Position numbers and translations under genes: made by a program
Notes under the pieces: model-generated
The model's input: only the letters and a program-made list of their open reading frames with translations
Databases searched by the model: none
What the model was told of the DNA's origin: nothing
Shown: positions 1 through 64,000 of the stretch, one piece after another
How the letters are laid out: the number at the start of each line of letters is the position of its first letter
How positions within the stretch are numbered: position 1 is the stretch's first letter
Source of the DNA: Desulfosarcina ovata subsp. ovata
GTDB lineage: Bacteria > Desulfobacterota > Desulfobacteria > Desulfobacterales > Desulfosarcinaceae
Length of the DNA stretch: 64,000 nucleotides
NCBI RefSeq assembly: GCF_009689005.1
Contig: NZ_AP021879.1
Coordinates: forward strand, 1,054,001-1,118,000
Direction of reading: 5' to 3'

Positions 1-230
1 TCACGCCGTGGAGCGACGGGCAGCAGCAGGTGCCGGTTCCGCTTCAGGGTCTTGAATTCGGCAGCCACGATAAACGCGTCTTCATACTCGGCACCAAAGG
101 GCTGGTACTCCTGGTTGCTCCAGCAAATCGCCGAAGAGAGCGAATAGGCACAGATCTCATAGCGCTGGTTTTCAAAATAATGGCGGTACTTGACATAATC
201 CGGGGGTGTTAATTGAGAGAAATTCATCAT
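1..230 (-). CDS. DUF2156-like protein, 5' part only
   Basis: The minus strand is open from an ATG at 230 to the window edge (76 codons). The N-terminus has the pattern of DUF2156, a GNAT-fold family related to the aminoacyl-transferring domain of phosphatidylglycerol lysyltransferase: a short start, 'YFENQRYEICAYSL', then a Trp-containing stretch 'AICWSNQEYQPF'. The start overlaps the stop of the upstream GNAT gene as ATGA, so the two are probably translationally coupled. The rest of the protein lies outside the window, so no substrate or catalytic residues can be judged. The family call rests on the N-terminal 70 residues only. Confidence 0.6.
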   Translation of the reverse strand, partial: MMNFSQLTPPDYVKYRHYFENQRYEICAYSLSSAICWSNQEYQPFGAEYEDAFIVAAEFKTLKRNRHLLLPVAPRR

Positions 231-640
231 AACGTTTTAAGCATGGGCACGGAATCGGCCATGGGGGAAAATCCCAGCGGCCGATAAAATGGATGCGTCT
301 TCCTTTCTGCAATCAGTCCGATCCAGCCGATGCCATCGCTTTCGAGGCGGGCCACCAGACGGGCCACCAGACGGGAGCCGATGCCCTGCCGGCGAAATGC
401 CGGATCCACGGTGACATCCTGGATATAGGCGTCACTGACACGGTCACTGATGGCGCGTCCCATTCCGATGATGGTCTGGTCGTAGCGGGCCACCAGAAAA
501 CAGTGGCTGCCCTGAACGATGCCGGCGACGGCCGACGGATTGTCCGCCGCATCCTTCCACCAGCCGGCCAGCCGGTAGAGTTCGGTCAGCCTGGCAATCT
601 CGTTCTGGGTCGGATTAACAATAAATATATATTCAATCAT
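227..640 (-). CDS. GNAT-family N-acetyltransferase
   Basis: A 137-residue protein with the GNAT core: 'VARYDQTIIGMGRAI' (strand 2-3 region), 'AYIQDVTVDPAFRRQGIGSRLV' as the acetyl-CoA pyrophosphate loop (R/Q-x-x-G-x-G/A type), and 'THPFYRPLGF' near the C-terminus. It would transfer an acetyl group from acetyl-CoA to an unidentified amine. The ATG at 640 is chosen because it begins the conserved 'MIEYIF' strand; a TTG at 679 gives a 13-residue extension without family resemblance. The gene follows a GGDEF regulator on the same strand and overlaps the DUF2156-like gene downstream, consistent with one operon. Confidence 0.8.
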   Translation of the reverse strand: MIEYIFIVNPTQNEIARLTELYRLAGWWKDAADNPSAVAGIVQGSHCFLVARYDQTIIGMGRAISDRVSDAYIQDVTVDPAFRRQGIGSRLVARLVARLESDGIGWIGLIAERKTHPFYRPLGFSPMADSVPMLKTL

Positions 641-758
641 AACAACAAACGATCCGCCGAATGCCGCGTCCTTCGGCAAAAACCGGTTCCTGCACGGTCA
701 TGATGCCGCCGTCGTCGAACGGCACGGTTCGGGTAAAGGGCGATAAACGCAATCTCAC
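633..758 (-). CDS. Possible 41-residue protein bridging two genes
   Basis: A 42-codon frame starts at a GTG that overlaps the stop of the GGDEF gene (GTGA) and ends in a TGA eight bases inside the chosen start of the GNAT gene. It contains 'PFDDGGIMTVQEPVFAEGRG' and ends with two cysteines. No Shine-Dalgarno sequence precedes it, so expression would rely on coupling to the upstream gene. I do not recognise a family. It could be a genuine small protein, or simply open sequence between two real genes. The tight stop/start overlaps are the only positive evidence. Confidence 0.3.
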   Translation of the reverse strand: MRLRLSPFTRTVPFDDGGIMTVQEPVFAEGRGIRRIVCCYD

Positions 759-1669
759 TCGGCAGGGGGTTTGAAAATGCAGGATACCCGGTTACGGCCG
801 GCCTGTTTTGACTCATACATGGCCTGGTCGGCACGCTGAACAAAACCGGAGACCGGTTCTTCGCGGCAATATTGGGTCACGCCCACGCTGATGGTAATCT
901 GAACAGTGGCGTTGCCGGCGCTGGAGAACGTTTCCGAGGCCACGGCGGTACGCAGTCGCTCGGCAACCGTTCTGGCCTCTTCACCGGGCGTTCCCGGAAG
1001 AATGATGGTAAACTCCTCCCCCCCGTAACGGTAGGCGGTGTCCATTTTACGCAAACAGGCGCGGATGATCTGACCGATGCGCACCAGAATCTTGTCGCCT
1101 TCAAGATGACCGAAAGTGTCGTTGTAAATCTTGAAATTATCGATATCCAGCAGGAGCAGACTCAGTTTGTGGCCGTATCGGTTAAAACGCTCGATCTCTC
1201 CCTTGAGCTGGGAATAAAAATAGCGCGAGTTGTAGAGTTGGGTAAGGCCGTCGGTAATCGAGAGCTTCTTGAGTTCATCGAGCATCTGCAACCGCTCCTG
1301 ATTGAGCAGCCGTTCCCTGAGAACGCGCTTGAGGCGTAAGTCAAGCTCCTCGAAACGCACCGGCTTGAATACGAAATCGCTGGCCCCCTTGCTGATCGCC
1401 TCCTCGTAAGAGTATTCCTGGCTGTAACCGGTCATGACAATCACGTCCACATCCCAGGATGCCTTGATCTGGTCGGTAAGCGCCAGCCCATCTATGCCGG
1501 GCAGCATGATGTCGGTAATCACCACTTCCATGGGACATGCCGTAATGGCGGCCAATGCCTCCTCGGCGCTGGAGGCCACGGATGTCTCGTAGCCGGAAAG
1601 CCGAAGGTACTCGCGCATCGTTTCCCGGATGGAAGGTTCGTCATCGACAATGAGAATGTGTGCTGTCAT
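755..1669 (-). CDS. Response regulator with GGDEF diguanylate cyclase output
   Basis: A 304-residue two-domain protein. Residues 1-120 are a REC receiver: the acidic pair D9-D10, phosphoacceptor D53 in 'VITDIMLPG', and the Lys of 'FKPV' at 102. A short coiled linker follows. Residues 140-300 form a GGDEF domain with 'GGEEF' at 216-220 and an inhibitory I-site RxxD (RKMD, 207-210) five residues upstream, the spacing seen in product-inhibited enzymes. Known family role: phosphorylation drives dimerisation and conversion of two GTP to cyclic di-GMP. No partner histidine kinase is adjacent. It heads the minus-strand cluster running to the left edge, with its stop overlapping the next small frame. 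Confidence 0.92.
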   Translation of the reverse strand: MTAHILIVDDEPSIRETMREYLRLSGYETSVASSAEEALAAITACPMEVVITDIMLPGIDGLALTDQIKASWDVDVIVMTGYSQEYSYEEAISKGASDFVFKPVRFEELDLRLKRVLRERLLNQERLQMLDELKKLSITDGLTQLYNSRYFYSQLKGEIERFNRYGHKLSLLLLDIDNFKIYNDTFGHLEGDKILVRIGQIIRACLRKMDTAYRYGGEEFTIILPGTPGEEARTVAERLRTAVASETFSSAGNATVQITISVGVTQYCREEPVSGFVQRADQAMYESKQAGRNRVSCIFKPPAE

Positions 1670-1758
1670 AAAAACCGATTCTAAATCTCAGATCGTTTGC
1701 GCTTACCCGTTGACACGTTCGAAAACGATTTGATATTAATATAGATTTTTAGTAAGCG

Positions 1759-1834
1759 AAAGGATTATAACCATGTTGAAAAGCGGTGTCAACCAACGAA
1801 GCGATCCGTTTTAATGAAACGTTCAATAATATGA
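1759..1834 (+). promoter_or_regulatory. Two nested short upstream ORFs before lepA
   Basis: An AAGGA at 1760-1764 sits 8 nt before an ATG at 1773 that opens a 13-codon frame ending TAA at 1812-1814. That stop shares its last A with a second ATG (TAATG), which opens a six-codon frame ending in a TGA at 1832-1834; this TGA overlaps the probable lepA ATG at 1831 (ATGA). No comparable ribosome-binding sequence precedes lepA itself. The arrangement fits translational reinitiation, although a GTG at 1786 in the lepA frame is an alternative start. This is inference from spacing only. Confidence 0.4.
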
Positions 1835-3627
1835 GAAACATACGAAACTTCAGCATCATTGCCCACATCGATCATGGCAAGTCGACACTATCCGACCGCC
1901 TGATCCAGTCGAGCAAAATCATCGCCGACCGAGATTTCAAGGACCAGATTCTGGACACCATGGAGATCGAACGGGAACGCGGCATCACCATCAAGAGCCA
2001 GACTGTCTGTCTGCCATACAAAGCCAGAGATGGCAAGGCCTACCATCTCAATTTGATTGATACGCCGGGGCATGTGGATTTCACCTACGAGGTCTCCCGC
2101 GCCCTGGCCTCCTGCGAAGGGGCTCTGCTGCTTGTTGACGCCAGCCAGGGGGTCGAGGCCCAGACCCTGGCCAACCTCTACCTGGCCCTGGAGCACAATC
2201 TCGAAATCATTCCGGTGATCAACAAAATCGACCTGCCCTCGGCGGACATCGAGCGGGTCAAGGCCCAGATCGAGGAGGACCTGGGACTGGATCCGGAATC
2301 GGCCATTCTCGCTTCGGCCAAAGAGGGGCTGGGGATCGAAGATATCATGGAAGCGGTGGTCAAACAGCTGCCGCCGCCCGAGGGTGACCCCGAAGCCCCC
2401 CTGCAGGCACTGATTTTCGACTCGCATTACGACCCGTTCCGGGGCACCGTTGTTCATTTCCGCGTCAAGGAGGGGACCATCCGCGCCGGCGACCGGATCC
2501 GCTTCATGTCCAACAACGCCACCTATAAAGTGGAGGAGGTAGGCTTTTTCCAGATTGTCCGCGTGCCCCAAAAAGAGCTGGTTGCCGGTGAAGTGGGTTA
2601 TATGATCGCCGGAATCAAGACGGTCAGCGACACCCGCTGCGGCGATACGGTCACCCTGGATCGGGCCCCTTGCGAAAATCCCCTGCCCGGCTTCAAGGAA
2701 GCCAAGCCGGTGGTGTTCTCGTCCATTTACCCGGTGGCGTCCGACGACTATGAAGACCTGGTCGTGGCCATGGAAAAACTCAAGCTCAACGACGCCTCGC
2801 TGATCTACGAAAAAGACAGCAGCGCCGCCCTGGGCTTCGGTTTCCGTTGTGGGTTCCTGGGGCTGTTGCACCTGGAGGTGGTGCAGGAGCGCCTGGAGCG
2901 CGAGTACGACCTGTCCCTGATCCTTACTGCCCCGTCGGTACGCTATCGCCTGATCATGAACGACGGCGAGGAGACGGTCATCGACAACCCGGCCCTGTAC
3001 CCCGACCCCACGCTGATCGACCACGCCCTGGAGCCGTTTATCAAAGCGGCCATCATCATCCCGGACCGATACATGGGCGCGGTGATGAAACTGTGCATGG
3101 AGCGCCGGGGAATCAACAAGAATTACCAATACCTGACCAACAACCGCCTGGAAATGATTTTTGACCTGCCCCTGGCGGAGGTGATCTACGATTTTTACGA
3201 CCGGCTGAAATCCATTACCCAGGGCTACGGCTCCTTCGATTACGAACTGATCGATTACCGCCAGACCGACCTGGTAAAGCTGGATTTTCTGATTAACGGT
3301 GAGCGGGTGGATGCTCTCTCCATGCTGACCCATCGGGACAACGCCGTGGCCCGGGCCCGCATCGCCTGTGACAAGCTCAAGGACGAGATCCCCCGCCAGA
3401 TGTTCAAGATCGCCATCCAGGGCGCCATCGGCGGCAAAATCATCAGCCGCTCCACCGTATCGGCATTTCGAAAGGACGTCACCGCCAAGTGCTACGGCGG
3501 GGACATCTCCAGAAAACGCAAGCTGCTGGAGAAGCAGAAAAAAGGGAAGAAGCGGATGAAAATGGTGGGACAGGTGATGCTGCCCCAGTCCGCCTTCCTT
3601 GCCGTTCTCAAAACCGACACTGACTGA
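1831..3627 (+). CDS. lepA: Elongation factor 4 (back-translocating GTPase LepA)
   Basis: A 598-residue protein, the usual LepA length. GTPase motifs are intact: P-loop 'AHIDHGKST' at 11-19, 'DTPGH' at 77-81 and 'NKID' at 131-134. The EF-G-like domains follow, and the LepA-specific C-terminus ends in a basic tail. The family binds ribosomes and affects translocation and 30S assembly. The ATG at 1831 is preferred because it matches the family start; a GTG at 1786 would add 15 residues. The region upstream carries two overlapping short ORFs. leuC begins 21 bp after the stop on the same strand, so cotranscription with the leucine genes is possible, an unusual pairing. Confidence 0.96.
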
Positions 3628-3648
3628 CCGACTGAAAGCGGAGGAACC

Positions 3649-4935
3649 ATGGGAAAAACCATTGCACAGAAAATATTCGACGACCACCGTGTCGGCACGC
3701 CTGACGCGGACGTCCAGGTGATCCGCCTGGACGCCGTCTTCTGCCACGAAATCACCACCCCGCCGGCCATCGTGGACCTGGAGCGACGCGGTAAGGATCG
3801 CGTCTTCGACGCATCGCGCATCAAGGTGGTCATCGATCATGTCTCACCGGCCAAGGACTCCAAAACCGCCCTGCAGGGAAAAATCCTGCGCGAGTGGGCC
3901 CGGCGCCACGCGATCAAGGATTTCTTCGATATCGGCGCCAATGGCGTCTGCCACGCCATCTTTCCGGAAAAAGGCTTCGTGCGCCCCGGCTACACGGTGA
4001 TCATGGGCGACTCCCACACCTGTACCCACGGCGCCTTCGGTGCCTTTGCCGCCGGTGTTGGCACCACCGACCTGGAGGTGGGCATCCTTAAGGGGGTCTG
4101 CGCCTTCAAATCGCCCGAAACCATCCGCATCAACATTACCGGCAGCCTGCCCGCGGGCGTCTTTGCCAAGGACGTAATCCTCTCGGTGATCGGCCGTATC
4201 GGCGTGGGCGGCGCCACCAACAAGGTAATCGAATTCGCCGGTCCCGTGGTGGCCGCCATGGACATGGAGTCGCGCATGACCCTGTGCAACATGGCCATCG
4301 AAGCCGGCGGCACCTGCGGCATCTGCGAACCGGACCGGGTCACCGTGGATTACCTGTGGCCGTTCATCAAGGATCAGTACGACACGCCCGAGGCGGCCCT
4401 GGCCGACTTTTCGCGCTACCTGCCCGATGCTGATGCCGTCTACGCCAACACCATCGATCACGACGTCTCCGCCCTGACACCCATGGTCACTTACGGCTAC
4501 AAGCCGGACAACGTCAAACCGGTGAGTGAAATGACCGGCACCCCCGTGGATCAGGTCTACATCGGCTCATGCACCAACGGCCGCATCAGCGATCTGCGTG
4601 TGGCCGCCAAGGTCCTGGAAGGAAAACAGGTCAATGCCGGCGTGCGGGCGATTGTTTCTCCGGCCACCCCCAAGGTCTACGCCCAGGCCCTGGAAGAGGG
4701 GCTGATCAAAACCTTCATGGATGCCGGGGTGTGCGTCACCAATCCCACCTGCGGCGCCTGCCTGGGCATGAGCAACGGCGTGCTGGCCGAAGGCGAAGTG
4801 TGCGCGTCCACCACCAATCGCAACTTCAACGGACGCATGGGCAAAGGGGGCATGGTTCATCTGATGAGCCCGGCCACCGCTGCTGCCAGCGCCATCGCCG
4901 GAAGTATCGCCAACTCCCCGCTGTTCAACGGGTAG
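3649..4935 (+). CDS. leuC: 3-isopropylmalate dehydratase large subunit (LeuC2/HacA type)
   Basis: At 428 residues this belongs to the shorter, archaeal-like branch of isopropylmalate/homoaconitate dehydratases rather than the ~470-residue enterobacterial LeuC. [4Fe-4S] ligands are visible as C308 in 'GSCTNG' and C368/C371 in 'PTCGACLG'; the substrate-site pattern 'MGDSHTCTHGAFGAF' is at 119-133. With LeuD it isomerises 2-isopropylmalate to 3-isopropylmalate in leucine synthesis. A GGAGG lies just before the ATG. leuD starts 14 bp after the stop. Because this branch includes homoaconitases, substrate is inferred from bacterial context and the adjacent small subunit. Confidence 0.93.
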   Translation: MGKTIAQKIFDDHRVGTPDADVQVIRLDAVFCHEITTPPAIVDLERRGKDRVFDASRIKVVIDHVSPAKDSKTALQGKILREWARRHAIKDFFDIGANGVCHAIFPEKGFVRPGYTVIMGDSHTCTHGAFGAFAAGVGTTDLEVGILKGVCAFKSPETIRINITGSLPAGVFAKDVILSVIGRIGVGGATNKVIEFAGPVVAAMDMESRMTLCNMAIEAGGTCGICEPDRVTVDYLWPFIKDQYDTPEAALADFSRYLPDADAVYANTIDHDVSALTPMVTYGYKPDNVKPVSEMTGTPVDQVYIGSCTNGRISDLRVAAKVLEGKQVNAGVRAIVSPATPKVYAQALEEGLIKTFMDAGVCVTNPTCGACLGMSNGVLAEGEVCASTTNRNFNGRMGKGGMVHLMSPATAAASAIAGSIANSPLFNG

Positions 4936-4949
4936 AAAAGGAGACCCCC

Positions 4950-5474
4950 ATGAAATCATTCAACGGCAAGGTCCTGTTTCTGGACCGCTCGGATATCAAT
5001 ACCGATGAAATCATTCCCGCCAAATACCTCACCGAGATCTCCCGCGAGGCCCTGGCACCCAACCTTTTGGAAGACCTCAAACTGGACGGATTCGATCCGG
5101 CAACCGATATCCAAGGCAAGGCCGTGGTCGTCACCCGGGCCAACTTCGGCTGCGGATCCTCGCGGGAGCACGCTCCCTGGGCCCTGGAAGTCAACGGCAT
5201 CCACCTGGTGGTGGGAGAGAGCTTTGCCCGCATCTTCCGCCAGAACATGTTCAACTGCGGCATGATGGCCGTGGAACTGCCCGCCGACACCATCGACGAA
5301 CTGTTCACCACTTTTGCCGGCCGTGAAACCACCGCCGAAACCGATTTCAAGGGGGGCGCGATCACCTTTTCGGCCGATGGCGCATCCCGGACCGTCCCAT
5401 TTGCCATCTCCGGTTTTGATGCCGACCTGGTCAACGCCGGCGGGTGGGTGGATTATGCGGACGCCAATTATTGA
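4950..5474 (+). CDS. leuD: 3-isopropylmalate dehydratase small subunit
   Basis: A 174-residue swivel-domain subunit that completes the isomerase encoded by leuC. Diagnostic segments are 'DINTDEIIPAKYL' near the N-terminus, 'NFGCGSSREHAPWAL' in the middle, and 'SFARIFRQNMFNCG'. The length matches the short LeuD that pairs with the ~420-residue LeuC branch. AGGAG precedes the ATG with good spacing, and the gene is clearly in an operon with leuC. A hexamer-repeat tract begins about 55 bp after the stop, so the operon probably ends here or within the repeats. Confidence 0.94.
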   Translation: MKSFNGKVLFLDRSDINTDEIIPAKYLTEISREALAPNLLEDLKLDGFDPATDIQGKAVVVTRANFGCGSSREHAPWALEVNGIHLVVGESFARIFRQNMFNCGMMAVELPADTIDELFTTFAGRETTAETDFKGGAITFSADGASRTVPFAISGFDADLVNAGGWVDYADANY

Positions 5475-5527
5475 TGGGGTCGTAATTGGATCGTTTCCGT
5501 TTCGTCCATTCAGTTGGAATCGCTATA

Positions 5528-5575
5528 TCGAAATCGCCATCGAAATCGGAATCGGAATCGAAATCGGAATCAAAA
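5528..5575 (+). repeat. ATCGnn hexamer-repeat array, copy A
   Basis: About seven units of ATCGAA, ATCGCC and ATCGGA in tandem with period 6, directly before the start codon of the four-helix-bundle gene. It has the same 5'-arm orientation (ATCGAA) as copies B, C and D. The last GGAAT units may double as the ribosome-binding region of the downstream gene. Confidence 0.85.
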
Positions 5576-5578
5576 CCC

Positions 5579-5962
5579 ATGAGCCTTGGACATGAGAAAT
5601 TGGATGTCTACCGCCTTGCAATAGGATATGTGGCTTGGGTTTTTGAAAAGGCGGAGGCTCTAACTGGAATCCATCGCCCTGCAAGAGACCAGTGGCTGCG
5701 CGCCAGTCAATCGATCCCGCTAAATATTGCCGAGGGCAACGGCAAGGCTTCGGAAGCAGATCGAAGGCGATATTTCGAAATTGCACGCGGATCAGCCCTC
5801 GAATGTGCAGCCATTCAGGATGTTCTGGTCGTTGGCAAGGCACTTGGCAGCAAAGAAAGCCAGGAACGAAAGGTTGAAATCGACCGGATTGCCCTAATGC
5901 TTAGCCGATTGGGCGGCCGAGGTTACTGTGTCAAAGAGGATGTTGTTACCTACGAAAGCTGA
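5579..5962 (+). CDS. Four-helix bundle protein (S23/IVS-encoded family)
   Basis: A 127-residue protein with the S23-type pattern: 'KLDVYRLAIGYVAWVFEKAE' (helix 1), 'RASQSIPLNIAEGNGKASEADRRRYFEIARGSALE' split across helices 2-3, and a Leu-rich final helix. This family was first noted in 23S rRNA intervening sequences but is common as stand-alone genes; avd of diversity-generating retroelements has the same fold. No rRNA, reverse transcriptase or variable repeat is nearby. The frame is open further upstream, but that extension is only translated hexamer repeat (Ser/Glu/Lys-rich), so the ATG before 'SLGHEKLDVYR' is chosen. Molecular function is unknown; nucleic-acid binding is a guess. Confidence 0.82.
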   Translation: MSLGHEKLDVYRLAIGYVAWVFEKAEALTGIHRPARDQWLRASQSIPLNIAEGNGKASEADRRRYFEIARGSALECAAIQDVLVVGKALGSKESQERKVEIDRIALMLSRLGGRGYCVKEDVVTYES

Positions 5963-6001
5963 AAAAGTCGGGGCTGAGGCGGCCCGGCTTTAATCAAAAT
6001 T

Positions 6002-6090
6002 GAAATCGGCAATCGGGATCGAAATCGAAATCGAAAAACTGTGGACCTTGGTCCAAAAAGACGATTTCGATTTCGATTGCGATTGCGATA
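6002..6090. repeat. Hexamer-repeat hairpin, copy B
   Basis: The left arm has ATCGAA-type units, the centre holds the palindrome GGACC-TT-GGTCC (6043-6054) followed by AAAAAG, and the right arm has TTCGAT/TGCGAT units. The arms are inverted relative to each other, so the whole 89 bp can fold into one long hairpin. The central 41 bp differ from copy C at only two positions. Confidence 0.85.
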
Positions 6091-6117
6091 AATCCCTTTC
6101 TCACCGACAAATGGAAT

Positions 6118-6154
6118 AAAAAAGGCAAGGCTCAGCAGACCCTGCCTTTTTTTT
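6118..6154. terminator. Rho-independent terminator, possibly bidirectional
   Basis: A run of A leading into GGCA, a loop of about 15 nt, then TGCC followed by eight T. It lies 155 bp after the four-helix-bundle gene between repeat copies B and C. The A-tract/T-tract symmetry would allow termination from either side. Confidence 0.7.
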
Positions 6155-6182
6155 ATTGTGGAGGTGGATAGGCTCAAATCCT

Positions 6183-6290
6183 AAATCCAAATCGAATTCT
6201 GGGTCGGGATCGAAATCGAAATCCAAATCGAAAAACCGTGGACCTTGGCCCAAAAAGACGATTTCGATGCCGATTTCGATAGAAACTCGC
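6183..6290. repeat. Hexamer-repeat hairpin, copy C
   Basis: A second hairpin with ATCGAA-type units on the left, GTGGACCTTGG in the centre and TTCGAT units on the right. The core matches copy B over about 41 bp with two substitutions, while the hexamer numbers differ. Together with copy B and the terminator it accounts for most of the 467-bp gap before the transporter gene. Confidence 0.83.
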
Positions 6291-6429
6291 CGATGCCGTC
6301 CGTTCCCCCACAACGCCAAGAATCGGCGAGCCAATTGACATCTCTGCAGCGCGTTCTATTTTAAACGCTGTCCACACGAAGGTGTCCTTCCCCCAGAACC
6401 AATTGCGGAATCCGCGGTGGAGGTGTCCA

Positions 6430-8223
6430 ATGCCCACAGATGCGTATCTCACCTTAACCCTGCTGTTGGCCCTTTTCGTTCTACTGATTAAAACGAAGAT
6501 CCCGGCACCGGCCATTTTTCTCGGAGCCCTGGCGGTGGCCATGACCCTCAAACTGGCCCCCACAGCCCAGCTGCTCAAGGGATTCAGCAATCCGGGCATG
6601 CTCACCGTTGCCGTCCTGTTCATGGTTGCCGCCGGCATGTACGCCACCGGCGCCATCACCATGATTATGGACATGGTCATCGGCGTGCCCCGGAGTGTGG
6701 TCGGCACCCAGATCCGCACCCTGCCGCCCATCGCCTTTGGCAGCGCCTTTCTCAACAACACCCCTCTGGTGGCCATGATGATTCCGGTCATCCGGGATCT
6801 CTCCCGGGCAGCCCGCCTGCCCGCCCAGCAGCTTTATCTGCCGATGAGTTTTGCATCCATCCTGGGCGGCATGTGCACGGTCATCGGCACATCCACCAAC
6901 CTGGTCATCGCCGGCATGGTCATGGATGCCATCGGCAGAGAGGGTCCCGGACTGCCCGCCGTGCAGGCCATCCGCATGTTCGATCCGGCCCTGGTGGGGG
7001 TTCCCATCGCCCTGGTGGCCATTGTCTTCATGATTCTGGTCGGCCGTTTCTTCCTGCCGGCCAGGAAAAACGGCCGCCAAAGCGATGCCACCCTGCGGCG
7101 CTACACGGCCGAGTTCGAGGTCCGCGAAGGATCGCGGATCGTCAGTCGTACCCTCGACGACACCGGTATCGTCTCCGGTGAAGATGTGCAGGTACTCTAT
7201 ATCCGCAGGGGGACGGGAATTCTCACCAACGATCTGATGAACGAGAAATTGACCGCCGGGGATCTGATCTCGTTTTCGGCCGACGTGGATGGCATGGTAA
7301 CCCTCTGGCGCACCAACGCCCTGGTGCCCCACCTCACCCTCAATCCCATGCAGACCGAACGCCATACCCACCACCTGGTTAAAGCCGTGGTCTCCCGGCA
7401 GAGCAAAACCGTGGGTCGCCGGATTGCCGACCTGATCCGGGATGCGAACACCTGCCAGTACAAATTCGTGGCCCTTTCCCGTGACGGGCAACCGGTCGAC
7501 GGCCCATTGGAGGAAACCACCATCGAAGCCGGCGACAACGCGGTGCTGGAAGTCAACGACAATTTCTTCTACGAGTGTCAGATCGATCAGGATTTTGCCC
7601 TGACCAAGGCCCTGAAGGGGTTTCAGCTGCAGCGCACCGACCGGGCGGTGGAAGCTAGCCTGATCACCTTGGCAATGATCGTCGCTGTCGCCCTGGGGTG
7701 GATGAGCATGCTCAACGCCAGCCTGCTGGCCAGCGGAGCCATGCTCCTGACCGGCTGTCTGCCCTTACACACCGCCGCCCGCAGCATCGACTGGGGGACG
7801 CTGGTGGTGATTGCCTGCGCCATCGGCCTGGAATCGGCCGTTACCCAAAGCGGCCTGGCCGGTCAGATCGCCGCCCTTTTGGCGGCCATGGGCGGTCACC
7901 ATCCCCAGCTCGCCCTGGCAGTGATCTTTCTCGGCTGCAGCGTCATGACCAACGTGATCACCAACAACGCCGCTGCCGCATTCATGTTTCCCATCGCCCT
8001 GTCCACCGCCGGCCAACTGGGGGTCAGCTTCATGCCCTTCGCCATCACCCTGATGATCGCCGCCTCGTGTGCCTTCATCACCCCCACCGGGTATCAGACC
8101 AACCTGATGGTGTGGGGACCGGGCGAATATCGATTCACCGACTTCGTTAAAATCGGATCGGTGATGACGCTGATCGTGGCGGTGATGACGATTCTGTTGA
8201 CGCCGATAATCTATGGGTTTTAA
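6430..8223 (+). CDS. SLC13-family anion permease with TrkA-C domains
   Basis: A 597-residue inner-membrane protein. Hydrophobic segments occupy roughly residues 1-220 and 410-597, each half carrying a conserved Asn/Thr-rich re-entrant motif: 'NNTPLVAMMIP' with 'GTSTNLVIAGM' in the first half, 'TNVITNNAAAAFMFP' with 'TPTGYQTNLMVWGPG' in the second. Two soluble TrkA-C-like domains lie between them, near residues 225-310 and 320-400. The family moves dicarboxylates, sulfate or other anions with Na+; the substrate here cannot be read from sequence, though sulfate is plausible if the host is a sulfate reducer. The start at 6430 is chosen for the GGAGGTG about 7 nt upstream. No coupled gene is adjacent. 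Confidence 0.88.
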   Translation: MPTDAYLTLTLLLALFVLLIKTKIPAPAIFLGALAVAMTLKLAPTAQLLKGFSNPGMLTVAVLFMVAAGMYATGAITMIMDMVIGVPRSVVGTQIRTLPPIAFGSAFLNNTPLVAMMIPVIRDLSRAARLPAQQLYLPMSFASILGGMCTVIGTSTNLVIAGMVMDAIGREGPGLPAVQAIRMFDPALVGVPIALVAIVFMILVGRFFLPARKNGRQSDATLRRYTAEFEVREGSRIVSRTLDDTGIVSGEDVQVLYIRRGTGILTNDLMNEKLTAGDLISFSADVDGMVTLWRTNALVPHLTLNPMQTERHTHHLVKAVVSRQSKTVGRRIADLIRDANTCQYKFVALSRDGQPVDGPLEETTIEAGDNAVLEVNDNFFYECQIDQDFALTKALKGFQLQRTDRAVEASLITLAMIVAVALGWMSMLNASLLASGAMLLTGCLPLHTAARSIDWGTLVVIACAIGLESAVTQSGLAGQIAALLAAMGGHHPQLALAVIFLGCSVMTNVITNNAAAAFMFPIALSTAGQLGVSFMPFAITLMIAASCAFITPTGYQTNLMVWGPGEYRFTDFVKIGSVMTLIVAVMTILLTPIIYGF

Positions 8224-8324
8224 GGCGATTTCTGCTATACCTGTAGCGGCTCCGAAGCACAGCATTGAAGGATCAGTCCCAAAATGGTAACTTGCAAGAT
8301 TATTAAAGAAAGAGGAAAGAGACC

Positions 8325-8582
8325 ATGAAAGCGGTAACCTACACTGACGCCAGAAAGAACCTCAAGGCGTTGATTCAGGAGGTATGCAAAAACTCGGAAT
8401 CGGCCGTCATCGTCAGCAGTCGCTCAAAGGACCAGGCGGTTCTGATTTCCCTTGAAGATTATCAGGCCATGGAGGAAACGGCCTATCTGTTGAGATCGCC
8501 GGCAAACCGGGAGCACCTGGAAAGATCTTTAAAAGAGGCGCAAAGCGGTAAATTGGTCACATTCCCCACCGAGAATTTATGA
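8325..8582 (+). CDS. Antitoxin, Phd/YefM family
   Basis: An 85-residue protein beginning 'MKAVTYTDARKNLKALIQEV', the typical YefM start, with 'VIVSSRSKDQAVLISLEDYQ' closing the DNA-binding N-terminal domain. The acidic, less ordered C-terminus would neutralise a YoeB toxin. A GAGG-type site precedes the ATG. In the known family the antitoxin represses its own promoter, alone and with toxin. Its stop overlaps the start of the yoeB reading frame (ATGA). Since that frame is interrupted, the antitoxin may now be an orphan. Confidence 0.9.
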   Translation: MKAVTYTDARKNLKALIQEVCKNSESAVIVSSRSKDQAVLISLEDYQAMEETAYLLRSPANREHLERSLKEAQSGKLVTFPTENL

Positions 8583-8836
8583 AGATTCAGTTTACGCAGG
8601 AAGCCTGAAAGGATTTTGAATGGTTTCTGGATAAAGACAAGCGAATGGTCAAGCGTATCCGCGAATTGCTGAAAGACATCCTGCGACACCCAGAAGAAGG
8701 CATCGGAAAACCGGAACGGTTAAGGTTCCAGTTGGCCGGTTGCTGGTCTCGCCGCATCAACAAAGAACACCGCCTGATCTACCAAATCGAAAAAGACGCC
8801 ATCACCGTCATCAGTTACCGATATCATTACGAATGA
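8579..8836 (+). pseudogene. yoeB: YoeB mRNA-interferase toxin gene with a nonsense codon at position 10
   Basis: The frame starts at an ATG overlapping the antitoxin stop and aligns without gaps to E. coli YoeB over about 85 codons. Codon 10, Trp in E. coli YoeB, is TGA (8606-8608). Beyond it, residues matching catalytic E46, R65, H83 and Y84 are all in place ('GKPERL', 'EHRLIY', 'YRYHYE'). YoeB is a ribosome-dependent RNase that cuts mRNA at the A site. An internal ATG at 8645 would give a 63-residue fragment lacking the first helix. TGG-to-TGA is a single transition, so recent inactivation or a sequence error are both possible. Confidence 0.82.
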
Positions 8837-9154
8837 TAAAGGAGAAAATGAGTTCCTCTACCGCCGTTTGTCGGTCTGCATTATGAGAAACTTATATTTT
8901 TATGGCTGTCCCCGATTTTCCCTGTAAAAATCTTATTGGTTCGGATGGTGCTGGTGATACGCTCAAATATCACAACTCTATTTGAATAAACATTATCTTA
9001 CAGAGAGCCTGTACTTATCTGTACCCTCGCCCATATAAAAACGATTTTACATAATTCCGTCTATCACAATATTTGACAGGATTGATAAGATTGTATGGGC
9101 AGAGAGAGGGTTTACCCCACTCACTGCCCGATCTGCAGTTTTAGTTACCCGCTC
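8837..9154. other. Intergenic, no gene seen
   Basis: AT-rich spacer between the toxin remnant and the convergent M64 peptidase gene. I see no convincing coding frame, RNA gene or strong terminator hairpin. Confidence 0.6.
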
Positions 9155-11395
9155 TTACTTTTCATGAGGAACAGTTACACTGGCGTCGGCTTCAGTGGTA
9201 TTGCCAGAATTATCTGCGCACTCGACAGTGACGGTGTAAATGCGGCCAGTACCCGTGCCGGAACGTTCAGCTCTCAAATCTACGCTTAAGTCGCCGGTGA
9301 TTTGCCAATCCGGTGACGTGTCACCGTCACCCAACCCATCAATGGGTTCGTTGCTTTGCACCTGAACGATTTGACAAGCCGGGTTCGGATCGCAGTTGTC
9401 CAAGGTTTCCGCGGTCACTGTAACCGGCACCATCTTGTGGTTAGGCGGCCATAAAGTGTCGGGGCTGACTGAAAGACTGACTTCGGGGGGGATATCATCC
9501 ACCACTGTCACTGTGGCAGTACAGGCAGCAGGAGCGCCATCCTCATTTGTTACGGTCAGCGTGACGCTATTCGCTCCCAAATCGTCACAGGTAAAATATG
9601 TTTTATCGATGCTAAGTTCGAAGCCACGACCTTCAGGATCGTAGGATCCATTGTCAACATCCCCTGCGGTAATAGTGGCTTCCCCGTTTTCATCCAGCTT
9701 AACGACGATATCCTGACAAATAGCCACGGGTGGTGTGACTGTTGCGTATTGGGATATGCCTACCGATAACAAAACGTTGCCAGTTGCAGGTTCAATTAAG
9801 TCAACTCTTCCGCAATATGGGAAATAAGGCACTACCAATTGAAAATTCGCTTCATCTCGCCATGTGGGTCCTGCATACCCCTCTTCAGCTTGTAAAATTC
9901 TCGGATCGTGGATTCCAAACTCTTCCAGCTGTGCGTTGCCGTTCGAAAAAACTTTTACCCTAAATGCGCCACCGTTTGAACGATTGCTAGGAGGACCAGC
10001 CACTACATAACTTTCTTCCTCAAGCGTGAATACTCCCCCAGATACCCGAATATTCATCCATATCGATTTGTCCGTTTCGCCAGAAGATCCTGCTTCTGCC
10101 GGTGCGGTGCCTGGGTTATTATCTATGATCCATTGGATCCTTCTTGTGGCCGGTTGTCCCCATCCGTTGGCAAATTGAGTCCCGTCATCCATAATGAAGC
10201 GGGTAGTGGTGAATTTCCACCAACCACTAGTACAGGTTGAGAACAGCCAGCAATCATCAGGGTCTCCCCAGCCTTCACTGGTTACATCAGCCCGACAATC
10301 GGCTTCAGCATCCCAAACATTTGGATTTGGATTTGGTTCGAAACGAGCTGTTCGACAACCAGGAGCGTCATCATATTCATCTGCCAGCCCAAATAACCCG
10401 TGGCCTGCTTCATGAATAAATGACCTGCCTACTGCCCCTTCAGCGCTCAGCGTGGTCGGTGGGCCCCACTGTGTCCAATCACCGAACGTGGCGATATGTA
10501 AGATAGCGTATGCATCCGCCCATGGGGCAACGCGTGTTATGTCCGCCGGAAGATTGTGAACGGTAGTTATCTCTCCCTGCGTTCTAGTGTAGTAGAAGTT
10601 GAAGCTGTCGAGATTGCCGGTTACCGGCGCCGCTGCATTCAGTCTTTGATCAATCTGATCTTGAACGTCCTGGATAAAATTTGGTAACCAGGTGTCGATA
10701 TCTGCTGGAGCTCCATAGTCTTCCTCCGGTACGAATATCACATCAATCCTGTCGCTGTGGCTTCCGATATCTCTCGTGGGCACAGGGATAACGGCCTTAT
10801 TGGCATCTGTACATAGATCATCCATCAGCCAGTAGTTGCCGGTGTCATGAACTATGACATAAGCAATAGTTTGTCCTGTGGGAGCTTCAACAGTCAATTG
10901 AGTAAGGGTTCCTGTTTCAAGGTTGTTAGCAGCCCAACCACTGGTGGCTATTAGTGAGTCATCGCTGTCATAAGCATCCAACGTCACACCGGACGACGTG
11001 CTGACAAGAACGGAACAATAACTGGCTCCTCCTCCGAGGAAATCAATTCGCCCTTGGTCACCCGATGGACCCAGCCACGCGAAAAAATTGCCGTTAGTTT
11101 CATACTGCCCATCCTGATAAGGATAAACGTTATACTTCCCAGTCCGAATATCACCATATTGCCAATTCAGACCGCCGGTATTGGTAAACTGCATACTGGG
11201 GATGGTGCTTTCTATTTCGATCTCGTCGATTCCAGATTCAAAGTTCAGGAAAAAATCATCTGAATTTCTGCAAGTGTTCGGGGCTCCAGCTGGCCAACCT
11301 GGCACAACCGTTGCTTGAGCGACTTGGAATCCAGTGGCCAAGGATAATACGGTAATAAGCACTAACGATGATATTCCAAAAGATATGCGTCTCAT
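9155..11395 (-). CDS. Secreted M64-family (IgA peptidase-like) metallopeptidase
   Basis: A 746-residue exported protein with a signal peptide over about residues 1-28 (basic start, hydrophobic core, 'AQA' cleavage region). The zinc site is 'HEAGH' at 328-332 followed by 'GLADEYDD' (DE at 339-340), the HExxHxxxxLxDEY arrangement of M64 peptidases. The N-terminal 200 residues look like a beta-rich carbohydrate- or protein-binding module. The C-terminus from about residue 575 holds HYR/cadherin-like repeats ('DIPPEVSLSVSPDTLWPPNH'). A GGGAGG site precedes the ATG. Substrate is unknown; the family name comes from bacteria that cut immunoglobulin A, which need not apply here. Lower GC than flanking housekeeping genes suggests acquisition. 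Confidence 0.82.
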   Translation of the reverse strand: MRRISFGISSLVLITVLSLATGFQVAQATVVPGWPAGAPNTCRNSDDFFLNFESGIDEIEIESTIPSMQFTNTGGLNWQYGDIRTGKYNVYPYQDGQYETNGNFFAWLGPSGDQGRIDFLGGGASYCSVLVSTSSGVTLDAYDSDDSLIATSGWAANNLETGTLTQLTVEAPTGQTIAYVIVHDTGNYWLMDDLCTDANKAVIPVPTRDIGSHSDRIDVIFVPEEDYGAPADIDTWLPNFIQDVQDQIDQRLNAAAPVTGNLDSFNFYYTRTQGEITTVHNLPADITRVAPWADAYAILHIATFGDWTQWGPPTTLSAEGAVGRSFIHEAGHGLFGLADEYDDAPGCRTARFEPNPNPNVWDAEADCRADVTSEGWGDPDDCWLFSTCTSGWWKFTTTRFIMDDGTQFANGWGQPATRRIQWIIDNNPGTAPAEAGSSGETDKSIWMNIRVSGGVFTLEEESYVVAGPPSNRSNGGAFRVKVFSNGNAQLEEFGIHDPRILQAEEGYAGPTWRDEANFQLVVPYFPYCGRVDLIEPATGNVLLSVGISQYATVTPPVAICQDIVVKLDENGEATITAGDVDNGSYDPEGRGFELSIDKTYFTCDDLGANSVTLTVTNEDGAPAACTATVTVVDDIPPEVSLSVSPDTLWPPNHKMVPVTVTAETLDNCDPNPACQIVQVQSNEPIDGLGDGDTSPDWQITGDLSVDLRAERSGTGTGRIYTVTVECADNSGNTTEADASVTVPHEK

Positions 11396-11447
11396 TGTGT
11401 CGCCCTCCCTTTGAGAATATTTTTAAAATCGTTGTGAATTGATACCA

Positions 11448-12020
11448 TTACTCCAAAATAAATTCATTGGAATAAACTACTTTTATTTCACCTAACTCAA
11501 TCGGTCTTTTCCAGGGTTCATTCTTGATGTTCTCTGACTTCACTGTATCCAAACTATAGTGCAGTACAAATCTGTATCTGCCGCGTTCAATCATCTCAGG
11601 TTCGGTTGAATTGTTTACTATCTTGGGCATGCAAATTTTCTGGTTCCATTCATAATGAAGGTTCGAGTTGGACCTAAGTTCCATTACAGCACCAATGGGT
11701 CGCTCATACATTGCGAATCGGCAAACCTCTCTACCATCCTCAATCAGTGGCAGACGAAACCCCAGTTTTAGCCAACCACCGTCTTTAGCCCTTTCGATGG
11801 TCCAGAATACCAATTCGGGCTGAGGATAGCCTATATACCAAACAGGAGTATCAAGGCTGTTTGTCAACACTATCTTTATAATTTCATCTCGGATGTACCG
11901 TGTCTTGTCTGTGGCCATGGAGACAGACGAAGTTTCTGCTGTTACACTTTTCATTGAACACCCTAATAGCAATAGTAAAACCATTGATCCAATAATTAGC
12001 CTGGCAATTGAACAATTCAT
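11448..12020 (-). CDS. Hypothetical lipoprotein
   Basis: A 190-residue protein with a type II signal peptide: a hydrophobic stretch ending in the lipobox 'LLGC' with Cys21 as the lipidation site. The mature part has a beta-rich, Ig-like character ('VSMATDKTRYIRDEIIKIVL', 'IERGRYRFVLHYSLD'), resembling domains that describe extensible beta-sandwich modules in secreted proteins. A strong AGGGGGTGAT site lies before the ATG. It is 52 bp upstream of the M64 peptidase on the same strand and may be cotranscribed with it. I do not recognise a specific family, and inhibitor or adaptor roles would be guesses. Confidence 0.7.
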   Translation of the reverse strand: MNCSIARLIIGSMVLLLLLGCSMKSVTAETSSVSMATDKTRYIRDEIIKIVLTNSLDTPVWYIGYPQPELVFWTIERAKDGGWLKLGFRLPLIEDGREVCRFAMYERPIGAVMELRSNSNLHYEWNQKICMPKIVNNSTEPEMIERGRYRFVLHYSLDTVKSENIKNEPWKRPIELGEIKVVYSNEFILE

Positions 12021-12967
12021 AATATCACCCCCTAAGGTTTCAGCTTAGACGGTCTTACAATCGAGTCGAAAAAAATAATCGGCTGCAATGAAAAAAGCCT
12101 TCTACTACGTTTATAGGTTAGAGAAACACAGACAGAATTCAGAGAACTGTATCACCCCCTCTCCATCGTGATTTCTGGAAAGGCACCAAAACAACCAAGG
12201 TGTGGTTGAGTAGACGCTTACGATAGATGCAGGGAGCTCTTTAGGCAACAGATAGCGCTTGGAACCATGCTCAAAATGATTATTAAGGCTTTTTTGGTGT
12301 TTCCAGATATAAGTGCAATAAAAACTACATTATTTTTAAACAAAAAAACCGAACTGATCCGCATGTGACCTTAACGATGTCACACTCGGCAGCTCGGCTA
12401 TCTAGTCCCGAAATCACTGGCCGCTAGTACGTTTCTAAATAATGAACAATTGAGCACACACCTTTAGATCCGTAGCTTTCCGCCCCCTAAAAGAGGTTGG
12501 CCTTAAGTTCAATATTATCTTGGAAATAATATAAAGATGCACAAAATGTGCACAAATGGTCCTTAGCAAATTACCGTATTATTTTGATGAGTTGCTAATT
12601 TATATTAATTATATGATTGAATAATCCTGTAATTAATTTCACAACATTGTGAAACAAAGATTTCACACTGGGTAAAATAGGTAACAATGATTGATGGCAT
12701 AATTGAGTTGAAATTGATGGGGATGTGGAATTGTTGTCGGTGACGCTAAAGCAAATTGATTGATTAGATAAACGATCCACCAGATCAAAAACCAGAGTTA
12801 CGAAAAATCCCTGCTTGGGCAGACCAATTTCAATAAAACTCTAACGCCGTAACTGCGCGTCCAGGAAAAACTAGCGGTTCATGCCCTTATTTCACTTTTT
12901 GAATTAACAACTCTGTTATTTCAATTTGTTGCGTTATCTAAAACAAAAGCATCCCGCTCTATGATCC
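12021..12967. other. AT-rich intergenic tract, no gene seen
   Basis: Nearly 950 bp with stops in all frames at short intervals and only short frames with no recognisable protein. It probably contains the promoter of the lipoprotein gene at its left end. No tRNA, CRISPR repeat or transposase remnant was recognised. Confidence 0.6.
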
Positions 12968-12990
12968 AAATCGCTATCGAAATCGAAAAG
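12968..12990 (+). repeat. Hexamer-repeat arm, copy D (left-arm orientation)
   Basis: ATCGCT, ATCGAA and ATCGAAAAG units matching the left arms of copies B and C. The corresponding right arm (copy E) lies about 290 bp further on, with a long palindromic element between them. Confidence 0.7.
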
Positions 12991-13020
12991 AAGTGGGACG
13001 TAGACATACAGACTGGATGT

Positions 13021-13185
13021 TTAGGATCGGGAATTTTATTAATTAAACGAAATTGCTTGTTCTTGCGCCCGTCTTCCGCGTTGCATCAACGGCCACATAC
13101 TCCCGGTATGCAACCCTTGATGCGCCTTGAAGACGAACACAAGCCCGGCGCAATTACGGTCAATTAATTTCATCCCCGATCCTTA
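13021..13185. repeat. 165-bp imperfect palindromic element
   Basis: The ends read TTAGGATCGGG and CCCGATCCTTAGC, and inverted similarity continues inward through the AATTAATT blocks and the GTCTTC/GAAGAC and GCATCAA/TTGATGC pairs, to an apex CATAC-TCCCG-GTATG. The whole unit could fold into one branched hairpin. No coding capacity is evident. It resembles a non-autonomous palindromic intergenic unit; whether it recurs in the genome cannot be seen here. Confidence 0.7.
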
Positions 13186-13278
13186 GCGACTTGCGGTCAA
13201 TGGTCATCGGCGCCATGGAAAACTGGAAAAACGGGAACCGTATAGCTCCCTTTTGTCAACCCGTAATTCCAATATACA

Positions 13279-13316
13279 TCGTCGATTTCGATCCCGACCC
13301 CGATTTCGATTTCGAT
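13279..13316 (+). repeat. Hexamer-repeat arm, copy E (right-arm orientation)
   Basis: TCGATT/TTCGAT units in the inverse orientation to copy D, as in the right arms of copies B and C. Confidence 0.7.
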
Positions 13317-13356
13317 AAACCTGAGTTACATGCGGTTGCCCTGTGGAATTGGGGAT

Positions 13357-13393
13357 GACGGATTCGCAAAAAGCATATCTTTACGAATCCGTC
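13357..13393. terminator. Hairpin after the carB-like gene
   Basis: A perfect 10-bp inverted repeat GACGGATTCG / CGAATCCGTC with a 17-nt loop, 5 bp beyond the stop of the minus-strand carB-like gene. No T-tract follows on the minus strand, so it may be a 3'-end stabiliser or a weak terminator. Confidence 0.45.
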
Positions 13394-13397
13394 CGTC

Positions 13398-16300
13398 TTA
13401 TTTTATCGCCCGCACATAGGACTGCAGCGTACACAACGCATCCTGCCCCCGTTTGCGGGCGGCGATGCCTTTGGCTGCGGCCAGGGCGGCGGCCGGGGTG
13501 GTGACGTCGGGGATCCGGTAGCGGATGGCGGTTTTGCGGATGTAAGCGTCGTCCTGCTGGCTCTGGCTGCCGCTGGGGGTATTGACCACCAGCGAGACGT
13601 CGCCGGTCTTGATGCCGTCTACCAGATCGGGCCGACCGAATCCGAGCTTCTTGACCAGTTGGGCCTCGATGCCGTTCTTTTTCAGGAAGGCGTGGGTTCC
13701 CCGGGTGGCCTGGATACCGAAACCCATCTCATTGAACAGCCGCGCCGGTTCCAGGATGCTGGGCTTGTCCGCATCGGTGACCGTGATCAGCACATTGCCA
13801 CCCAGGGGCAGGGCCGGACCGGCCGCCTCCTGGGAGGTGAAGTAGGCCATCCCGAAAACGTCGGCCATGGCCATCACCTGGCCGGTGGAGCGCATGCGTG
13901 GGCCCAGCATGGGATCGGTCTCGGTGAAGGTGTCGAAGGGAAACACCGAGGCACGGATGCCGTAGTGGGGCAGGATCCGGCGCGGCAGGTCCATTTCGTC
14001 CAGGGTCATGCCCAGCATGATCTCAACGGCGCGCTGGGCCATGGGCACGTTGCAGATTTTGGAGACCAGGGGCAGGGTCCGGCAGGCCCAGGGCCGCACC
14101 TCGAGCAAATAGACCGTATCGTTTAGGACGGCAAAGCGGGTATTGAGCAATCCCTTGACATTCAGTTGCAGGGCGATTTTCTCGATCATGGCCGTGATCG
14201 TGTCGATGTGGCGCGGCGGTGTGCTGTAAGGGGGCACCACCACGGCGGCATCACCCGGGTGCACACCGGCCAGTTCGATGTGCTCCATGACCGTGGGTAC
14301 GTAAACCGCCTGGCCGTCGCAAAGGGCGTCGGCCTCCACCTCGATGGCATACTCCAGAAATTGTTCCAACAGCAGGGGCCGGTCGGTGGAAACCTCAACC
14401 TCCATGACATGCTGTTCCAGCATCCGGGCATCCATGATCAGGGTCTGACGCCGGCCCTGGAGATCGGTCCTTGCCGTGACCATAAGCGGGTATCCGATCG
14501 CCTCGGCCAGGTCCATGGCTTTATCCGGGCTGTTGGCCGTGCCGATCTGGCGATGCGGAATGCCCAGATCGGTCAACAGCTTGCTGAAGCGCATGCGGTC
14601 CTGACACAGAGCGGTACTTTCCGGAGCCGTGCCCAGTACGGGAAAACCGACCGCGTTCAGCTCTTCGGCCATGGTCATGGCCTTGTAACCGCCGAACTGC
14701 AGAACCACCCCGTCGGGAATCTCCGTTTGGCAGACCGCCTTGAGGTCCGCCACCGTCAGGGGCACCACGTGGGTACGGTCGGCATCTCCCGGTCCGCAGG
14801 CCGATGCGGGGTTGGCGCTGGTCATGACCACCTTGCGGCCGACGGCTTTGAGCGCCCTGGCCGCGTGAACGCAGCAGTGATCCAGCTCGATGCTCTGGCC
14901 GATACGGCCCGAAGCCGGTGCAACGACGAGCACGCTTTTGCCCAGCGGTGCGCCGTGGGAATGGTTGCCCACGATCGGCGTGTGGGTCCAGATATGGGCC
15001 GGTTCACCGGCAGCTGTGGGTCGGGCCGCAAAGGTGACATTGGCCCGGGCAAAAAGATTGGTGGCCTCGTCGACGGTGATGCCCAGCAGATTTGCCAGTC
15101 TCACCGGACAAATCCCGCCTCCGGCCGCCCTCTGGGCAATCTCGGATGAAAAGGATCCCACTCCGGCAGAGGTCACTTCGCGCTCCAGATCAGCGCGCTC
15201 GGCCAGCAACCGGATCCACCCCACCGCAATGCCGGTGACTTCGGCAATGGCATCGGCCGCGGCCCCCTTTTTCAGGGCCGCATGGATCAGGGGCAGCCGC
15301 TGCGGTGACGGCGATACCAGCCGGTGCAGCAGCATGTCGGCATCGAGTTCGTTCAGGTCAGGGAGCGGTTTCCCTTTGGACGGGTACGGGGAGCCGGCGC
15401 GTTCGGCGCTGGAAAGGGCCTGCAGAAACGTATCGCCCAGCCCCATCACGGCGCCCGTGGATTTCATACGGCTGTCCAGTTTGGCGGACTCTCCGGGGAA
15501 GCGCTCAAACTCCCAGCGCGGCAGACGGACCGCCACGGTACTGCCGGTCATGGCTGTGGCAATGCGCCGGCTGTCGCCGTTCAGGGCATGCGCCATGGAT
15601 ATCCCCAGGCTGAGTCTGGCGTGAATGGCGGCCAGGGGAAGGTCAAAGGCCTTGGCCAGAAAACCGGTCATGCGCGAATAGCCGCTGTCTACGGCAATCA
15701 CCAGAATCTCGCCGGAAGTTGATGAAACGGCGAATTTCAAATGCAGAGCACCGGTAACGCCTGTGGTTTCGGCCAGTTTTACGGCAGCCGCCTCAATCCG
15801 GTGGCGGGTTGGTTCATCGATCGTCATGGGAGGAACCACCGCTAGCGAGTCGCCGCTGTGAATCCCCACCGGATCCAGGTTTTCGGCCATGGCAACCATC
15901 TGCACGCCATTTTCCGCGTCGCGCAGCAATTCCACTTCCACTTCAAGGTAGCCCGAAAGGGCCGATTCAATGCGTACCCGGCCGGTGGCATCGGAGGGCA
16001 GGCGACCGCTCGATGACAGCTGACGCAACTCTTCCACGTTGAAGGCAACCCCGTTGCGCACGGTCAAGTCGGGCTCAATGCAGCGCACAAAAACCGGATA
16101 ACCGGTTTTTTCAGCCAGGGAGGCCGCATCGGCGATGCTGTCAGCGATCTCCCCTTGGGGAACAGAAAGGCCCTGATCCTCTGCCGCGGCAAAAAACGCC
16201 GACGGGTCATGGGCCAGTGCCAGGCTGTTTTCGGTAACCCCCAAGAGCCCGATGTTGTTTTCCTTCAAAAAGCCCGATTGGGTCAGGTCCGCGGCCAGAC

Positions 16301-16586
16301 GCAAGGCTGTCTTTCCACCGACAGAGGGAAAAATGGCGGTTGGTTTTTCTCTTAAAAGGATTTCCGTCATAGCCTCTACGGAAAGCGGTACCAGGTAGGT
16401 GCGATCAGCCATGTCGGCATCGGCAGCCAGGGCGGAAGGGTCGCAGTGGGCCATCACGGTTTGAATGCCGGCCGACTTGAACACCTCGCATGCCCGGCAG
16501 GCAGCGTCGTCATACGCGCCTGTCTGTCCGATTCGGATGGGTCCGGCGCCGATGATGAGAATTTTCTGGATGGGGGTTGAGGTCAT
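13398..16586 (-). CDS. CarB-like carbamoyl-phosphate synthase large-subunit paralogue, degenerate ATP sites
   Basis: A 1062-residue protein collinear with CarB: N-terminal ATP-grasp half (1-400), oligomerisation region (400-545), second ATP-grasp half (550-930) and C-terminal MGS-like allosteric domain ('LLNEMG'-type region to 'VVNTPSG'). Key residues have changed. In the first half, where CarB has IEMNPR, this has I-A-V-D-S-G (297-302), losing the metal-binding Glu and Asn. The Gly-rich loop after R168 reads 'CIEPDLTVRNG', without the GGSGGG run. In the second half E829 is kept, but Asn becomes R831, Arg becomes W833, and the loop Arg becomes T704. No carA is adjacent. It may be an inactive or repurposed paralogue rather than the housekeeping enzyme. 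Confidence 0.8.
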   Translation of the reverse strand: MTSTPIQKILIIGAGPIRIGQTGAYDDAACRACEVFKSAGIQTVMAHCDPSALAADADMADRTYLVPLSVEAMTEILLREKPTAIFPSVGGKTALRLAADLTQSGFLKENNIGLLGVTENSLALAHDPSAFFAAAEDQGLSVPQGEIADSIADAASLAEKTGYPVFVRCIEPDLTVRNGVAFNVEELRQLSSSGRLPSDATGRVRIESALSGYLEVEVELLRDAENGVQMVAMAENLDPVGIHSGDSLAVVPPMTIDEPTRHRIEAAAVKLAETTGVTGALHLKFAVSSTSGEILVIAVDSGYSRMTGFLAKAFDLPLAAIHARLSLGISMAHALNGDSRRIATAMTGSTVAVRLPRWEFERFPGESAKLDSRMKSTGAVMGLGDTFLQALSSAERAGSPYPSKGKPLPDLNELDADMLLHRLVSPSPQRLPLIHAALKKGAAADAIAEVTGIAVGWIRLLAERADLEREVTSAGVGSFSSEIAQRAAGGGICPVRLANLLGITVDEATNLFARANVTFAARPTAAGEPAHIWTHTPIVGNHSHGAPLGKSVLVVAPASGRIGQSIELDHCCVHAARALKAVGRKVVMTSANPASACGPGDADRTHVVPLTVADLKAVCQTEIPDGVVLQFGGYKAMTMAEELNAVGFPVLGTAPESTALCQDRMRFSKLLTDLGIPHRQIGTANSPDKAMDLAEAIGYPLMVTARTDLQGRRQTLIMDARMLEQHVMEVEVSTDRPLLLEQFLEYAIEVEADALCDGQAVYVPTVMEHIELAGVHPGDAAVVVPPYSTPPRHIDTITAMIEKIALQLNVKGLLNTRFAVLNDTVYLLEVRPWACRTLPLVSKICNVPMAQRAVEIMLGMTLDEMDLPRRILPHYGIRASVFPFDTFTETDPMLGPRMRSTGQVMAMADVFGMAYFTSQEAAGPALPLGGNVLITVTDADKPSILEPARLFNEMGFGIQATRGTHAFLKKNGIEAQLVKKLGFGRPDLVDGIKTGDVSLVVNTPSGSQSQQDDAYIRKTAIRYRIPDVTTPAAALAAAKGIAARKRGQDALCTLQSYVRAIK

Positions 16587-16637
16587 GGAATCTCCTTGGA
16601 TACGAGGCGGTGCGGAACCGTTGGTACGCTAATAGTA

Positions 16638-17231
16638 TCAGGGGGCCAGGTGGCCGCGGTCAACGGCGCTCTCAATCAGTTCCCGCGCAAAACGCCACAG
16701 GTCCGGGGCGCCGGCGTCAATGCGCTGGTTGCGCTCAACGACCTGGGATTTGACGATGCCGTGGCGCTGCCACATTTTTCCGTCGGTAAAAACATTGTGC
16801 ATCAGCGGTTGCAGGCGGTCCAACGCATTGGCGAAACGCGCCTCGGGGGTGTCTGCCGCTTCGAACTCATCCCACAGGGCCCTGAAGTCATCGGCCTGAT
16901 CCGCTGGCAACAGGTTGAAGATGCGTTCGGCAGCCGCGGTTTCGCGTTCGGCCTTGTCCGCATAACCGGCCGTATCATAACAATAGGTATCACCGGCATC
17001 GATCTCTACCAGATCGTGGATCAGCACCATACGCACCACATGCAACAGGTCAATGGCCCCGTCCCTTGCGTATTCACCCAGCACCAGGGCCATCAGGGCC
17101 AGGTGCCAGGAGTGCTCGGCATCGTTTTCCTGGCGGGTGGCGTCGGTAATCAGGGTCTGTCGCTCGATGGTCTTGAGCTTGTCGACCTCGCGGACAAACC
17201 GGATTTGCTGCGCTAACCGTTTAAGGTCCAT
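16638..17231 (-). CDS. HD-domain hydrolase (YfbR/5'-nucleotidase-like)
   Basis: A 197-residue protein with metal-binding HD-superfamily motifs in order: 'NDAEHSWHLALMAL' (first His), 'LIHDLVEIDAGDT' (the HD doublet), and a later Asp in 'FANALDRLQP'. The best-known relatives, such as YfbR, remove phosphate from deoxynucleoside 5'-monophosphates. It is divergent from ileS, with about 170 bp between them. The carB-like gene follows 51 bp downstream on the same strand, so a shared transcript is likely; a nucleotide-metabolism link is suggestive but unproven. Confidence 0.83.
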   Translation of the reverse strand: MDLKRLAQQIRFVREVDKLKTIERQTLITDATRQENDAEHSWHLALMALVLGEYARDGAIDLLHVVRMVLIHDLVEIDAGDTYCYDTAGYADKAERETAAAERIFNLLPADQADDFRALWDEFEAADTPEARFANALDRLQPLMHNVFTDGKMWQRHGIVKSQVVERNQRIDAGAPDLWRFARELIESAVDRGHLAP

Positions 17232-17338
17232 AGTGACTTCGCTTTCTGTTTCAAAACGGCAAAAAGAAAGGGTTCATAATTGCGCAAAACCGACCGGTTT
17301 TCAAGGTGCAAAATCAATAAACCGACGATTCTATGGCC

Positions 17339-17367
17339 TTGACATCAATCAGGTTTCAAAGTAGAAG
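17339..17367 (+). promoter_or_regulatory. Predicted sigma-70-type promoter for ileS
   Basis: TTGACA at 17339-17344, a 17-bp spacer, and TAGAAG (4 of 6 matching TATAAT) at 17362-17367, about 40 bp before the ileS start. No T-box or other leader structure was recognised. Confidence 0.5.
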
Positions 17368-17405
17368 TTTCTGTTTATCATGAAAATTCCGCTACGGAGG
17401 CATCC

Positions 17406-20219
17406 ATGGATTACAAGAAGACCTTGAATCTTCCAAATACCGGCTTTCCCATGAAAGCCAACCTGGCCGCAAAAGAACCCAACCAGCTGAGCGCCTGGGA
17501 AAGCGAAGGGCTTTACCCGCGCATCCGCGAAATGTCCAAGGGCCGGCCCCAGTTTATCCTGCACGATGGCCCGCCATACGCCAACGGCCACATCCACATC
17601 GGTACGGCCCTGAACAAAATCCTCAAAGACATCATCATCCGCTCACGGCAGATGGCCGGCTTCGACGCCCCCTATGTTCCGGGCTGGGACTGCCACGGCC
17701 TGCCCATCGAGCACAATGTGGACAAGGAGCTGGGTTCCAAGAAAAAGGAGATGACCCAGGCCCAGGTGCGCCGCCAGTGCCGGGTCTACGCTGAGAAGTT
17801 CATCGATATCCAGCGAAACGAATTCAAGCGCCTGGGCGTGATGGGCGAGTGGGACAATCCCTACCTGACCATGAACTACCCGTACGAGGCGACCATCGCC
17901 AAGGAGTGCTGCAAGTTCGCCCTGGACGGCAGCCTTTTTCGCAGCAAGAAGCCGATCCACTGGTGCTGCAGCTGCAAAACGGCGCTGGCCGAAGCCGAGA
18001 TCGAATATCACGACGAAACCTCGCCGTCGGTCTATGTCAAGTTCGCCCTAAAGGACGACCCGGCCCAGATCGATGACCGGCTGGCCGGGCGGAACGTGGC
18101 CGTGGTGATCTGGACCACCACCCCCTGGACCCTGCCGGCCAACCTGGCCGTGGCCCTGCATCCCGATTTCGACTACGCGGCCGTGGAGGTCGACGGTGGT
18201 CAGGTGCTGATCCTGGCCCGGGAACTGGTCGACGACTGCATGAAAATTTTCGGTTTCGCCGACTACCGCATCCTGGCCGAATTCAAGGCCGGCGCCCTGG
18301 AAAACAAACGCTGCCAACACCCCTTCTACGACCGTGATTCGCTGATCATCCTGGGCGATCACGTGACCCTCGAGGCGGGCACCGGATGCGTTCACACCGC
18401 CCCCGGTCACGGCCGGGAGGACTACGACGTGGGACTGCAGTATGGCCTGGACGCCTACTCGCCGGTCAACGACAACGGCGTCTTCACCGATGACGTCAAG
18501 CTGTTCGCCGGCCAGTTCGTCTTCAAGGCCAATGACGCCATCAACCAGACCCTGGCCGACAGGGGTGTGCTGCTGGCCAAGACCGACATCGCCCACAGCT
18601 ACCCGCACTGCTGGCGCTGCAAACGGCCGGTGATTTTCCGGGCCACGCCCCAGTGGTTCATCTCCATGGAGAAGACCGGGCTGCGCAAGAAGGCCCTCGA
18701 AGAGATCGACCAGGTGCAGTGGATTCCCCATTGGGGCCGTGAACGCATCTTCGGCATGATCGAAAACCGGCCGGACTGGTGCGTCTCCCGCCAACGCGCC
18801 TGGGGTGTGCCGATCACCGTTTTCATCTGCGAGAAATGCGATACGGTGCACATGGACGAGGCGACCATGAACCACATCCACGATCAGTTCGCCGCCCATG
18901 GGGCCGACGTGTGGTTCGAAAAGGATGTTCACGAACTGATGCCCGAAGGCGCGGTGTGCAAGCACTGCGGCCACACCGGGTTTACCAAGGAAGACGACAT
19001 CCTGGACGTGTGGTTCGATTCGGGCGTCAGCCAGGCCGCCGTTGTCGAGGCGCGCGATTACCTGCGCTGGCCGGCCGATCTCTACCTGGAGGGCAGTGAC
19101 CAGCACCGCGGCTGGTTCCACAGCGCCCTGCTCACTGCCGTTGGCACCCGCGGCAAAGCGCCTTACAAGGCCGTACTGACCCACGGATTCGTGGTCGATG
19201 CCGAGGGCAAAAAGATGTCCAAATCCCTGGGCAACGTGGTGGCCCCCAAGGCGGTCATCGACAAGTACGGTGCCGAGATCCTGCGCATGTGGGTGTCGGC
19301 CTCGGATTACCGTGACGATGTGCGCATCTCCGACACCATCCTCAAACAACTCAGCGACGCCTATCGCCGGATCCGCAACACCAGCCGGTTCATCCTAGGC
19401 AACCTGAGCGATTTTGCCCCCCGGGACGATGCGCTGCCCGTCGATCAGATGCTGGAGATCGACCGCTTCGCCCTGCACAAGCTCCAGGGGCTGATCGATC
19501 GCGCCCTCAAGGCCTACGACACCTACGAGTTCCACGTGATCTACCACCGGCTGTACAACTACTGTACCGTGGATCTCTCCTCCTTTTACCTGGATATCCT
19601 CAAGGACCGGCTCTACACCAGTCCGCCGGCATCCCGGGAGCGGCGCAGCGCCCAGACGGCCATGTACGCCATCCTGGATGCCATGGCCCGCATCATGGCA
19701 CCGATCATGCCGTTCACGGCGGAAGAGATCTGGAAGCACATGCCGGCCATGCCGGGCAAGGCCGAAAGTATCCATCTGGTGGAATTTCCCAAGGTGGACG
19801 CCGGGCTCACAGACGATGCACTGGCCGCCAAATGGGAGACCCTGATCAATGTGCGCGCCGAAGTGACCAAGGCCCTTGAGAAGGCCCGTGCCGAAAAGGT
19901 GATCGGCCACAGCCTGGATGCCGCGGTCACCGTCGGGCTCTCGGACGACCTTTACACGGTCATGGCCGACTTTGCACCCGACCTGCGCACCATCCTGATC
20001 GTTTCCGGGGCTGAGATGGTCCAGGCGGAACTGGCCGGTGCCTACAAGGGCCAGGAGACCGAAGGCGTCTGGGTACAGGTGGCCTCGGCCGGTGGAGAGA
20101 AGTGCCAGCGCTGCTGGGTCCATGACGACAGTGTGGGCACCATCGCCGACCATCCGACCATCTGCTGTCGCTGCAGGGATGCCCTGACGCAGATCGACCT
20201 TGCCGGTACGGGAGCCTAA
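17406..20219 (+). CDS. ileS: Isoleucine--tRNA ligase
   Basis: A 937-residue class I aminoacyl-tRNA synthetase of the bacterial type. The HIGH-type signature is in '[12 protein letters not shown]', the editing (CP1) domain includes '[13 protein letters not shown]', and KMSKS lies at 603-607. The C-terminal zinc finger has two cysteine pairs, 'CQRCW' and 'CCRCRDAL'. The enzyme charges tRNA-Ile and hydrolyses mischarged Val-tRNA-Ile in the cytoplasm. CGGAGG precedes the ATG at good spacing. lspA begins 10 bp after the stop, the ileS-lspA pairing common across proteobacteria. Confidence 0.97.
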
Positions 20220-20229
20220 TGGGCCTTCG

Positions 20230-20799
20230 ATGAACAATAACAGCGCAAAAATGGCGGCCCGATCCGGTAACGCGTCGGGCCGCTCGACAAAGCAGAGCGA
20301 CGGCCGGCCCCGTTTGCCTTCCCTGGGGGCGCGGGCGTTCGTCATGACTGCCGCTCTGGTGGTGATCCTGGATCAGATCACCAAGCTGCTGGTGCTCGGC
20401 GGGGTGCCGTTGTATCACCGCATCCGCGTGATCCCCGGATTCTTCGACCTGACCCATATCCGCAATCCCGGCGGCGCTTTCGGCTTCATGGCCGCCGGCA
20501 GCCCGGGGCTTCGCAACCTGCTTTTTATCGGGGTCTCGGCCATCGCCATGGGGATGATCGTCTACTTCTACCGCATGACCCCCAGAACCCATGCCTGGCT
20601 GGCATCGGCCCTGGCCATGATTTTCGGCGGTGCCGTGGGCAACCTCATCGACCGTCTGCGGTTCGGCGAAGTGATCGATTTTCTCGACCTCTACGTGGGC
20701 GCCTACCACTGGCCGGCGTTCAACGTGGCCGACAGCGCCATCACCATCGGGATTACCATCTTCATCGCCCATGTGGTGCTGGGGAAGATGCCGGAATAG
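20230..20799 (+). CDS. lspA: Lipoprotein signal peptidase (signal peptidase II)
   Basis: A 189-residue inner-membrane aspartyl protease that removes the signal peptide from diacylglyceryl-prolipoproteins. Four membrane segments are evident after a basic 40-residue N-terminal extension. Family motifs include 'HIRNPGGAFGF', 'GAVGNLIDRLRFGEVIDFL' (first catalytic Asp) and 'FNVADSAITIG' (second catalytic Asp). The start at 20230 gives a longer N-terminus than usual for LspA (about 160 residues); an ATG at 20344 is an alternative just before the first membrane segment. It follows ileS closely and would serve the lipoproteins seen in this window. Confidence 0.93.
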   Translation: MNNNSAKMAARSGNASGRSTKQSDGRPRLPSLGARAFVMTAALVVILDQITKLLVLGGVPLYHRIRVIPGFFDLTHIRNPGGAFGFMAAGSPGLRNLLFIGVSAIAMGMIVYFYRMTPRTHAWLASALAMIFGGAVGNLIDRLRFGEVIDFLDLYVGAYHWPAFNVADSAITIGITIFIAHVVLGKMPE

Positions 20800-20868
20800 A
20801 TGCCGAAAAACGGCAGTACCGATTTTATCCTAACATCTTTCAGCCTTCAGGCTGTTCGTTTCTAAGTT

Positions 20869-22302
20869 ATGCCCACCATCGCCTACCATGATTTTGCCGA
20901 TTACCTGAACCGGGCCACGGCTGCCGAGTGGCCGGCGGTAACGCTGGTCTGCGGTGAGGAGATGCTGTGCAAAAAGGCCTTTGACGGGGTGCTGGACCGG
21001 CTGCTTCCCGAAGCGCAGCGCACCATGGCCCTGGAACGCTTCGACGGTGGTGAGGATAACCTTGCCGGTGTCCTTTCCAGCCTGAATACCTACGCCCTGC
21101 TGACCAGCAGCAAGGTGGTGGTGCTGCAAGACGCCCGGCTGTTTTACTCGGCCAAGGCCCAGCAGGCACTGCGCGAGAAGATGACCCAGGCGGCCCGCAG
21201 CGGCGAAATGAAAAAGGCGTCGCGGCCTTTTCTGAACCTCCTGGCCCTTTGCGGGCTGACTTTCGACGACCTAAAAACCGCCACCGCCCGCAGGAAAGTG
21301 GTCGACGATGAGGCCGGCGAGGCGCCACCCTGGCTGGTTCAGCTGATCGACTACTGCCGTGAAAACAGTCTGCGCATCCCGGACAAAAAGGATGATGCCG
21401 ATTTGCTTAAAACGGCCATGCAGAAAGGGTTTCCCGACGGCCACCGGCTGGTGATCACCACCGATTTCGTGGATCGCCGCAAGGCGTTGTTCAAAGCCAT
21501 CGACGAAACCGGCCTGGTGGTGGACTGTGCGGTCCCCAAAGGAGAAACGCGCGCCGACCGTATGGCCCAGGACCAGGTGATGCAGACGGCCATCGCCGAG
21601 GCCCTCCATCCGGCGGAAAAGCGGATGGCCGGCGATGCCCGTCAACGCCTGATCCAATGGACCGGGTTTGACCTGCGCACCCTTTCCGGAAACCTGGAAA
21701 AACTGATCAATTTTGTCGGCGACCGCCAGACCATCACGGATGCCGACGTGACCGCCGTGCTCCAGCGCACGCGCAAAGACCCCATCTTCGAATTCACCAG
21801 CGCCATTGCCGACAAGGATCTGTCGGCCAGCCTCTTCTACCTGCACAGCCTGCTGGAAGAGGGCATGCATCCCCTGCAACTGCTGGCCGCGGCGGCCAAC
21901 CAGATCCGCCGGCTGCTGCTGGCCAGGGATTTTGTCGAACGCGACCAGGGACGCACCTGGAACGACAAGATGTCTTTTCCGCAATTCAAAGGGGCCGCGT
22001 TCAAGGCGGTTCAGGCCGATGATGCGGCTTTTGCGTCACTGATCGACGGATGGGCGGCAACGCTCAATCCCCCGGCAGAAGGCAAAAAACGCAAAAGCAC
22101 CGCCACCAGCGACCTGGTGCTGGCGAAAAACCCCAAAAGCCCGTTCCCTGTTTTTCAAACCCTGAAAAAAGCGAGCCGATTTTCGCTGCCGGCCCTCAAG
22201 GCCGCCATGGTCGATTTGAGCGTGACCGACCGGCGCATGAAATCCACTGGACAGAACCCACGCACCCTGTTGGAGGCGTTTCTGCTCCGCTTTTGTCGTT
22301 GA
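20869..22302 (+). CDS. holA: DNA polymerase III subunit delta, enlarged form
   Basis: A 477-residue protein with HolA features: an AAA+-like N-terminus containing 'AVTLVCGEEMLCKKAF', a central 'LQRTRKDPIFEFTSAIADKD' region, and helical C-terminal segments 'LLEEGMHPLQLLAAAANQIRRLLLARDF'. Delta opens the beta sliding clamp during clamp loading. The protein is well above the usual ~340 residues. Extra sequence lies roughly at residues 105-165 in the AAA+ part and 395-430 near the C-terminus, the latter Lys-rich. No strong ribosome-binding site precedes the ATG. A small hairpin (CAGCC-TTCA-GGCTG) separates it from lspA. Confidence 0.85.
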   Translation: MPTIAYHDFADYLNRATAAEWPAVTLVCGEEMLCKKAFDGVLDRLLPEAQRTMALERFDGGEDNLAGVLSSLNTYALLTSSKVVVLQDARLFYSAKAQQALREKMTQAARSGEMKKASRPFLNLLALCGLTFDDLKTATARRKVVDDEAGEAPPWLVQLIDYCRENSLRIPDKKDDADLLKTAMQKGFPDGHRLVITTDFVDRRKALFKAIDETGLVVDCAVPKGETRADRMAQDQVMQTAIAEALHPAEKRMAGDARQRLIQWTGFDLRTLSGNLEKLINFVGDRQTITDADVTAVLQRTRKDPIFEFTSAIADKDLSASLFYLHSLLEEGMHPLQLLAAAANQIRRLLLARDFVERDQGRTWNDKMSFPQFKGAAFKAVQADDAAFASLIDGWAATLNPPAEGKKRKSTATSDLVLAKNPKSPFPVFQTLKKASRFSLPALKAAMVDLSVTDRRMKSTGQNPRTLLEAFLLRFCR

Positions 22303-22332
22303 TCCATGTCAATCACCACAGTGAGGTGACCC

Positions 22333-22542
22333 ATGGGGTTCCTGAAAAATCAGCAGATCAAAATGGCCATGCGCCTGTTGGCCTGGCAGTACACCAAAGC
22401 CGACAGCCCCCCTCCGGACAACACGCAATTGGAGCGGCAGGCCCGCCATCTGGTGGATGAGGCCCATCGCATTGCCCGGCAACGGGGCGGTAACGTGCTG
22501 GCTATTTTAAAGGAAATGGTTACCGATGCCCGCCGGCGGTGA
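22333..22542 (+). CDS. Small conserved-looking hypothetical protein
   Basis: A 69-residue, mostly helical, basic protein: 'KMAMRLLAWQYTKADSPPPDNTQLERQARHLVDEAHRIARQRGG...'. It begins with an ATG preceded by GAGGTGA at normal spacing, and has no signal peptide or membrane segment. It lies 30 bp after holA and could be cotranscribed. I do not recognise a family; codon use and the good ribosome-binding site argue that it is real. Confidence 0.65.
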   Translation: MGFLKNQQIKMAMRLLAWQYTKADSPPPDNTQLERQARHLVDEAHRIARQRGGNVLAILKEMVTDARRR

Positions 22543-22701
22543 CTCTGCACGCACCGTCCACCCATTGTCGCGTTCCCGCATGACATGATGGGAAAATGGC
22601 GTTGAAAAAGCAGGGGGCCCGTGCTAACACGTCACTCAATCCACTTCGGGGCCCAACCCCCAAGCCAACCCACCCAATCGGCACACAAAAGGAGGAGTTC
22701 T

Positions 22702-23874
22702 ATGCGTAAATTTTCAGTTGGTCTCGTGTTATTTCTGGCGGCGGCAATGGTGTTCACCTTTGCGGCGATCGATGCCGACGCAGCGGACACCATCAAGATC
22801 GGATTCAACATCCCCCTGACCGGCGACAATCCCGACGTGGGGGCCTCATCCAAGAACTCTGCGGAAATGTATCTGAAAAAAAAACCCAAAATCGAGGTGG
22901 GTGGGAAATCCTACGACTTAACGTTCATTTTCGATGATAACGAATACAAGGCCGAATCCGCCGTCAAGGTGAGTACCAAACTGATTACCGAAGAAGGGGT
23001 GCTGGGCATTATCGGGCCGCAGTCCTCAAGCCAGGCCGTGCCGGCCGGCGATGTGGCCAACAACTATGCCACGCCCATGATCAGCCCCTGGTCCACCAAC
23101 CCCAACACCACCCTGGATCGCCCCTATGTCTTTCGCGGCTGTTTCCTGGATCCTTTCCAGGGACCGGTGTCGGCCAATTTCGCCACCGATGAACTCAGCG
23201 CAAAAAAGGCGGCCGTGATCTACGATATCGCCGCCGACTATCCCAAAGGGCTGGCCGAATTCTTCAAGGCAGCGTTTGAAGGGATCCACGGCCCCGGTTC
23301 GGTCGTGGCCTTTGAGAGTTTTACCACCGGCGACAAGGACTTCTCCGCCCAAATGACCAATATCATGATGTCCGGCGCCGATGTGGTCTTCGTTCCCCAG
23401 TATTACAGCGAAGTTCCCCTGATCGTTCGCGCAGCCAAGGAGATGGGCTGGACCAAACCGATCCTCGGCTCCGACAGCTGGGGCAGCGGCGATCTGATGG
23501 GCCTGTGCGGGGATGACTGCAAGGGCTACTACTTCTCGACCCACTACGCTGCGGCCGGCGCAAAAGGTGAGACCAAGGCATTTATCGACGAGTACACCGC
23601 CACCTACGGCAAAACCCCCGACGATGTCGCCGCCCTCACCTGGGACGCCCTGGGACTGATGATCCAGGCCATCAAAAACACCGGCGGCCTTTCGGGCGAC
23701 ATCAAAGCCGACCGCACCAAAGTCAAGGATGCCCTGGCTTCCATCCAGAATTTTCCGGGGATTACCGGCGGCATGACCTTCACCGCCGACGGTGACCCCA
23801 AAAAATGTGCCGTGGTGGTCAAGATCAACGACGCGGGCCAGTTTGAATTCTTCAAGTCGGTCTGTCCCAAATAA
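22702..23874 (+). CDS. livK: Branched-chain amino-acid ABC transporter substrate-binding protein
   Basis: A 390-residue periplasmic binding protein of the Leu/Ile/Val type. A signal peptide spans about residues 1-26 (ending 'DADA|ADTIK'). The mature start 'IKIGFNIPLTGDNPDVG' and the 'GIIGPQSSSQAVPAGDVANN' ligand-site region are characteristic. AGGAGG sits 6 nt before the ATG. It leads the liv operon, separated from livH by 165 bp that include a strong hairpin, so this gene is probably made in excess over the membrane components. Ligand could be branched-chain or other hydrophobic amino acids, or amides. Confidence 0.92.
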   Translation: MRKFSVGLVLFLAAAMVFTFAAIDADAADTIKIGFNIPLTGDNPDVGASSKNSAEMYLKKKPKIEVGGKSYDLTFIFDDNEYKAESAVKVSTKLITEEGVLGIIGPQSSSQAVPAGDVANNYATPMISPWSTNPNTTLDRPYVFRGCFLDPFQGPVSANFATDELSAKKAAVIYDIAADYPKGLAEFFKAAFEGIHGPGSVVAFESFTTGDKDFSAQMTNIMMSGADVVFVPQYYSEVPLIVRAAKEMGWTKPILGSDSWGSGDLMGLCGDDCKGYYFSTHYAAAGAKGETKAFIDEYTATYGKTPDDVAALTWDALGLMIQAIKNTGGLSGDIKADRTKVKDALASIQNFPGITGGMTFTADGDPKKCAVVVKINDAGQFEFFKSVCPK

Positions 23875-23946
23875 ATCAATCGCGCCAACCATTATTGTGA
23901 CACCCCGGCGGTCCGTTGCGATCATGAATCGGGCCGCCGGCCAAAC

Positions 23947-23984
23947 GGAAAAGGGAACGGGCATGCCTGTTTCCCTTTCCTTTT
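23947..23984 (+). terminator. Hairpin between livK and livH
   Basis: A nearly perfect palindrome around GGCATGCC with GGAAAAGGG / CCCTTTCC arms, followed by TTTT. It probably terminates part of the transcription after livK and stabilises that mRNA, a familiar way to raise binding protein over permease. Confidence 0.7.
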
Positions 23985-24039
23985 ACGGGGTCGCGGGAAA
24001 AAAAGTGTTGTCCCACGACCCGAATGGGAGTCTTTTTCC

Positions 24040-25005
24040 ATGACCCTTAACTTTCTGATGCAGAACCTGATCAATGCCCTGCAGTGGGGCAGTTTCTACG
24101 CCCTGATCGCCCTGGGGTACTCTATGGTGTACAGCATCCTGATGCTCTTCAACTTCGCCCATGGGGATATCTTCATGGTGGGCGCTTACATCGGCCTGGG
24201 TGTGGCCCTGGGGCTGCTCTCCCTCTTCGGCACGGGTGCGGCGGCCATTCTGCCCGGCTGGCTACTGCTGGTGTTGACCATTCTGATTTCCATGTTCCTG
24301 ACCGCTTTCGTGGGAATCATCGTCGAACGGGTCGGGTACCGCCCCCTGCGCGAGGCCCCGCGGGCCTCGGCGGCCATTACCGGCCTGATGATCGGCATCA
24401 TTCTGGAGACGTCCAATATTCTCTTTCTCGGCGGGTCGCGCCTCAAGTTTCCGCAACTGATTCAATCGGTCACCTACAACATCGGCGGGGTCTATGTGAC
24501 CAACAAGAAGATCATGATCGTGCTGGTCTCCATCGGCCTGATGCTGGCCCTGCACCAGTTGATCTCGCACACCAAGTGGGGCATGGCCATGCGCGCCATG
24601 GCCTACGACTACGTGGTCGTGCCCCTGGTGGGGGTGCCCATGAACACCATCGCGGCCATGACCTTTGCCATCGGATCGGCCCTGGCCGCGGCGGCCGGGA
24701 TCCTTTTCGGCCTGGCCTATCCGGTTCTGGATCCCTATATGGGCGTCAGCTTCGGCTGGAAAGCATTCGTGGCGGCGATTTTGGGTGGACGGGGATCGAT
24801 CATGGGCGCCTGTATCGCCGGGTTCATGCTCGGGTTCATCGAAATCATGACCGTGCCGGCGATCCAGATCATGAACCGGCTCTTCTCGCTCAACATCGGC
24901 TCCAACCTGAGGGATCTGATCGCCTACTCCATCGTTCTGGTGATCCTGATTTTCCGGCCCCACGGGCTGTTTGGACAGGCGTACAGCGCCAAGCTACGAC
25001 TCTAA
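24040..25005 (+). CDS. livH: Branched-chain amino-acid ABC transporter permease LivH
   Basis: A 321-residue inner-membrane protein with about eight hydrophobic segments. It carries the LivH start 'LQWGSFYALIALGYSMVYSI', the 'FAHGDIFMVGAYIG' segment and the cytoplasmic coupling stretch 'RAMAYDYVVVPLVGVPMN'. The EAA-like region 'AFVAAILGGRGSIMGA' contacts the ATPases. It forms the channel with LivM. The gene ends 22 bp before livM. Confidence 0.93.
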   Translation: MTLNFLMQNLINALQWGSFYALIALGYSMVYSILMLFNFAHGDIFMVGAYIGLGVALGLLSLFGTGAAAILPGWLLLVLTILISMFLTAFVGIIVERVGYRPLREAPRASAAITGLMIGIILETSNILFLGGSRLKFPQLIQSVTYNIGGVYVTNKKIMIVLVSIGLMLALHQLISHTKWGMAMRAMAYDYVVVPLVGVPMNTIAAMTFAIGSALAAAAGILFGLAYPVLDPYMGVSFGWKAFVAAILGGRGSIMGACIAGFMLGFIEIMTVPAIQIMNRLFSLNIGSNLRDLIAYSIVLVILIFRPHGLFGQAYSAKLRL

Positions 25006-25027
25006 TTGCGGACAAGGACGTTTTCCC

Positions 25028-26371
25028 ATGGATCAAACAGCTACCCTGCATCCGACCGAAGGCATGTTTTTGCGCATCGGTCATTTTTTCAAACCCGTGC
25101 CGCTCATGGGCTACCTGGCCGGTTTCCTGGTCTGCGTCCTCTGGGAACAGATGGCCGGTGACGGGCTCTCCGCCATCCTGGGCCTGCCCAAAATGCCGGT
25201 GCTCTTCGGCATTCTGACGATCTTCAAGGTGGTGGCCGGCGTCGTCAATCTGCTCATCAAGGGGGATGCCTTTGACTGGGCCACCCTCGTGCAGATTCCC
25301 ACTGCGCTCGTTTATCTGACGGTCATCTACCTGGTACCGCTGACGCTGGTCTGCCGGCTGTCGGTCAAACCGGCCAACGCCCTGGCGCGTTTCCTCCAGG
25401 GGTTTCCGCTGATTGTCACCGCGCTGGTCCAGCTGGGCCTGATGTACGCGGTGCTGCACATCTGGGCCGGGGTGAGCGACTACCGGCTGATCACCCTCAA
25501 ACTGACCCTGATCGCCGTACTGTTTACCCTGAGCCTGAATATCATCAACGGATACATGGGCGAATTCTCCTGCTCCCACCCGGGTTTCATGGCCATTGGC
25601 GCCTACATGACCAGCCTCTTCACCGTGGGCCTGTTTACCAGTGACAAGGTGCTGGGCGATGCGGTCTTCAGCGTGGGTGCCGCCTATCTGTCGTTTCCGC
25701 TGGCCTTGATTTTCGGCGGCATCATGGCCGCCCTGGGCGCCCTGATCGTCGCCATTCCTTCGTTCAAAACCCGGGGAGACTACCTGGCCATCATCAGCCT
25801 GGCTTTTCTCTTCATCGTGAAGAGTTTCTTCGAGAACATGCAGTCCCTGGGCGGATCCCGCGGAATCGGCGGCCAGCCGAACTGGGCCACCTTGCCGGTC
25901 ATTTTTATCACCGTGGCTTTCGGCGTCTGGACGATCAACAATTTTGTCACCTCCACCATGGGCAAGGCCCTCAACGCGGTACGCGACGACGAAACCGCCG
26001 CCGAGGCCATGACCGTGGACACGCGCAAGACCAAGATGGCGGCCTTTCTGTTCGGCGCCTTCTGGGCCGGCGTGGCCGGCGGCCTGCTGGCCCATGTGCT
26101 GCGCTACGTCAACCCGGCCATGTTCAGCGTACAGAAACTGGCCGAGGTGCTGGCCATGGTCTATTTCGGCGGCCTCAATTCGGTTTACGGATCCATTGTG
26201 GGGGCGGTCTCGATCAGTCTGCTGGGCGAGGCCCTGCGGCCCCTGGAAATCCTCAAGTGGATCGTCATTCCGCTGCTGCTCATTCTGGTGATGGTCTACC
26301 GGCCCACCGGTCTCATCGCGTTCAAGGAATTCGATGTCCGCCAGGTGTTCGGGCCCAAGGAGGTGGACTGA
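25028..26371 (+). CDS. livM: Branched-chain amino-acid ABC transporter permease LivM
   Basis: A 447-residue membrane protein with ten or so hydrophobic stretches. The conserved half begins near residue 160 with 'TLSLNIINGYMGEFSCSHPGFMAIGAYMT', and 'KTRGDYLAIISLAFLFIVKSFFENM' and 'AEVLAMVYFGGLNSVYGSIVGA' are LivM signatures. The N-terminal ~150 residues are extra compared with short LivM proteins, as in E. coli LivM. AAGGAC precedes the ATG at 25028. livG follows almost directly, with its ATG one base after the livM stop. Confidence 0.92.
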   Translation: MDQTATLHPTEGMFLRIGHFFKPVPLMGYLAGFLVCVLWEQMAGDGLSAILGLPKMPVLFGILTIFKVVAGVVNLLIKGDAFDWATLVQIPTALVYLTVIYLVPLTLVCRLSVKPANALARFLQGFPLIVTALVQLGLMYAVLHIWAGVSDYRLITLKLTLIAVLFTLSLNIINGYMGEFSCSHPGFMAIGAYMTSLFTVGLFTSDKVLGDAVFSVGAAYLSFPLALIFGGIMAALGALIVAIPSFKTRGDYLAIISLAFLFIVKSFFENMQSLGGSRGIGGQPNWATLPVIFITVAFGVWTINNFVTSTMGKALNAVRDDETAAEAMTVDTRKTKMAAFLFGAFWAGVAGGLLAHVLRYVNPAMFSVQKLAEVLAMVYFGGLNSVYGSIVGAVSISLLGEALRPLEILKWIVIPLLLILVMVYRPTGLIAFKEFDVRQVFGPKEVD

Positions 26372-26372
26372 T

Positions 26373-27146
26373 ATGCCACTGCTTCACGTTACCGACATGA
26401 GTATCAATTTCGGCGGGCTGCAGGCGGTGGCCGACTACCACCTCAGCCTCGATCCCGGCCAGATCACCGGGCTGATCGGCCCCAACGGTGCCGGCAAAAC
26501 CACAATTTTCAACCTGATCACCGGCATCTACCGGCCCACAAAAGGCTCCGTGCAATTCGACGGGCAGGAGATCACCGGCAAGAAACCCAACGAGACCGCT
26601 GCCATGGGGCTGGCCCGTACCTTCCAGGAGATGAAGCTGTGGCGCCACATGACCGTGCTCGAGCATATCAAGATGGCTCGCTACTCAAAGCTTTCCTATG
26701 GCCTTCTGGGCGCGTTTCTGGACACGCCCCGGCGCCGGCGCGAAGAGCGCGAGGCCACGGAACTGTCCATGGAGTACCTCAAGATGTTTGCCGTGGACCA
26801 GTTCGCCGATCAGCTGGTGGTCAATCTGCCCTATGGGGCCCAGCGCCGGGTGGAGATGGCCCGCGCCATGGTCATCGAACCCAAGGTGTTGCTTCTGGAC
26901 GAGCCCACCGTGGGCATGACCCCGGACGAGATGATGGCCATGATCGAGGTGGTCAGAAAGGCTCACGAACGGTTCAACCTGGCCATTTTTCTGATCGAAC
27001 ACCGCCTCAAGGTGGTCCACGAGCTGTGCCAGCACGTTCAGGCCCTGGTGTTCGGCCGGGTGCTCGTGGAGGGCACCCCGGCGGACGTCCAAAACCATCC
27101 CAAGGTTATCGAGGCATACATCGGCGAACAGGAGGTGGAATTCTGA
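26373..27146 (+). CDS. livG: Branched-chain amino-acid ABC transporter ATPase LivG
   Basis: A 257-residue ATPase. Walker A is 'GPNGAGKTT', the LivG-type signature region is 'VVNLPYGAQRRVEMARAMV', and Walker B is 'VLLLDEPTVGM', followed by 'LIEHRLKVV' with the switch His. It powers import with LivF on the cytoplasmic side of LivH/LivM. AAGGAGG lies before the ATG. Its stop shares one base with the livF start (TGATG), indicating coupled translation and equal subunit supply. Confidence 0.95.
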   Translation: MPLLHVTDMSINFGGLQAVADYHLSLDPGQITGLIGPNGAGKTTIFNLITGIYRPTKGSVQFDGQEITGKKPNETAAMGLARTFQEMKLWRHMTVLEHIKMARYSKLSYGLLGAFLDTPRRRREEREATELSMEYLKMFAVDQFADQLVVNLPYGAQRRVEMARAMVIEPKVLLLDEPTVGMTPDEMMAMIEVVRKAHERFNLAIFLIEHRLKVVHELCQHVQALVFGRVLVEGTPADVQNHPKVIEAYIGEQEVEF

Positions 27147-27862
27147 TGCTGCTCAATGTGGAAAACCTCCGGGTGTCCTATGGAAAAATCAAGGCCCTGC
27201 ATGGAATCAGTTTTAAAATTGATGCCGGTGAAATCGTCACCATTATCGGCGCCAACGGAGCCGGCAAAAGCACGACCCTGCGGGCGGTCTCCCGCATGGT
27301 GCCGGTGGAGGCGGGCAGCGTAATGACCTGCATGGACCAGGACCTGCTCAAACTTCCGGCCGACAAGGTGGTCAGCCAGCTGGGCATCACCCATGTGCCC
27401 GAAGGCCGGCGCCTGTTCGGCAACCTGACGGTGATGGAGAACCTGCAACTGGCCACCTTCGCCCGCAAGGACCGCGATAATATCAAAAAGGACATCCGCC
27501 GGGTCTTTGAAATCTTTCCCCGGCTGGAAGAGCGCCGGTCCCAGCCTTCGGGAACCATGAGCGGCGGGGAACAACAGATGCTGGCCATCGGCCGGGCCTT
27601 CATGAGCGGTCGCCGGCTGATGCTGCTCGACGAGCCTTCCATGGGCCTTTCACCGCTTTTGATGATGAATGTCTTCCAGGCCCTGAAGGAGATCAACCGC
27701 CAGGAGGGCACGGCCATCCTGCTGGTGGAGCAGAACGCCAGGCTGGCCTTGAAATTCTCCCAGAAAGGCTACGTGCTGGAAAACGGCAACCTGGTACTGG
27801 AGGGAAACTCGGAAACGTTGATCAACGATCCGGAAGTCAGGAAGGCGTATTTGGGGGGATAA
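27146..27862 (+). CDS. livF: Branched-chain amino-acid ABC transporter ATPase LivF
   Basis: A 238-residue ATPase with Walker A 'GANGAGKST', signature 'MSGGEQQMLAIGRAFM', Walker B 'LMLLDEPSMGLSP', and switch region 'ILLVEQNARLAL'. It pairs with LivG. GGAGG lies just upstream within livG. This is the last liv gene; about 130 bp separate it from argC, with a T-tract near 27889 but no clear stem. Confidence 0.95.
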   Translation: MLLNVENLRVSYGKIKALHGISFKIDAGEIVTIIGANGAGKSTTLRAVSRMVPVEAGSVMTCMDQDLLKLPADKVVSQLGITHVPEGRRLFGNLTVMENLQLATFARKDRDNIKKDIRRVFEIFPRLEERRSQPSGTMSGGEQQMLAIGRAFMSGRRLMLLDEPSMGLSPLLMMNVFQALKEINRQEGTAILLVEQNARLALKFSQKGYVLENGNLVLEGNSETLINDPEVRKAYLGG

Positions 27863-27990
27863 GTGGTAAACGAGGGACGCGTGCGACCGTCTTTTTTTTG
27901 CACTTCGAACTTGAAATCCTCCCTGAATAACCGTATCCATTCAGCGATAACCAATTTCCTTCACCTGAACCCAGATAAGGAATCTTACCA

Positions 27991-29028
27991 ATGATCCGAG
28001 CCGCCGTCGTCGGTGCCAACGGTTACGCCGGGGCCGAACTGGTCCGCATTCTGTCCGGTCACCCGGATGTTGAGTTGACCGCGATTACCTCACGTCAATA
28101 TGCCGGAAACGCGTTTGACAGCATCTATCCCGCCCTGAGCACCGTTATCGATCTGAATTTCATCGATAACGATACCGAAACGATCTCAAAGGCAGCGGAT
28201 GTGGTCTTCCTGGCCCTGCCGCATAAGGCGTCCATGGGCATGGCCCCCGCCCTGCTGGACGCCGGGCTCCGGGTGGTGGATCTGTCCGCCGATTTTCGCT
28301 TCCATAATCAGGCGGCCTACGAGGCCCACTACCAGCCCCACAGCTGCGCCGACCGATTGCCACAGGCGGTTTACGGGTTGTGTGAGGTGTACGGGCAGCA
28401 GGTGGCCGGTGCGGACCTGATCGGCAACCCGGGCTGCTATCCCACCAGCGTGCTGCTGCCGCTCCTGCCCGTGGTCAAGGCCGGGTTGATCGATCCGGCT
28501 ACGATCATTGCCGACTGCAAATCCGGCGTCAGCGGTGCCGGCCGGGGGGCTACCGCCACGACCCACTTCTGCCATGTCAACGAGTCCTTTAAACCCTATA
28601 AGGTGGGCGGCCACCGCCATACGCCGGAGATAGAGGAAAAACTGTCCGACTGTGCCGGTAAGCCGGTTCGGATCACCTTCACCCCCCACCTGGTCCCCAT
28701 GACCCGCGGCATGCAAAGCTCTATTTATGCGACGCTTGCGCCTGGGGTGGATGCGGCACAGGTGAGGTCCTGCCTGGAGGCCGCCTATGCCGGCAGGCCC
28801 TTTGTGCGACTGTTGCCCGACGGCCGCTGGCCCGACACCTTGAATGTCAAGGGAACCAATTTCTGTGATATCGGCTGGGCGGTGGATCCGGGTACCGGCC
28901 GGCTGATCCTGCTTTCGGCCATCGACAACCTGGTCAAGGGAGCCGCCGGGCAGGCGGTACAAAACATGAACCTGATGGTTGGTCTGACCGAAACCGTTGG
29001 CCTGGATGCGGTTCCTTTTCCATTGTAA
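27991..29028 (+). CDS. argC: N-acetyl-gamma-glutamyl-phosphate reductase
   Basis: A 345-residue enzyme that reduces N-acetylglutamyl phosphate with NADPH in arginine synthesis. The N-terminal Rossmann motif is 'VVGANGYAGAELVRIL'; the catalytic cysteine is in 'GNPGCYPTSVLLPL'; the catalytic His region is 'VGGHRHTPEIEE'. Length is typical. AAGGAA precedes the ATG by about 9 nt. It stands alone between the liv operon and folD, with no other arg gene in the window. Confidence 0.96.
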   Translation: MIRAAVVGANGYAGAELVRILSGHPDVELTAITSRQYAGNAFDSIYPALSTVIDLNFIDNDTETISKAADVVFLALPHKASMGMAPALLDAGLRVVDLSADFRFHNQAAYEAHYQPHSCADRLPQAVYGLCEVYGQQVAGADLIGNPGCYPTSVLLPLLPVVKAGLIDPATIIADCKSGVSGAGRGATATTHFCHVNESFKPYKVGGHRHTPEIEEKLSDCAGKPVRITFTPHLVPMTRGMQSSIYATLAPGVDAAQVRSCLEAAYAGRPFVRLLPDGRWPDTLNVKGTNFCDIGWAVDPGTGRLILLSAIDNLVKGAAGQAVQNMNLMVGLTETVGLDAVPFPL

Positions 29029-29041
29029 CCCGATCCGTGTG

Positions 29042-29070
29042 TTGACATCCCGGCGGATTTGCACTAAACA
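29042..29070 (+). promoter_or_regulatory. Possible promoter for folD
   Basis: TTGACA at 29042-29047, a 17-bp spacer and TAAACA (3 of 6 matching) at 29065-29070, about 145 bp before folD. The -10 match is weak. Confidence 0.3.
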
Positions 29071-29216
29071 AAGGACGTTTAACTATCTGCCCCCGCAGAG
29101 GAAAATCCGCATTTTTTACAATTTGTTGTCACCATTCAGCACCCATTGCCAATCGCCGCAGGCTTAGTGCTGCGCAACACACGCACCGCAACCATCAATG
29201 TGAAAGGAGACAGGAG

Positions 29217-30125
29217 ATGACAGCAACGCTTATCAAGGGTACCGAGATCCGCGAGCAGATCCTCGAAGAAATTACCACAGAGGTTAACCAGATCAAGGAA
29301 AAGCATGGCGTGGTTCCCGGGCTGGTCACCATCCTCGTGGGCGAGAACCCCGCGTCCATTTCCTACGTGACCCTCAAGATCAAGACCGCTCATCGCGTTG
29401 GCTTTAAAGAGGTACAGGACAGCCAGCCAGTGGATATTTCCGAGGAGGACCTGCTGGCACTGATCGACAAATACAACAAGGATGACAGCATCAACGGTAT
29501 TCTGGTCCAGTTGCCGCTGCCCAAGCATATTGATGAGAAAAAAGTGCTCAATGCCATCGATCCGGACAAGGATGTCGACGGCTTTCATCCGGTCAACGTG
29601 GGCCGGTTGATGATCGGCGGCAAGGAAGTCAAGTTCCCGCCGTGTACGCCTTTCGGTATTCAGGAGATGATCGTCCGTGCCGGTGTCGAAACCAGCGGCG
29701 CCGAGGTGGTTGTTGTGGGTCGCTCCAACATCGTTGGCAAGCCCATCGCCAACATGATGGTCCAGAAAGGCCCCGGTGCCAACAGCACCGTGACCATCGT
29801 GCACACCCGCACCAAGGACCTGGCCGCCCACTGCAAACGGGCCGACATTCTGATCGTTGCCGCCGGCGTACCCGACCTGGTGAAGCCGGAGTGGATCAAA
29901 CCGGGCGCTTGTGTCATTGACGTCGGTGTTAACCGGGTCGGCGAAAAAATCAGCGAAAAGACCGGCAAGAAAATTGCCATCCTCAAAGGCGATGTGGACT
30001 TCGACGCCGCCAAGGAGATCGCCGGTTACATCACCCCGGTTCCCGGTGGCGTCGGCCCCATGACCATCACCATGCTGATGCTCAACACCCTGAAGTCACT
30101 CAAGTTCAAACTGGGCATCGCCTAG
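29217..30125 (+). CDS. folD: Methylenetetrahydrofolate dehydrogenase / methenyl-THF cyclohydrolase
   Basis: A 302-residue bifunctional folate enzyme acting in the cytoplasm. Family segments are 'SISYVTLKIKTAHRVGF' with the catalytic Tyr and Lys, 'DSINGILVQLPLPKHID', 'DVDGFHPVNVGRL', 'VVGRSNIVGKPIANMM' in the NAD(P) site, and 'VPGGVGPMTITMLMLNT' at the end. In sulfate reducers it may also serve the methyl branch of the Wood-Ljungdahl pathway, though that is inference. AGGAG precedes the ATG. A terminator-like hairpin follows about 65 bp after the stop. Confidence 0.96.
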   Translation: MTATLIKGTEIREQILEEITTEVNQIKEKHGVVPGLVTILVGENPASISYVTLKIKTAHRVGFKEVQDSQPVDISEEDLLALIDKYNKDDSINGILVQLPLPKHIDEKKVLNAIDPDKDVDGFHPVNVGRLMIGGKEVKFPPCTPFGIQEMIVRAGVETSGAEVVVVGRSNIVGKPIANMMVQKGPGANSTVTIVHTRTKDLAAHCKRADILIVAAGVPDLVKPEWIKPGACVIDVGVNRVGEKISEKTGKKIAILKGDVDFDAAKEIAGYITPVPGGVGPMTITMLMLNTLKSLKFKLGIA

Positions 30126-30191
30126 TCGAATCGATATCCCACTTCCCCTGATAGATAAGTATTATCGAATCAATATAGGGGGTTAAAACCG

Positions 30192-30238
30192 AAAAGCTGC
30201 CATGGTATTGACACGTCCGACATATCATGGTAGCTTTT
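30192..30238 (+). terminator. Terminator after folD
   Basis: A 13-bp stem AAAAGCTGCCATG / CATGGTAGCTTTT with one G-T mismatch, ending in TTTT. A TTGACA inside the loop (30208) could belong to a promoter for the next gene. Confidence 0.65.
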
Positions 30239-30319
30239 CTGCGTTTAGACGCAATTGCCTTGTAACTGACTGAATTTACTGCTTTGGCAACCTATTTTCA
30301 GCGTCTTTTTCTGTGCGCG

Positions 30320-31252
30320 ATGACTATCGGGAAGAAAATATCCTTCATTATTCTGAGTCACGGCGGGAACCGGATCAAACAGCTGTCCGTTCCCGTTTCC
30401 ATGTTTCTCCTTCTGGCGCTCGTGTCCATCTGCAGTGTAACCATTCTGGGATTTGTTCTGTTGGATTACCACGGTCTTCGTCAACAGGTGGCGGAAACGG
30501 GCCGGATGGCGCAACGGATGGTCGACCAGCAGAATGAAATCACCCAGCAGCGGCTGCAGATTCAATCCTTTGCCCGGGAGATCGACACCCTCAAGGAAAG
30601 CCTGGTCCGCTTGAACCGGTTTGAGGAAAAAATCCGCGTCATCGCCAACCTGGATCCCATGGCGGAGGATGACAACCTTTTCGGTGTCGGCGGCGCAACG
30701 CCCGAGGATCTGGACCCTCAGCTCGAATTGAGCCAGGGGCACGAGGATTTGATGCGTGACATGCATGCGCAGATCAACGAGTTGGATTCGGCATCACACC
30801 GCCAGCAAAGCAGCTTTGGCCTGTTGCTGAAAAAACTGGAGGGGCGTAACAATCTGCTGGCCTCGACGCCGGCCATCCGCCCCACCAGCGGGTGGGTGAC
30901 CTCACGCTTCGGTTACCGCACGTCACCGTTTACCGGTCGCAAGGAGCTGCACAAGGGGATGGATATCGCCAATCGCAAAGGCACGGCCATCATGGCTACC
31001 GCCGACGGGGTGGTCTCTTTTGTCGGCAATAAAAGCAGTATGGGCAAGATGGTCGTCATCGACCATGGCCATGGCATGGTCACCCGTTATGCCCATTTGA
31101 GCAAGACACTGAAAAAATCCGGTGAGCGGGTCAAACGCGGTGATATCATTGCCCAGATGGGGAGTAGCGGACGCAGTACCGGGCCTCACCTGCACTATGA
31201 GGTTCAACTCAACGGTGTTCCTGTCAATCCCGCAAAATATATCCTTAACTGA
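30320..31252 (+). CDS. M23-family membrane-anchored endopeptidase
   Basis: A 310-residue cell-envelope protein. One membrane segment lies near residues 25-50, followed by a periplasmic coiled coil (about 55-110) and a C-terminal LytM/M23 domain (about 200-310). Zinc ligands appear in 'HKGMDIANRKG' (His, Asp) and 'HLHYEVQLNG' (His-x-His). M23 enzymes cut peptidoglycan cross-links, while some act as activators of amidases. The ATG at 30320 is chosen over an upstream TTG because it begins the basic residues before the membrane helix. An M23 gene upstream of secA is frequent in deltaproteobacteria. Confidence 0.9.
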   Translation: MTIGKKISFIILSHGGNRIKQLSVPVSMFLLLALVSICSVTILGFVLLDYHGLRQQVAETGRMAQRMVDQQNEITQQRLQIQSFAREIDTLKESLVRLNRFEEKIRVIANLDPMAEDDNLFGVGGATPEDLDPQLELSQGHEDLMRDMHAQINELDSASHRQQSSFGLLLKKLEGRNNLLASTPAIRPTSGWVTSRFGYRTSPFTGRKELHKGMDIANRKGTAIMATADGVVSFVGNKSSMGKMVVIDHGHGMVTRYAHLSKTLKKSGERVKRGDIIAQMGSSGRSTGPHLHYEVQLNGVPVNPAKYILN

Positions 31253-31510
31253 CCTTCACGTCCATCCACGGCAAGCCATCCCTCCGTGAGGTTTACTTGT
31301 TAGTATTCCTAACGCCTTGAATGAATTTGCCTTTGCGCTTGAGTGACCCGCTAAAATGGTTTAGGATGCTCGCGCACCAATATGACAGCGACAACCGCAG
31401 ACCGCTGCCAGCCTGACAATTGACCGATCGGAAACAGGCAGATGGGTCATCCATGGCTGGGCACGATCCGAACGTGCATCCAGACTGACGAATGTGGAGA
31501 AACGACAATA

Positions 31511-34039
<2,529 letters not shown>

Positions 34040-34045
34040 GACCCA

Positions 34046-34525
34046 ATGAACACAACCAATGCAACAACTACGATTGGCGTCCTTTCCGATACCCACGGCC
34101 TGGTCCGGCCGGAGGTTGAAAAAGCGCTCGCCGGATGCGATCGCCTCCTGCATGCCGGCGATGTGGGTGATGCAGACGTCCTCAAACGACTGGAAAGAAT
34201 CGCCCCTGTCGTGGCCGTACGGGGAAACACGGACCACGGATCGTGGGCCGAGGCGCTGCCGGCCCAGGAGATGGTCGAAATCGAAGGGGTATTCTTTTAC
34301 ATTCTGCATGATCGATGCCGCCTTGATCTTGAACCCTCGGCCGCCGGCATCCATGTGGTGGTCAGCGGACATACCCATCAGCCCGAGCTGGTGGAAAAAA
34401 ATGGCGTAGTCTACCTGAACCCGGGCAGTGCCGGCCACCGGCGCTACGACTATCCGGTATCCGTGGCCATCGTTCGTATCGAAAACGGCACGGTGACCCC
34501 TAAAATTGTCGAAATACAGCTATAA
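34046..34525 (+). CDS. YfcE/MJ0936-type metallophosphoesterase
   Basis: A 159-residue phosphodiesterase-like protein. Metal-ligand motifs in order are 'GVLSDTHGLV' (Asp-x-His), 'HAGDVGD' (Gly-Asp), 'VRGNTDH' (Asn), 'ILHD' and 'VVSGHTHQPEL' (Gly-His-x-His), then 'LNPGSAGHRRYDYP'. Such enzymes hydrolyse phosphodiesters with two divalent metals; natural substrates are poorly known. It begins 6 bp after the secA stop and is probably cotranscribed. Confidence 0.9.
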   Translation: MNTTNATTTIGVLSDTHGLVRPEVEKALAGCDRLLHAGDVGDADVLKRLERIAPVVAVRGNTDHGSWAEALPAQEMVEIEGVFFYILHDRCRLDLEPSAAGIHVVVSGHTHQPELVEKNGVVYLNPGSAGHRRYDYPVSVAIVRIENGTVTPKIVEIQL

Positions 34526-34833
34526 TCTGTAATCATTTGATAATGGATCTGATTGAAAGCCGCCACTGAAAACTTTTTGACCTGATCGGACCGGTCGTTA
34601 TGAACCTTGTCCTGGCCAGAAACGCACTTTACAACCCGTGATGGCGGTGATTATAATCATCGGTACCGTCGGTCTTGGTCCGTATATTGTTTGTTGCCAT
34701 TAAGGCACAGATGATTACGGTAAACAAAAGGGAAAACGCAAGCCGGGAGCAGGTTTGGTCATAAAAATGCTTCTGTTACCGGCCTCCCATTTGAAAGCGT
34801 CAGCTTGTCAGATTCACATAAAGTAATCTAACC
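34526..34833. other. Intergenic before clpS
   Basis: 308 bp with no coding frame of note. It presumably carries the clpS-clpA promoter, but I could not identify a convincing -35/-10 or heat-shock element. Confidence 0.5.
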
Positions 34834-35142
34834 ATGGCCCGATATCAGACAGAGGAGCAAGTCAGCTCCAAGACCCGGGATGAAACCCGGGAACCGCCGC
34901 TTTACCGGGTGTTGTTGCATAATGATGATTACACCACCATGGAATTTGTGGTTGAAATATTGATGTATGTGTTCAATAAATCGCCTGAAGCAGCGACGGC
35001 GATCATGATGAATGTTCACCGCAGGGGTGTCGGGGTATGTGGGGTGTTTTCTTATGAAATCGCCGAGACCAAAGTTGACACGGTTCACAATCTTGCCCGT
35101 GAGAGCGGCTTTCCGTTACGCTGCAGTATGGAACAGGAATAA
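34834..35142 (+). CDS. clpS: ClpS adaptor for N-degron substrates
   Basis: A 102-residue adaptor. The N-degron binding pocket motifs 'LLHNDDYTTMEFVVEIL' and 'MMNVHRRGVGVCGVF' are intact. ClpS carries proteins with Leu, Phe, Trp or Tyr at the N-terminus to ClpA. The ribosome-binding site is weak. clpA begins 5 bp after the stop, and the transferase that creates such N-termini (aat) lies downstream. Confidence 0.95.
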   Translation: MARYQTEEQVSSKTRDETREPPLYRVLLHNDDYTTMEFVVEILMYVFNKSPEAATAIMMNVHRRGVGVCGVFSYEIAETKVDTVHNLARESGFPLRCSMEQE

Positions 35143-35147
35143 AAAAT

Positions 35148-37388
<2,241 letters not shown>

Positions 37389-37505
37389 TATAGCATTTAA
37401 GATAATGGTTTCGGCAAGGTCAGAGGAAGAAAGCGGTATAAACCATACCGCTATGACCGATAACGGAGCCCAAAAACATTATCTTGAATGCTATCGATAG
37501 GCCCC

Positions 37506-38186
37506 ATGCCTGTTTTCACCCTTTCCGAACGACTCTCTTTTCCTCCCCCCCATTTGGCCATTAAAGAGGGTCTCCTGGCCGTTGGCGGAGATCTCAGTGT
37601 TCAGCGCCTGCTGCTGGCCTATCGCAGTGGTATCTTTCCCTGGTACTCGGAAGGCGAACCGATCTTGTGGTGGTGTCCCGATCCGCGGTTGGTCCTGTAT
37701 CCGGATGAGTTGAGAATTTCTCGTTCTCTGCGTAAAGTGATCAAGAGAAAAAGTTTTCACATCACCTTCGATCAGGATTTCGAAGCGGTAATTACCGGCT
37801 GCGCCGAAACCAAGCGCGCCTACGGAGAAGGCACCTGGATCACTGATGAGATGAGAGATGCCTATTGCGAACTCCACCGGCAGGGGTACGCTCACTCCGT
37901 GGAGGCCTGGCAGGACGACCGCCTGGCCGGCGGCCTGTACGGCGTGGCTCTCGGGCGCATCTTCTTCGGCGAATCCATGTTCAGCCGGGTCAGCAACGCC
38001 TCCAAGGTCGCCTTCGTCACCCTCGTCGAAAATCTCAAGAAACACAAATTCTCCCTTATCGACTGCCAGGTGAAAACCGAGCACCTGATGCGTTTCGGGG
38101 CCCGGGAGATTCCGCGGAAGATGTTTCTGGTCCAGGTTAGCGACGCGATTCCTGTTTTCCCACCCCCTTGGCATTCCGATCTTTGA
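37506..38186 (+). CDS. aat: Leucyl/phenylalanyl-tRNA--protein transferase
   Basis: A 226-residue enzyme that adds Leu or Phe from aminoacyl-tRNA to proteins with N-terminal Lys or Arg, making ClpS substrates. Signatures are '[10 protein letters not shown]', '[19 protein letters not shown]', 'PDPRLVL', '[14 protein letters not shown]' and '[17 protein letters not shown]'. The ATG at 37506 matches the family start; an upstream TTG adds only six residues. It follows clpA by 117 bp on the same strand, so the adaptor, unfoldase and transferase of the pathway are clustered. Confidence 0.95.
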
Positions 38187-38562
38187 GTTTCAACTCAGAT
38201 AGCAACCAGCTCAATTTCTGAAAAACGCCGCCACAGTAATACCTGTCTTACTTATAAAGTATTACATAAATTACATAGTTATAGATGGCATTAATCAAAG
38301 CACCTAATCTACAAGTTTATTAACACATTGTAATTAATCCATAATACTTAAATTTCACATTTTTTGGGATCATTGGTGTGATTGTTGTATAACAAACTAA
38401 CAGTTTTGCTTCTGTCAGTATTATTAATAATAATTTTGAACTGTTTTGATCTCCTTTAAAATTAGTATTGTTAAAATGAAAGGAGGGTACTGTCTCAGAA
38501 ATGGACTGTAGGAGATCATAGAAAAAACAATTTCTATTTTTTTGAACCGCGAAGGGATATTT
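38187..38562. other. AT-rich leader of the PEP-CTERM gene
   Basis: 376 bp, far richer in A+T than the aat gene. An AAAGGAGGG lies at about 38480, well upstream of the PEP-CTERM start. No coding frame or clear sigma-54 promoter was seen. Confidence 0.5.
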
Positions 38563-39156
38563 ATGAACAGAATAGTTTTTTTGTTAATCGGAATAACTGC
38601 CTTATTATTTGCCGCTACTGCAAGCGCAACGGTAATTGGATACGGAGAGATCGACCCTTCAACTGATGTAGACTATTGGGAAATTACCTTGTCTGCTGAT
38701 GGAACTTTATCAATTGATGTATATGCTATTTGGTATGAGTGGGAATTTGATAATATTGTTGATAGCCAAATCTACCTTTTTGAGAACGATTCTAACGGGA
38801 CACTAGTTGCGTATAACGACGATGTTTCGTACTGGGATTTTTATATAAATTCTGTTGGGACCGATGATGGATCGATTAGTGTTTATGATTCATATTTGCA
38901 GTTCGACAGTCTTTCTGCTGGCACTTATCTTTTGGCAATTGGAGATTATTACCTTTCTGAAAGCGAAGCCAGATCCGGTTATAATGATAATAATTATGTC
39001 GGCACTGGAGAGTACCAATTGACGTTTGATTCTGATGTCGATTTCTCAGTGTCTGGAACTACCCCCGTTCCTGAACCTGCTACAATGCTGCTGCTTGGTA
39101 GTGGATTGATCGGATTTGCAGGTGTATCCCGGAAAAAGATTTTCAAGAAAAATTAA
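38563..39156 (+). CDS. PEP-CTERM sorting-domain exported protein
   Basis: A 197-residue secreted protein with an N-terminal signal peptide (about 1-23, ending 'ASA|TV'). The body is Asp/Tyr/Ser-rich and beta-strand-like, resembling bacterial pre-peptidase C-terminal domains ('YLFENDSNGTLVAYNDD', 'SLSAGTYLLAIG'). The C-terminus 'VPEPATMLLLGSGLIGFAG' plus basic residues is a complete PEP-CTERM signal, recognised by an exosortase (EpsH/XrtA type) during envelope or exopolysaccharide assembly. No exosortase is in the window. GAAGGGAT precedes the ATG at 38563. The AT-rich composition differs from neighbours, which suggests transfer. Confidence 0.85.
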   Translation: MNRIVFLLIGITALLFAATASATVIGYGEIDPSTDVDYWEITLSADGTLSIDVYAIWYEWEFDNIVDSQIYLFENDSNGTLVAYNDDVSYWDFYINSVGTDDGSISVYDSYLQFDSLSAGTYLLAIGDYYLSESEARSGYNDNNYVGTGEYQLTFDSDVDFSVSGTTPVPEPATMLLLGSGLIGFAGVSRKKIFKKN

Positions 39157-39169
39157 GATCATTACTGTA

Positions 39170-39208
39170 AAAAAGCCGTCTGGTCTAAAAAACCGGACGG
39201 CTTTTTTT
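39170..39208. terminator. Strong bidirectional terminator
   Basis: A 15-bp stem AAAAAGCCGTCTGGT / ACCGGACGGCTTTTT with one G-T pair and a 7-nt loop, flanked by A and T runs. It separates the PEP-CTERM gene from the convergent pepA gene and could serve both. Confidence 0.9.
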
Positions 39209-39325
39209 ATTGTGCACCCGGCAGAGAGCATCCATTTGTTCGATCTCGCTTTCTTTTTCTCTTGCCAATTCGAGAAAAACTTTTCCGAAGTGACGCCGTA
39301 GCTTGTTGTTGCACTCCCACCGGAA

Positions 39326-40801
39326 TCAGCGCGTCATCTTGCCGATCAGATCGCATAGCAGCCGTACCCCGAAACCGGTACCGCCGGCACCGCAGTAATC
39401 GGTCCCTTTTTTAATCCAGGCTGGCCCTGCGATATCGATATGGGCCCAGGGGGTGTCACCGACAAATTCGGAAAGAAACAGGGCGGCGGTAATGGCGCCA
39501 CCATAACGGCTGCTGCTCATGTTGTTCAGGTCGGCAAATTCATTTTTAAGCAGATCCTTGTAATCGTCGGGCAGTGGCAGCTGCCAGCAGCGTTCGTGGG
39601 TTGCCGCTCCCGAGGTGAGGATGGACTCGGCCAGCTGCGCATCCCTGGAAAACACACCGGCGATTTTTTCTCCCAGGGCAATCACGCAGGCACCGGTCAA
39701 GGTGGCCAGGTCGATCAGGCTATCGGGTTGGTACTGATCAATGGCCCAGGCCATGGCATCCACAAGAATCAACCGGCCTTCGGCATCGGTATTGCCGATC
39801 TCGATCATCTTGCCGGTATAGGAACGAACGATATCGCCCGGCCGGATAGCGGCGCCCGAGGGCATGTTTTCCACCAGGGGCATCACCCCCACCACCCGTA
39901 TCTCCGGTTTGAGCCGGGCAACCGCCAGCATGGTCCCGGCCACGGTGGCGGCACCGGACATATCCATTTTCATGGTCTCGAGGCCGCTGGCAGGCTTCAG
40001 GTTGATACCGCCCGAATCAAAGGTCACCCCCTTACCGACCAGCACCAGGGTCTTTTTGGCCCCTTTGGGATGATAATCCGCCGTGACCAGGCGTGGTTTG
40101 GCCGTGCTGCCCTGCCCCACCGCCAGCATGGCACCGAACTTCTGTTTTTCCAGCCAGCGTTCATCCATGACCCTGACCTTCAATCCCGCCGGTTCGGTAA
40201 CCGCCTTGATGGTTTCTGCAAACACCTCGGGCCGTTTATCATTGGAGGGCGTGGTCACCCATTCCCGGGCCATGATCGCGCCGTCACAGACAATGGCCAC
40301 TTTTTTGGCAAGATCGGTGTAGGCCTTCTTCTGGGCTGCCGTTCCCGTAAGAACCACGCGTTTGAGCGGCTTTTTCTCGTTTTCCTTCTTATAGCGGTCG
40401 AAAATGTGGTTGCCCAGGCAGGCGCCTTCCATGAGTGCCTTAAAGATCGTTTCGGCATCCAGGCTCAGGGCCGAAACGGCCGGCGTGGCGATGGTCATGG
40501 CCGACAGGCCCGATCCGATGCAACGTTTGACCGCCTTGCCGGCCATCGCCCGAAACGATTCGGCCGTCAGCCCATCCACCTTGCCAAGGCCGAAAAAAAC
40601 GGCCCGGCCAATCCGGCTGTCCGCCGGCCCAAACAGGGTCACGGTGTCGCCTTTTTTGCCACTGAACTCCTCGAGTTTTTTTGCCGCATCGACCAGCGAT
40701 TTCACCGTCGGGTCGGTGTGGACATCCTGATCTTCACAAACGGGCACCACCAGGGTGTCCACCGATGATCGTTTCAAGTTGATGGTTTTGATTTCGAGCA
40801 T
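39326..40801 (-). CDS. pepA: Leucyl aminopeptidase (M17)
   Basis: A 491-residue cytosolic aminopeptidase with an N-terminal macro-like domain and C-terminal catalytic domain. Metal and active-site motifs are 'VGKGVTFDSGGINLKP' and 'GNTDAEGRLILVDAM'; the 'SGAATVAG' segment also fits. M17 enzymes form hexamers with two metal ions and remove N-terminal residues; PepA in enterics also binds DNA. The ATG at 40801 is preferred because AGAGAGG lies upstream and the family starts there; an 11-residue extension is possible. It lies about 105 bp after the cyclophilin gene on the same strand. Confidence 0.95.
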   Translation of the reverse strand: MLEIKTINLKRSSVDTLVVPVCEDQDVHTDPTVKSLVDAAKKLEEFSGKKGDTVTLFGPADSRIGRAVFFGLGKVDGLTAESFRAMAGKAVKRCIGSGLSAMTIATPAVSALSLDAETIFKALMEGACLGNHIFDRYKKENEKKPLKRVVLTGTAAQKKAYTDLAKKVAIVCDGAIMAREWVTTPSNDKRPEVFAETIKAVTEPAGLKVRVMDERWLEKQKFGAMLAVGQGSTAKPRLVTADYHPKGAKKTLVLVGKGVTFDSGGINLKPASGLETMKMDMSGAATVAGTMLAVARLKPEIRVVGVMPLVENMPSGAAIRPGDIVRSYTGKMIEIGNTDAEGRLILVDAMAWAIDQYQPDSLIDLATLTGACVIALGEKIAGVFSRDAQLAESILTSGAATHERCWQLPLPDDYKDLLKNEFADLNNMSSSRYGGAITAALFLSEFVGDTPWAHIDIAGPAWIKKGTDYCGAGGTGFGVRLLCDLIGKMTR

Positions 40802-40907
40802 TAACGACCTCTCTTTAACGCTGCCGGTCACCAATCAGACCGGTGCAGCGGTTAACGGAAACTGGCAATGGGCAATGGGCAGCAGTTAAGGGTTGCGGAA
40901 AAAAAAA

Positions 40908-41432
<525 letters not shown>

Positions 41433-41456
41433 TATTTTCTCCTTGGAATTGGAATG

Positions 41457-41484
41457 AAAAAAACCACGCCGCAGACCGGCGTGG
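41457..41484 (-). terminator. Terminator of the aroB/mannosyltransferase unit
   Basis: On the minus strand, CCACGCCG-GTCTG-CGGCGTGG (perfect 8-bp stem) followed by seven T. It lies about 120 bp after the mannosyltransferase-like gene and just upstream of the cyclophilin. Confidence 0.88.
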
Positions 41485-41604
41485 AAAAGGGTAACGCGAT
41501 TTATTTAATATAGAAGTATCCGCCCTTGGTGTCAATGACAGCGGGATATGACCGAATCGTACCGAGGCCCTCAAGCCCTTGCCGATTCCAGTCGTCCATC
41601 GTCA

Positions 41605-42696
41605 TCACCCATCTTCCGTCAGCCGCTCCAGTTCCCGGTCGTAGCGGTCGATGACCGCCGGCCAGGCGTGGCGCGCCATCATGGCAGAAAGCACCGGCCG
41701 GTGCTGCATGACATCCGCGGGGCTGCGCAGCATGGCAGCCAGCTTATAGACCAGATCGTCGTCATCGCGGTACAGGAAATCGGCATGGAACTCCTTGGGA
41801 AGAATTTCCGGGTAGGCCAGCCGGCGGGGCAGCAACGGCAGGCACCCATGGCGCATGGCTTCCACCACGGCGATGCCGAAGTTCTCCTGAATCGCACAGC
41901 TCACGACAACGAATCCGCGCCGGAGCCAGTCGGTATAATCGACGCGACTGGCAGCATAACCGAACTGCACGATCCGGTCGGCAAATCGGGAGCGCGCATC
42001 GTCGAAAATCCGGGGTGCCGCGGCAAAGTTCTCCCCCATTATCGCCAGCCGAAAGTCGATGCCCTGCCTGGCCACCTGGTCGAGGGCGTCGAAAAACGCG
42101 TGTGGATTTTTATCGAACTCCCAGCGGTGGTTCCAGATGATCAACGGCGGCCCCGGCGGTAATGGGGGCGGATCGGCAACGGTTTCGGTAAAATGGCACC
42201 CGGGATACAGCACGCCACACTTCTCGCGAATGGCATCCATGACCCAAAATGGCTTGAATTCCGGCATTCGCCCGATGAATCCGGGCAACACCTCGAAGAA
42301 CTGATCCTTGTGGAACCGGGAGTTGAACAGAATCCGGTCGGCGGAAAGGGCCGTGGTAATATCGGTAAAACCGAATTGCAAATCCACCTGCTCTCCGGGA
42401 GCCACCGGATAGGTCAGCTGGTTCTCATGGAAGTAAACCAGTGCCGGCGGCCGGTGGCCACCGCACAAAGCGGTAAAATCGGCCAGGCTCATCATGCCGG
42501 AGGTAATAATGCCGTCAACGCCGGACAGGTCCCCAATGGTGTGCAGGAAATACAGGGCCGCCCCACGCATGCGCCATTTCCAGAAACGGGCCGGCAGGGA
42601 AACGACCTGAATATCATGCCGTGAATGCGCCGCCAGCCCCTCGGCAAAATCCCGGTGAGAACCGCCGCAGAATGCCTCCAAAAAGAGAAACCGCAT
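41605..42696 (-). CDS. tRNA-queuosine alpha-mannosyltransferase-like protein (DUF3524)
   Basis: A 363-residue GT-B-type glycosyltransferase. The N-terminus 'MRFLFLEAFCGGSHRDFAEGL' and 'YFHENQLTYPVAPGEQVDLQFGF' are signatures of the DUF3524 family, related to eukaryotic GTDC1/QTMAN, which attaches mannose to queuosine-34 of tRNA-Asp. The C-terminal half has the usual nucleotide-sugar site ('NFGIAVVEAMRHGCLPLLPRRLAYPEILP'). No queuosine-synthesis gene is adjacent, so the tRNA role is inferred from the family. aroB lies 14 bp upstream on the same strand, and a strong terminator follows. Confidence 0.8.
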   Translation of the reverse strand: MRFLFLEAFCGGSHRDFAEGLAAHSRHDIQVVSLPARFWKWRMRGAALYFLHTIGDLSGVDGIITSGMMSLADFTALCGGHRPPALVYFHENQLTYPVAPGEQVDLQFGFTDITTALSADRILFNSRFHKDQFFEVLPGFIGRMPEFKPFWVMDAIREKCGVLYPGCHFTETVADPPPLPPGPPLIIWNHRWEFDKNPHAFFDALDQVARQGIDFRLAIMGENFAAAPRIFDDARSRFADRIVQFGYAASRVDYTDWLRRGFVVVSCAIQENFGIAVVEAMRHGCLPLLPRRLAYPEILPKEFHADFLYRDDDDLVYKLAAMLRSPADVMQHRPVLSAMMARHAWPAVIDRYDRELERLTEDG

Positions 42697-42710
42697 GGTT
42701 GGCGGCCTGC

Positions 42711-43751
42711 TTACGCGATGCGTGCCGCGCTGGCCAGATGGAAGAGATCGTCAAAGCCGAGCTCTTCCACCCGGGCACTGCCCATGGCGTCCAGAAACAC
42801 GAAATGGATCCGCTTGCCTTCGCGCTTTTTGTCCTTCTTCATGGCTCCCAGCATGGCCGCCAGATCAACGGGCGGGCTCACCGGCAGTCCGAAGCGGTCG
42901 ATGAGCTGTTCCAGACGCGCGGCATCCTCACGCGGCAGAAACCCTTTTTCCACCGAGAGCTTGGCCGCCAGCACCATGCCGATGCCCACCGCCTCACCAT
43001 GGGGGATGCCGGTCAGTTTTTCAAGGGCATGGCCGAACGTGTGGCCGAAATTCAGCTTACGCCGTTCGCCATGTTCCCGTTCATCCCGCGAGACCACACC
43101 GGCCTTGATCTCCACCGACCGGTAGACCAGGTGGGCAATGATGTCGGAATTCAGGTCCAATGCCCCGTCACGGTGGGCTTCGAGAAATTCAACCATCGGG
43201 GCACTGGCAATGGCCCCGTGTTTGATAATTTCGGCAAAACCGCACAGCACCTCACGAGGCGGCAGGCTTTTCAGAAGGGCCATGTCGCAGATCACAAATT
43301 CGGGCTGGTTAAAGGTGCCCACCATGTTTTTGTAGCCACTGAAATTAACGCCGTTTTTACCGCCCACGCTGGCATCCACCTGGCTGAGCAAGGTAGTGGA
43401 AACAAAGCCGAACCGAGTACCGCGCATATACGTGGAGGCCACGAATCCGGCGATATCACAGACGATCCCCCCCCCCACGCCTAAAATAAAAGTGGACCGG
43501 TCGGCTTCCAGAGCCACCAACTGGCGGTAAATTTCGGTGACGGTCTCAAGGGTCTTGATCCGCTCTCCCTGGCCAATGGTAATCACCGGGCAGTCCGGCA
43601 GGCGCCCGCGATACAGCCCTTCCACGGTGCTGTCGGTAATGACGACCGTATGCGCGGCATCGATATATGCCTTCAGGTTATCGATGGACTCGCCGACGAG
43701 AATTTTGGAAGTTCCGGCAGCGCCGTTGACCAGTAACGTTTTCATAGGCAT
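42711..43751 (-). CDS. aroB: 3-dehydroquinate synthase
   Basis: A 346-residue NAD- and metal-dependent enzyme that cyclises DAHP to dehydroquinate, the second step of the shikimate pathway. Motifs include 'LGVGGGIVCDIAGFVASTYMRG', 'STTLLSQVDASVGGKNGVNF', 'EIIKHGAI' and 'LNFGHTFGHALEK' (metal-binding His). The N-terminus has two close ATGs; the third-residue Met (43745) has better spacing to a GGGTGA site. The gene is the first of a two-gene unit with the mannosyltransferase-like gene. Confidence 0.94.
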   Translation of the reverse strand: MPMKTLLVNGAAGTSKILVGESIDNLKAYIDAAHTVVITDSTVEGLYRGRLPDCPVITIGQGERIKTLETVTEIYRQLVALEADRSTFILGVGGGIVCDIAGFVASTYMRGTRFGFVSTTLLSQVDASVGGKNGVNFSGYKNMVGTFNQPEFVICDMALLKSLPPREVLCGFAEIIKHGAIASAPMVEFLEAHRDGALDLNSDIIAHLVYRSVEIKAGVVSRDEREHGERRKLNFGHTFGHALEKLTGIPHGEAVGIGMVLAAKLSVEKGFLPREDAARLEQLIDRFGLPVSPPVDLAAMLGAMKKDKKREGKRIHFVFLDAMGSARVEELGFDDLFHLASAARIA

Positions 43752-44264
43752 TCACCCGGTAAGGATTTGTTCTGTCGGCTGCGTCTGATGTACGCCGCAT
43801 GCTTGGTTGAAACGGCCCGCAACGCTGCCGCCATGTCCATGGGCCGGCAAAGCGTCCATGCTTTCTTTGGCTTTCCCTTAGCACAAGCGTGGACGGATGA
43901 AAACGTCAAACCCGCCTGGACACTACCCGTTCGCCAGAGTCCCGGGCGCAGGTTCAGGGCAATCGCACGTAGATTTCCGGGTTGCTTTTCTTGCCAAAAT
44001 TAGAGCGTTCATGAATGTCAAAGACCAAATGAAAAATGTCAAACGGTGGTATTCTATCTATTTTAAAATCGATTTCATCCTTCATTTGACATTTGGGCTT
44101 TGGCATTTGGCAATTTCCCACTTTCGGGAATGGTGCGTGTTCAGGAACGGCCGGTTTTTAATTTTACTTGCGATTGCCCTGAGCGCAGGTTGACCACCGC
44201 TTGCCGCCGGTGACCATTTGGGGTATGCTGAGATAATAAAATCGTCCACAAAGGAAGGTCAATC
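43752..44264. other. Intergenic between aroB and the SLOG-like gene
   Basis: 513 bp without a supported gene. It holds an imperfect inverted repeat at 44011-44110 and the upstream regions of two divergent genes. Confidence 0.55.
44011..44110. repeat. Imperfect inverted repeat, CAAATGTCAAA type
   Basis: The left arm has GAATGTCAAAGACCAAATG and ATGTCAAA; the right arm has TTTGACATTTGGGCTTTGGC, inverted and similar. About 38 bp lie between the arms. It could form a stem-loop in either strand. No coding role is apparent. Confidence 0.6.
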
Positions 44265-44726
44265 ATGCTAAAAAAAATCGTCTCCGGGGGCCAGACCGGT
44301 GTTGATCGCGCAGCCCTGGATGTGGCCATGCGCCTGGGCATCGCCCACGGTGGCTGGGTACCCAAGGGCCGCCTGGCCGAAGATGGCCCCCTGCCCTCTT
44401 ACTACCAGCTACAGGAGATGCCCACGGACGAGTACGCGGCCCGCACGGAGAAAAACGTGCAGGATTCGGACGGCACCCTGATCATCTCCCGCGGCACGCC
44501 CACGGGCGGCACAGACTATACCCGCGAAATGGTCCTCAAGCATGGCAAGCAATTGTTGCACATCGATCTGGCCATGGGCCAGCAGCCGTCGGCGGCAGGC
44601 GCCCTGATCTCTTCCTGGATCGAAATGAATCGCATCGAGACCCTCAACGTGGCCGGCCCCCGGGCCAGCGGTGACCCGACCATCTATAACGAGGCCGCCA
44701 CGATCCTGGCCCTGGCATTCAAATGA
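44265..44726 (+). CDS. SLOG-fold protein annotated as putative molybdenum carrier
   Basis: A 153-residue protein starting 'MLKKIVSGGQTGVDRAALD', the signature of the MoCo-carrier-like/YpsA-related branch of the SLOG superfamily. A second motif 'GTLIISRGTPTGGTDYTREM' follows. A member from the alga Chlamydomonas binds molybdenum cofactor; for bacterial ones the ligand may be a nucleotide derivative, and the true role is uncertain. AAGGAAGG precedes the ATG at good spacing. It is a single gene converging on lpxK. Confidence 0.85.
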   Translation: MLKKIVSGGQTGVDRAALDVAMRLGIAHGGWVPKGRLAEDGPLPSYYQLQEMPTDEYAARTEKNVQDSDGTLIISRGTPTGGTDYTREMVLKHGKQLLHIDLAMGQQPSAAGALISSWIEMNRIETLNVAGPRASGDPTIYNEAATILALAFK

Positions 44727-44764
44727 GCGGCGATCGATCATCAACCGAAATGCCTTGCTTCCGC

Positions 44765-45904
44765 TTACTCAGGCAAACGCAATGTCTCCCTGAGAAGCTG
44801 TCGAAAATCCGCCCCTTTCCCGAGAAAATTGATTTCCACATCCACGGCAATCCAAGCAACCGGCCAGGGACCACGATGGGCAAGCTTGACGTAGTCTTTC
44901 AACGTCGTCACCACGCTGTCCGCACCCGATGCCTGTGCCGTTTCTAACAATGCGTCGATCTCCTGGTCCCCATAATAGTGATGATCATTGAAGCTGCGCC
45001 GGCAGATCATCTCGCAGCCATGGGCCTCCAGTGTTGCAAAAAACTGCTCGTTGTCGGCCAGTCCGGCAAAGGCGAACACCTTTCTTCCCTTCAGGAGAGA
45101 AAGATCGGTGACCCGCGTCAAAAAAGGCTCCCGCGCCCGCGATGCACCATCCGTCCGGATTACCGGGGTGTGGGTAGTGTAAAAAACCGGCCGGCGCGGG
45201 GTCCACGGAAAAATAGACCGTTTCCGGGGACCATGTTCACGGCTGCGGGTAAAAACCAAGGCATGGGCCCGTCGAAGCGCGGTCGGTGGCTCCCGCAGCG
45301 TTCCCCGCGGTAACATCCGGCCGTTGCCCAATGGCAACTGGTGGTCCAGCAGCACCAGGTCAAGGTCTCTCTTAAGCGCCAGATGCTGGAAGGCATCGTC
45401 CAAAACAATGACCTCCGGATCGAAACGCCGGACGGCCAGCAAACCGGCTTGGTATCGCCGGCTGCCCACGATCACCGGAACCCCTTTCAGAACCCGGGCC
45501 ATCAGATAAGGCTCATCGCCGGCATCGTCGACCGTTGCCAACAGAGATTGCCCGTCACTGACGATACCGCCCGTCGTTTCCATGCGACCATGGTACCCCC
45601 GGCTGACCACCACAACCCGGTACCCCAGATTACGGATCGTCCGGGCCACGAATATCGTCATGGGTGTTTTTCCGGTTCCGCCAACGCAGATATTGCCGAT
45701 GGATATGACACGGCAGGGTAGGGTCCGCGACGGTAGCCAACCAATTTCATACAACCGTGCACGCAATCGCATGCCAGCACCGTATACCATGGAAAGAACC
45801 AGCAGAAATGTCTCAAGTGAAAACCGGGGAGACCGTGCCGGGTTTTGCATCACGGCCTTGATGCGGTGGCGAATTTTTTCAATTTTTTTTTTCGATACAG
45901 CCAT
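44765..45904 (-). CDS. lpxK: Tetraacyldisaccharide 4'-kinase
   Basis: A 379-residue membrane-associated kinase that phosphorylates the 4'-position of the lipid A precursor. The P-loop is 'GNICVGGTGKTPM', followed by 'VVVSRGYHGR', 'GDEPYLMAR' and 'VIVLDDAFQHLALKRDLDLVLLD' (the DD and Gln of the active site), and 'FAGLADNEQFF' in the C-terminal domain. A hydrophobic N-terminal helix may anchor it. It marks the start of the envelope locus, transcribed away from the core-assembly genes. Confidence 0.95.
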   Translation of the reverse strand: MAVSKKKIEKIRHRIKAVMQNPARSPRFSLETFLLVLSMVYGAGMRLRARLYEIGWLPSRTLPCRVISIGNICVGGTGKTPMTIFVARTIRNLGYRVVVVSRGYHGRMETTGGIVSDGQSLLATVDDAGDEPYLMARVLKGVPVIVGSRRYQAGLLAVRRFDPEVIVLDDAFQHLALKRDLDLVLLDHQLPLGNGRMLPRGTLREPPTALRRAHALVFTRSREHGPRKRSIFPWTPRRPVFYTTHTPVIRTDGASRAREPFLTRVTDLSLLKGRKVFAFAGLADNEQFFATLEAHGCEMICRRSFNDHHYYGDQEIDALLETAQASGADSVVTTLKDYVKLAHRGPWPVAWIAVDVEINFLGKGADFRQLLRETLRLPE

Positions 45905-46203
45905 AAATTTTCAGGGCAAGGATTCCGATTTTCATGCGCTCAAACTTCACCTTTTCCACAAAAATGTCTGGAAAAGGCTGATTGCATACAAAAAAATTCC
46001 TTCTTTGCCCTCTTTCGAGCATGATAAGAGATTTGGTTTCCCCTACCATATTTTACTTTTTTTTAAAAAAATTAAATCAATGCCTATTGCATAATCAGCC
46101 AATTGCCTTTACTTATCTAGGCTGTTTATTCAGGGTTACGCATAGCAGGAAAAAATCGCCGGCCGGCAGGCCGAGCAATTCTAAGTGAAATGGTGCAACA
46201 AGC
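45905..46203. other. Divergent promoter region
   Basis: About 300 bp between lpxK (minus) and the Gfo/Idh gene (plus). It includes a very AT-rich stretch at 46040-46090 and no convincing gene. Confidence 0.45.
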
Positions 46204-47130
46204 ATGAACGTCGCTGTCATAGGTGCGGGTAGAACCAATAACGGCATCGGTCGTTTCATCGGCAAATTCTTCCAGAAACACGGTGCCAATGTTTCTGCTG
46301 TTTTGGGATCCACCGATGAATCTGCCCGCAAGGCTGCCGAAGCGCTGGAACATGACGGCCGCGTCCCCCGCAGCTATACCAAAATCGACACCTTGACAAA
46401 TAAGGAATGTCCGGACATCGCAGTCATTGCTTCCCCCACAAATACCCATTTGCCATACCTGAAGGCATGCATCGACGCCGGGCTCCATATTTTCTGTGAA
46501 AAGCCGTTCATTGATCCCGCCACACCAGATATCTTGGGTTGCCTCGACAAAATTTTCCAGGATGGCGAACACCGTCGGCTCACAATCGCCATGAACTCCC
46601 AATGCCCCTTCCTGCAGCCCGTGTACGAACGATTCTGCGGCCAAATTCGCCCGGAAGCAGCGGTCGATTTTTCGATTGCCCTGTCCCCCATGGTGGACGG
46701 GCAGGACATGATCCCCGACTCGGTTCCACATGCCTTGAGTCTGATCTACAATTTACTTGGAAATGGAGAAATCGGGGACCTCCGGATCGAGAAAAGGGAA
46801 GGACAGATAACTATTCTTGGAATCTATCGGGCGCATACAACCGATTGCAATTTCAAGATCTGCTTAAATCGGCACCTGCAGCAGCCTCGGCCCTTCTCCT
46901 TTGGTTGGAATCACTGCACGATTCATCGCCGGGTAACGCTGAAACCCTACGAAATATCTTTTCAATACGAAGACACCATCCGCAAAGTTGCCGACCCGCT
47001 GGAACTGTCGGTCCAGAACTTTATCGCGTCCGTCCAAAAACAGGAGCAGCCAAAAATCGGCCGGACCCATATCGTAGACACCACTTTGCTCATCAAACGC
47101 ATTTTCGACCATTGGGAATCAAGTGAATGA
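46204..47130 (+). CDS. Gfo/Idh/MocA-type oxidoreductase
   Basis: A 308-residue NAD(P)-dependent dehydrogenase-like protein. The dinucleotide fold is 'MNVAVIGAGRTNNGIGRFIG', followed by 'DIAVIASPTNTHLPYLKACIDAGLHIFCEKP', the classic EKP motif that positions the nicotinamide. The C-terminal domain is divergent. Relatives oxidise or reduce sugars and nucleotide sugars, including LPS precursors such as UDP-GlcNAc derivatives. Its stop overlaps the start of the radical SAM gene (ATGA), so both probably act in one pathway. Substrate is not readable. Confidence 0.82.
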   Translation: MNVAVIGAGRTNNGIGRFIGKFFQKHGANVSAVLGSTDESARKAAEALEHDGRVPRSYTKIDTLTNKECPDIAVIASPTNTHLPYLKACIDAGLHIFCEKPFIDPATPDILGCLDKIFQDGEHRRLTIAMNSQCPFLQPVYERFCGQIRPEAAVDFSIALSPMVDGQDMIPDSVPHALSLIYNLLGNGEIGDLRIEKREGQITILGIYRAHTTDCNFKICLNRHLQQPRPFSFGWNHCTIHRRVTLKPYEISFQYEDTIRKVADPLELSVQNFIASVQKQEQPKIGRTHIVDTTLLIKRIFDHWESSE

Positions 47131-48353
47131 AAGAAACCAAGCAACTGAAACAACGGGAACACGATTTTGCGGCCAAATTGAAGCAGGCTTCAGTCATCGA
47201 ACGGCTCAAGGCCTATATCGACCATCGGCGCAAGCAGGTCGAGGGACAAGAGCCAACGGAACTACCGTTATTTTCGCCAGTCTCCATCAATTTGGATTTG
47301 ACATCCGCCTGCAATTTTGCTTGTCCCCACTGTGTGGATGCGGCAATATTAAATTCCGGCGAGGCGTTAACGCTGGATACGATCGACGGCATCCTGAACA
47401 CACTCATTCCCGAAGGCCTTCTCTCCATTATCATCCTCGGAGGTGGAGAACCGACATTGCACAAAGATTTTGAAAAAGTGGTCACCCTCATCAAACAGAA
47501 GGGGCTACAACTTGGTATCGTCACCAACGGATCTTGTTTGGAAAGGGTTTACCGGGTGGCCGAAATCTTGGAAAAACACGACTGGGTGCGGCTTTCGATT
47601 GATGCTGCCCGCCAGGATACGTTCGAGAGCATGCATCGGCCGAAAAGCGGGCTAACCCTGAAAGATGTGCTGGAGCCTGCAGCCCGGCTCAAAGGCGTCA
47701 ATCCATCCATATCTTTAGGCTACTCCTTCGTAATTGTATGGGACGGAATCTCGGTGAACGGTCACCCGCTCACCTCCAATCTCGACGAGATGGCCGAAGC
47801 GGTCCAATTGGCGGCCGCATACGACTTTGACTATGTCTCTTTCAAACCGTGCCTGTTGCGACTGCCTGAATCGGAAAAGGAGACCCTGTTGCATGGCGTT
47901 AAAAAGGAGGCTGAAAACCGCATCCGACAAATCATTGAACGCAATTTGGAAGAGGCCAAAAAAGCTGGCGGCGATACGGTCAAGGTCCTGGAAAGCGTCA
48001 ACTTGCGGGCTCTACTGGAAAACCGGATCGATGCATTGAAACACCAACCGAACATGTGCCATATGCAATTTTTCAGGACCGTTCTTTCACCCGCAGGCAT
48101 CTTTCACTGCCCTGCTTTCCGCGGCGTGGAAAAGGCCAAAATCGGGACAAAGGCCGGCTACAGTTCTGAAGCAGCCTTCTTGGAAACCCAACAAAGGCTG
48201 TCGGAATCCATCAACACCTTTGATGCCGCATCCGAATGTTGTGATATCGGCTGTTTCTACCACCACGTCAACTGGTGGTTGGAGAATTTCATCCGCTCCG
48301 TGGAAAGTATTGACGAAATCGAAACCATTTTGGATGACAATTTTTTCTTGTAA
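47127..48353 (+). CDS. Radical SAM protein with extra C-terminal cysteines
   Basis: A 408-residue enzyme. The [4Fe-4S]/SAM motif CX3CX2C is C62, C66 and C69 in 'ACNFACPHC', and 'IILGGGEPTLHKDF' is the GGE motif. The C-terminal third has further cysteines ('NMCHMQFF', 'FHCPAF', 'ECCDIGCFYH') that look like a SPASM/Twitch-type auxiliary cluster. Such proteins often modify peptides, but sugar-modifying ones also exist. Coupling to a sugar-type oxidoreductase and position at the head of LPS-core genes point to a carbohydrate or lipid substrate; this is inference. Confidence 0.83.
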   Translation: MKETKQLKQREHDFAAKLKQASVIERLKAYIDHRRKQVEGQEPTELPLFSPVSINLDLTSACNFACPHCVDAAILNSGEALTLDTIDGILNTLIPEGLLSIIILGGGEPTLHKDFEKVVTLIKQKGLQLGIVTNGSCLERVYRVAEILEKHDWVRLSIDAARQDTFESMHRPKSGLTLKDVLEPAARLKGVNPSISLGYSFVIVWDGISVNGHPLTSNLDEMAEAVQLAAAYDFDYVSFKPCLLRLPESEKETLLHGVKKEAENRIRQIIERNLEEAKKAGGDTVKVLESVNLRALLENRIDALKHQPNMCHMQFFRTVLSPAGIFHCPAFRGVEKAKIGTKAGYSSEAAFLETQQRLSESINTFDAASECCDIGCFYHHVNWWLENFIRSVESIDEIETILDDNFFL

Positions 48354-48362
48354 CGGCATCCG

Positions 48363-49370
48363 ATGAATCCTGAGAAAATCTGCGTCATACATCTGAATCA
48401 GATCGGGGACTTGGTCTTTTCAATGCCGCTTTTGAAAGCCTTGCGGACCAATTTTCCCGATGCAGTCATCCACTCGGTGGTTAAACCGTACTTGATGGAA
48501 TTGCTGGAAGGGTCCCCTTATGTGGACAAAATTATCCCGCGTCCAGATGCAATCAGCGATAAAAAAGGCTTGCTGGTAGCCCTGCGCAACGAAAGGTACG
48601 ATTTACTCTTCTGTCTGCCTCGCTCCGAAGAAAGCCTGATCATGACCACCTTCAGCAACGCCGATGTCAAAGTCGGATTTTCCCATTTTCCTTGGGATTT
48701 TGGTCTGGATATCAAAGAAACGGTCCAAGGCCACAACTGCTGGCGCAACAATGCAAAACTGCTAAAGCGTTTGAATATTCAAATTTTTCAGGACAATTAC
48801 GTGGGACTGATCCCCACAGATGCGGACATTCACGAACTTGAACTGCCCCAACGATTTGTGGTCATCTCTCCGGGGGCATCCGGAAGAAGGCAGACCAAAA
48901 CTTGGCTCGAAAAAAACTTTGCCCGGCTGATGGGCCGGCTTTGGGAACTACATGGTTTTACACCGGTTCTTGTCGGATCGGCCGAAAACGGAAAGGCAAA
49001 CGCTCGCATCATCCAATTGGCGCTAAAACAAAAATCCGACGATACCTTTTTGCCACTGGATCTATCCGGGAAAATCGGACTGCGGGCCCTCTGCGCCTTG
49101 TTAACCAAGGCCGCCCTCTTTGTGGGAATCGATTCGGGTGTGATGCATCTGGCATCGGCGGTAAATATACCGGTAGTGGGGTTGTTCGGCCCGACCGATC
49201 CGTATTATGTAGGCCCCCAAAACCATCAGAGCCGCGTGGTACGTCGAAACGATTTGGACTGCGCGCCTTGCTATCTCAAAAAGTGCAGCCATGCGAACTG
49301 TATGCAGCAGCTTTCCGTGGAACAGGTAATGAATGCGTGTGATGAATTACTGGATTCGCACGCTGCTTGA
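48363..49370 (+). CDS. GT9-family heptosyltransferase-like protein
   Basis: A 335-residue GT-B glycosyltransferase of family 9. The start 'KICVIHLNQIGDLVFSMPLLKAL' and the donor-site region 'LFVGIDSGVMHLASAVNIPVVGLFGPTDP' are typical of ADP-heptose:LPS heptosyltransferases I/II. A Cys-rich tail 'CAPCYLKKCSHANCM' is also common in the family. It would add heptose to the Kdo or first heptose of the inner core on the cytoplasmic face. It follows the radical SAM gene by 9 bp. Whether it acts as WaaC or WaaF cannot be decided by eye. Confidence 0.87.
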   Translation: MNPEKICVIHLNQIGDLVFSMPLLKALRTNFPDAVIHSVVKPYLMELLEGSPYVDKIIPRPDAISDKKGLLVALRNERYDLLFCLPRSEESLIMTTFSNADVKVGFSHFPWDFGLDIKETVQGHNCWRNNAKLLKRLNIQIFQDNYVGLIPTDADIHELELPQRFVVISPGASGRRQTKTWLEKNFARLMGRLWELHGFTPVLVGSAENGKANARIIQLALKQKSDDTFLPLDLSGKIGLRALCALLTKAALFVGIDSGVMHLASAVNIPVVGLFGPTDPYYVGPQNHQSRVVRRNDLDCAPCYLKKCSHANCMQQLSVEQVMNACDELLDSHAA

Positions 49371-49409
49371 ATTCAACATCACTGTTGTTTACACGTTCAG
49401 CAAACAAAG

Positions 49410-50528
49410 ATGAAAATAGCTTTCGCCTTGATCAAATACTTCCCGTTCGGCGGGCTTCAGCGAGATTTTATTAAAATCGCTGGCATCTGTCTGGAAAGAG
49501 GCCATCAAGTGGACGTATTTACCCGCTCCTGGCAGGGAGACATCCCTTCCGGTCTGAACGTCCGAGCAATACCCTCAAGAGCCTTGAGCAACCATAGCAG
49601 ACGGATAGCTCTGGCCAGCGAAGTACTCCGGCATACGCAGGACCAAAACTATGATGCCGTTGTGGGCTTCAGTAAAATGCCCGGTTTGGACTACTATTTT
49701 GCCGGCGACAGCTGTTTTGCCGAATGGGCGGCGGGAAAGCCATTCTGGTATCGCTTCACCGGCCGCTGTAGAAACTATCTTGCATTGGAACGGGCAGTGT
49801 TTAAACCTGATTCGCAAAGTCGTATTCTTTTACTCGTTGAGAAAGACCGGACAACCTATCAGCGCTACTACGCGACCCCTTCAGAACGTTTTCACCTATT
49901 ACCGCCGGGCATTGAACGAGACCGCCTGGCGCCTCACAACACTGAAGATATCCGCCGCCAAGTAAAAATGGAACTGGGGATAACCGAAGAGACACATATG
50001 GTCCTCATGGTTGGTTCGGGTTTTCGGACCAAGGGGACTGATCGGGCTATGCGGGCATTTGCCGGGCTTCCGGACGCGATCCGCGACAAAGCGGTAATGG
50101 TGATTATAGGCAAGGACAATTTCCGGCCTTTCGGCAGACTGGCTCGTCGCTTGGGCATTAGCAACCAAATTCACTTTTTCAATGGGCGCCATGATGTTCC
50201 CCGATTTCTTTTCAGCGCAGATCTTTTGCTTCATCCGGCCTATCGTGAAACCGCCGGAATCGTTCTGATCGAGTCCATGGCAGCCGGGTTACCGGTCCTG
50301 GCAACCGACGTTTGCGGCTACAGTTCCTACATCCAACAGGCTGGCGCCGGCCGGCTGGTTCCTTCTCCATTCAACCAAAATACGCTGAACCGCACGCTTG
50401 CGGAAATGCTGACATCCACACGACGGTCTAACTGGTCGGCAAATGGCCAGAAATATGTTCTGGAGCACGATGTTTTCAGCATGCATGCACGTGCGGTGGA
50501 TTTCATTGAGGCGACGGTTCCATGCTGA
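49410..50528 (+). CDS. waaG: GT4-family LPS core glycosyltransferase (WaaG-like)
   Basis: A 372-residue GT-B enzyme. The N-terminus 'KIAFALIKYFPFGGLQRDFIKIA' is characteristic of WaaG/RfaG, and 'GFSKMPGLDYYFAGDSCF' follows. The donor-binding region 'LLHPAYRETAGIVLIESMAAGLPVLATDVCGY' contains the EX7E motif. WaaG adds the first glucose to heptose II in E. coli; the sugar here is unproven. Its end overlaps the waaP start by 7 bp, the same waaG-waaP order as enterobacterial core operons. Confidence 0.9.
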   Translation: MKIAFALIKYFPFGGLQRDFIKIAGICLERGHQVDVFTRSWQGDIPSGLNVRAIPSRALSNHSRRIALASEVLRHTQDQNYDAVVGFSKMPGLDYYFAGDSCFAEWAAGKPFWYRFTGRCRNYLALERAVFKPDSQSRILLLVEKDRTTYQRYYATPSERFHLLPPGIERDRLAPHNTEDIRRQVKMELGITEETHMVLMVGSGFRTKGTDRAMRAFAGLPDAIRDKAVMVIIGKDNFRPFGRLARRLGISNQIHFFNGRHDVPRFLFSADLLLHPAYRETAGIVLIESMAAGLPVLATDVCGYSSYIQQAGAGRLVPSPFNQNTLNRTLAEMLTSTRRSNWSANGQKYVLEHDVFSMHARAVDFIEATVPC

Positions 50529-51340
50529 TGCTTGAAGAACCCTTTCGCAGCGATTGGAAAGATCAAGATATTTATGAGTTGCTCCGAAACATGGACGGTC
50601 ATGTGTACCGGGAGAAAGAAGGACGGCGCACATTTCGCTTCGAGCATTCCGGTAAAAGCTATTTTGCCAAGGTGTTTTCCGGTATCGGATGGAAAACGTT
50701 AGTTGCCTGTCTGTTGAAATTCCGACGACCGTTTGTCAGCGCTGCAAACGAATGGCGGGCAGTGGAGCGGCTTCACCAACTCGGTATTCCCACGATGCGT
50801 GTAGTAGGCTACGGCAGACGAGGCCGCAATCCGGCAAAGATCGAATCTTTCATCCTCACTGAAGAATTGAAGCCCACAACAAGCCTTGAAGATTATTGCC
50901 GGTATTGGCCATCCAATCCGCCCTCCGCGGCCTTGAAACGGGCGTTGGTGCAACGGGTGGCTGAAGTAGCCAAAACGCTGCATGGCAATGGTATTATTCA
51001 CAGAGATCTGTATATCTGTCATTTTCTTTTGGATATCGCGTGTGCACCGCTGGATGATAATGGGAAATTGGCAAATCTTTTCCTCATCGATCTCCACCGG
51101 GCCACCCAAAACCGGCGCTTAAGAAGGCGCTGGCGGGTCAAGGACGTTGCCGGACTCTATTTTTCCAGCTTGGATATCGGGCTGACCCAACGGGATCGGT
51201 TGCGCTTCATGTCCGTCTATAGCGGCCTGCAATGGCGCGATACGCTCCAATGCCAGCAACGGTTCTGGAAGCAGGTTGAACGTCGGGGAAAGGCGGTATA
51301 TCGTGAATTCCGCCGAAAACATCCGGAATTGTTCGTCTGA
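50522..51340 (+). CDS. waaP: LPS core heptose(I) kinase
   Basis: A 272-residue kinase-fold protein. The WaaP catalytic signature 'HRDLYICHFLL' is at 160-170 and the metal-binding Asp in 'LFLIDLHRA' near 190. An N-terminal Lys at about 50 ('YFAKVF') would contact ATP. WaaP phosphorylates the first inner-core heptose, adding negative charge that divalent cations bridge for outer-membrane stability. It overlaps waaG and is followed by a second kinase-like gene. Confidence 0.92.
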   Translation: MLMLEEPFRSDWKDQDIYELLRNMDGHVYREKEGRRTFRFEHSGKSYFAKVFSGIGWKTLVACLLKFRRPFVSAANEWRAVERLHQLGIPTMRVVGYGRRGRNPAKIESFILTEELKPTTSLEDYCRYWPSNPPSAALKRALVQRVAEVAKTLHGNGIIHRDLYICHFLLDIACAPLDDNGKLANLFLIDLHRATQNRRLRRRWRVKDVAGLYFSSLDIGLTQRDRLRFMSVYSGLQWRDTLQCQQRFWKQVERRGKAVYREFRRKHPELFV

Positions 51341-51401
51341 GACCAGGCCCAACGGAAACGATAAGAAGGGAGTGCTGCTGACTCCAAGAAGGGGGCGCGT
51401 T

Positions 51402-52145
51402 TTGCCAAGTTTCTGGTACGTAAATCCTGCCTTTATCAATACACCGGCCGCCCAGGCATTCGAATCCCTGGAGACAACATGTTCTGCCGAGGGCGAAACC
51501 GTCACCTCCAGTTCGATTAGTAAGGTTACCAAAGTTATTGTTGAAAACCGGTCTTTTTACGTCAAAACCTACTCTGCCGGCGGTAAGAAATTGCGGCGTT
51601 GGATCGGCCGCAGCCGTATCCGCGCCGAATGGGAAAACCTCCTTTTATTTGAAAGTCTCGGCATCCCCATCCCTCCCTTGGTCGCTTGCGGGCATGCAAT
51701 CCGCTACGGTATTTTCCAAAAAGGAGCCATGGTCACCGCAGAATTGCAGGGCACTGCGGACCTCGCTCAATTGTATGCCATCAACCACCGATTGCTGTCG
51801 GATCGGCATTGGGTTGCCGATGTCAGTCACCAGATTGCAGACTACACACGCCGACTGCACCAGCACCGTTTCGGCCACCTCGACCTTAAATGGCGCAATA
51901 TTCTGGTCACGTTGGACGCGGCCCCCCGGGTATTTCTTATCGACTGTCCCAGTGGCCAGATTCGGCGCGGCCCCTTGGCGAACCGCTGGTTCACCAAAGA
52001 CCTGGCCTGTTTGGATATAATTGCCCGAAAATGCCTGTCGCGCACCCAGCGCTTGCGTTTTTATATGGATTACCGTCGCTGCCACAAATTGTTAAGTAAA
52101 GATAAACGTCGAATCCGTAACATTCTTGATTTTTACATTAGGTAG
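51402..52145 (+). CDS. Second LPS-kinase-like protein (InaA/KdkA-related)
   Basis: A 247-residue kinase-fold protein. A Lys in 'SFYVKTYS' (about residue 55) is the likely ATP contact; the catalytic loop is 'FGHLDLKWRNILV', and the metal-binding Asp is in 'VFLIDCPSGQ', where FG is replaced by CP. The TTG at 51402 is preferred for the AGGGGGC 6 nt upstream; a GTG at 51372 would add 10 residues. It follows waaP by about 60 bp. It probably phosphorylates another core sugar, but substrate is unknown. Confidence 0.78.
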   Translation: MPSFWYVNPAFINTPAAQAFESLETTCSAEGETVTSSSISKVTKVIVENRSFYVKTYSAGGKKLRRWIGRSRIRAEWENLLLFESLGIPIPPLVACGHAIRYGIFQKGAMVTAELQGTADLAQLYAINHRLLSDRHWVADVSHQIADYTRRLHQHRFGHLDLKWRNILVTLDAAPRVFLIDCPSGQIRRGPLANRWFTKDLACLDIIARKCLSRTQRLRFYMDYRRCHKLLSKDKRRIRNILDFYIR

Positions 52146-52268
52146 ACTATTTCATGGACGCTAAATGATTTGATTTCTAAATCAAATTTTTTTCCAAGCT
52201 GCCTTTATCAGCCGCTATAACGGCGCAAGCAAGTTTTTTCTGTCGCCAAACGGTTCGTATTGAGAGCG

Positions 52269-53063
52269 CTACCTGTCCAGCGACTCATCTTGGTAAATAT
52301 TTTTGATAGAGACCGATTTAAAGAAGGTATCGATTCTTGATTTTCCCTTTCGGATGGTTTTCTTTCTGGCACCGAGATCAGGTTGAAGTACCATTGTTCC
52401 GTGATTCAAGTGCACGACATAGCGTAACATTTCTTCTACTGAGAGCAACTTGGCTTCAAATCCTGAATTTATTAAACCAAAATGAATATTGCGTCCGGCT
52501 GTTTCATTGGATACAAAATGCAAATTTAATTTTTCCAATATCTTCCGCCTATAAAGAGCACAGTGGCTGCGAATGTAGTAAGGATTATCTTTAGTTCCTG
52601 CTTCCGGTTTTCGCCTAATCATCAAGGCTCTTTCAATTTTTCTAAAAAGGAGTTGCCACGGTGATTTAATCTCCAATTTATATGTCCCTACAGCGGATGC
52701 TTTAGGATCGGTATTTATCTGTTCAAGAAGCCAATCCAGCCATTTTTCATGAACAGGGATAGTATCAGTATGAAATGAAAGGATATAAGGGGCTGAACTT
52801 TCACTAATGCCAATATCCATTGCCTCTTTATGAGCACCGTCAGGGGCAGGGTTGATATTCCCAGTTCGTTCAATGAGTTTAATCCAATCAACCTGCCTTA
52901 GATAATCAAGAGACGGATCGTCACCGGAGCCATTATCAATGACAACTACTTCATAAGGCAGTTGTGTAAAGAACCTAATAGAACGAAGGCATAATTTAAC
53001 CAAGGATTCTGTCTTGTAGTGGGGTATAATAATAGAAACTTTTGGTTCTGCGTTATCATTCAT
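52269..53063 (-). CDS. GT2-family glycosyltransferase
   Basis: A 264-residue GT-A enzyme. 'KVSIIIPHYKTESLVKLCLRS' and 'YEVVVIDNGSGDDPSLDYL' form the nucleotide-binding half, and 'YILSFHTDTIPVHEKWLDWLL' holds a DxD-like metal site (HTD). An 'H' near 'YVVHLNHGTM' could be the catalytic-base region. Length and order match rhamnosyl- or glucosyl-type GT2 enzymes. It is markedly AT-richer than waaP and lies on the opposite strand, as do the next two genes. Confidence 0.85.
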   Translation of the reverse strand: MNDNAEPKVSIIIPHYKTESLVKLCLRSIRFFTQLPYEVVVIDNGSGDDPSLDYLRQVDWIKLIERTGNINPAPDGAHKEAMDIGISESSAPYILSFHTDTIPVHEKWLDWLLEQINTDPKASAVGTYKLEIKSPWQLLFRKIERALMIRRKPEAGTKDNPYYIRSHCALYRRKILEKLNLHFVSNETAGRNIHFGLINSGFEAKLLSVEEMLRYVVHLNHGTMVLQPDLGARKKTIRKGKSRIDTFFKSVSIKNIYQDESLDR

Positions 53064-53144
53064 AATCGCATCCTATTAATGATTATTTTGAAACAACCCT
53101 AATGAACAATACAGAAATCCTTATCCTTTCAATATTATTAAGTT

Positions 53145-54086
53145 TTAAGAAGGAAATTTTCGAATAAACCGGTTTTTCAACTTTAATATAGCATAGAATT
53201 GCATGCGAATATATTTCGATAAATAACGCCATTTGAACAAGACCCAAAAAGATCGCCTTAAAGCCATTTTGTAGTAATGTTTGGCCTCATCATATCTTCT
53301 GGACTTGTAAAGCATTCTAAAAATAGATAAGCATCGATGTACATAAAAAGAAGACTTCAATCTAAAATATTCGGATGGTAGTATCGTTTTATCAAATATT
53401 TCATCGACAGCGAGCAGCCCAGATTCTTTTGCAAAATGATGATTATGACGCAGGCTATCATCGTGATGATACATGCTAATAAGCGGTGCATCAACAGTGA
53501 TAATATTGCAGTTTGCAATTAGGTGGGCAAAAACGCTGAGGTCTTCGCTATGACGCAAATGTTCGGGGAATTTAATATTTTCCAATATGGATTTCTTTAC
53601 TATGAACCGACCACAGGATATAGGAAATTTATTGTTTAAAAGAGCCTTAAAATTATTGAACCTACTCTCTTTCACAATAGGAGCTGGCCGATATTTTTTG
53701 TGATGTGAAGGTGTAACAGAAAAACAACCTCCGATAATCATGTCAATATCAGGAAATTGTTTGATTTTATCCGTAAGAAGTTCAACAGCATTTTTCTGCA
53801 AACTGTCATCGGCATCCAACAGCAATATATATTCCCCCGTAGCAGATTTAATTCCAAAATTTCTGGCAGATGCAGGGCCGCCGTTTTCTTTTTTTAGGTA
53901 TTTTATATGCTCATTACAAGTTAGCAGATAGTTATCTAATAATAGTTTTTCAGTATTATCAGTAGAACCATCATCGACAATAATGGTTTCCCCGGGCAAT
54001 ACCGTTTGGTTAAGGATTGAATCGATTGCACGACGGATAAAATGACCATAGTTATATGTCGGTATAACCACAGAAATTGATGTCAA
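53145..54086 (-). CDS. GT2-family glycosyltransferase
   Basis: A 313-residue GT-A enzyme with 'ISVVIPTYNYGHFIRRAIDSIL', 'TIIVDDGSTDNTEKLL', and the metal-binding 'YILLLDADDSLQKNAVELL'. 'RHSEDLSVFAHLIANC' contains the ED motif with the probable catalytic Asp. Such enzymes add single sugars from NDP donors to LPS core, O-antigen or exopolysaccharide. AT-rich like its neighbours; separated from the two-domain kinase by about 110 bp. Confidence 0.87.
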   Translation of the reverse strand: MTSISVVIPTYNYGHFIRRAIDSILNQTVLPGETIIVDDGSTDNTEKLLLDNYLLTCNEHIKYLKKENGGPASARNFGIKSATGEYILLLDADDSLQKNAVELLTDKIKQFPDIDMIIGGCFSVTPSHHKKYRPAPIVKESRFNNFKALLNNKFPISCGRFIVKKSILENIKFPEHLRHSEDLSVFAHLIANCNIITVDAPLISMYHHDDSLRHNHHFAKESGLLAVDEIFDKTILPSEYFRLKSSFYVHRCLSIFRMLYKSRRYDEAKHYYKMALRRSFWVLFKWRYLSKYIRMQFYAILKLKNRFIRKFPS

Positions 54087-54199
54087 TTGTAGATCCTTTT
54101 TCTACCATTTAATTAAAAAATGGTGTTTTATCTGTGATGAAGATGAAATATATTCGGTTGATTATTCTACAAAAGTTGTTTATTGAACATAAGCATTCT

Positions 54200-55633
54200 T
54201 TATGACAAAGGAGAAAACATTTTTTTTATTTTCGGATGCTCCGACCAGTTTCTCATGAATCGGTCTACATCCTTGCGGTGTGCTCTGTTAGAGAGAACAT
54301 TGTTTTTATAGATAACCATGCTGTCGAGATCTATTAAATATGGATTGTTATAATAAATCAAAATATTCGTAGCTTTCATATCCCCATGCCTCACCCTCAA
54401 TAATTCCAGCTGATTGAATATTCCGACAACCTTTTGGGCCATAATTTTCTTATCTTTGAAAGCGGGATCAATAAAATAATCCAAGGCATTTATTCCATCG
54501 ATGTACTCACAAACCAGATACGATTTTCCTCTAAAAGGCCCAATTCTCATCTCCTTCATTGCGATCGGTCGGGCGGTTTTGATACCATTATTTATTAGGT
54601 AATGAGCCGCACCCCATGAACGATCCGCATAACTTTTTTTAAATGCATGTCTGAAACCGCGAAAAATATTTTTTGCATTGTATCGTTTTATAACAAGGTC
54701 CATACCATCAACAGTCAAACGAACGACGGTTGTTGAATTACCGTTCTTAAGCATGATCATTTCAGGTGAATCGAAAGCAATGTCCGGGTTGCCTAAAAAT
54801 GATTCCATGGACTTGGTATAATGATCCCTTTTGCAAAGCACAAATGACGAGAATGATTTTCTACAAACTGTTTCTGTGGATTCCCTATAATTTTTTTTTA
54901 AATAACCCTTAGATACAATTCTCCGCCTTTTATCAATACTCTTTTTCAAGAATATTTCCGATCTTTCTTTACTTTTCAAAAATCGAACGGAGAAATAAAT
55001 ATCGACAAGTTCCTTTAGCAAAGCCATGTCCTGAATATTTAGTTGAGCAAAAATAACCGCCAAATTTCTCAGGCTCTTCTTTGTACCGAGCGGAAATCCC
55101 ATGTTTCCTTTCTTCATCGAAGAACCGTCGATGGCATACAGGATTTTCTCCTTAACAAGAAAATTATCAAGATGGAGATCGCTGTGAATAATCCCGGCTT
55201 CATGAAATCTGGCAATCAACTTAACAAGTTTCTTTAAATATTCATGGTATCGATTCGAATCTTGGTCTGAAAGCAAAACATCAGAAAGCATTTTTGAAGG
55301 ATGGATATATTCAAAGATGACAACTTTTATCCTACCTTCAATGGTCGATCCGCTATAAACAATTTCGGCAGTCGCTATGTTGGCCGAGTCCAACATTTTT
55401 TTGCCTGCGATTTCCTTTTTTGCATATATCCCGGCTTTGAAAAATGCGAGGAACAGCTTGGCTACCACGAGTTTTCCATGCCACCGGGAAAGCAAGACAG
55501 CACGCTTTCCGGGAACGAGTCGAAGAAGCTCTAAGCACTCTAACAACGCATCGCTGCCATTTAACTCCAAATTAAATGGCGTGGTGATTTTTTTTCCGTG
55601 GATAATAATCGCGCGTTTATTGATATGATCCAT
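54200..55633 (-). CDS. Tandem two-domain LPS-kinase-like protein
   Basis: A 477-residue cytoplasmic protein with two kinase-fold halves. In the first, a Lys in 'LVVAKLFL', catalytic loop 'HSDLHLDNFLV' (about 150-160) and 'YAIDGSS' are visible. In the second, 'LVIKRYN', 'HGDMKATNILI' (about 416-426) and 'YLIDLDSM' are visible. Both keep the HxD...N loop and a metal-binding Asp, so both may be active. WaaP/KdkA-type kinases are usually single ~240-residue domains. The ATG at 55633 is chosen over a TTG at 55651; neither has a good ribosome-binding site. The gene is AT-rich and on the minus strand within the envelope locus. Confidence 0.75.
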   Translation of the reverse strand: MDHINKRAIIIHGKKITTPFNLELNGSDALLECLELLRLVPGKRAVLLSRWHGKLVVAKLFLAFFKAGIYAKKEIAGKKMLDSANIATAEIVYSGSTIEGRIKVVIFEYIHPSKMLSDVLLSDQDSNRYHEYLKKLVKLIARFHEAGIIHSDLHLDNFLVKEKILYAIDGSSMKKGNMGFPLGTKKSLRNLAVIFAQLNIQDMALLKELVDIYFSVRFLKSKERSEIFLKKSIDKRRRIVSKGYLKKNYRESTETVCRKSFSSFVLCKRDHYTKSMESFLGNPDIAFDSPEMIMLKNGNSTTVVRLTVDGMDLVIKRYNAKNIFRGFRHAFKKSYADRSWGAAHYLINNGIKTARPIAMKEMRIGPFRGKSYLVCEYIDGINALDYFIDPAFKDKKIMAQKVVGIFNQLELLRVRHGDMKATNILIYYNNPYLIDLDSMVIYKNNVLSNRAHRKDVDRFMRNWSEHPKIKKMFSPLS

Positions 55634-55686
55634 TGGAAGTAAGAAAAGCAAATTTATATTTTTTAAAGAGGGGGGCTCAAAATTTA

Positions 55687-57219
55687 TTAGGGATTGGCGA
55701 TTTTTACAATAACGACACGGCGCCCCTCCTTGTTTTTCATTGTCTTTATCGGTGTCAGGTTCGCGGCAGCCAAACGCGACCTAACATTTTCGTAATCCTT
55801 GGGGTATACCTTCAAGGCAATATAATCGCCTGGTCCCCAGAACCCTTTTTTACTCTTTTCGAGCACATCGAATTGCTTGTATTTTCGCTTGGCATAATAG
55901 GCAAGTTTCACTTCATTGGTATACAGGCTTGCATCAGGTGGCATATGTGTTTTTAACCAGGTCCCAGCATCAAGAATGTAGGAATCCAGCCCGCGAGGTG
56001 GAATAAGGATATAAACAAACATGACCAACAGCCATGCCGCCATTAGCGGGAAGATAATTTTTATTCGTGAAAACCCTTTTGGCCGGTTTTGCCAGAGTTG
56101 GAAAATGTGATGAACGCTGAAAGGCACCCAGAGAAGAAGCAGCAAAATGGAGGGCATTAAAAACCGGTGGGACAGGATAAACTTCTGATATAGATACACA
56201 GCCGGAATCACAAGAGACAACAACACATAGACATAAATCACTTTTTTACTGCCACCTGCATCCGGGAATACTGCTTTGCCAATTCCATAACCCAATAGCA
56301 AGACGTGAAGCGGATAAAGCGCGGTAATGAATTGATAAAAAAAGATCCCGGCCAGTCCGCTGATAATCATGATACGGCTAAATTTTGTCAAATAAGGAGG
56401 CAACAATTGTCCAGTGGCAATGGCCGCCTTTGCGTTCAGGTTCTCGTTCACCATTGCCAGACCGTTGGTTAACTGCTTCAAAAATTCACCAAAACGACTC
56501 AGCGGGAAGGGGGGGGCCCCAACACGGGTCAACTCCCATATCCCCCCCAGCAGAATAAAAACCAGGAACAAACCATATGGCTTCAACAGACCACCCAATC
56601 GGCCCCATGCCCCCGTGCCCGTCCGGAAAAGCAAAACCAATGGCGAAAAGAACATGAGCACAAAACCTTCCGGTCGAAAAAGCGCCGCCATCGTGATGAA
56701 GAATCCCCAGCCCAGGGCATGACGAAAATACAACTGGTGATAATATCGCATCATTTGGACCAAGGATAAAAGCAAGAAGGCCCAGTAACCATAGTCGCGA
56801 CTGATGTAATGATGATAGTGCTGCAGACGCGGATGGCTGAGAACGATAATGGATCCCAGAACCTGAACACTTTTGCTGGCCCCCATTTCCTTGAGTATGG
56901 TGATGAAAGAGGTAACAACAACAGCACACAGGAGTGCATTCAACGCATGCGCGGTGAGTTCCATAGGCAGATGGGTCAGTTTACCAACCAGTGCGATAGC
57001 GATGGGATAAAACGGCCACCGATAAACGGACATTGCTTCATCCAGCCCCTTGTCCGCAAACGCTTCGGCGGCTTCTAAATAAAGGATGCCATCTTTGTTA
57101 AACGTATTCGGCTTGTTCACGGCGATAAACACAACCACCAGGGCAATTACCGCCGCAAGAAGTCGCACATCTTCCATCCGACGGAAAAACGCAACACTGC
57201 CCTGAACAAAACGATCCAT
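55687..57219 (-). CDS. GT39-like membrane glycosyltransferase
   Basis: A 510-residue polytopic membrane protein with about ten hydrophobic segments followed by a soluble periplasmic tail of about 100 residues. The N-terminal loop 'NKPNTFNKDGILYLEAAEAFADKG' has the acidic residue arrangement of ArnT/PMT-type transferases, which use polyprenyl-phosphate sugar donors. 'HYHHYISRDYGYWAFLLL' in a later loop also fits. It could glycosylate lipid A or core on the periplasmic side. The pairing with an acyltransferase gene downstream on the same strand supports an LPS role; substrate is not known. Confidence 0.77.
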   Translation of the reverse strand: MDRFVQGSVAFFRRMEDVRLLAAVIALVVVFIAVNKPNTFNKDGILYLEAAEAFADKGLDEAMSVYRWPFYPIAIALVGKLTHLPMELTAHALNALLCAVVVTSFITILKEMGASKSVQVLGSIIVLSHPRLQHYHHYISRDYGYWAFLLLSLVQMMRYYHQLYFRHALGWGFFITMAALFRPEGFVLMFFSPLVLLFRTGTGAWGRLGGLLKPYGLFLVFILLGGIWELTRVGAPPFPLSRFGEFLKQLTNGLAMVNENLNAKAAIATGQLLPPYLTKFSRIMIISGLAGIFFYQFITALYPLHVLLLGYGIGKAVFPDAGGSKKVIYVYVLLSLVIPAVYLYQKFILSHRFLMPSILLLLLWVPFSVHHIFQLWQNRPKGFSRIKIIFPLMAAWLLVMFVYILIPPRGLDSYILDAGTWLKTHMPPDASLYTNEVKLAYYAKRKYKQFDVLEKSKKGFWGPGDYIALKVYPKDYENVRSRLAAANLTPIKTMKNKEGRRVVIVKIANP

Positions 57220-57284
57220 TAAGCTACTCCGGGAAAAAAGACATGTTGTCCATTAAATAAATGAGGCTTTTTCAGAATTTGCGA

Positions 57285-58211
57285 TTATGGTTTGGCCATC
57301 CGCATCGCTCGTTTTTTTGCACGGCGTTTTTGTCGGACCAAAAGATCCTTGTATAAATGGGGATAATACTTTTTCCACCGTTTGTGACACCAAAACCATT
57401 GATCGGGATATGCCCGGACAGCTTTTTCGATGGCATGGGTCATCGTCTGGGTGTTAGCTTGCAAGTCGGATTTGATATCAGCCGTTTTTTGAAGATTCAA
57501 AGGCGGTTCCATCACGAAAGTCAAGTCACCGTTCTTTTCTCTGATGCAGTAGGTCGGAAAAACCGGTACGCCATAACGGCGTGCCATCAATGCCACTGCA
57601 GGCGTGGTTGAGACCGTGCGCCCCATGAAATCGACATCCACCCCATCCTTGTGCTTGGGTTCCTGGTCAATCATCAATCCCACGACCGAGCCTTGACGCA
57701 AGGCTTGCTTAAGATGAGGCAGGGCGTTTTTCTTATTGATCGTCACATTGCCAAAACGCGTCCGGAATCGATTAAGCCAACGGTCGATCACACGAAATTC
57801 AATGGGCCGGACCACCAGGACCATCGGCTGCTTCATGTAGCAGGAGCAAAACAGGAGCCCCATTTCCCAGTTTCCCAGGTGGGCTGAGATCACAATCGCT
57901 CCGCCGGAATTTTCAAAGGCCTTTAGTACGTTATCTTCACCACGAACCTTGACAGCATCCAGGATCTGCCGTCGGGTGAAACAGCTGATCTGCAATATGC
58001 TGAAAAAGGTGGCCCCCAAATTCTGGAATACCTGTCCCGCAAGCTGGCGAATCGTCCCCCGGGACCACAGGGGGTTGGTAAATTTCAGATTGGTGTTAAC
58101 GATGCTGCGATGCCGCCCATCTAAAAAGTAAGCGAGCATTCCCAAGCATCGTCCTACCCAGATCACATGTCTGGTGGGAATCCTTGAAAGTATTTTTTTT
58201 AAAAGGCTCAT
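57285..58211 (-). CDS. LpxL/HtrB-type lipid A acyltransferase
   Basis: A 308-residue membrane-bound acyltransferase. The catalytic HX4(D/E) motif appears as 'SAHLGNWEMG', followed by 'VRPIEFRVIDRWLNRFRTRFG' and 'GSVVGLMIDQEPKHKDGVDVDFMGR', all typical of late acyltransferases. It would add a secondary acyl chain to Kdo2-lipid IVA or an equivalent. The ATG at 58211 fits the family start ('MSLLKKILSRI') with GGGAT upstream. Acyl-chain specificity cannot be inferred. Confidence 0.88.
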   Translation of the reverse strand: MSLLKKILSRIPTRHVIWVGRCLGMLAYFLDGRHRSIVNTNLKFTNPLWSRGTIRQLAGQVFQNLGATFFSILQISCFTRRQILDAVKVRGEDNVLKAFENSGGAIVISAHLGNWEMGLLFCSCYMKQPMVLVVRPIEFRVIDRWLNRFRTRFGNVTINKKNALPHLKQALRQGSVVGLMIDQEPKHKDGVDVDFMGRTVSTTPAVALMARRYGVPVFPTYCIREKNGDLTFVMEPPLNLQKTADIKSDLQANTQTMTHAIEKAVRAYPDQWFWCHKRWKKYYPHLYKDLLVRQKRRAKKRAMRMAKP

Positions 58212-58794
58212 AACATCCCATCGTGTTATAATGATTCTATTTTGTTTCAATTGGTTATTGATGGCACCTTCTATCTTAAGAAGTGCTGTGTTCCTACGAA
58301 TATTATAAAAAATGGGTCGTCTCAGCACAATGGAATTTCGTTTTGAAGACCGCTATTTAAAAAGCGCTACTCTGATTATCCCAAAGGCTTCCAGGTGTCA
58401 ATATTGGGCTGCCAACCCAATAGATTAGATACCTTGAGACAATAGTGTAAAAAAACCGCTGGAATATTGTGGTTTTCCGACCAGGTTGCAGAGCGGGCAC
58501 TGGTTCAGTTCAATAGGTAATTTAGATGGGGGCGTGCCAATTTACCCTTTCATAACAGATAGTTGTGCTCAATAGGACGGGTTTTTCAGATCTGCCATAA
58601 TATGTTGATATTATTGAATCACCTATTCAACTGAACCAGTGCCGCAAAGCGGCCCGGACTTTTTATTCCCACCCTTTGCTTGGCTTCTTCCTAAAACAAT
58701 CGAGTGGCTGCATGCTTGACAGTCCCTGCTCCGTTCTCCTATAAGGCCTAAACTTCGATTCATTATTTTCAACCAACCACTGTGGTCCATAAGC
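58212..58794. other. Intergenic with a MITE-like element
   Basis: 583 bp between the divergent acyltransferase and kdkA-like genes. A terminal-inverted-repeat element fills 58496-58643; the rest shows no gene. Confidence 0.55.
58496..58643. mobile_element. 148-bp MITE-like element with imperfect terminal repeats
   Basis: The ends are GGCACTGGTTCAGTTCAATAGGT and its near-complement ACCTATTCAACTGAACCAGTGCC, matching over about 23 bp with one mismatch. Immediately outside lie GCAGAGCG (58488-58495) and GCAAAGCG (58644-58651), an 8-bp direct repeat with one mismatch that looks like a target-site duplication. The interior has no transposase or recognisable gene, so movement would depend on a transposase elsewhere. 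8-bp duplications are made by several IS families; the parent is not identified. Confidence 0.72.
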
Positions 58795-59520
58795 ATGTTC
58801 AAAGCCCTTACCGACGACGCCTATGCAATCTGCGCAGCGCGCCCGCTTTCCGACAAGCAGGTGGCACTTTTGGGTCGCCTCTTCCGTCAACCGATCCAGC
58901 CGTCATCGTCCGCACTTGAAGGAAGGTGCTCTGTCCGCTTTACACACCTGGATCAGATTGGAAACATAGCCGTCAAGTACTATACCCGCGGCGGAATCAT
59001 TCGATATTTTCTCAAAAAGAGATACATCCGATGGGGTCCCACCCGTTCCCAAAGGGAATTTGATCTATTTCAAAAAGTTAGAAGTTTGGGAATCAGTGCA
59101 CCAGAGCCCATTGCCTATGCGCACCAGGGTCGTCTCTTTTACCAGGCTTGGCTGGTCACGCGGGCCGTCGAGGGTCACAAAACGCTAGCCCAGCTCTGTC
59201 TCACAGATGAAATCGGCGCCGGAAGGTTGATGACCACAGTCTGCGTCCAGATAAACAAACTCATCGTTCACGGCATCCTGCATGTGGATTTGCATCCGGG
59301 AAACATTTTGGTGAATCCGGAGGGCCGGGTTTATTTCATCGATTTCGACAAAGCCCGACTGTATAAAAGCAGCCGTGGGTTAAAGGAAAAGTATCTGCGT
59401 CGCTGGCAGCGTGCGGTCGTTAAGCACGACCTGCCTGCGTCTCTTTATCACAGACTGGCAGAAGAATTTGAAAAAATTATCGAACCAACGGAACCAAGGA
59501 AACCCGATCATGTACCGTAA
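58795..59520 (+). CDS. kdkA: Kdo kinase-like protein
   Basis: A 241-residue kinase-fold protein of the KdkA/RfaY group. Motifs are 'IAVKYYTRGG' (ATP-contact Lys near 61), the catalytic loop 'HVDLHPGNILV' at 163-173, and 'YFIDFDKAR' at 180-188. KdkA phosphorylates Kdo in lipid A of Haemophilus and others that have a single Kdo. The next gene starts 11 bp before this one ends, so translation is coupled to a GT9 heptosyltransferase-like gene. Exact substrate is inferred, not proven. Confidence 0.85.
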   Translation: MFKALTDDAYAICAARPLSDKQVALLGRLFRQPIQPSSSALEGRCSVRFTHLDQIGNIAVKYYTRGGIIRYFLKKRYIRWGPTRSQREFDLFQKVRSLGISAPEPIAYAHQGRLFYQAWLVTRAVEGHKTLAQLCLTDEIGAGRLMTTVCVQINKLIVHGILHVDLHPGNILVNPEGRVYFIDFDKARLYKSSRGLKEKYLRRWQRAVVKHDLPASLYHRLAEEFEKIIEPTEPRKPDHVP

Positions 59521-60568
59521 ACACCTGCCGTCAGCCCCATCGATTCTCATTATTCTCATGGGAGCTTTAGGGGATGTGGCCCGGGGACTTTGCATAGTCT
59601 CCCACATCAAGAATCACCGTCCCAAAAGCAAAATCTCTTGGCTGGTCGAACCCAAATGGGCCGAAGTGGTTCGCTTTCATCCTGCAATATATCGGTTAAT
59701 CGTGTTCAATCGGCCCCGAGGACTTCCCGCCGTCAAGGACCTCTACAGAGAACTGTCCGAAGAAAACTTCGACATCACCCTGGACCTGCAGCGCCACTTT
59801 AAAAGTGGATTTTTCTCGATTCTCTCCAGAGCCAAGCGCCGTGTGGGGTTTCACCGACGCAATGCCAAGGAGTTCAACTGGCTGATGAACAATGAGCATA
59901 TCGATTACTCGCCAGGCGGGTTGTCTAAGCTCGATCTCTATATTCGGTTTACCCGTCATCTGGGTCTTCCCGAACCGAAATCCCTGGATTTCGGATTCTC
60001 ATCCTTGGATATAGCTGCGGTCCGACCCCATATCTCGGCGCAGTTGACCGAATCCTTTGTAGCGGTTGTGATGGGATCGTCGTGGGACTCCAAGGACTGG
60101 GTCTTCGAAGGATATCGCCAACTGGTTGAAAGTATCCTGGAGTCCGGGGAGATAGGGGTTGTGCTTTTGGGGGACCGATCCCAAACCGAACCAGCCGAAC
60201 AGTTAACACGTATAATCAGACATCCAAAACTGGTCGATCTGGTCGGAAAAACTTCTCTTCTGGAATTAACTGCCATTCTAAAAGCCGCTCGGACAGCCGT
60301 GGGACCGGACTCCGGTCCCGGCCACCTGGCCGGTGCGGTGAAAACGCCTTATGTCTCGCTCTTTGGTCCCACCGATCCAACGCTAACTGCCCCTTATGGA
60401 AGCGAACACCTCGTCGTACAGGTCAAACCCGAATGCAGCCCCTGTTATAAAAGAAAATGCCCTATACCAGACCGCTGGTGCATGCGCCAAATAGAGGCGG
60501 GGGTGGTAAAAGCAAAAATTGATCAGGCACTGCTGACATCGACATGCGAAAGGTTTGACACCGTGTAA
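59510..60568 (+). CDS. GT9-family heptosyltransferase-like protein
   Basis: A 352-residue GT-B enzyme. 'SILIILMGALGDVARGLCIV' is the N-terminal acceptor-side motif, and 'RTAVGPDSGPGHLAGAVKTPYVSLFGPTDP' the donor site, as in heptosyltransferases WaaC/WaaF. The Cys-rich tail 'CSPCYKRKCPIPDRWCM' parallels the other GT9 protein in the locus. The ATG at 59510 is supported by AAGGAAA upstream and overlaps the kdkA-like gene. With two GT9 enzymes the locus can account for two heptose additions. Confidence 0.88.
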   Translation: MYRKHLPSAPSILIILMGALGDVARGLCIVSHIKNHRPKSKISWLVEPKWAEVVRFHPAIYRLIVFNRPRGLPAVKDLYRELSEENFDITLDLQRHFKSGFFSILSRAKRRVGFHRRNAKEFNWLMNNEHIDYSPGGLSKLDLYIRFTRHLGLPEPKSLDFGFSSLDIAAVRPHISAQLTESFVAVVMGSSWDSKDWVFEGYRQLVESILESGEIGVVLLGDRSQTEPAEQLTRIIRHPKLVDLVGKTSLLELTAILKAARTAVGPDSGPGHLAGAVKTPYVSLFGPTDPTLTAPYGSEHLVVQVKPECSPCYKRKCPIPDRWCMRQIEAGVVKAKIDQALLTSTCERFDTV

Positions 60569-60592
60569 TCTTTCCGCTTTCGAGATTCTTTT

Positions 60593-61669
60593 TCAGTGAG
60601 CATTGAGAAGCAGAAACCCAGATACGCACAAAAAAATAAGATTGGCAGCCCAGGCAGCCACCAGCGGGGGAACCATTTCAGCATACCCCAAGGATATACA
60701 AAAACCATTGAAAATCCAGTAGAGAAAGGCAACTCCCAATCCATATGTAATACTCACCGGCAACCCCTCGCGCAACTTGCCGCGCAGAGCAAGTGCAGCG
60801 CCTAACACGCTGAGAAAAATGCAAACAAAAGGGGTTGCAATTTTGCATTGATAGTCGACCCGATAACGGGTTGCACTATACCCTTCCTGCTCGACCTTGT
60901 CGATATATCGCCCCAGTTCAGCCAGCCCCATTTCATCGGATCGTTTGGCGGCCTGGGCCAGGTCGTCCGGGTTGAGTTCAATGTTGGCAACCCATTGCTT
61001 GTGCATCGTTACACGCTGTACATCGTCCCCGTCCTGAAAATCCTGCTGCATTACGTTATCAAGCCGCCAGTGTTGATTTGCAAAGCGGCCTGACCGTGCA
61101 TCAATCCGTTGGACAAGCCGAAAGGCTTCATCGAAAGTGAAAAGCGTGATCCCTGTGACCCGCTTTTGTTGAGGCGCATACCTTGAAATGTGAATAATCT
61201 GTTTTGCGGAACGCATCCAGATATCATTCATTTTCGTTGCGTAAATATTTTTTTTGCGCACCTCATGAAGCCAGATGCGGTTGGCTTTATCCATCAGGTG
61301 GGGCATAACGAATTCGGCCACCAAGAACATAAGGCCGCAAAACAGAACACCCAACGTAAAAGTAGGCTGCACGAGCCGCATTTTACCGATTCCGCAGCTT
61401 TTCAGGGCAATCACCTCATGATTTTTGCTCATCAGTCCCAAAGCGATGAGAATAGAGAGCAGAAACCCGACGGGAGCGATCTGGACAAAAATGAATGGCA
61501 GCTTGTACAGTAAATAGACAACGCACCTTATGGCCGGGATGCCAGCCTCCATGAAATTATCGATCTTTTCAATGAAATCAATGGCCAAATAGATGCTAAG
61601 CACTGCCGCCAATACGATAAAAAAGCTTTTTAAAATTTCACGGGTTACATAACGGTAAAGTATTGTCAT
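60593..61669 (-). CDS. lptG: LPS export permease LptG
   Basis: A 358-residue inner-membrane protein of the LptF/LptG (YjgP/YjgQ) family. Six membrane segments occur, three at each end, around a periplasmic beta-jellyroll domain (about 130-260). 'GLMSKNHEVIALKSCGIGKMRL' is the conserved coupling-helix region facing the LptB ATPase. With LptF and LptB2 it extracts LPS from the inner membrane to the LptA bridge. The start overlaps the lptF stop by 4 bp. It ends 24 bp from the convergent GT9 gene. Confidence 0.93.
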   Translation of the reverse strand: MTILYRYVTREILKSFFIVLAAVLSIYLAIDFIEKIDNFMEAGIPAIRCVVYLLYKLPFIFVQIAPVGFLLSILIALGLMSKNHEVIALKSCGIGKMRLVQPTFTLGVLFCGLMFLVAEFVMPHLMDKANRIWLHEVRKKNIYATKMNDIWMRSAKQIIHISRYAPQQKRVTGITLFTFDEAFRLVQRIDARSGRFANQHWRLDNVMQQDFQDGDDVQRVTMHKQWVANIELNPDDLAQAAKRSDEMGLAELGRYIDKVEQEGYSATRYRVDYQCKIATPFVCIFLSVLGAALALRGKLREGLPVSITYGLGVAFLYWIFNGFCISLGYAEMVPPLVAAWAANLIFLCVSGFLLLNAH

Positions 61670-62844
61670 TGCTTTGCCAAACGCCGGGCGACGCCGCTGA
61701 TCAGTGTTCCAAACCAGAAAAAATCAACCGATTTCTCTCTGGTCGCCCTTGAAAGTAGAAAGATAGCAAATCCACCAAGCACAGCATTGGGCATCCACAT
61801 GCCAACCACGGGGGGGTAGTACCCGTTTTCACCCATGGTGGTGCCGACTGACAAAAGGATGTAGTAAAATAAGAAAAAGAACAGGCCAAGGCCGATGCCA
61901 AAGGATTTTTTTGAGTGGCGGTTCTGGATACCAAGCGGTACAGCCAAAAGTCCCATCGCCAGGCAGGCGAATGGGATGGAGAACTTGCGGTGATATTTGA
62001 TCAGTGCCCGCCTGTAGCCGCTGCCTTTCTTTTGTTGGCGCTGCAAGTAGGCCCGCAGTTCTTTGAGCATCATTTCATTAATCCGTTTTTTCGAGATATT
62101 CACCGCGGACATGGCACCTTTGAGATCCAGCCGGATATCGTAGGTTTTGAAGTGGATGGTGTACGATGATTGCTTCACCGGATCCACCTGGCTGATCATG
62201 CCGTCGAACAGCCGCAACTGGTAGAGCATTTTTTCCGGTTCGCCAAAGAGTTCGCCGGTCCGCGCAACCACCGTATTCGCGGCACCGCCTGCACGGCTGT
62301 CCTCGATGAGCACCTGCTGCAAATGGCCGCTCTGCGGCTCAATGCGGTTAACGTAAATCATCACATCCTTGAAACTATCGTTAAATGTCCGCTCTTTCAA
62401 GCTAACGTTCAGGTTTGCCGTAGCGACCTCGAACAGCAGCGTTTTGAACCGATGGGCCCCCATGGGCACACCGGCAATGGTCATGCAGCCGGTCAACAGG
62501 GTACCCACCAGGCTGAAAGCCAGAACCGGCGGCAGCAGTCGGTAGATACTCACCCCGCCGGCCTTGAGAGCCATAATCTCGTTATCGCTGGACATCCGCA
62601 ATAATGCCAGAAGAACCGCCATCATGACGGACATGGGAATGACATACTGCAGAAAGTAAGGCATGGTATAAATCAGCATGAGGCACACCGGCCCGATGCC
62701 GACATTGTGATTGACGATCATGTCGGTGATGTCGAGAATCTGTTTCATCAGGAAGATGAAGGAGAAAAAAGCCATATTGATAAAAAAAGGCGGCAGCATC
62801 TCCAAAAACAGATAGCGGAAGAGGATGGAAAATGGGTTAATCAC
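61666..62844 (-). CDS. lptF: LPS export permease LptF
   Basis: A 392-residue partner of LptG with the same six-segment plus periplasmic-domain layout. Its start 'LFRYLFLEMLPPFFINMAFF' and the coupling region 'ALLRMSSDNEIMALKAGGVSIYRL' are family signatures. The pair forms the membrane channel of the LPS exporter. It is transcribed first, with lptG overlapping. No lptB, lptA or lptC is in the window, so the other exporter parts are encoded elsewhere. Confidence 0.93.
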   Translation of the reverse strand: MINPFSILFRYLFLEMLPPFFINMAFFSFIFLMKQILDITDMIVNHNVGIGPVCLMLIYTMPYFLQYVIPMSVMMAVLLALLRMSSDNEIMALKAGGVSIYRLLPPVLAFSLVGTLLTGCMTIAGVPMGAHRFKTLLFEVATANLNVSLKERTFNDSFKDVMIYVNRIEPQSGHLQQVLIEDSRAGGAANTVVARTGELFGEPEKMLYQLRLFDGMISQVDPVKQSSYTIHFKTYDIRLDLKGAMSAVNISKKRINEMMLKELRAYLQRQQKKGSGYRRALIKYHRKFSIPFACLAMGLLAVPLGIQNRHSKKSFGIGLGLFFFLFYYILLSVGTTMGENGYYPPVVGMWMPNAVLGGFAIFLLSRATREKSVDFFWFGTLISGVARRLAKQ

Positions 62845-62977
62845 AATATATCTTTATCGTGCAAGTTTCTCTCAATCCGGAAAGTATCCCGCCAATCATC
62901 ATCGGCAGCCCGATTCACAAACAGTTTTTAATCCTAAAGGATCTCGAAGGAAAAGGAAACGAAAAAAATGTGGGAAT

Positions 62978-64000
62978 TCAGATCAGATAGCTCACCACCG
63001 CCTCGGCCGCCCGCTCGCCGTCCACGGCGCAGGAAACGATACCGCCGGCATACCCGGCCCCCTCGCCGCAGGGAAACAGCCCGTCCAGGTCGATGTGCTG
63101 CAATGTCTGCGGATGTCGCGGAATTCTGACCGGCGACGAGGTTCGCGATTCCACCCCCACGACCACCGCGTCGTTGGTGAGAAAACCTTTCAACCGTCGA
63201 TCAAAAGCTTTGAATCCGGCCTGCAAACGACGGCCAATGGGCGCGGGAAGCCAAGCGGAAAGCGGTGAGGCCGTCACCCCTGGCGGGTAGGAGCACTTCG
63301 GCAGCGTGCTGGAGGGCCTGCCGGCAACAAAATCGGCCAGGCGCTGGGCCGGCGCCACTACTCCGCCACCGCCATTCTGAAAAGCCAGCCTTTCAAGGGT
63401 CTCCTGGTAATCCAGCCCGGCCAGCGGGCCTCCGGACGTCAGCCCGGGAATGTCGTCCAGGGTGATCTCCACCACGATACCGGCATTGGCAAACGGCGAA
63501 TTGCGTTTGGCGAAAGACATGCCATTGACCACCAGGCGATCGGGTTCGGTGGACGCCGGCACGATAAACCCGCCGGGACACATGCAGAAGCTGTATACCC
63601 CGCGGCCGTCCACCTGTTGGACCAGACGGTAGGCGGCGGCCGGCAGATGATCGCCCCGGGGCTGGCCGTGGTACTGGATGCGGTCAATGAGCTCCTGGGG
63701 GTGTTCCACGCGCACGCCCATGGCAAAGGCCTTGGCTTCCAGCGCAATTCCCTGGCGCAAAAGCATGCCGTAAACATCCCGGGCACTGTGACCGGTGGCC
63801 AAAATGACCGCCCGGGCCGCCAGACGGCCGCCATCCCTAAGAACAGCTCCAGCGATCCGCCCACCTATGATGGTCAGTCCCACCACCGCCTGCTGAAAGT
63901 GGATCTCGCCGCCATGTCGGAGGATCGTTTCGCGCATGGCCTGCACAATGCCGGGCAGCCGGTTGGAGCCGATGTGGGCATGGGCCTCGTAAAGGATCGC
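62978..64000 (-). CDS. COG2509-type FAD-dependent dehydrogenase, C-terminal part
   Basis: The minus strand is open from the right edge to the stop at 62978 (341 codons), with no start inside. Segments 'ARAVILATGHSARDVYGMLLRQG', 'KAFAMGVRVEHPQELID', 'VYSFCMCPGGFIVPASTEPD' and 'LFPCGEGAGYAGGIVSCAVDGERAAEAV' match the uncharacterised FAD-dependent dehydrogenases of COG2509. The 'GEGAGYAGGI' stretch is the C-terminal FAD site. The N-terminal Rossmann motif lies outside. Substrate is unknown. About 130 bp separate it from lptF, with no clear terminator. Confidence 0.85.
   Translation of the reverse strand, partial: AILYEAHAHIGSNRLPGIVQAMRETILRHGGEIHFQQAVVGLTIIGGRIAGAVLRDGGRLAARAVILATGHSARDVYGMLLRQGIALEAKAFAMGVRVEHPQELIDRIQYHGQPRGDHLPAAAYRLVQQVDGRGVYSFCMCPGGFIVPASTEPDRLVVNGMSFAKRNSPFANAGIVVEITLDDIPGLTSGGPLAGLDYQETLERLAFQNGGGGVVAPAQRLADFVAGRPSSTLPKCSYPPGVTASPLSAWLPAPIGRRLQAGFKAFDRRLKGFLTNDAVVVGVESRTSSPVRIPRHPQTLQHIDLDGLFPCGEGAGYAGGIVSCAVDGERAAEAVVSYLI

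Follow-up and report, generated by a model that had tools for sequence, protein, structure and literature searches.

A degenerate large subunit of carbamoyl-phosphate synthase in Desulfosarcina and related genera, probably kept as a nucleotide-binding regulator

Catalytically dead paralogues that regulate an enzyme are, to our knowledge, known mostly from eukaryotes. Within the pyrimidine pathway, the pseudo-dihydroorotase of bacterial aspartate transcarbamoylases is an inactive homologue that serves as an assembly subunit and has no allosteric nucleotide site itself. The prozyme of trypanosome AdoMetDC is a catalytically dead paralogue which activates its active partner (PMC5201418), and human CPS1 carries an inactive glutaminase-like domain, S2 (PMC4655335). 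In the open-access literature we found no described CarB pseudoenzyme and, among ATP-grasp pseudoenzymes, only the tubulin-ligase TTLL12.

The CarB protein of E. coli combines two ATP-grasp halves with a C-terminal MGS-like regulatory domain, in which K954, T974, G976, T977, K993 and N1015 belong to the UMP/IMP site of the crystal structures. Two of these residues, T977 and K993, have been tied experimentally to UMP inhibition and binding, and E. coli CarB dimers form via the regulatory domains (PMC6245113). Here we describe a CarB paralogue of the genus Desulfosarcina, termed pseudo-CarB, in which we would expect, with moderate confidence and on the strength of sequence comparison, a catalytically dead large subunit of carbamoyl-phosphate synthase (CPSase) whose two ATP sites are lost and which is kept as a regulator binding a nucleoside monophosphate (NMP).

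The pseudo-carB gene and its relatives

The window analysed here, a stretch of 64,000 nucleotides, comes from the single-contig 7.63-Mb genome of Desulfosarcina ovata subsp. ovata (Table 1). The pseudo-carB product can be aligned with E. coli CarB (1A9X) from one terminus to the other and, as had been predicted from the sequence at the outset, retains its full length, its MGS domain and the complete CarB domain order (pre-ATP-grasp twice, ATP-grasp twice, oligomerisation, MGS), the oligomerisation domain being weak and below the Pfam cut-off. The NCBIfam model NF003671 (CarB) recognises the protein with 805 bits (cut-off 599), and TIGR01369 gives 719 bits, below its cut-off of 1027. A strong Shine-Dalgarno sequence of similar kind precedes the gene in all seven Desulfosarcina orthologues examined.

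Table 1. Features of the pseudo-carB locus in the window (residues in the first column are those of the window protein; substitutions follow E. coli CarB numbering)
Feature	Coordinates	Strand	Basis and remarks
pseudo-carB, degenerate CarB, 1062 aa	13398..16586	minus	One open frame, ATG start, homology to CarB
Shine-Dalgarno AAGGAG	16592..16597	minus	5 nt 5' of the pseudo-carB ATG
Pre-ATP-grasp domain 1, residues 6-122	16221..16571	minus	Pfam PF25596
ATP-grasp 1, residues 130-332	15591..16199	minus	Pfam PF02786; R129P, Gly loop lost, Q285K, E299A, N301D, R303G
Oligomerisation domain, residues 422-500	15087..15323	minus	Pfam PF02787, 22.3 bits, under the 26.6 cut-off
ATP-grasp 2, residues 670-832	14091..14579	minus	Pfam PF02222; R715T, Gly loop altered, D753E, Q829R, N843R, R845W; E761 and H788 kept
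MGS-like regulatory domain, residues 944-1029	13500..13757	minus	Pfam PF02142
HD-domain (HD_3/YfbR-like) predicted 5'-deoxynucleotidase, 197 aa	16638..17231	minus	Pfam PF13023, 6e-57
ileS	17406..20219	plus	Divergent neighbour, then lspA and holA; synteny anchor

The genome also encodes the canonical pair that the original prediction had expected elsewhere: intact carA and carB at 4019261-4023709, followed by purF and about 2.95 Mb from pseudo-carB, the two CarB proteins being 36% identical. Judged from its residues, this CarAB would be the active paralogue. The sole CarA of the genome adjoins the canonical CarB and none lies beside pseudo-carB; since this single CarA pairs with the canonical CarB, pseudo-CarB is, as predicted, without a CarA of its own. 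Exactly one CarA was likewise found in 10 of 11 related genomes checked, and none in G040, which is 83% complete.

Three kinds of CarB can be distinguished among the relatives, namely a canonical form present in nearly every genome, a degenerate form, and a form which we name CarB2, a second intact CarB without its own CarA that occurs in genomes across the order. CarB2 keeps all catalytic residues and is the nearest relative of the window protein, to which it is 38-41% identical. It is often paired with a PurF-like gene; PurF2 was considered as an obligatory partner and rejected, being absent from the window's genome. One genome (G020) has a third CarB, which is intact.

A degenerate CarB was detected in 16 of the 30 genomes of the family, spanning six genera: the window's genus accounts for nine (out of 13 genomes), and the other seven are G013, G015, G016, G017, G019, G021 and G024; several species of the genus lack the gene. 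None was seen outside the family among the best 30 matches in a 291-genome sample of the order, from which very divergent copies could escape, and a scan of a contig collection yielded two relatives only, in D. widdelii and one Desulfosarcina MAG. Fragmented matches in G026, G027 and G056 and an N-terminal match in G019 (L074) were rejected as degenerate forms, since they belong to intact or canonical CarBs whose contigs or frames are broken. In trees all full-length degenerate copies are set apart from CarB2 and canonical CarB with branch support of 100/100; as the branches are long, a single origin is likely rather than certain.

Most of the degenerate genes occupy one locus, in the order rsmG, pseudo-carB and the divergent ileS-lspA-holA group, with a CoA-transferase gene beyond rsmG in several genomes. 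Both flanks are present in G003, G005, G008, G015, G016 and G021, and one flank in most of the other genomes. Two neighbouring open reading frames (L071:8483-9532 and 9863-10639) were dropped as conserved genes, since they run antisense to the CoA-transferase/rsmG stretch. An intact CarB2 occupies the CoA-transferase-rsmG site in G041 and G054, which belong to other families of the order, and G003 and G008 also have an intact CarB2, located elsewhere than the pseudo-carB locus. The simplest history would thus be that the ATP sites of a CarB2 at the rsmG locus were already lost in the family's ancestor, since when pseudo-CarB has probably been retained.

Residues lost and kept in the ATP-grasp halves

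In what follows, residues carry E. coli CarB numbers, and loss or retention is counted over the 11 full-length degenerate CarBs. The six substitutions from which erosion of the ATP sites had been predicted are each present in the window protein when compared with E. coli CarB (E299 to A298, N301 to D300 and R303 to G302 in the first half; R715 to T704, N843 to R831 and R845 to W833 in the second), and to these must be added R129 to P128, Q285 to K, Q829 to R and D753 to E. The claimed loss of the Gly-rich loop applies wholly to the first half, where MGGSGGG has become DLTVRNG, but only partly to the second, where VLGGRAM has become DLQGRRQ. Among Q285, E299, N301, R303, R715, Q829, E841, N843, R845 and the Gly loops, E841 alone is retained in the window protein.

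This pattern extends throughout the degenerate set. In all 11 members E299 is replaced by A, G or S, the metal ligands Q285 and Q829 by K/R and R respectively and D753 by E, while N843 and G721 are absent; R845 is retained once, R129 twice and R715 three times. By contrast, E299, N843, G721, Q285 and Q829 are retained in 18 of 18 CarB2 proteins and in every canonical CarB examined, and because these five are lost in every degenerate member chance can be excluded. There is nonetheless no support for an excess loss of catalytic residues as such: 44% of them are retained, as against 60% of the other universally conserved ATP-domain residues, and at the level of residues kept in all members no such excess is seen (P = 0.80). 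Constraint has therefore been relaxed across both ATP-grasp domains and not targeted at the active sites, and what both domains display is a general relaxation together with a few directed, fixed replacements. The most striking of the replacements is the symmetrical change of Gln to Lys/Arg at both metal sites.

Retention is no less uniform, with R169, G241, H243, F755, E761 and G786 kept in 11 of 11 and E215 nearly invariant. In E. coli CarB, R169, H243, E761 and H788 contact substrates, and since these four are mostly kept, some binding of ligand at the ATP sites is possible, which weighs against regarding the sites as wholly dead. The lysines and arginines at the positions of the metal-ligand glutamines may form salt bridges with the retained E215 and E761, and could so hold together the lobes of the ATP-grasp domains in place of Mg-ATP. 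An AlphaFold2 prediction from a two-sequence input (mean pLDDT 33) supports no structural claim.

Selection on the regulatory domain and possible functions

Purifying selection on the orthologues, for which the original prediction had proposed a test, is borne out by dN/dS values, which were obtained by a simple counting method from few pairs of close species and for the whole gene are 0.17-0.22 in pseudo-carB, 0.07-0.10 in canonical CarB and 0.11 in CarB2. When resolved by domain (two close pairs), the MGS domain gives 0.04-0.05 in the degenerate form, as against 0.14 (CarB2) and 0.08 (canonical CarB), and ATP-grasp 1 gives 0.19-0.20, 0.09 and 0.03, respectively. Both ATP domains of pseudo-carB remain under purifying selection (about 0.11-0.20), and the oligomerisation domain is its fastest-evolving and least conserved part (0.32-0.55). 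Protein identity follows the same trend: within the degenerate set no domain is better conserved than MGS (84%), whereas within CarB2 none is less conserved (66%). Relative to CarB2, the selective gradient in degenerate CarB is inverted toward the MGS domain. The window protein retains the equivalents of the six UMP/IMP-pocket residues named above, all of which are invariant in 11 of 11 degenerate CarBs, and pocket residues are over-represented among the MGS invariants (P = 0.002 within the domain). A point against a regulatory reading is that the ornithine-site residue E892 and the nucleotide-site residue T1017 are changed in pseudo-CarB, the latter differing also in CarB2.

Pseudo-CarB thus combines homology to an active enzyme and loss of its essential residues with purifying selection across species, and the predicted maintenance of a non-catalytic paralogue is supported by both the orthologous frames and the selection data. 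The roles originally proposed were those of a sensor, a regulator of the true synthase or a new ligase, and the conservation pattern favours a sensor or regulator over the ligase, because constraint is now strongest on the UMP/IMP domain and not on the ATP sites. We would expect such a protein to make no carbamoyl phosphate and to bind an NMP at its MGS domain, UMP or IMP being the obvious candidates. Binding would shift the conformation of the unit formed by the MGS and ATP-grasp 2 domains, and the signal would pass via the retained C-terminal half to a protein that reads it out. The best candidates for this partner would be the genome's own CarAB, plausible because the regulatory domains mediate dimerisation of E. 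coli CarB (PMC6245113), or the adjacent HD nucleotidase where it is present.

The HD gene lies 51 bp upstream of pseudo-carB on the same strand and is a probable operon partner. PDB matches of its product include human HDDC2 and YfbR, a 5'-deoxynucleotidase. Orthologues within the genus (78-86% identical) are confined to G003, G006 and G008, in each case directly upstream of pseudo-carB, so that an HD gene stands beside four of the nine pseudo-carB genes of the genus and beside none outside it. Since the other species lack the gene, the HD protein can be an occasional but not an obligatory partner. A more far-reaching and distinctly tentative proposal is that in this bacterial family a CPSase has turned into a dedicated nucleotide-sensing regulator, with the allosteric domain as its core and the dead catalytic domains as an effector surface, and that in some species it adjusts pyrimidine and purine pools together with an HD 5'-nucleotidase transcribed from the same operon.

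Conservation of the MGS domain could, however, stem from a protein interface and not from nucleotide sensing. On such an account pseudo-CarB would be a structural subunit, scaffolding for example the CarAB oligomer or the HD nucleotidase, with the MGS domain serving as an interface without a ligand. The dimers of E. coli CarB, formed via these same domains (PMC6245113), would provide a precedent, and the MGS invariants, 44 of 120 columns, extend beyond the pocket; yet the enrichment of nucleotide-pocket residues among these invariants and the status of the oligomerisation domain as the least conserved part both argue against this account, which we regard as rather unlikely.

Similarly improbable, by a narrow step more so, is a new or altered ATP-grasp ligase, in which the sites would have been rebuilt, with Lys/Arg for metal ligands and Trp at 845, for another substrate or a metal-free mechanism. 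The substitutions are indeed patterned and not random (position 285 is K/R, 753 is E and 829 is R in every member), R169, H243 and E761 are invariant and E215 nearly so, and selection on the ATP domains is still purifying. But the Gly loops, R303/R845 and R715 vary freely among members, and it is the regulatory domain that has come under the strongest constraint. Moreover, ATP-grasp catalysis requires an acidic/Asn metal pair, and no member retains E299 or N843.

Slow decay of a CarB2 pseudogene devoid of present function would account for the long branches, the absence of the gene from several species of the genus and the frameshifted copies in the drafts G006 and G021. Frameshifts scattered among relatives had been named at the outset as the sign of such decay, but those two copies are the only ones so affected, and both come from assemblies of 510-560 contigs, whereas 11 full-length orthologues have intact frames free of internal stops, four of them in genomes of one or two contigs. 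With the Shine-Dalgarno sequence also retained in seven of seven, and because of the selection data, in the MGS domain above all, decay is excluded as a general explanation and we consider it very improbable. Least credible of all is a working CarA-independent (ammonia-using) CPSase like CarB2, for although pseudo-CarB has its locus and ancestry in common with intact CarB2 and NF003671 names it CarB, the essential metal and nucleotide positions kept by CarB2 are all changed and the TIGR01369 score falls short of the cut-off.

Comparison with known systems

If a nucleotide-binding regulator is indeed what has been kept, pseudo-CarB would represent a lineage-wide CarB pseudoenzyme in a core pathway, in which selection has measurably switched away from the catalytic domain and onto the allosteric one, and would provide a clean system for exploring how a pure sensor can arise from an allosteric enzyme. 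It would also serve as a warning, since automatic annotation calls such genes carbamoyl-phosphate synthase, the window protein itself passing the NF003671 threshold.

With E. coli CarB (1A9X, 1BXR) the protein has in common its full length, its domain order and the nucleotide pocket of the MGS domain, but differs in that both ATP/metal sites are destroyed, no carA gene is adjacent, the oligomerisation domain evolves fast and constraint is inverted toward the MGS domain. Pseudo-CarB has in common with CarB2 the T948/P1017 variants in the MGS domain and, as seen in G041 and G054, the rsmG locus; CarB2, on the other hand, retains every catalytic residue and often has a PurF-like gene as partner. 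The human CPS1 is likewise a case of catalytic-site loss inside the CPSase family, but its phosphorylation sites are intact, whereas both are lost in pseudo-CarB. With pseudo-dihydroorotase it has in common that an inactive homologue from the pyrimidine pathway is kept as a non-catalytic part, although the families are unrelated. The AdoMetDC prozyme, also a dead paralogue selected beside an active enzyme, offers a model for how pseudo-CarB might act, with the differences that the partner of pseudo-CarB is a candidate only, that its ancestral allosteric domain is the most constrained part, and that fold and pathway are not the same.

Degenerate CarB copies in relatives

The gene for the degenerate CarB, which has lost essential residues in both ATP sites and has no CarA of its own, carries frameshifts in L051 (genome G006) and L072 (G021); both assemblies are fragmented, so these may represent either real decay or assembly error. 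More strongly diverged degenerate CarBs are found in three other genera of the same family (G013, locus L105; G024, L106; G016, L104), in all of which residue 285 (E. coli numbering) is R instead of K, with H788N or E841D in some. They may differ in specificity from the Desulfosarcina form.

A c-di-GMP-I riboswitch in the window

The window also contains a c-di-GMP-I riboswitch, downstream of which lie two ORFs on the same strand that matched no family in Pfam or NCBIfam.

CarB2 and a glutaminase-dead PurF paralogue

An intact second CarB, here termed CarB2, is common throughout the order, retaining all catalytic residues while lacking its own CarA; the genomes bearing it hold a single CarA.

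Coordinates of the features (CarB2 and PurF2 loci are examples; further PurF2 copies exist)
Feature	Position	Strand	Remark
CarB2	L036:5639-8839	+
CarB2	L039:5588-8857	-
CarB2	L049:5608-8811	-
PurF2	L049:4162-5568	-
PurF2	L048:4083-5489	-
PurF2	L050:8690-10084	+
PurF2	L151:4551-5948	-
PurF2	L152:4753-6150	+
c-di-GMP-I riboswitch	window 12385-12511	-	Rfam RF01051, 39 bits
Downstream ORF	window 11448-12020	-
Downstream ORF	window 9155-11395	-

CarB2 frequently neighbours the gene for PurF2, a paralogue with ~32% identity to canonical PurF that is kept across the order (~36 of 60 genomes). Its N-terminus reads MGGLFG, Gly replacing the catalytic Cys1, and R73, N101 and D127 are missing, while the PRPP loop is retained. 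Going by sequence, glutaminase-dead PurF2 and CarA-less CarB2 look like an ammonia-using or PRPP-sensing pair.
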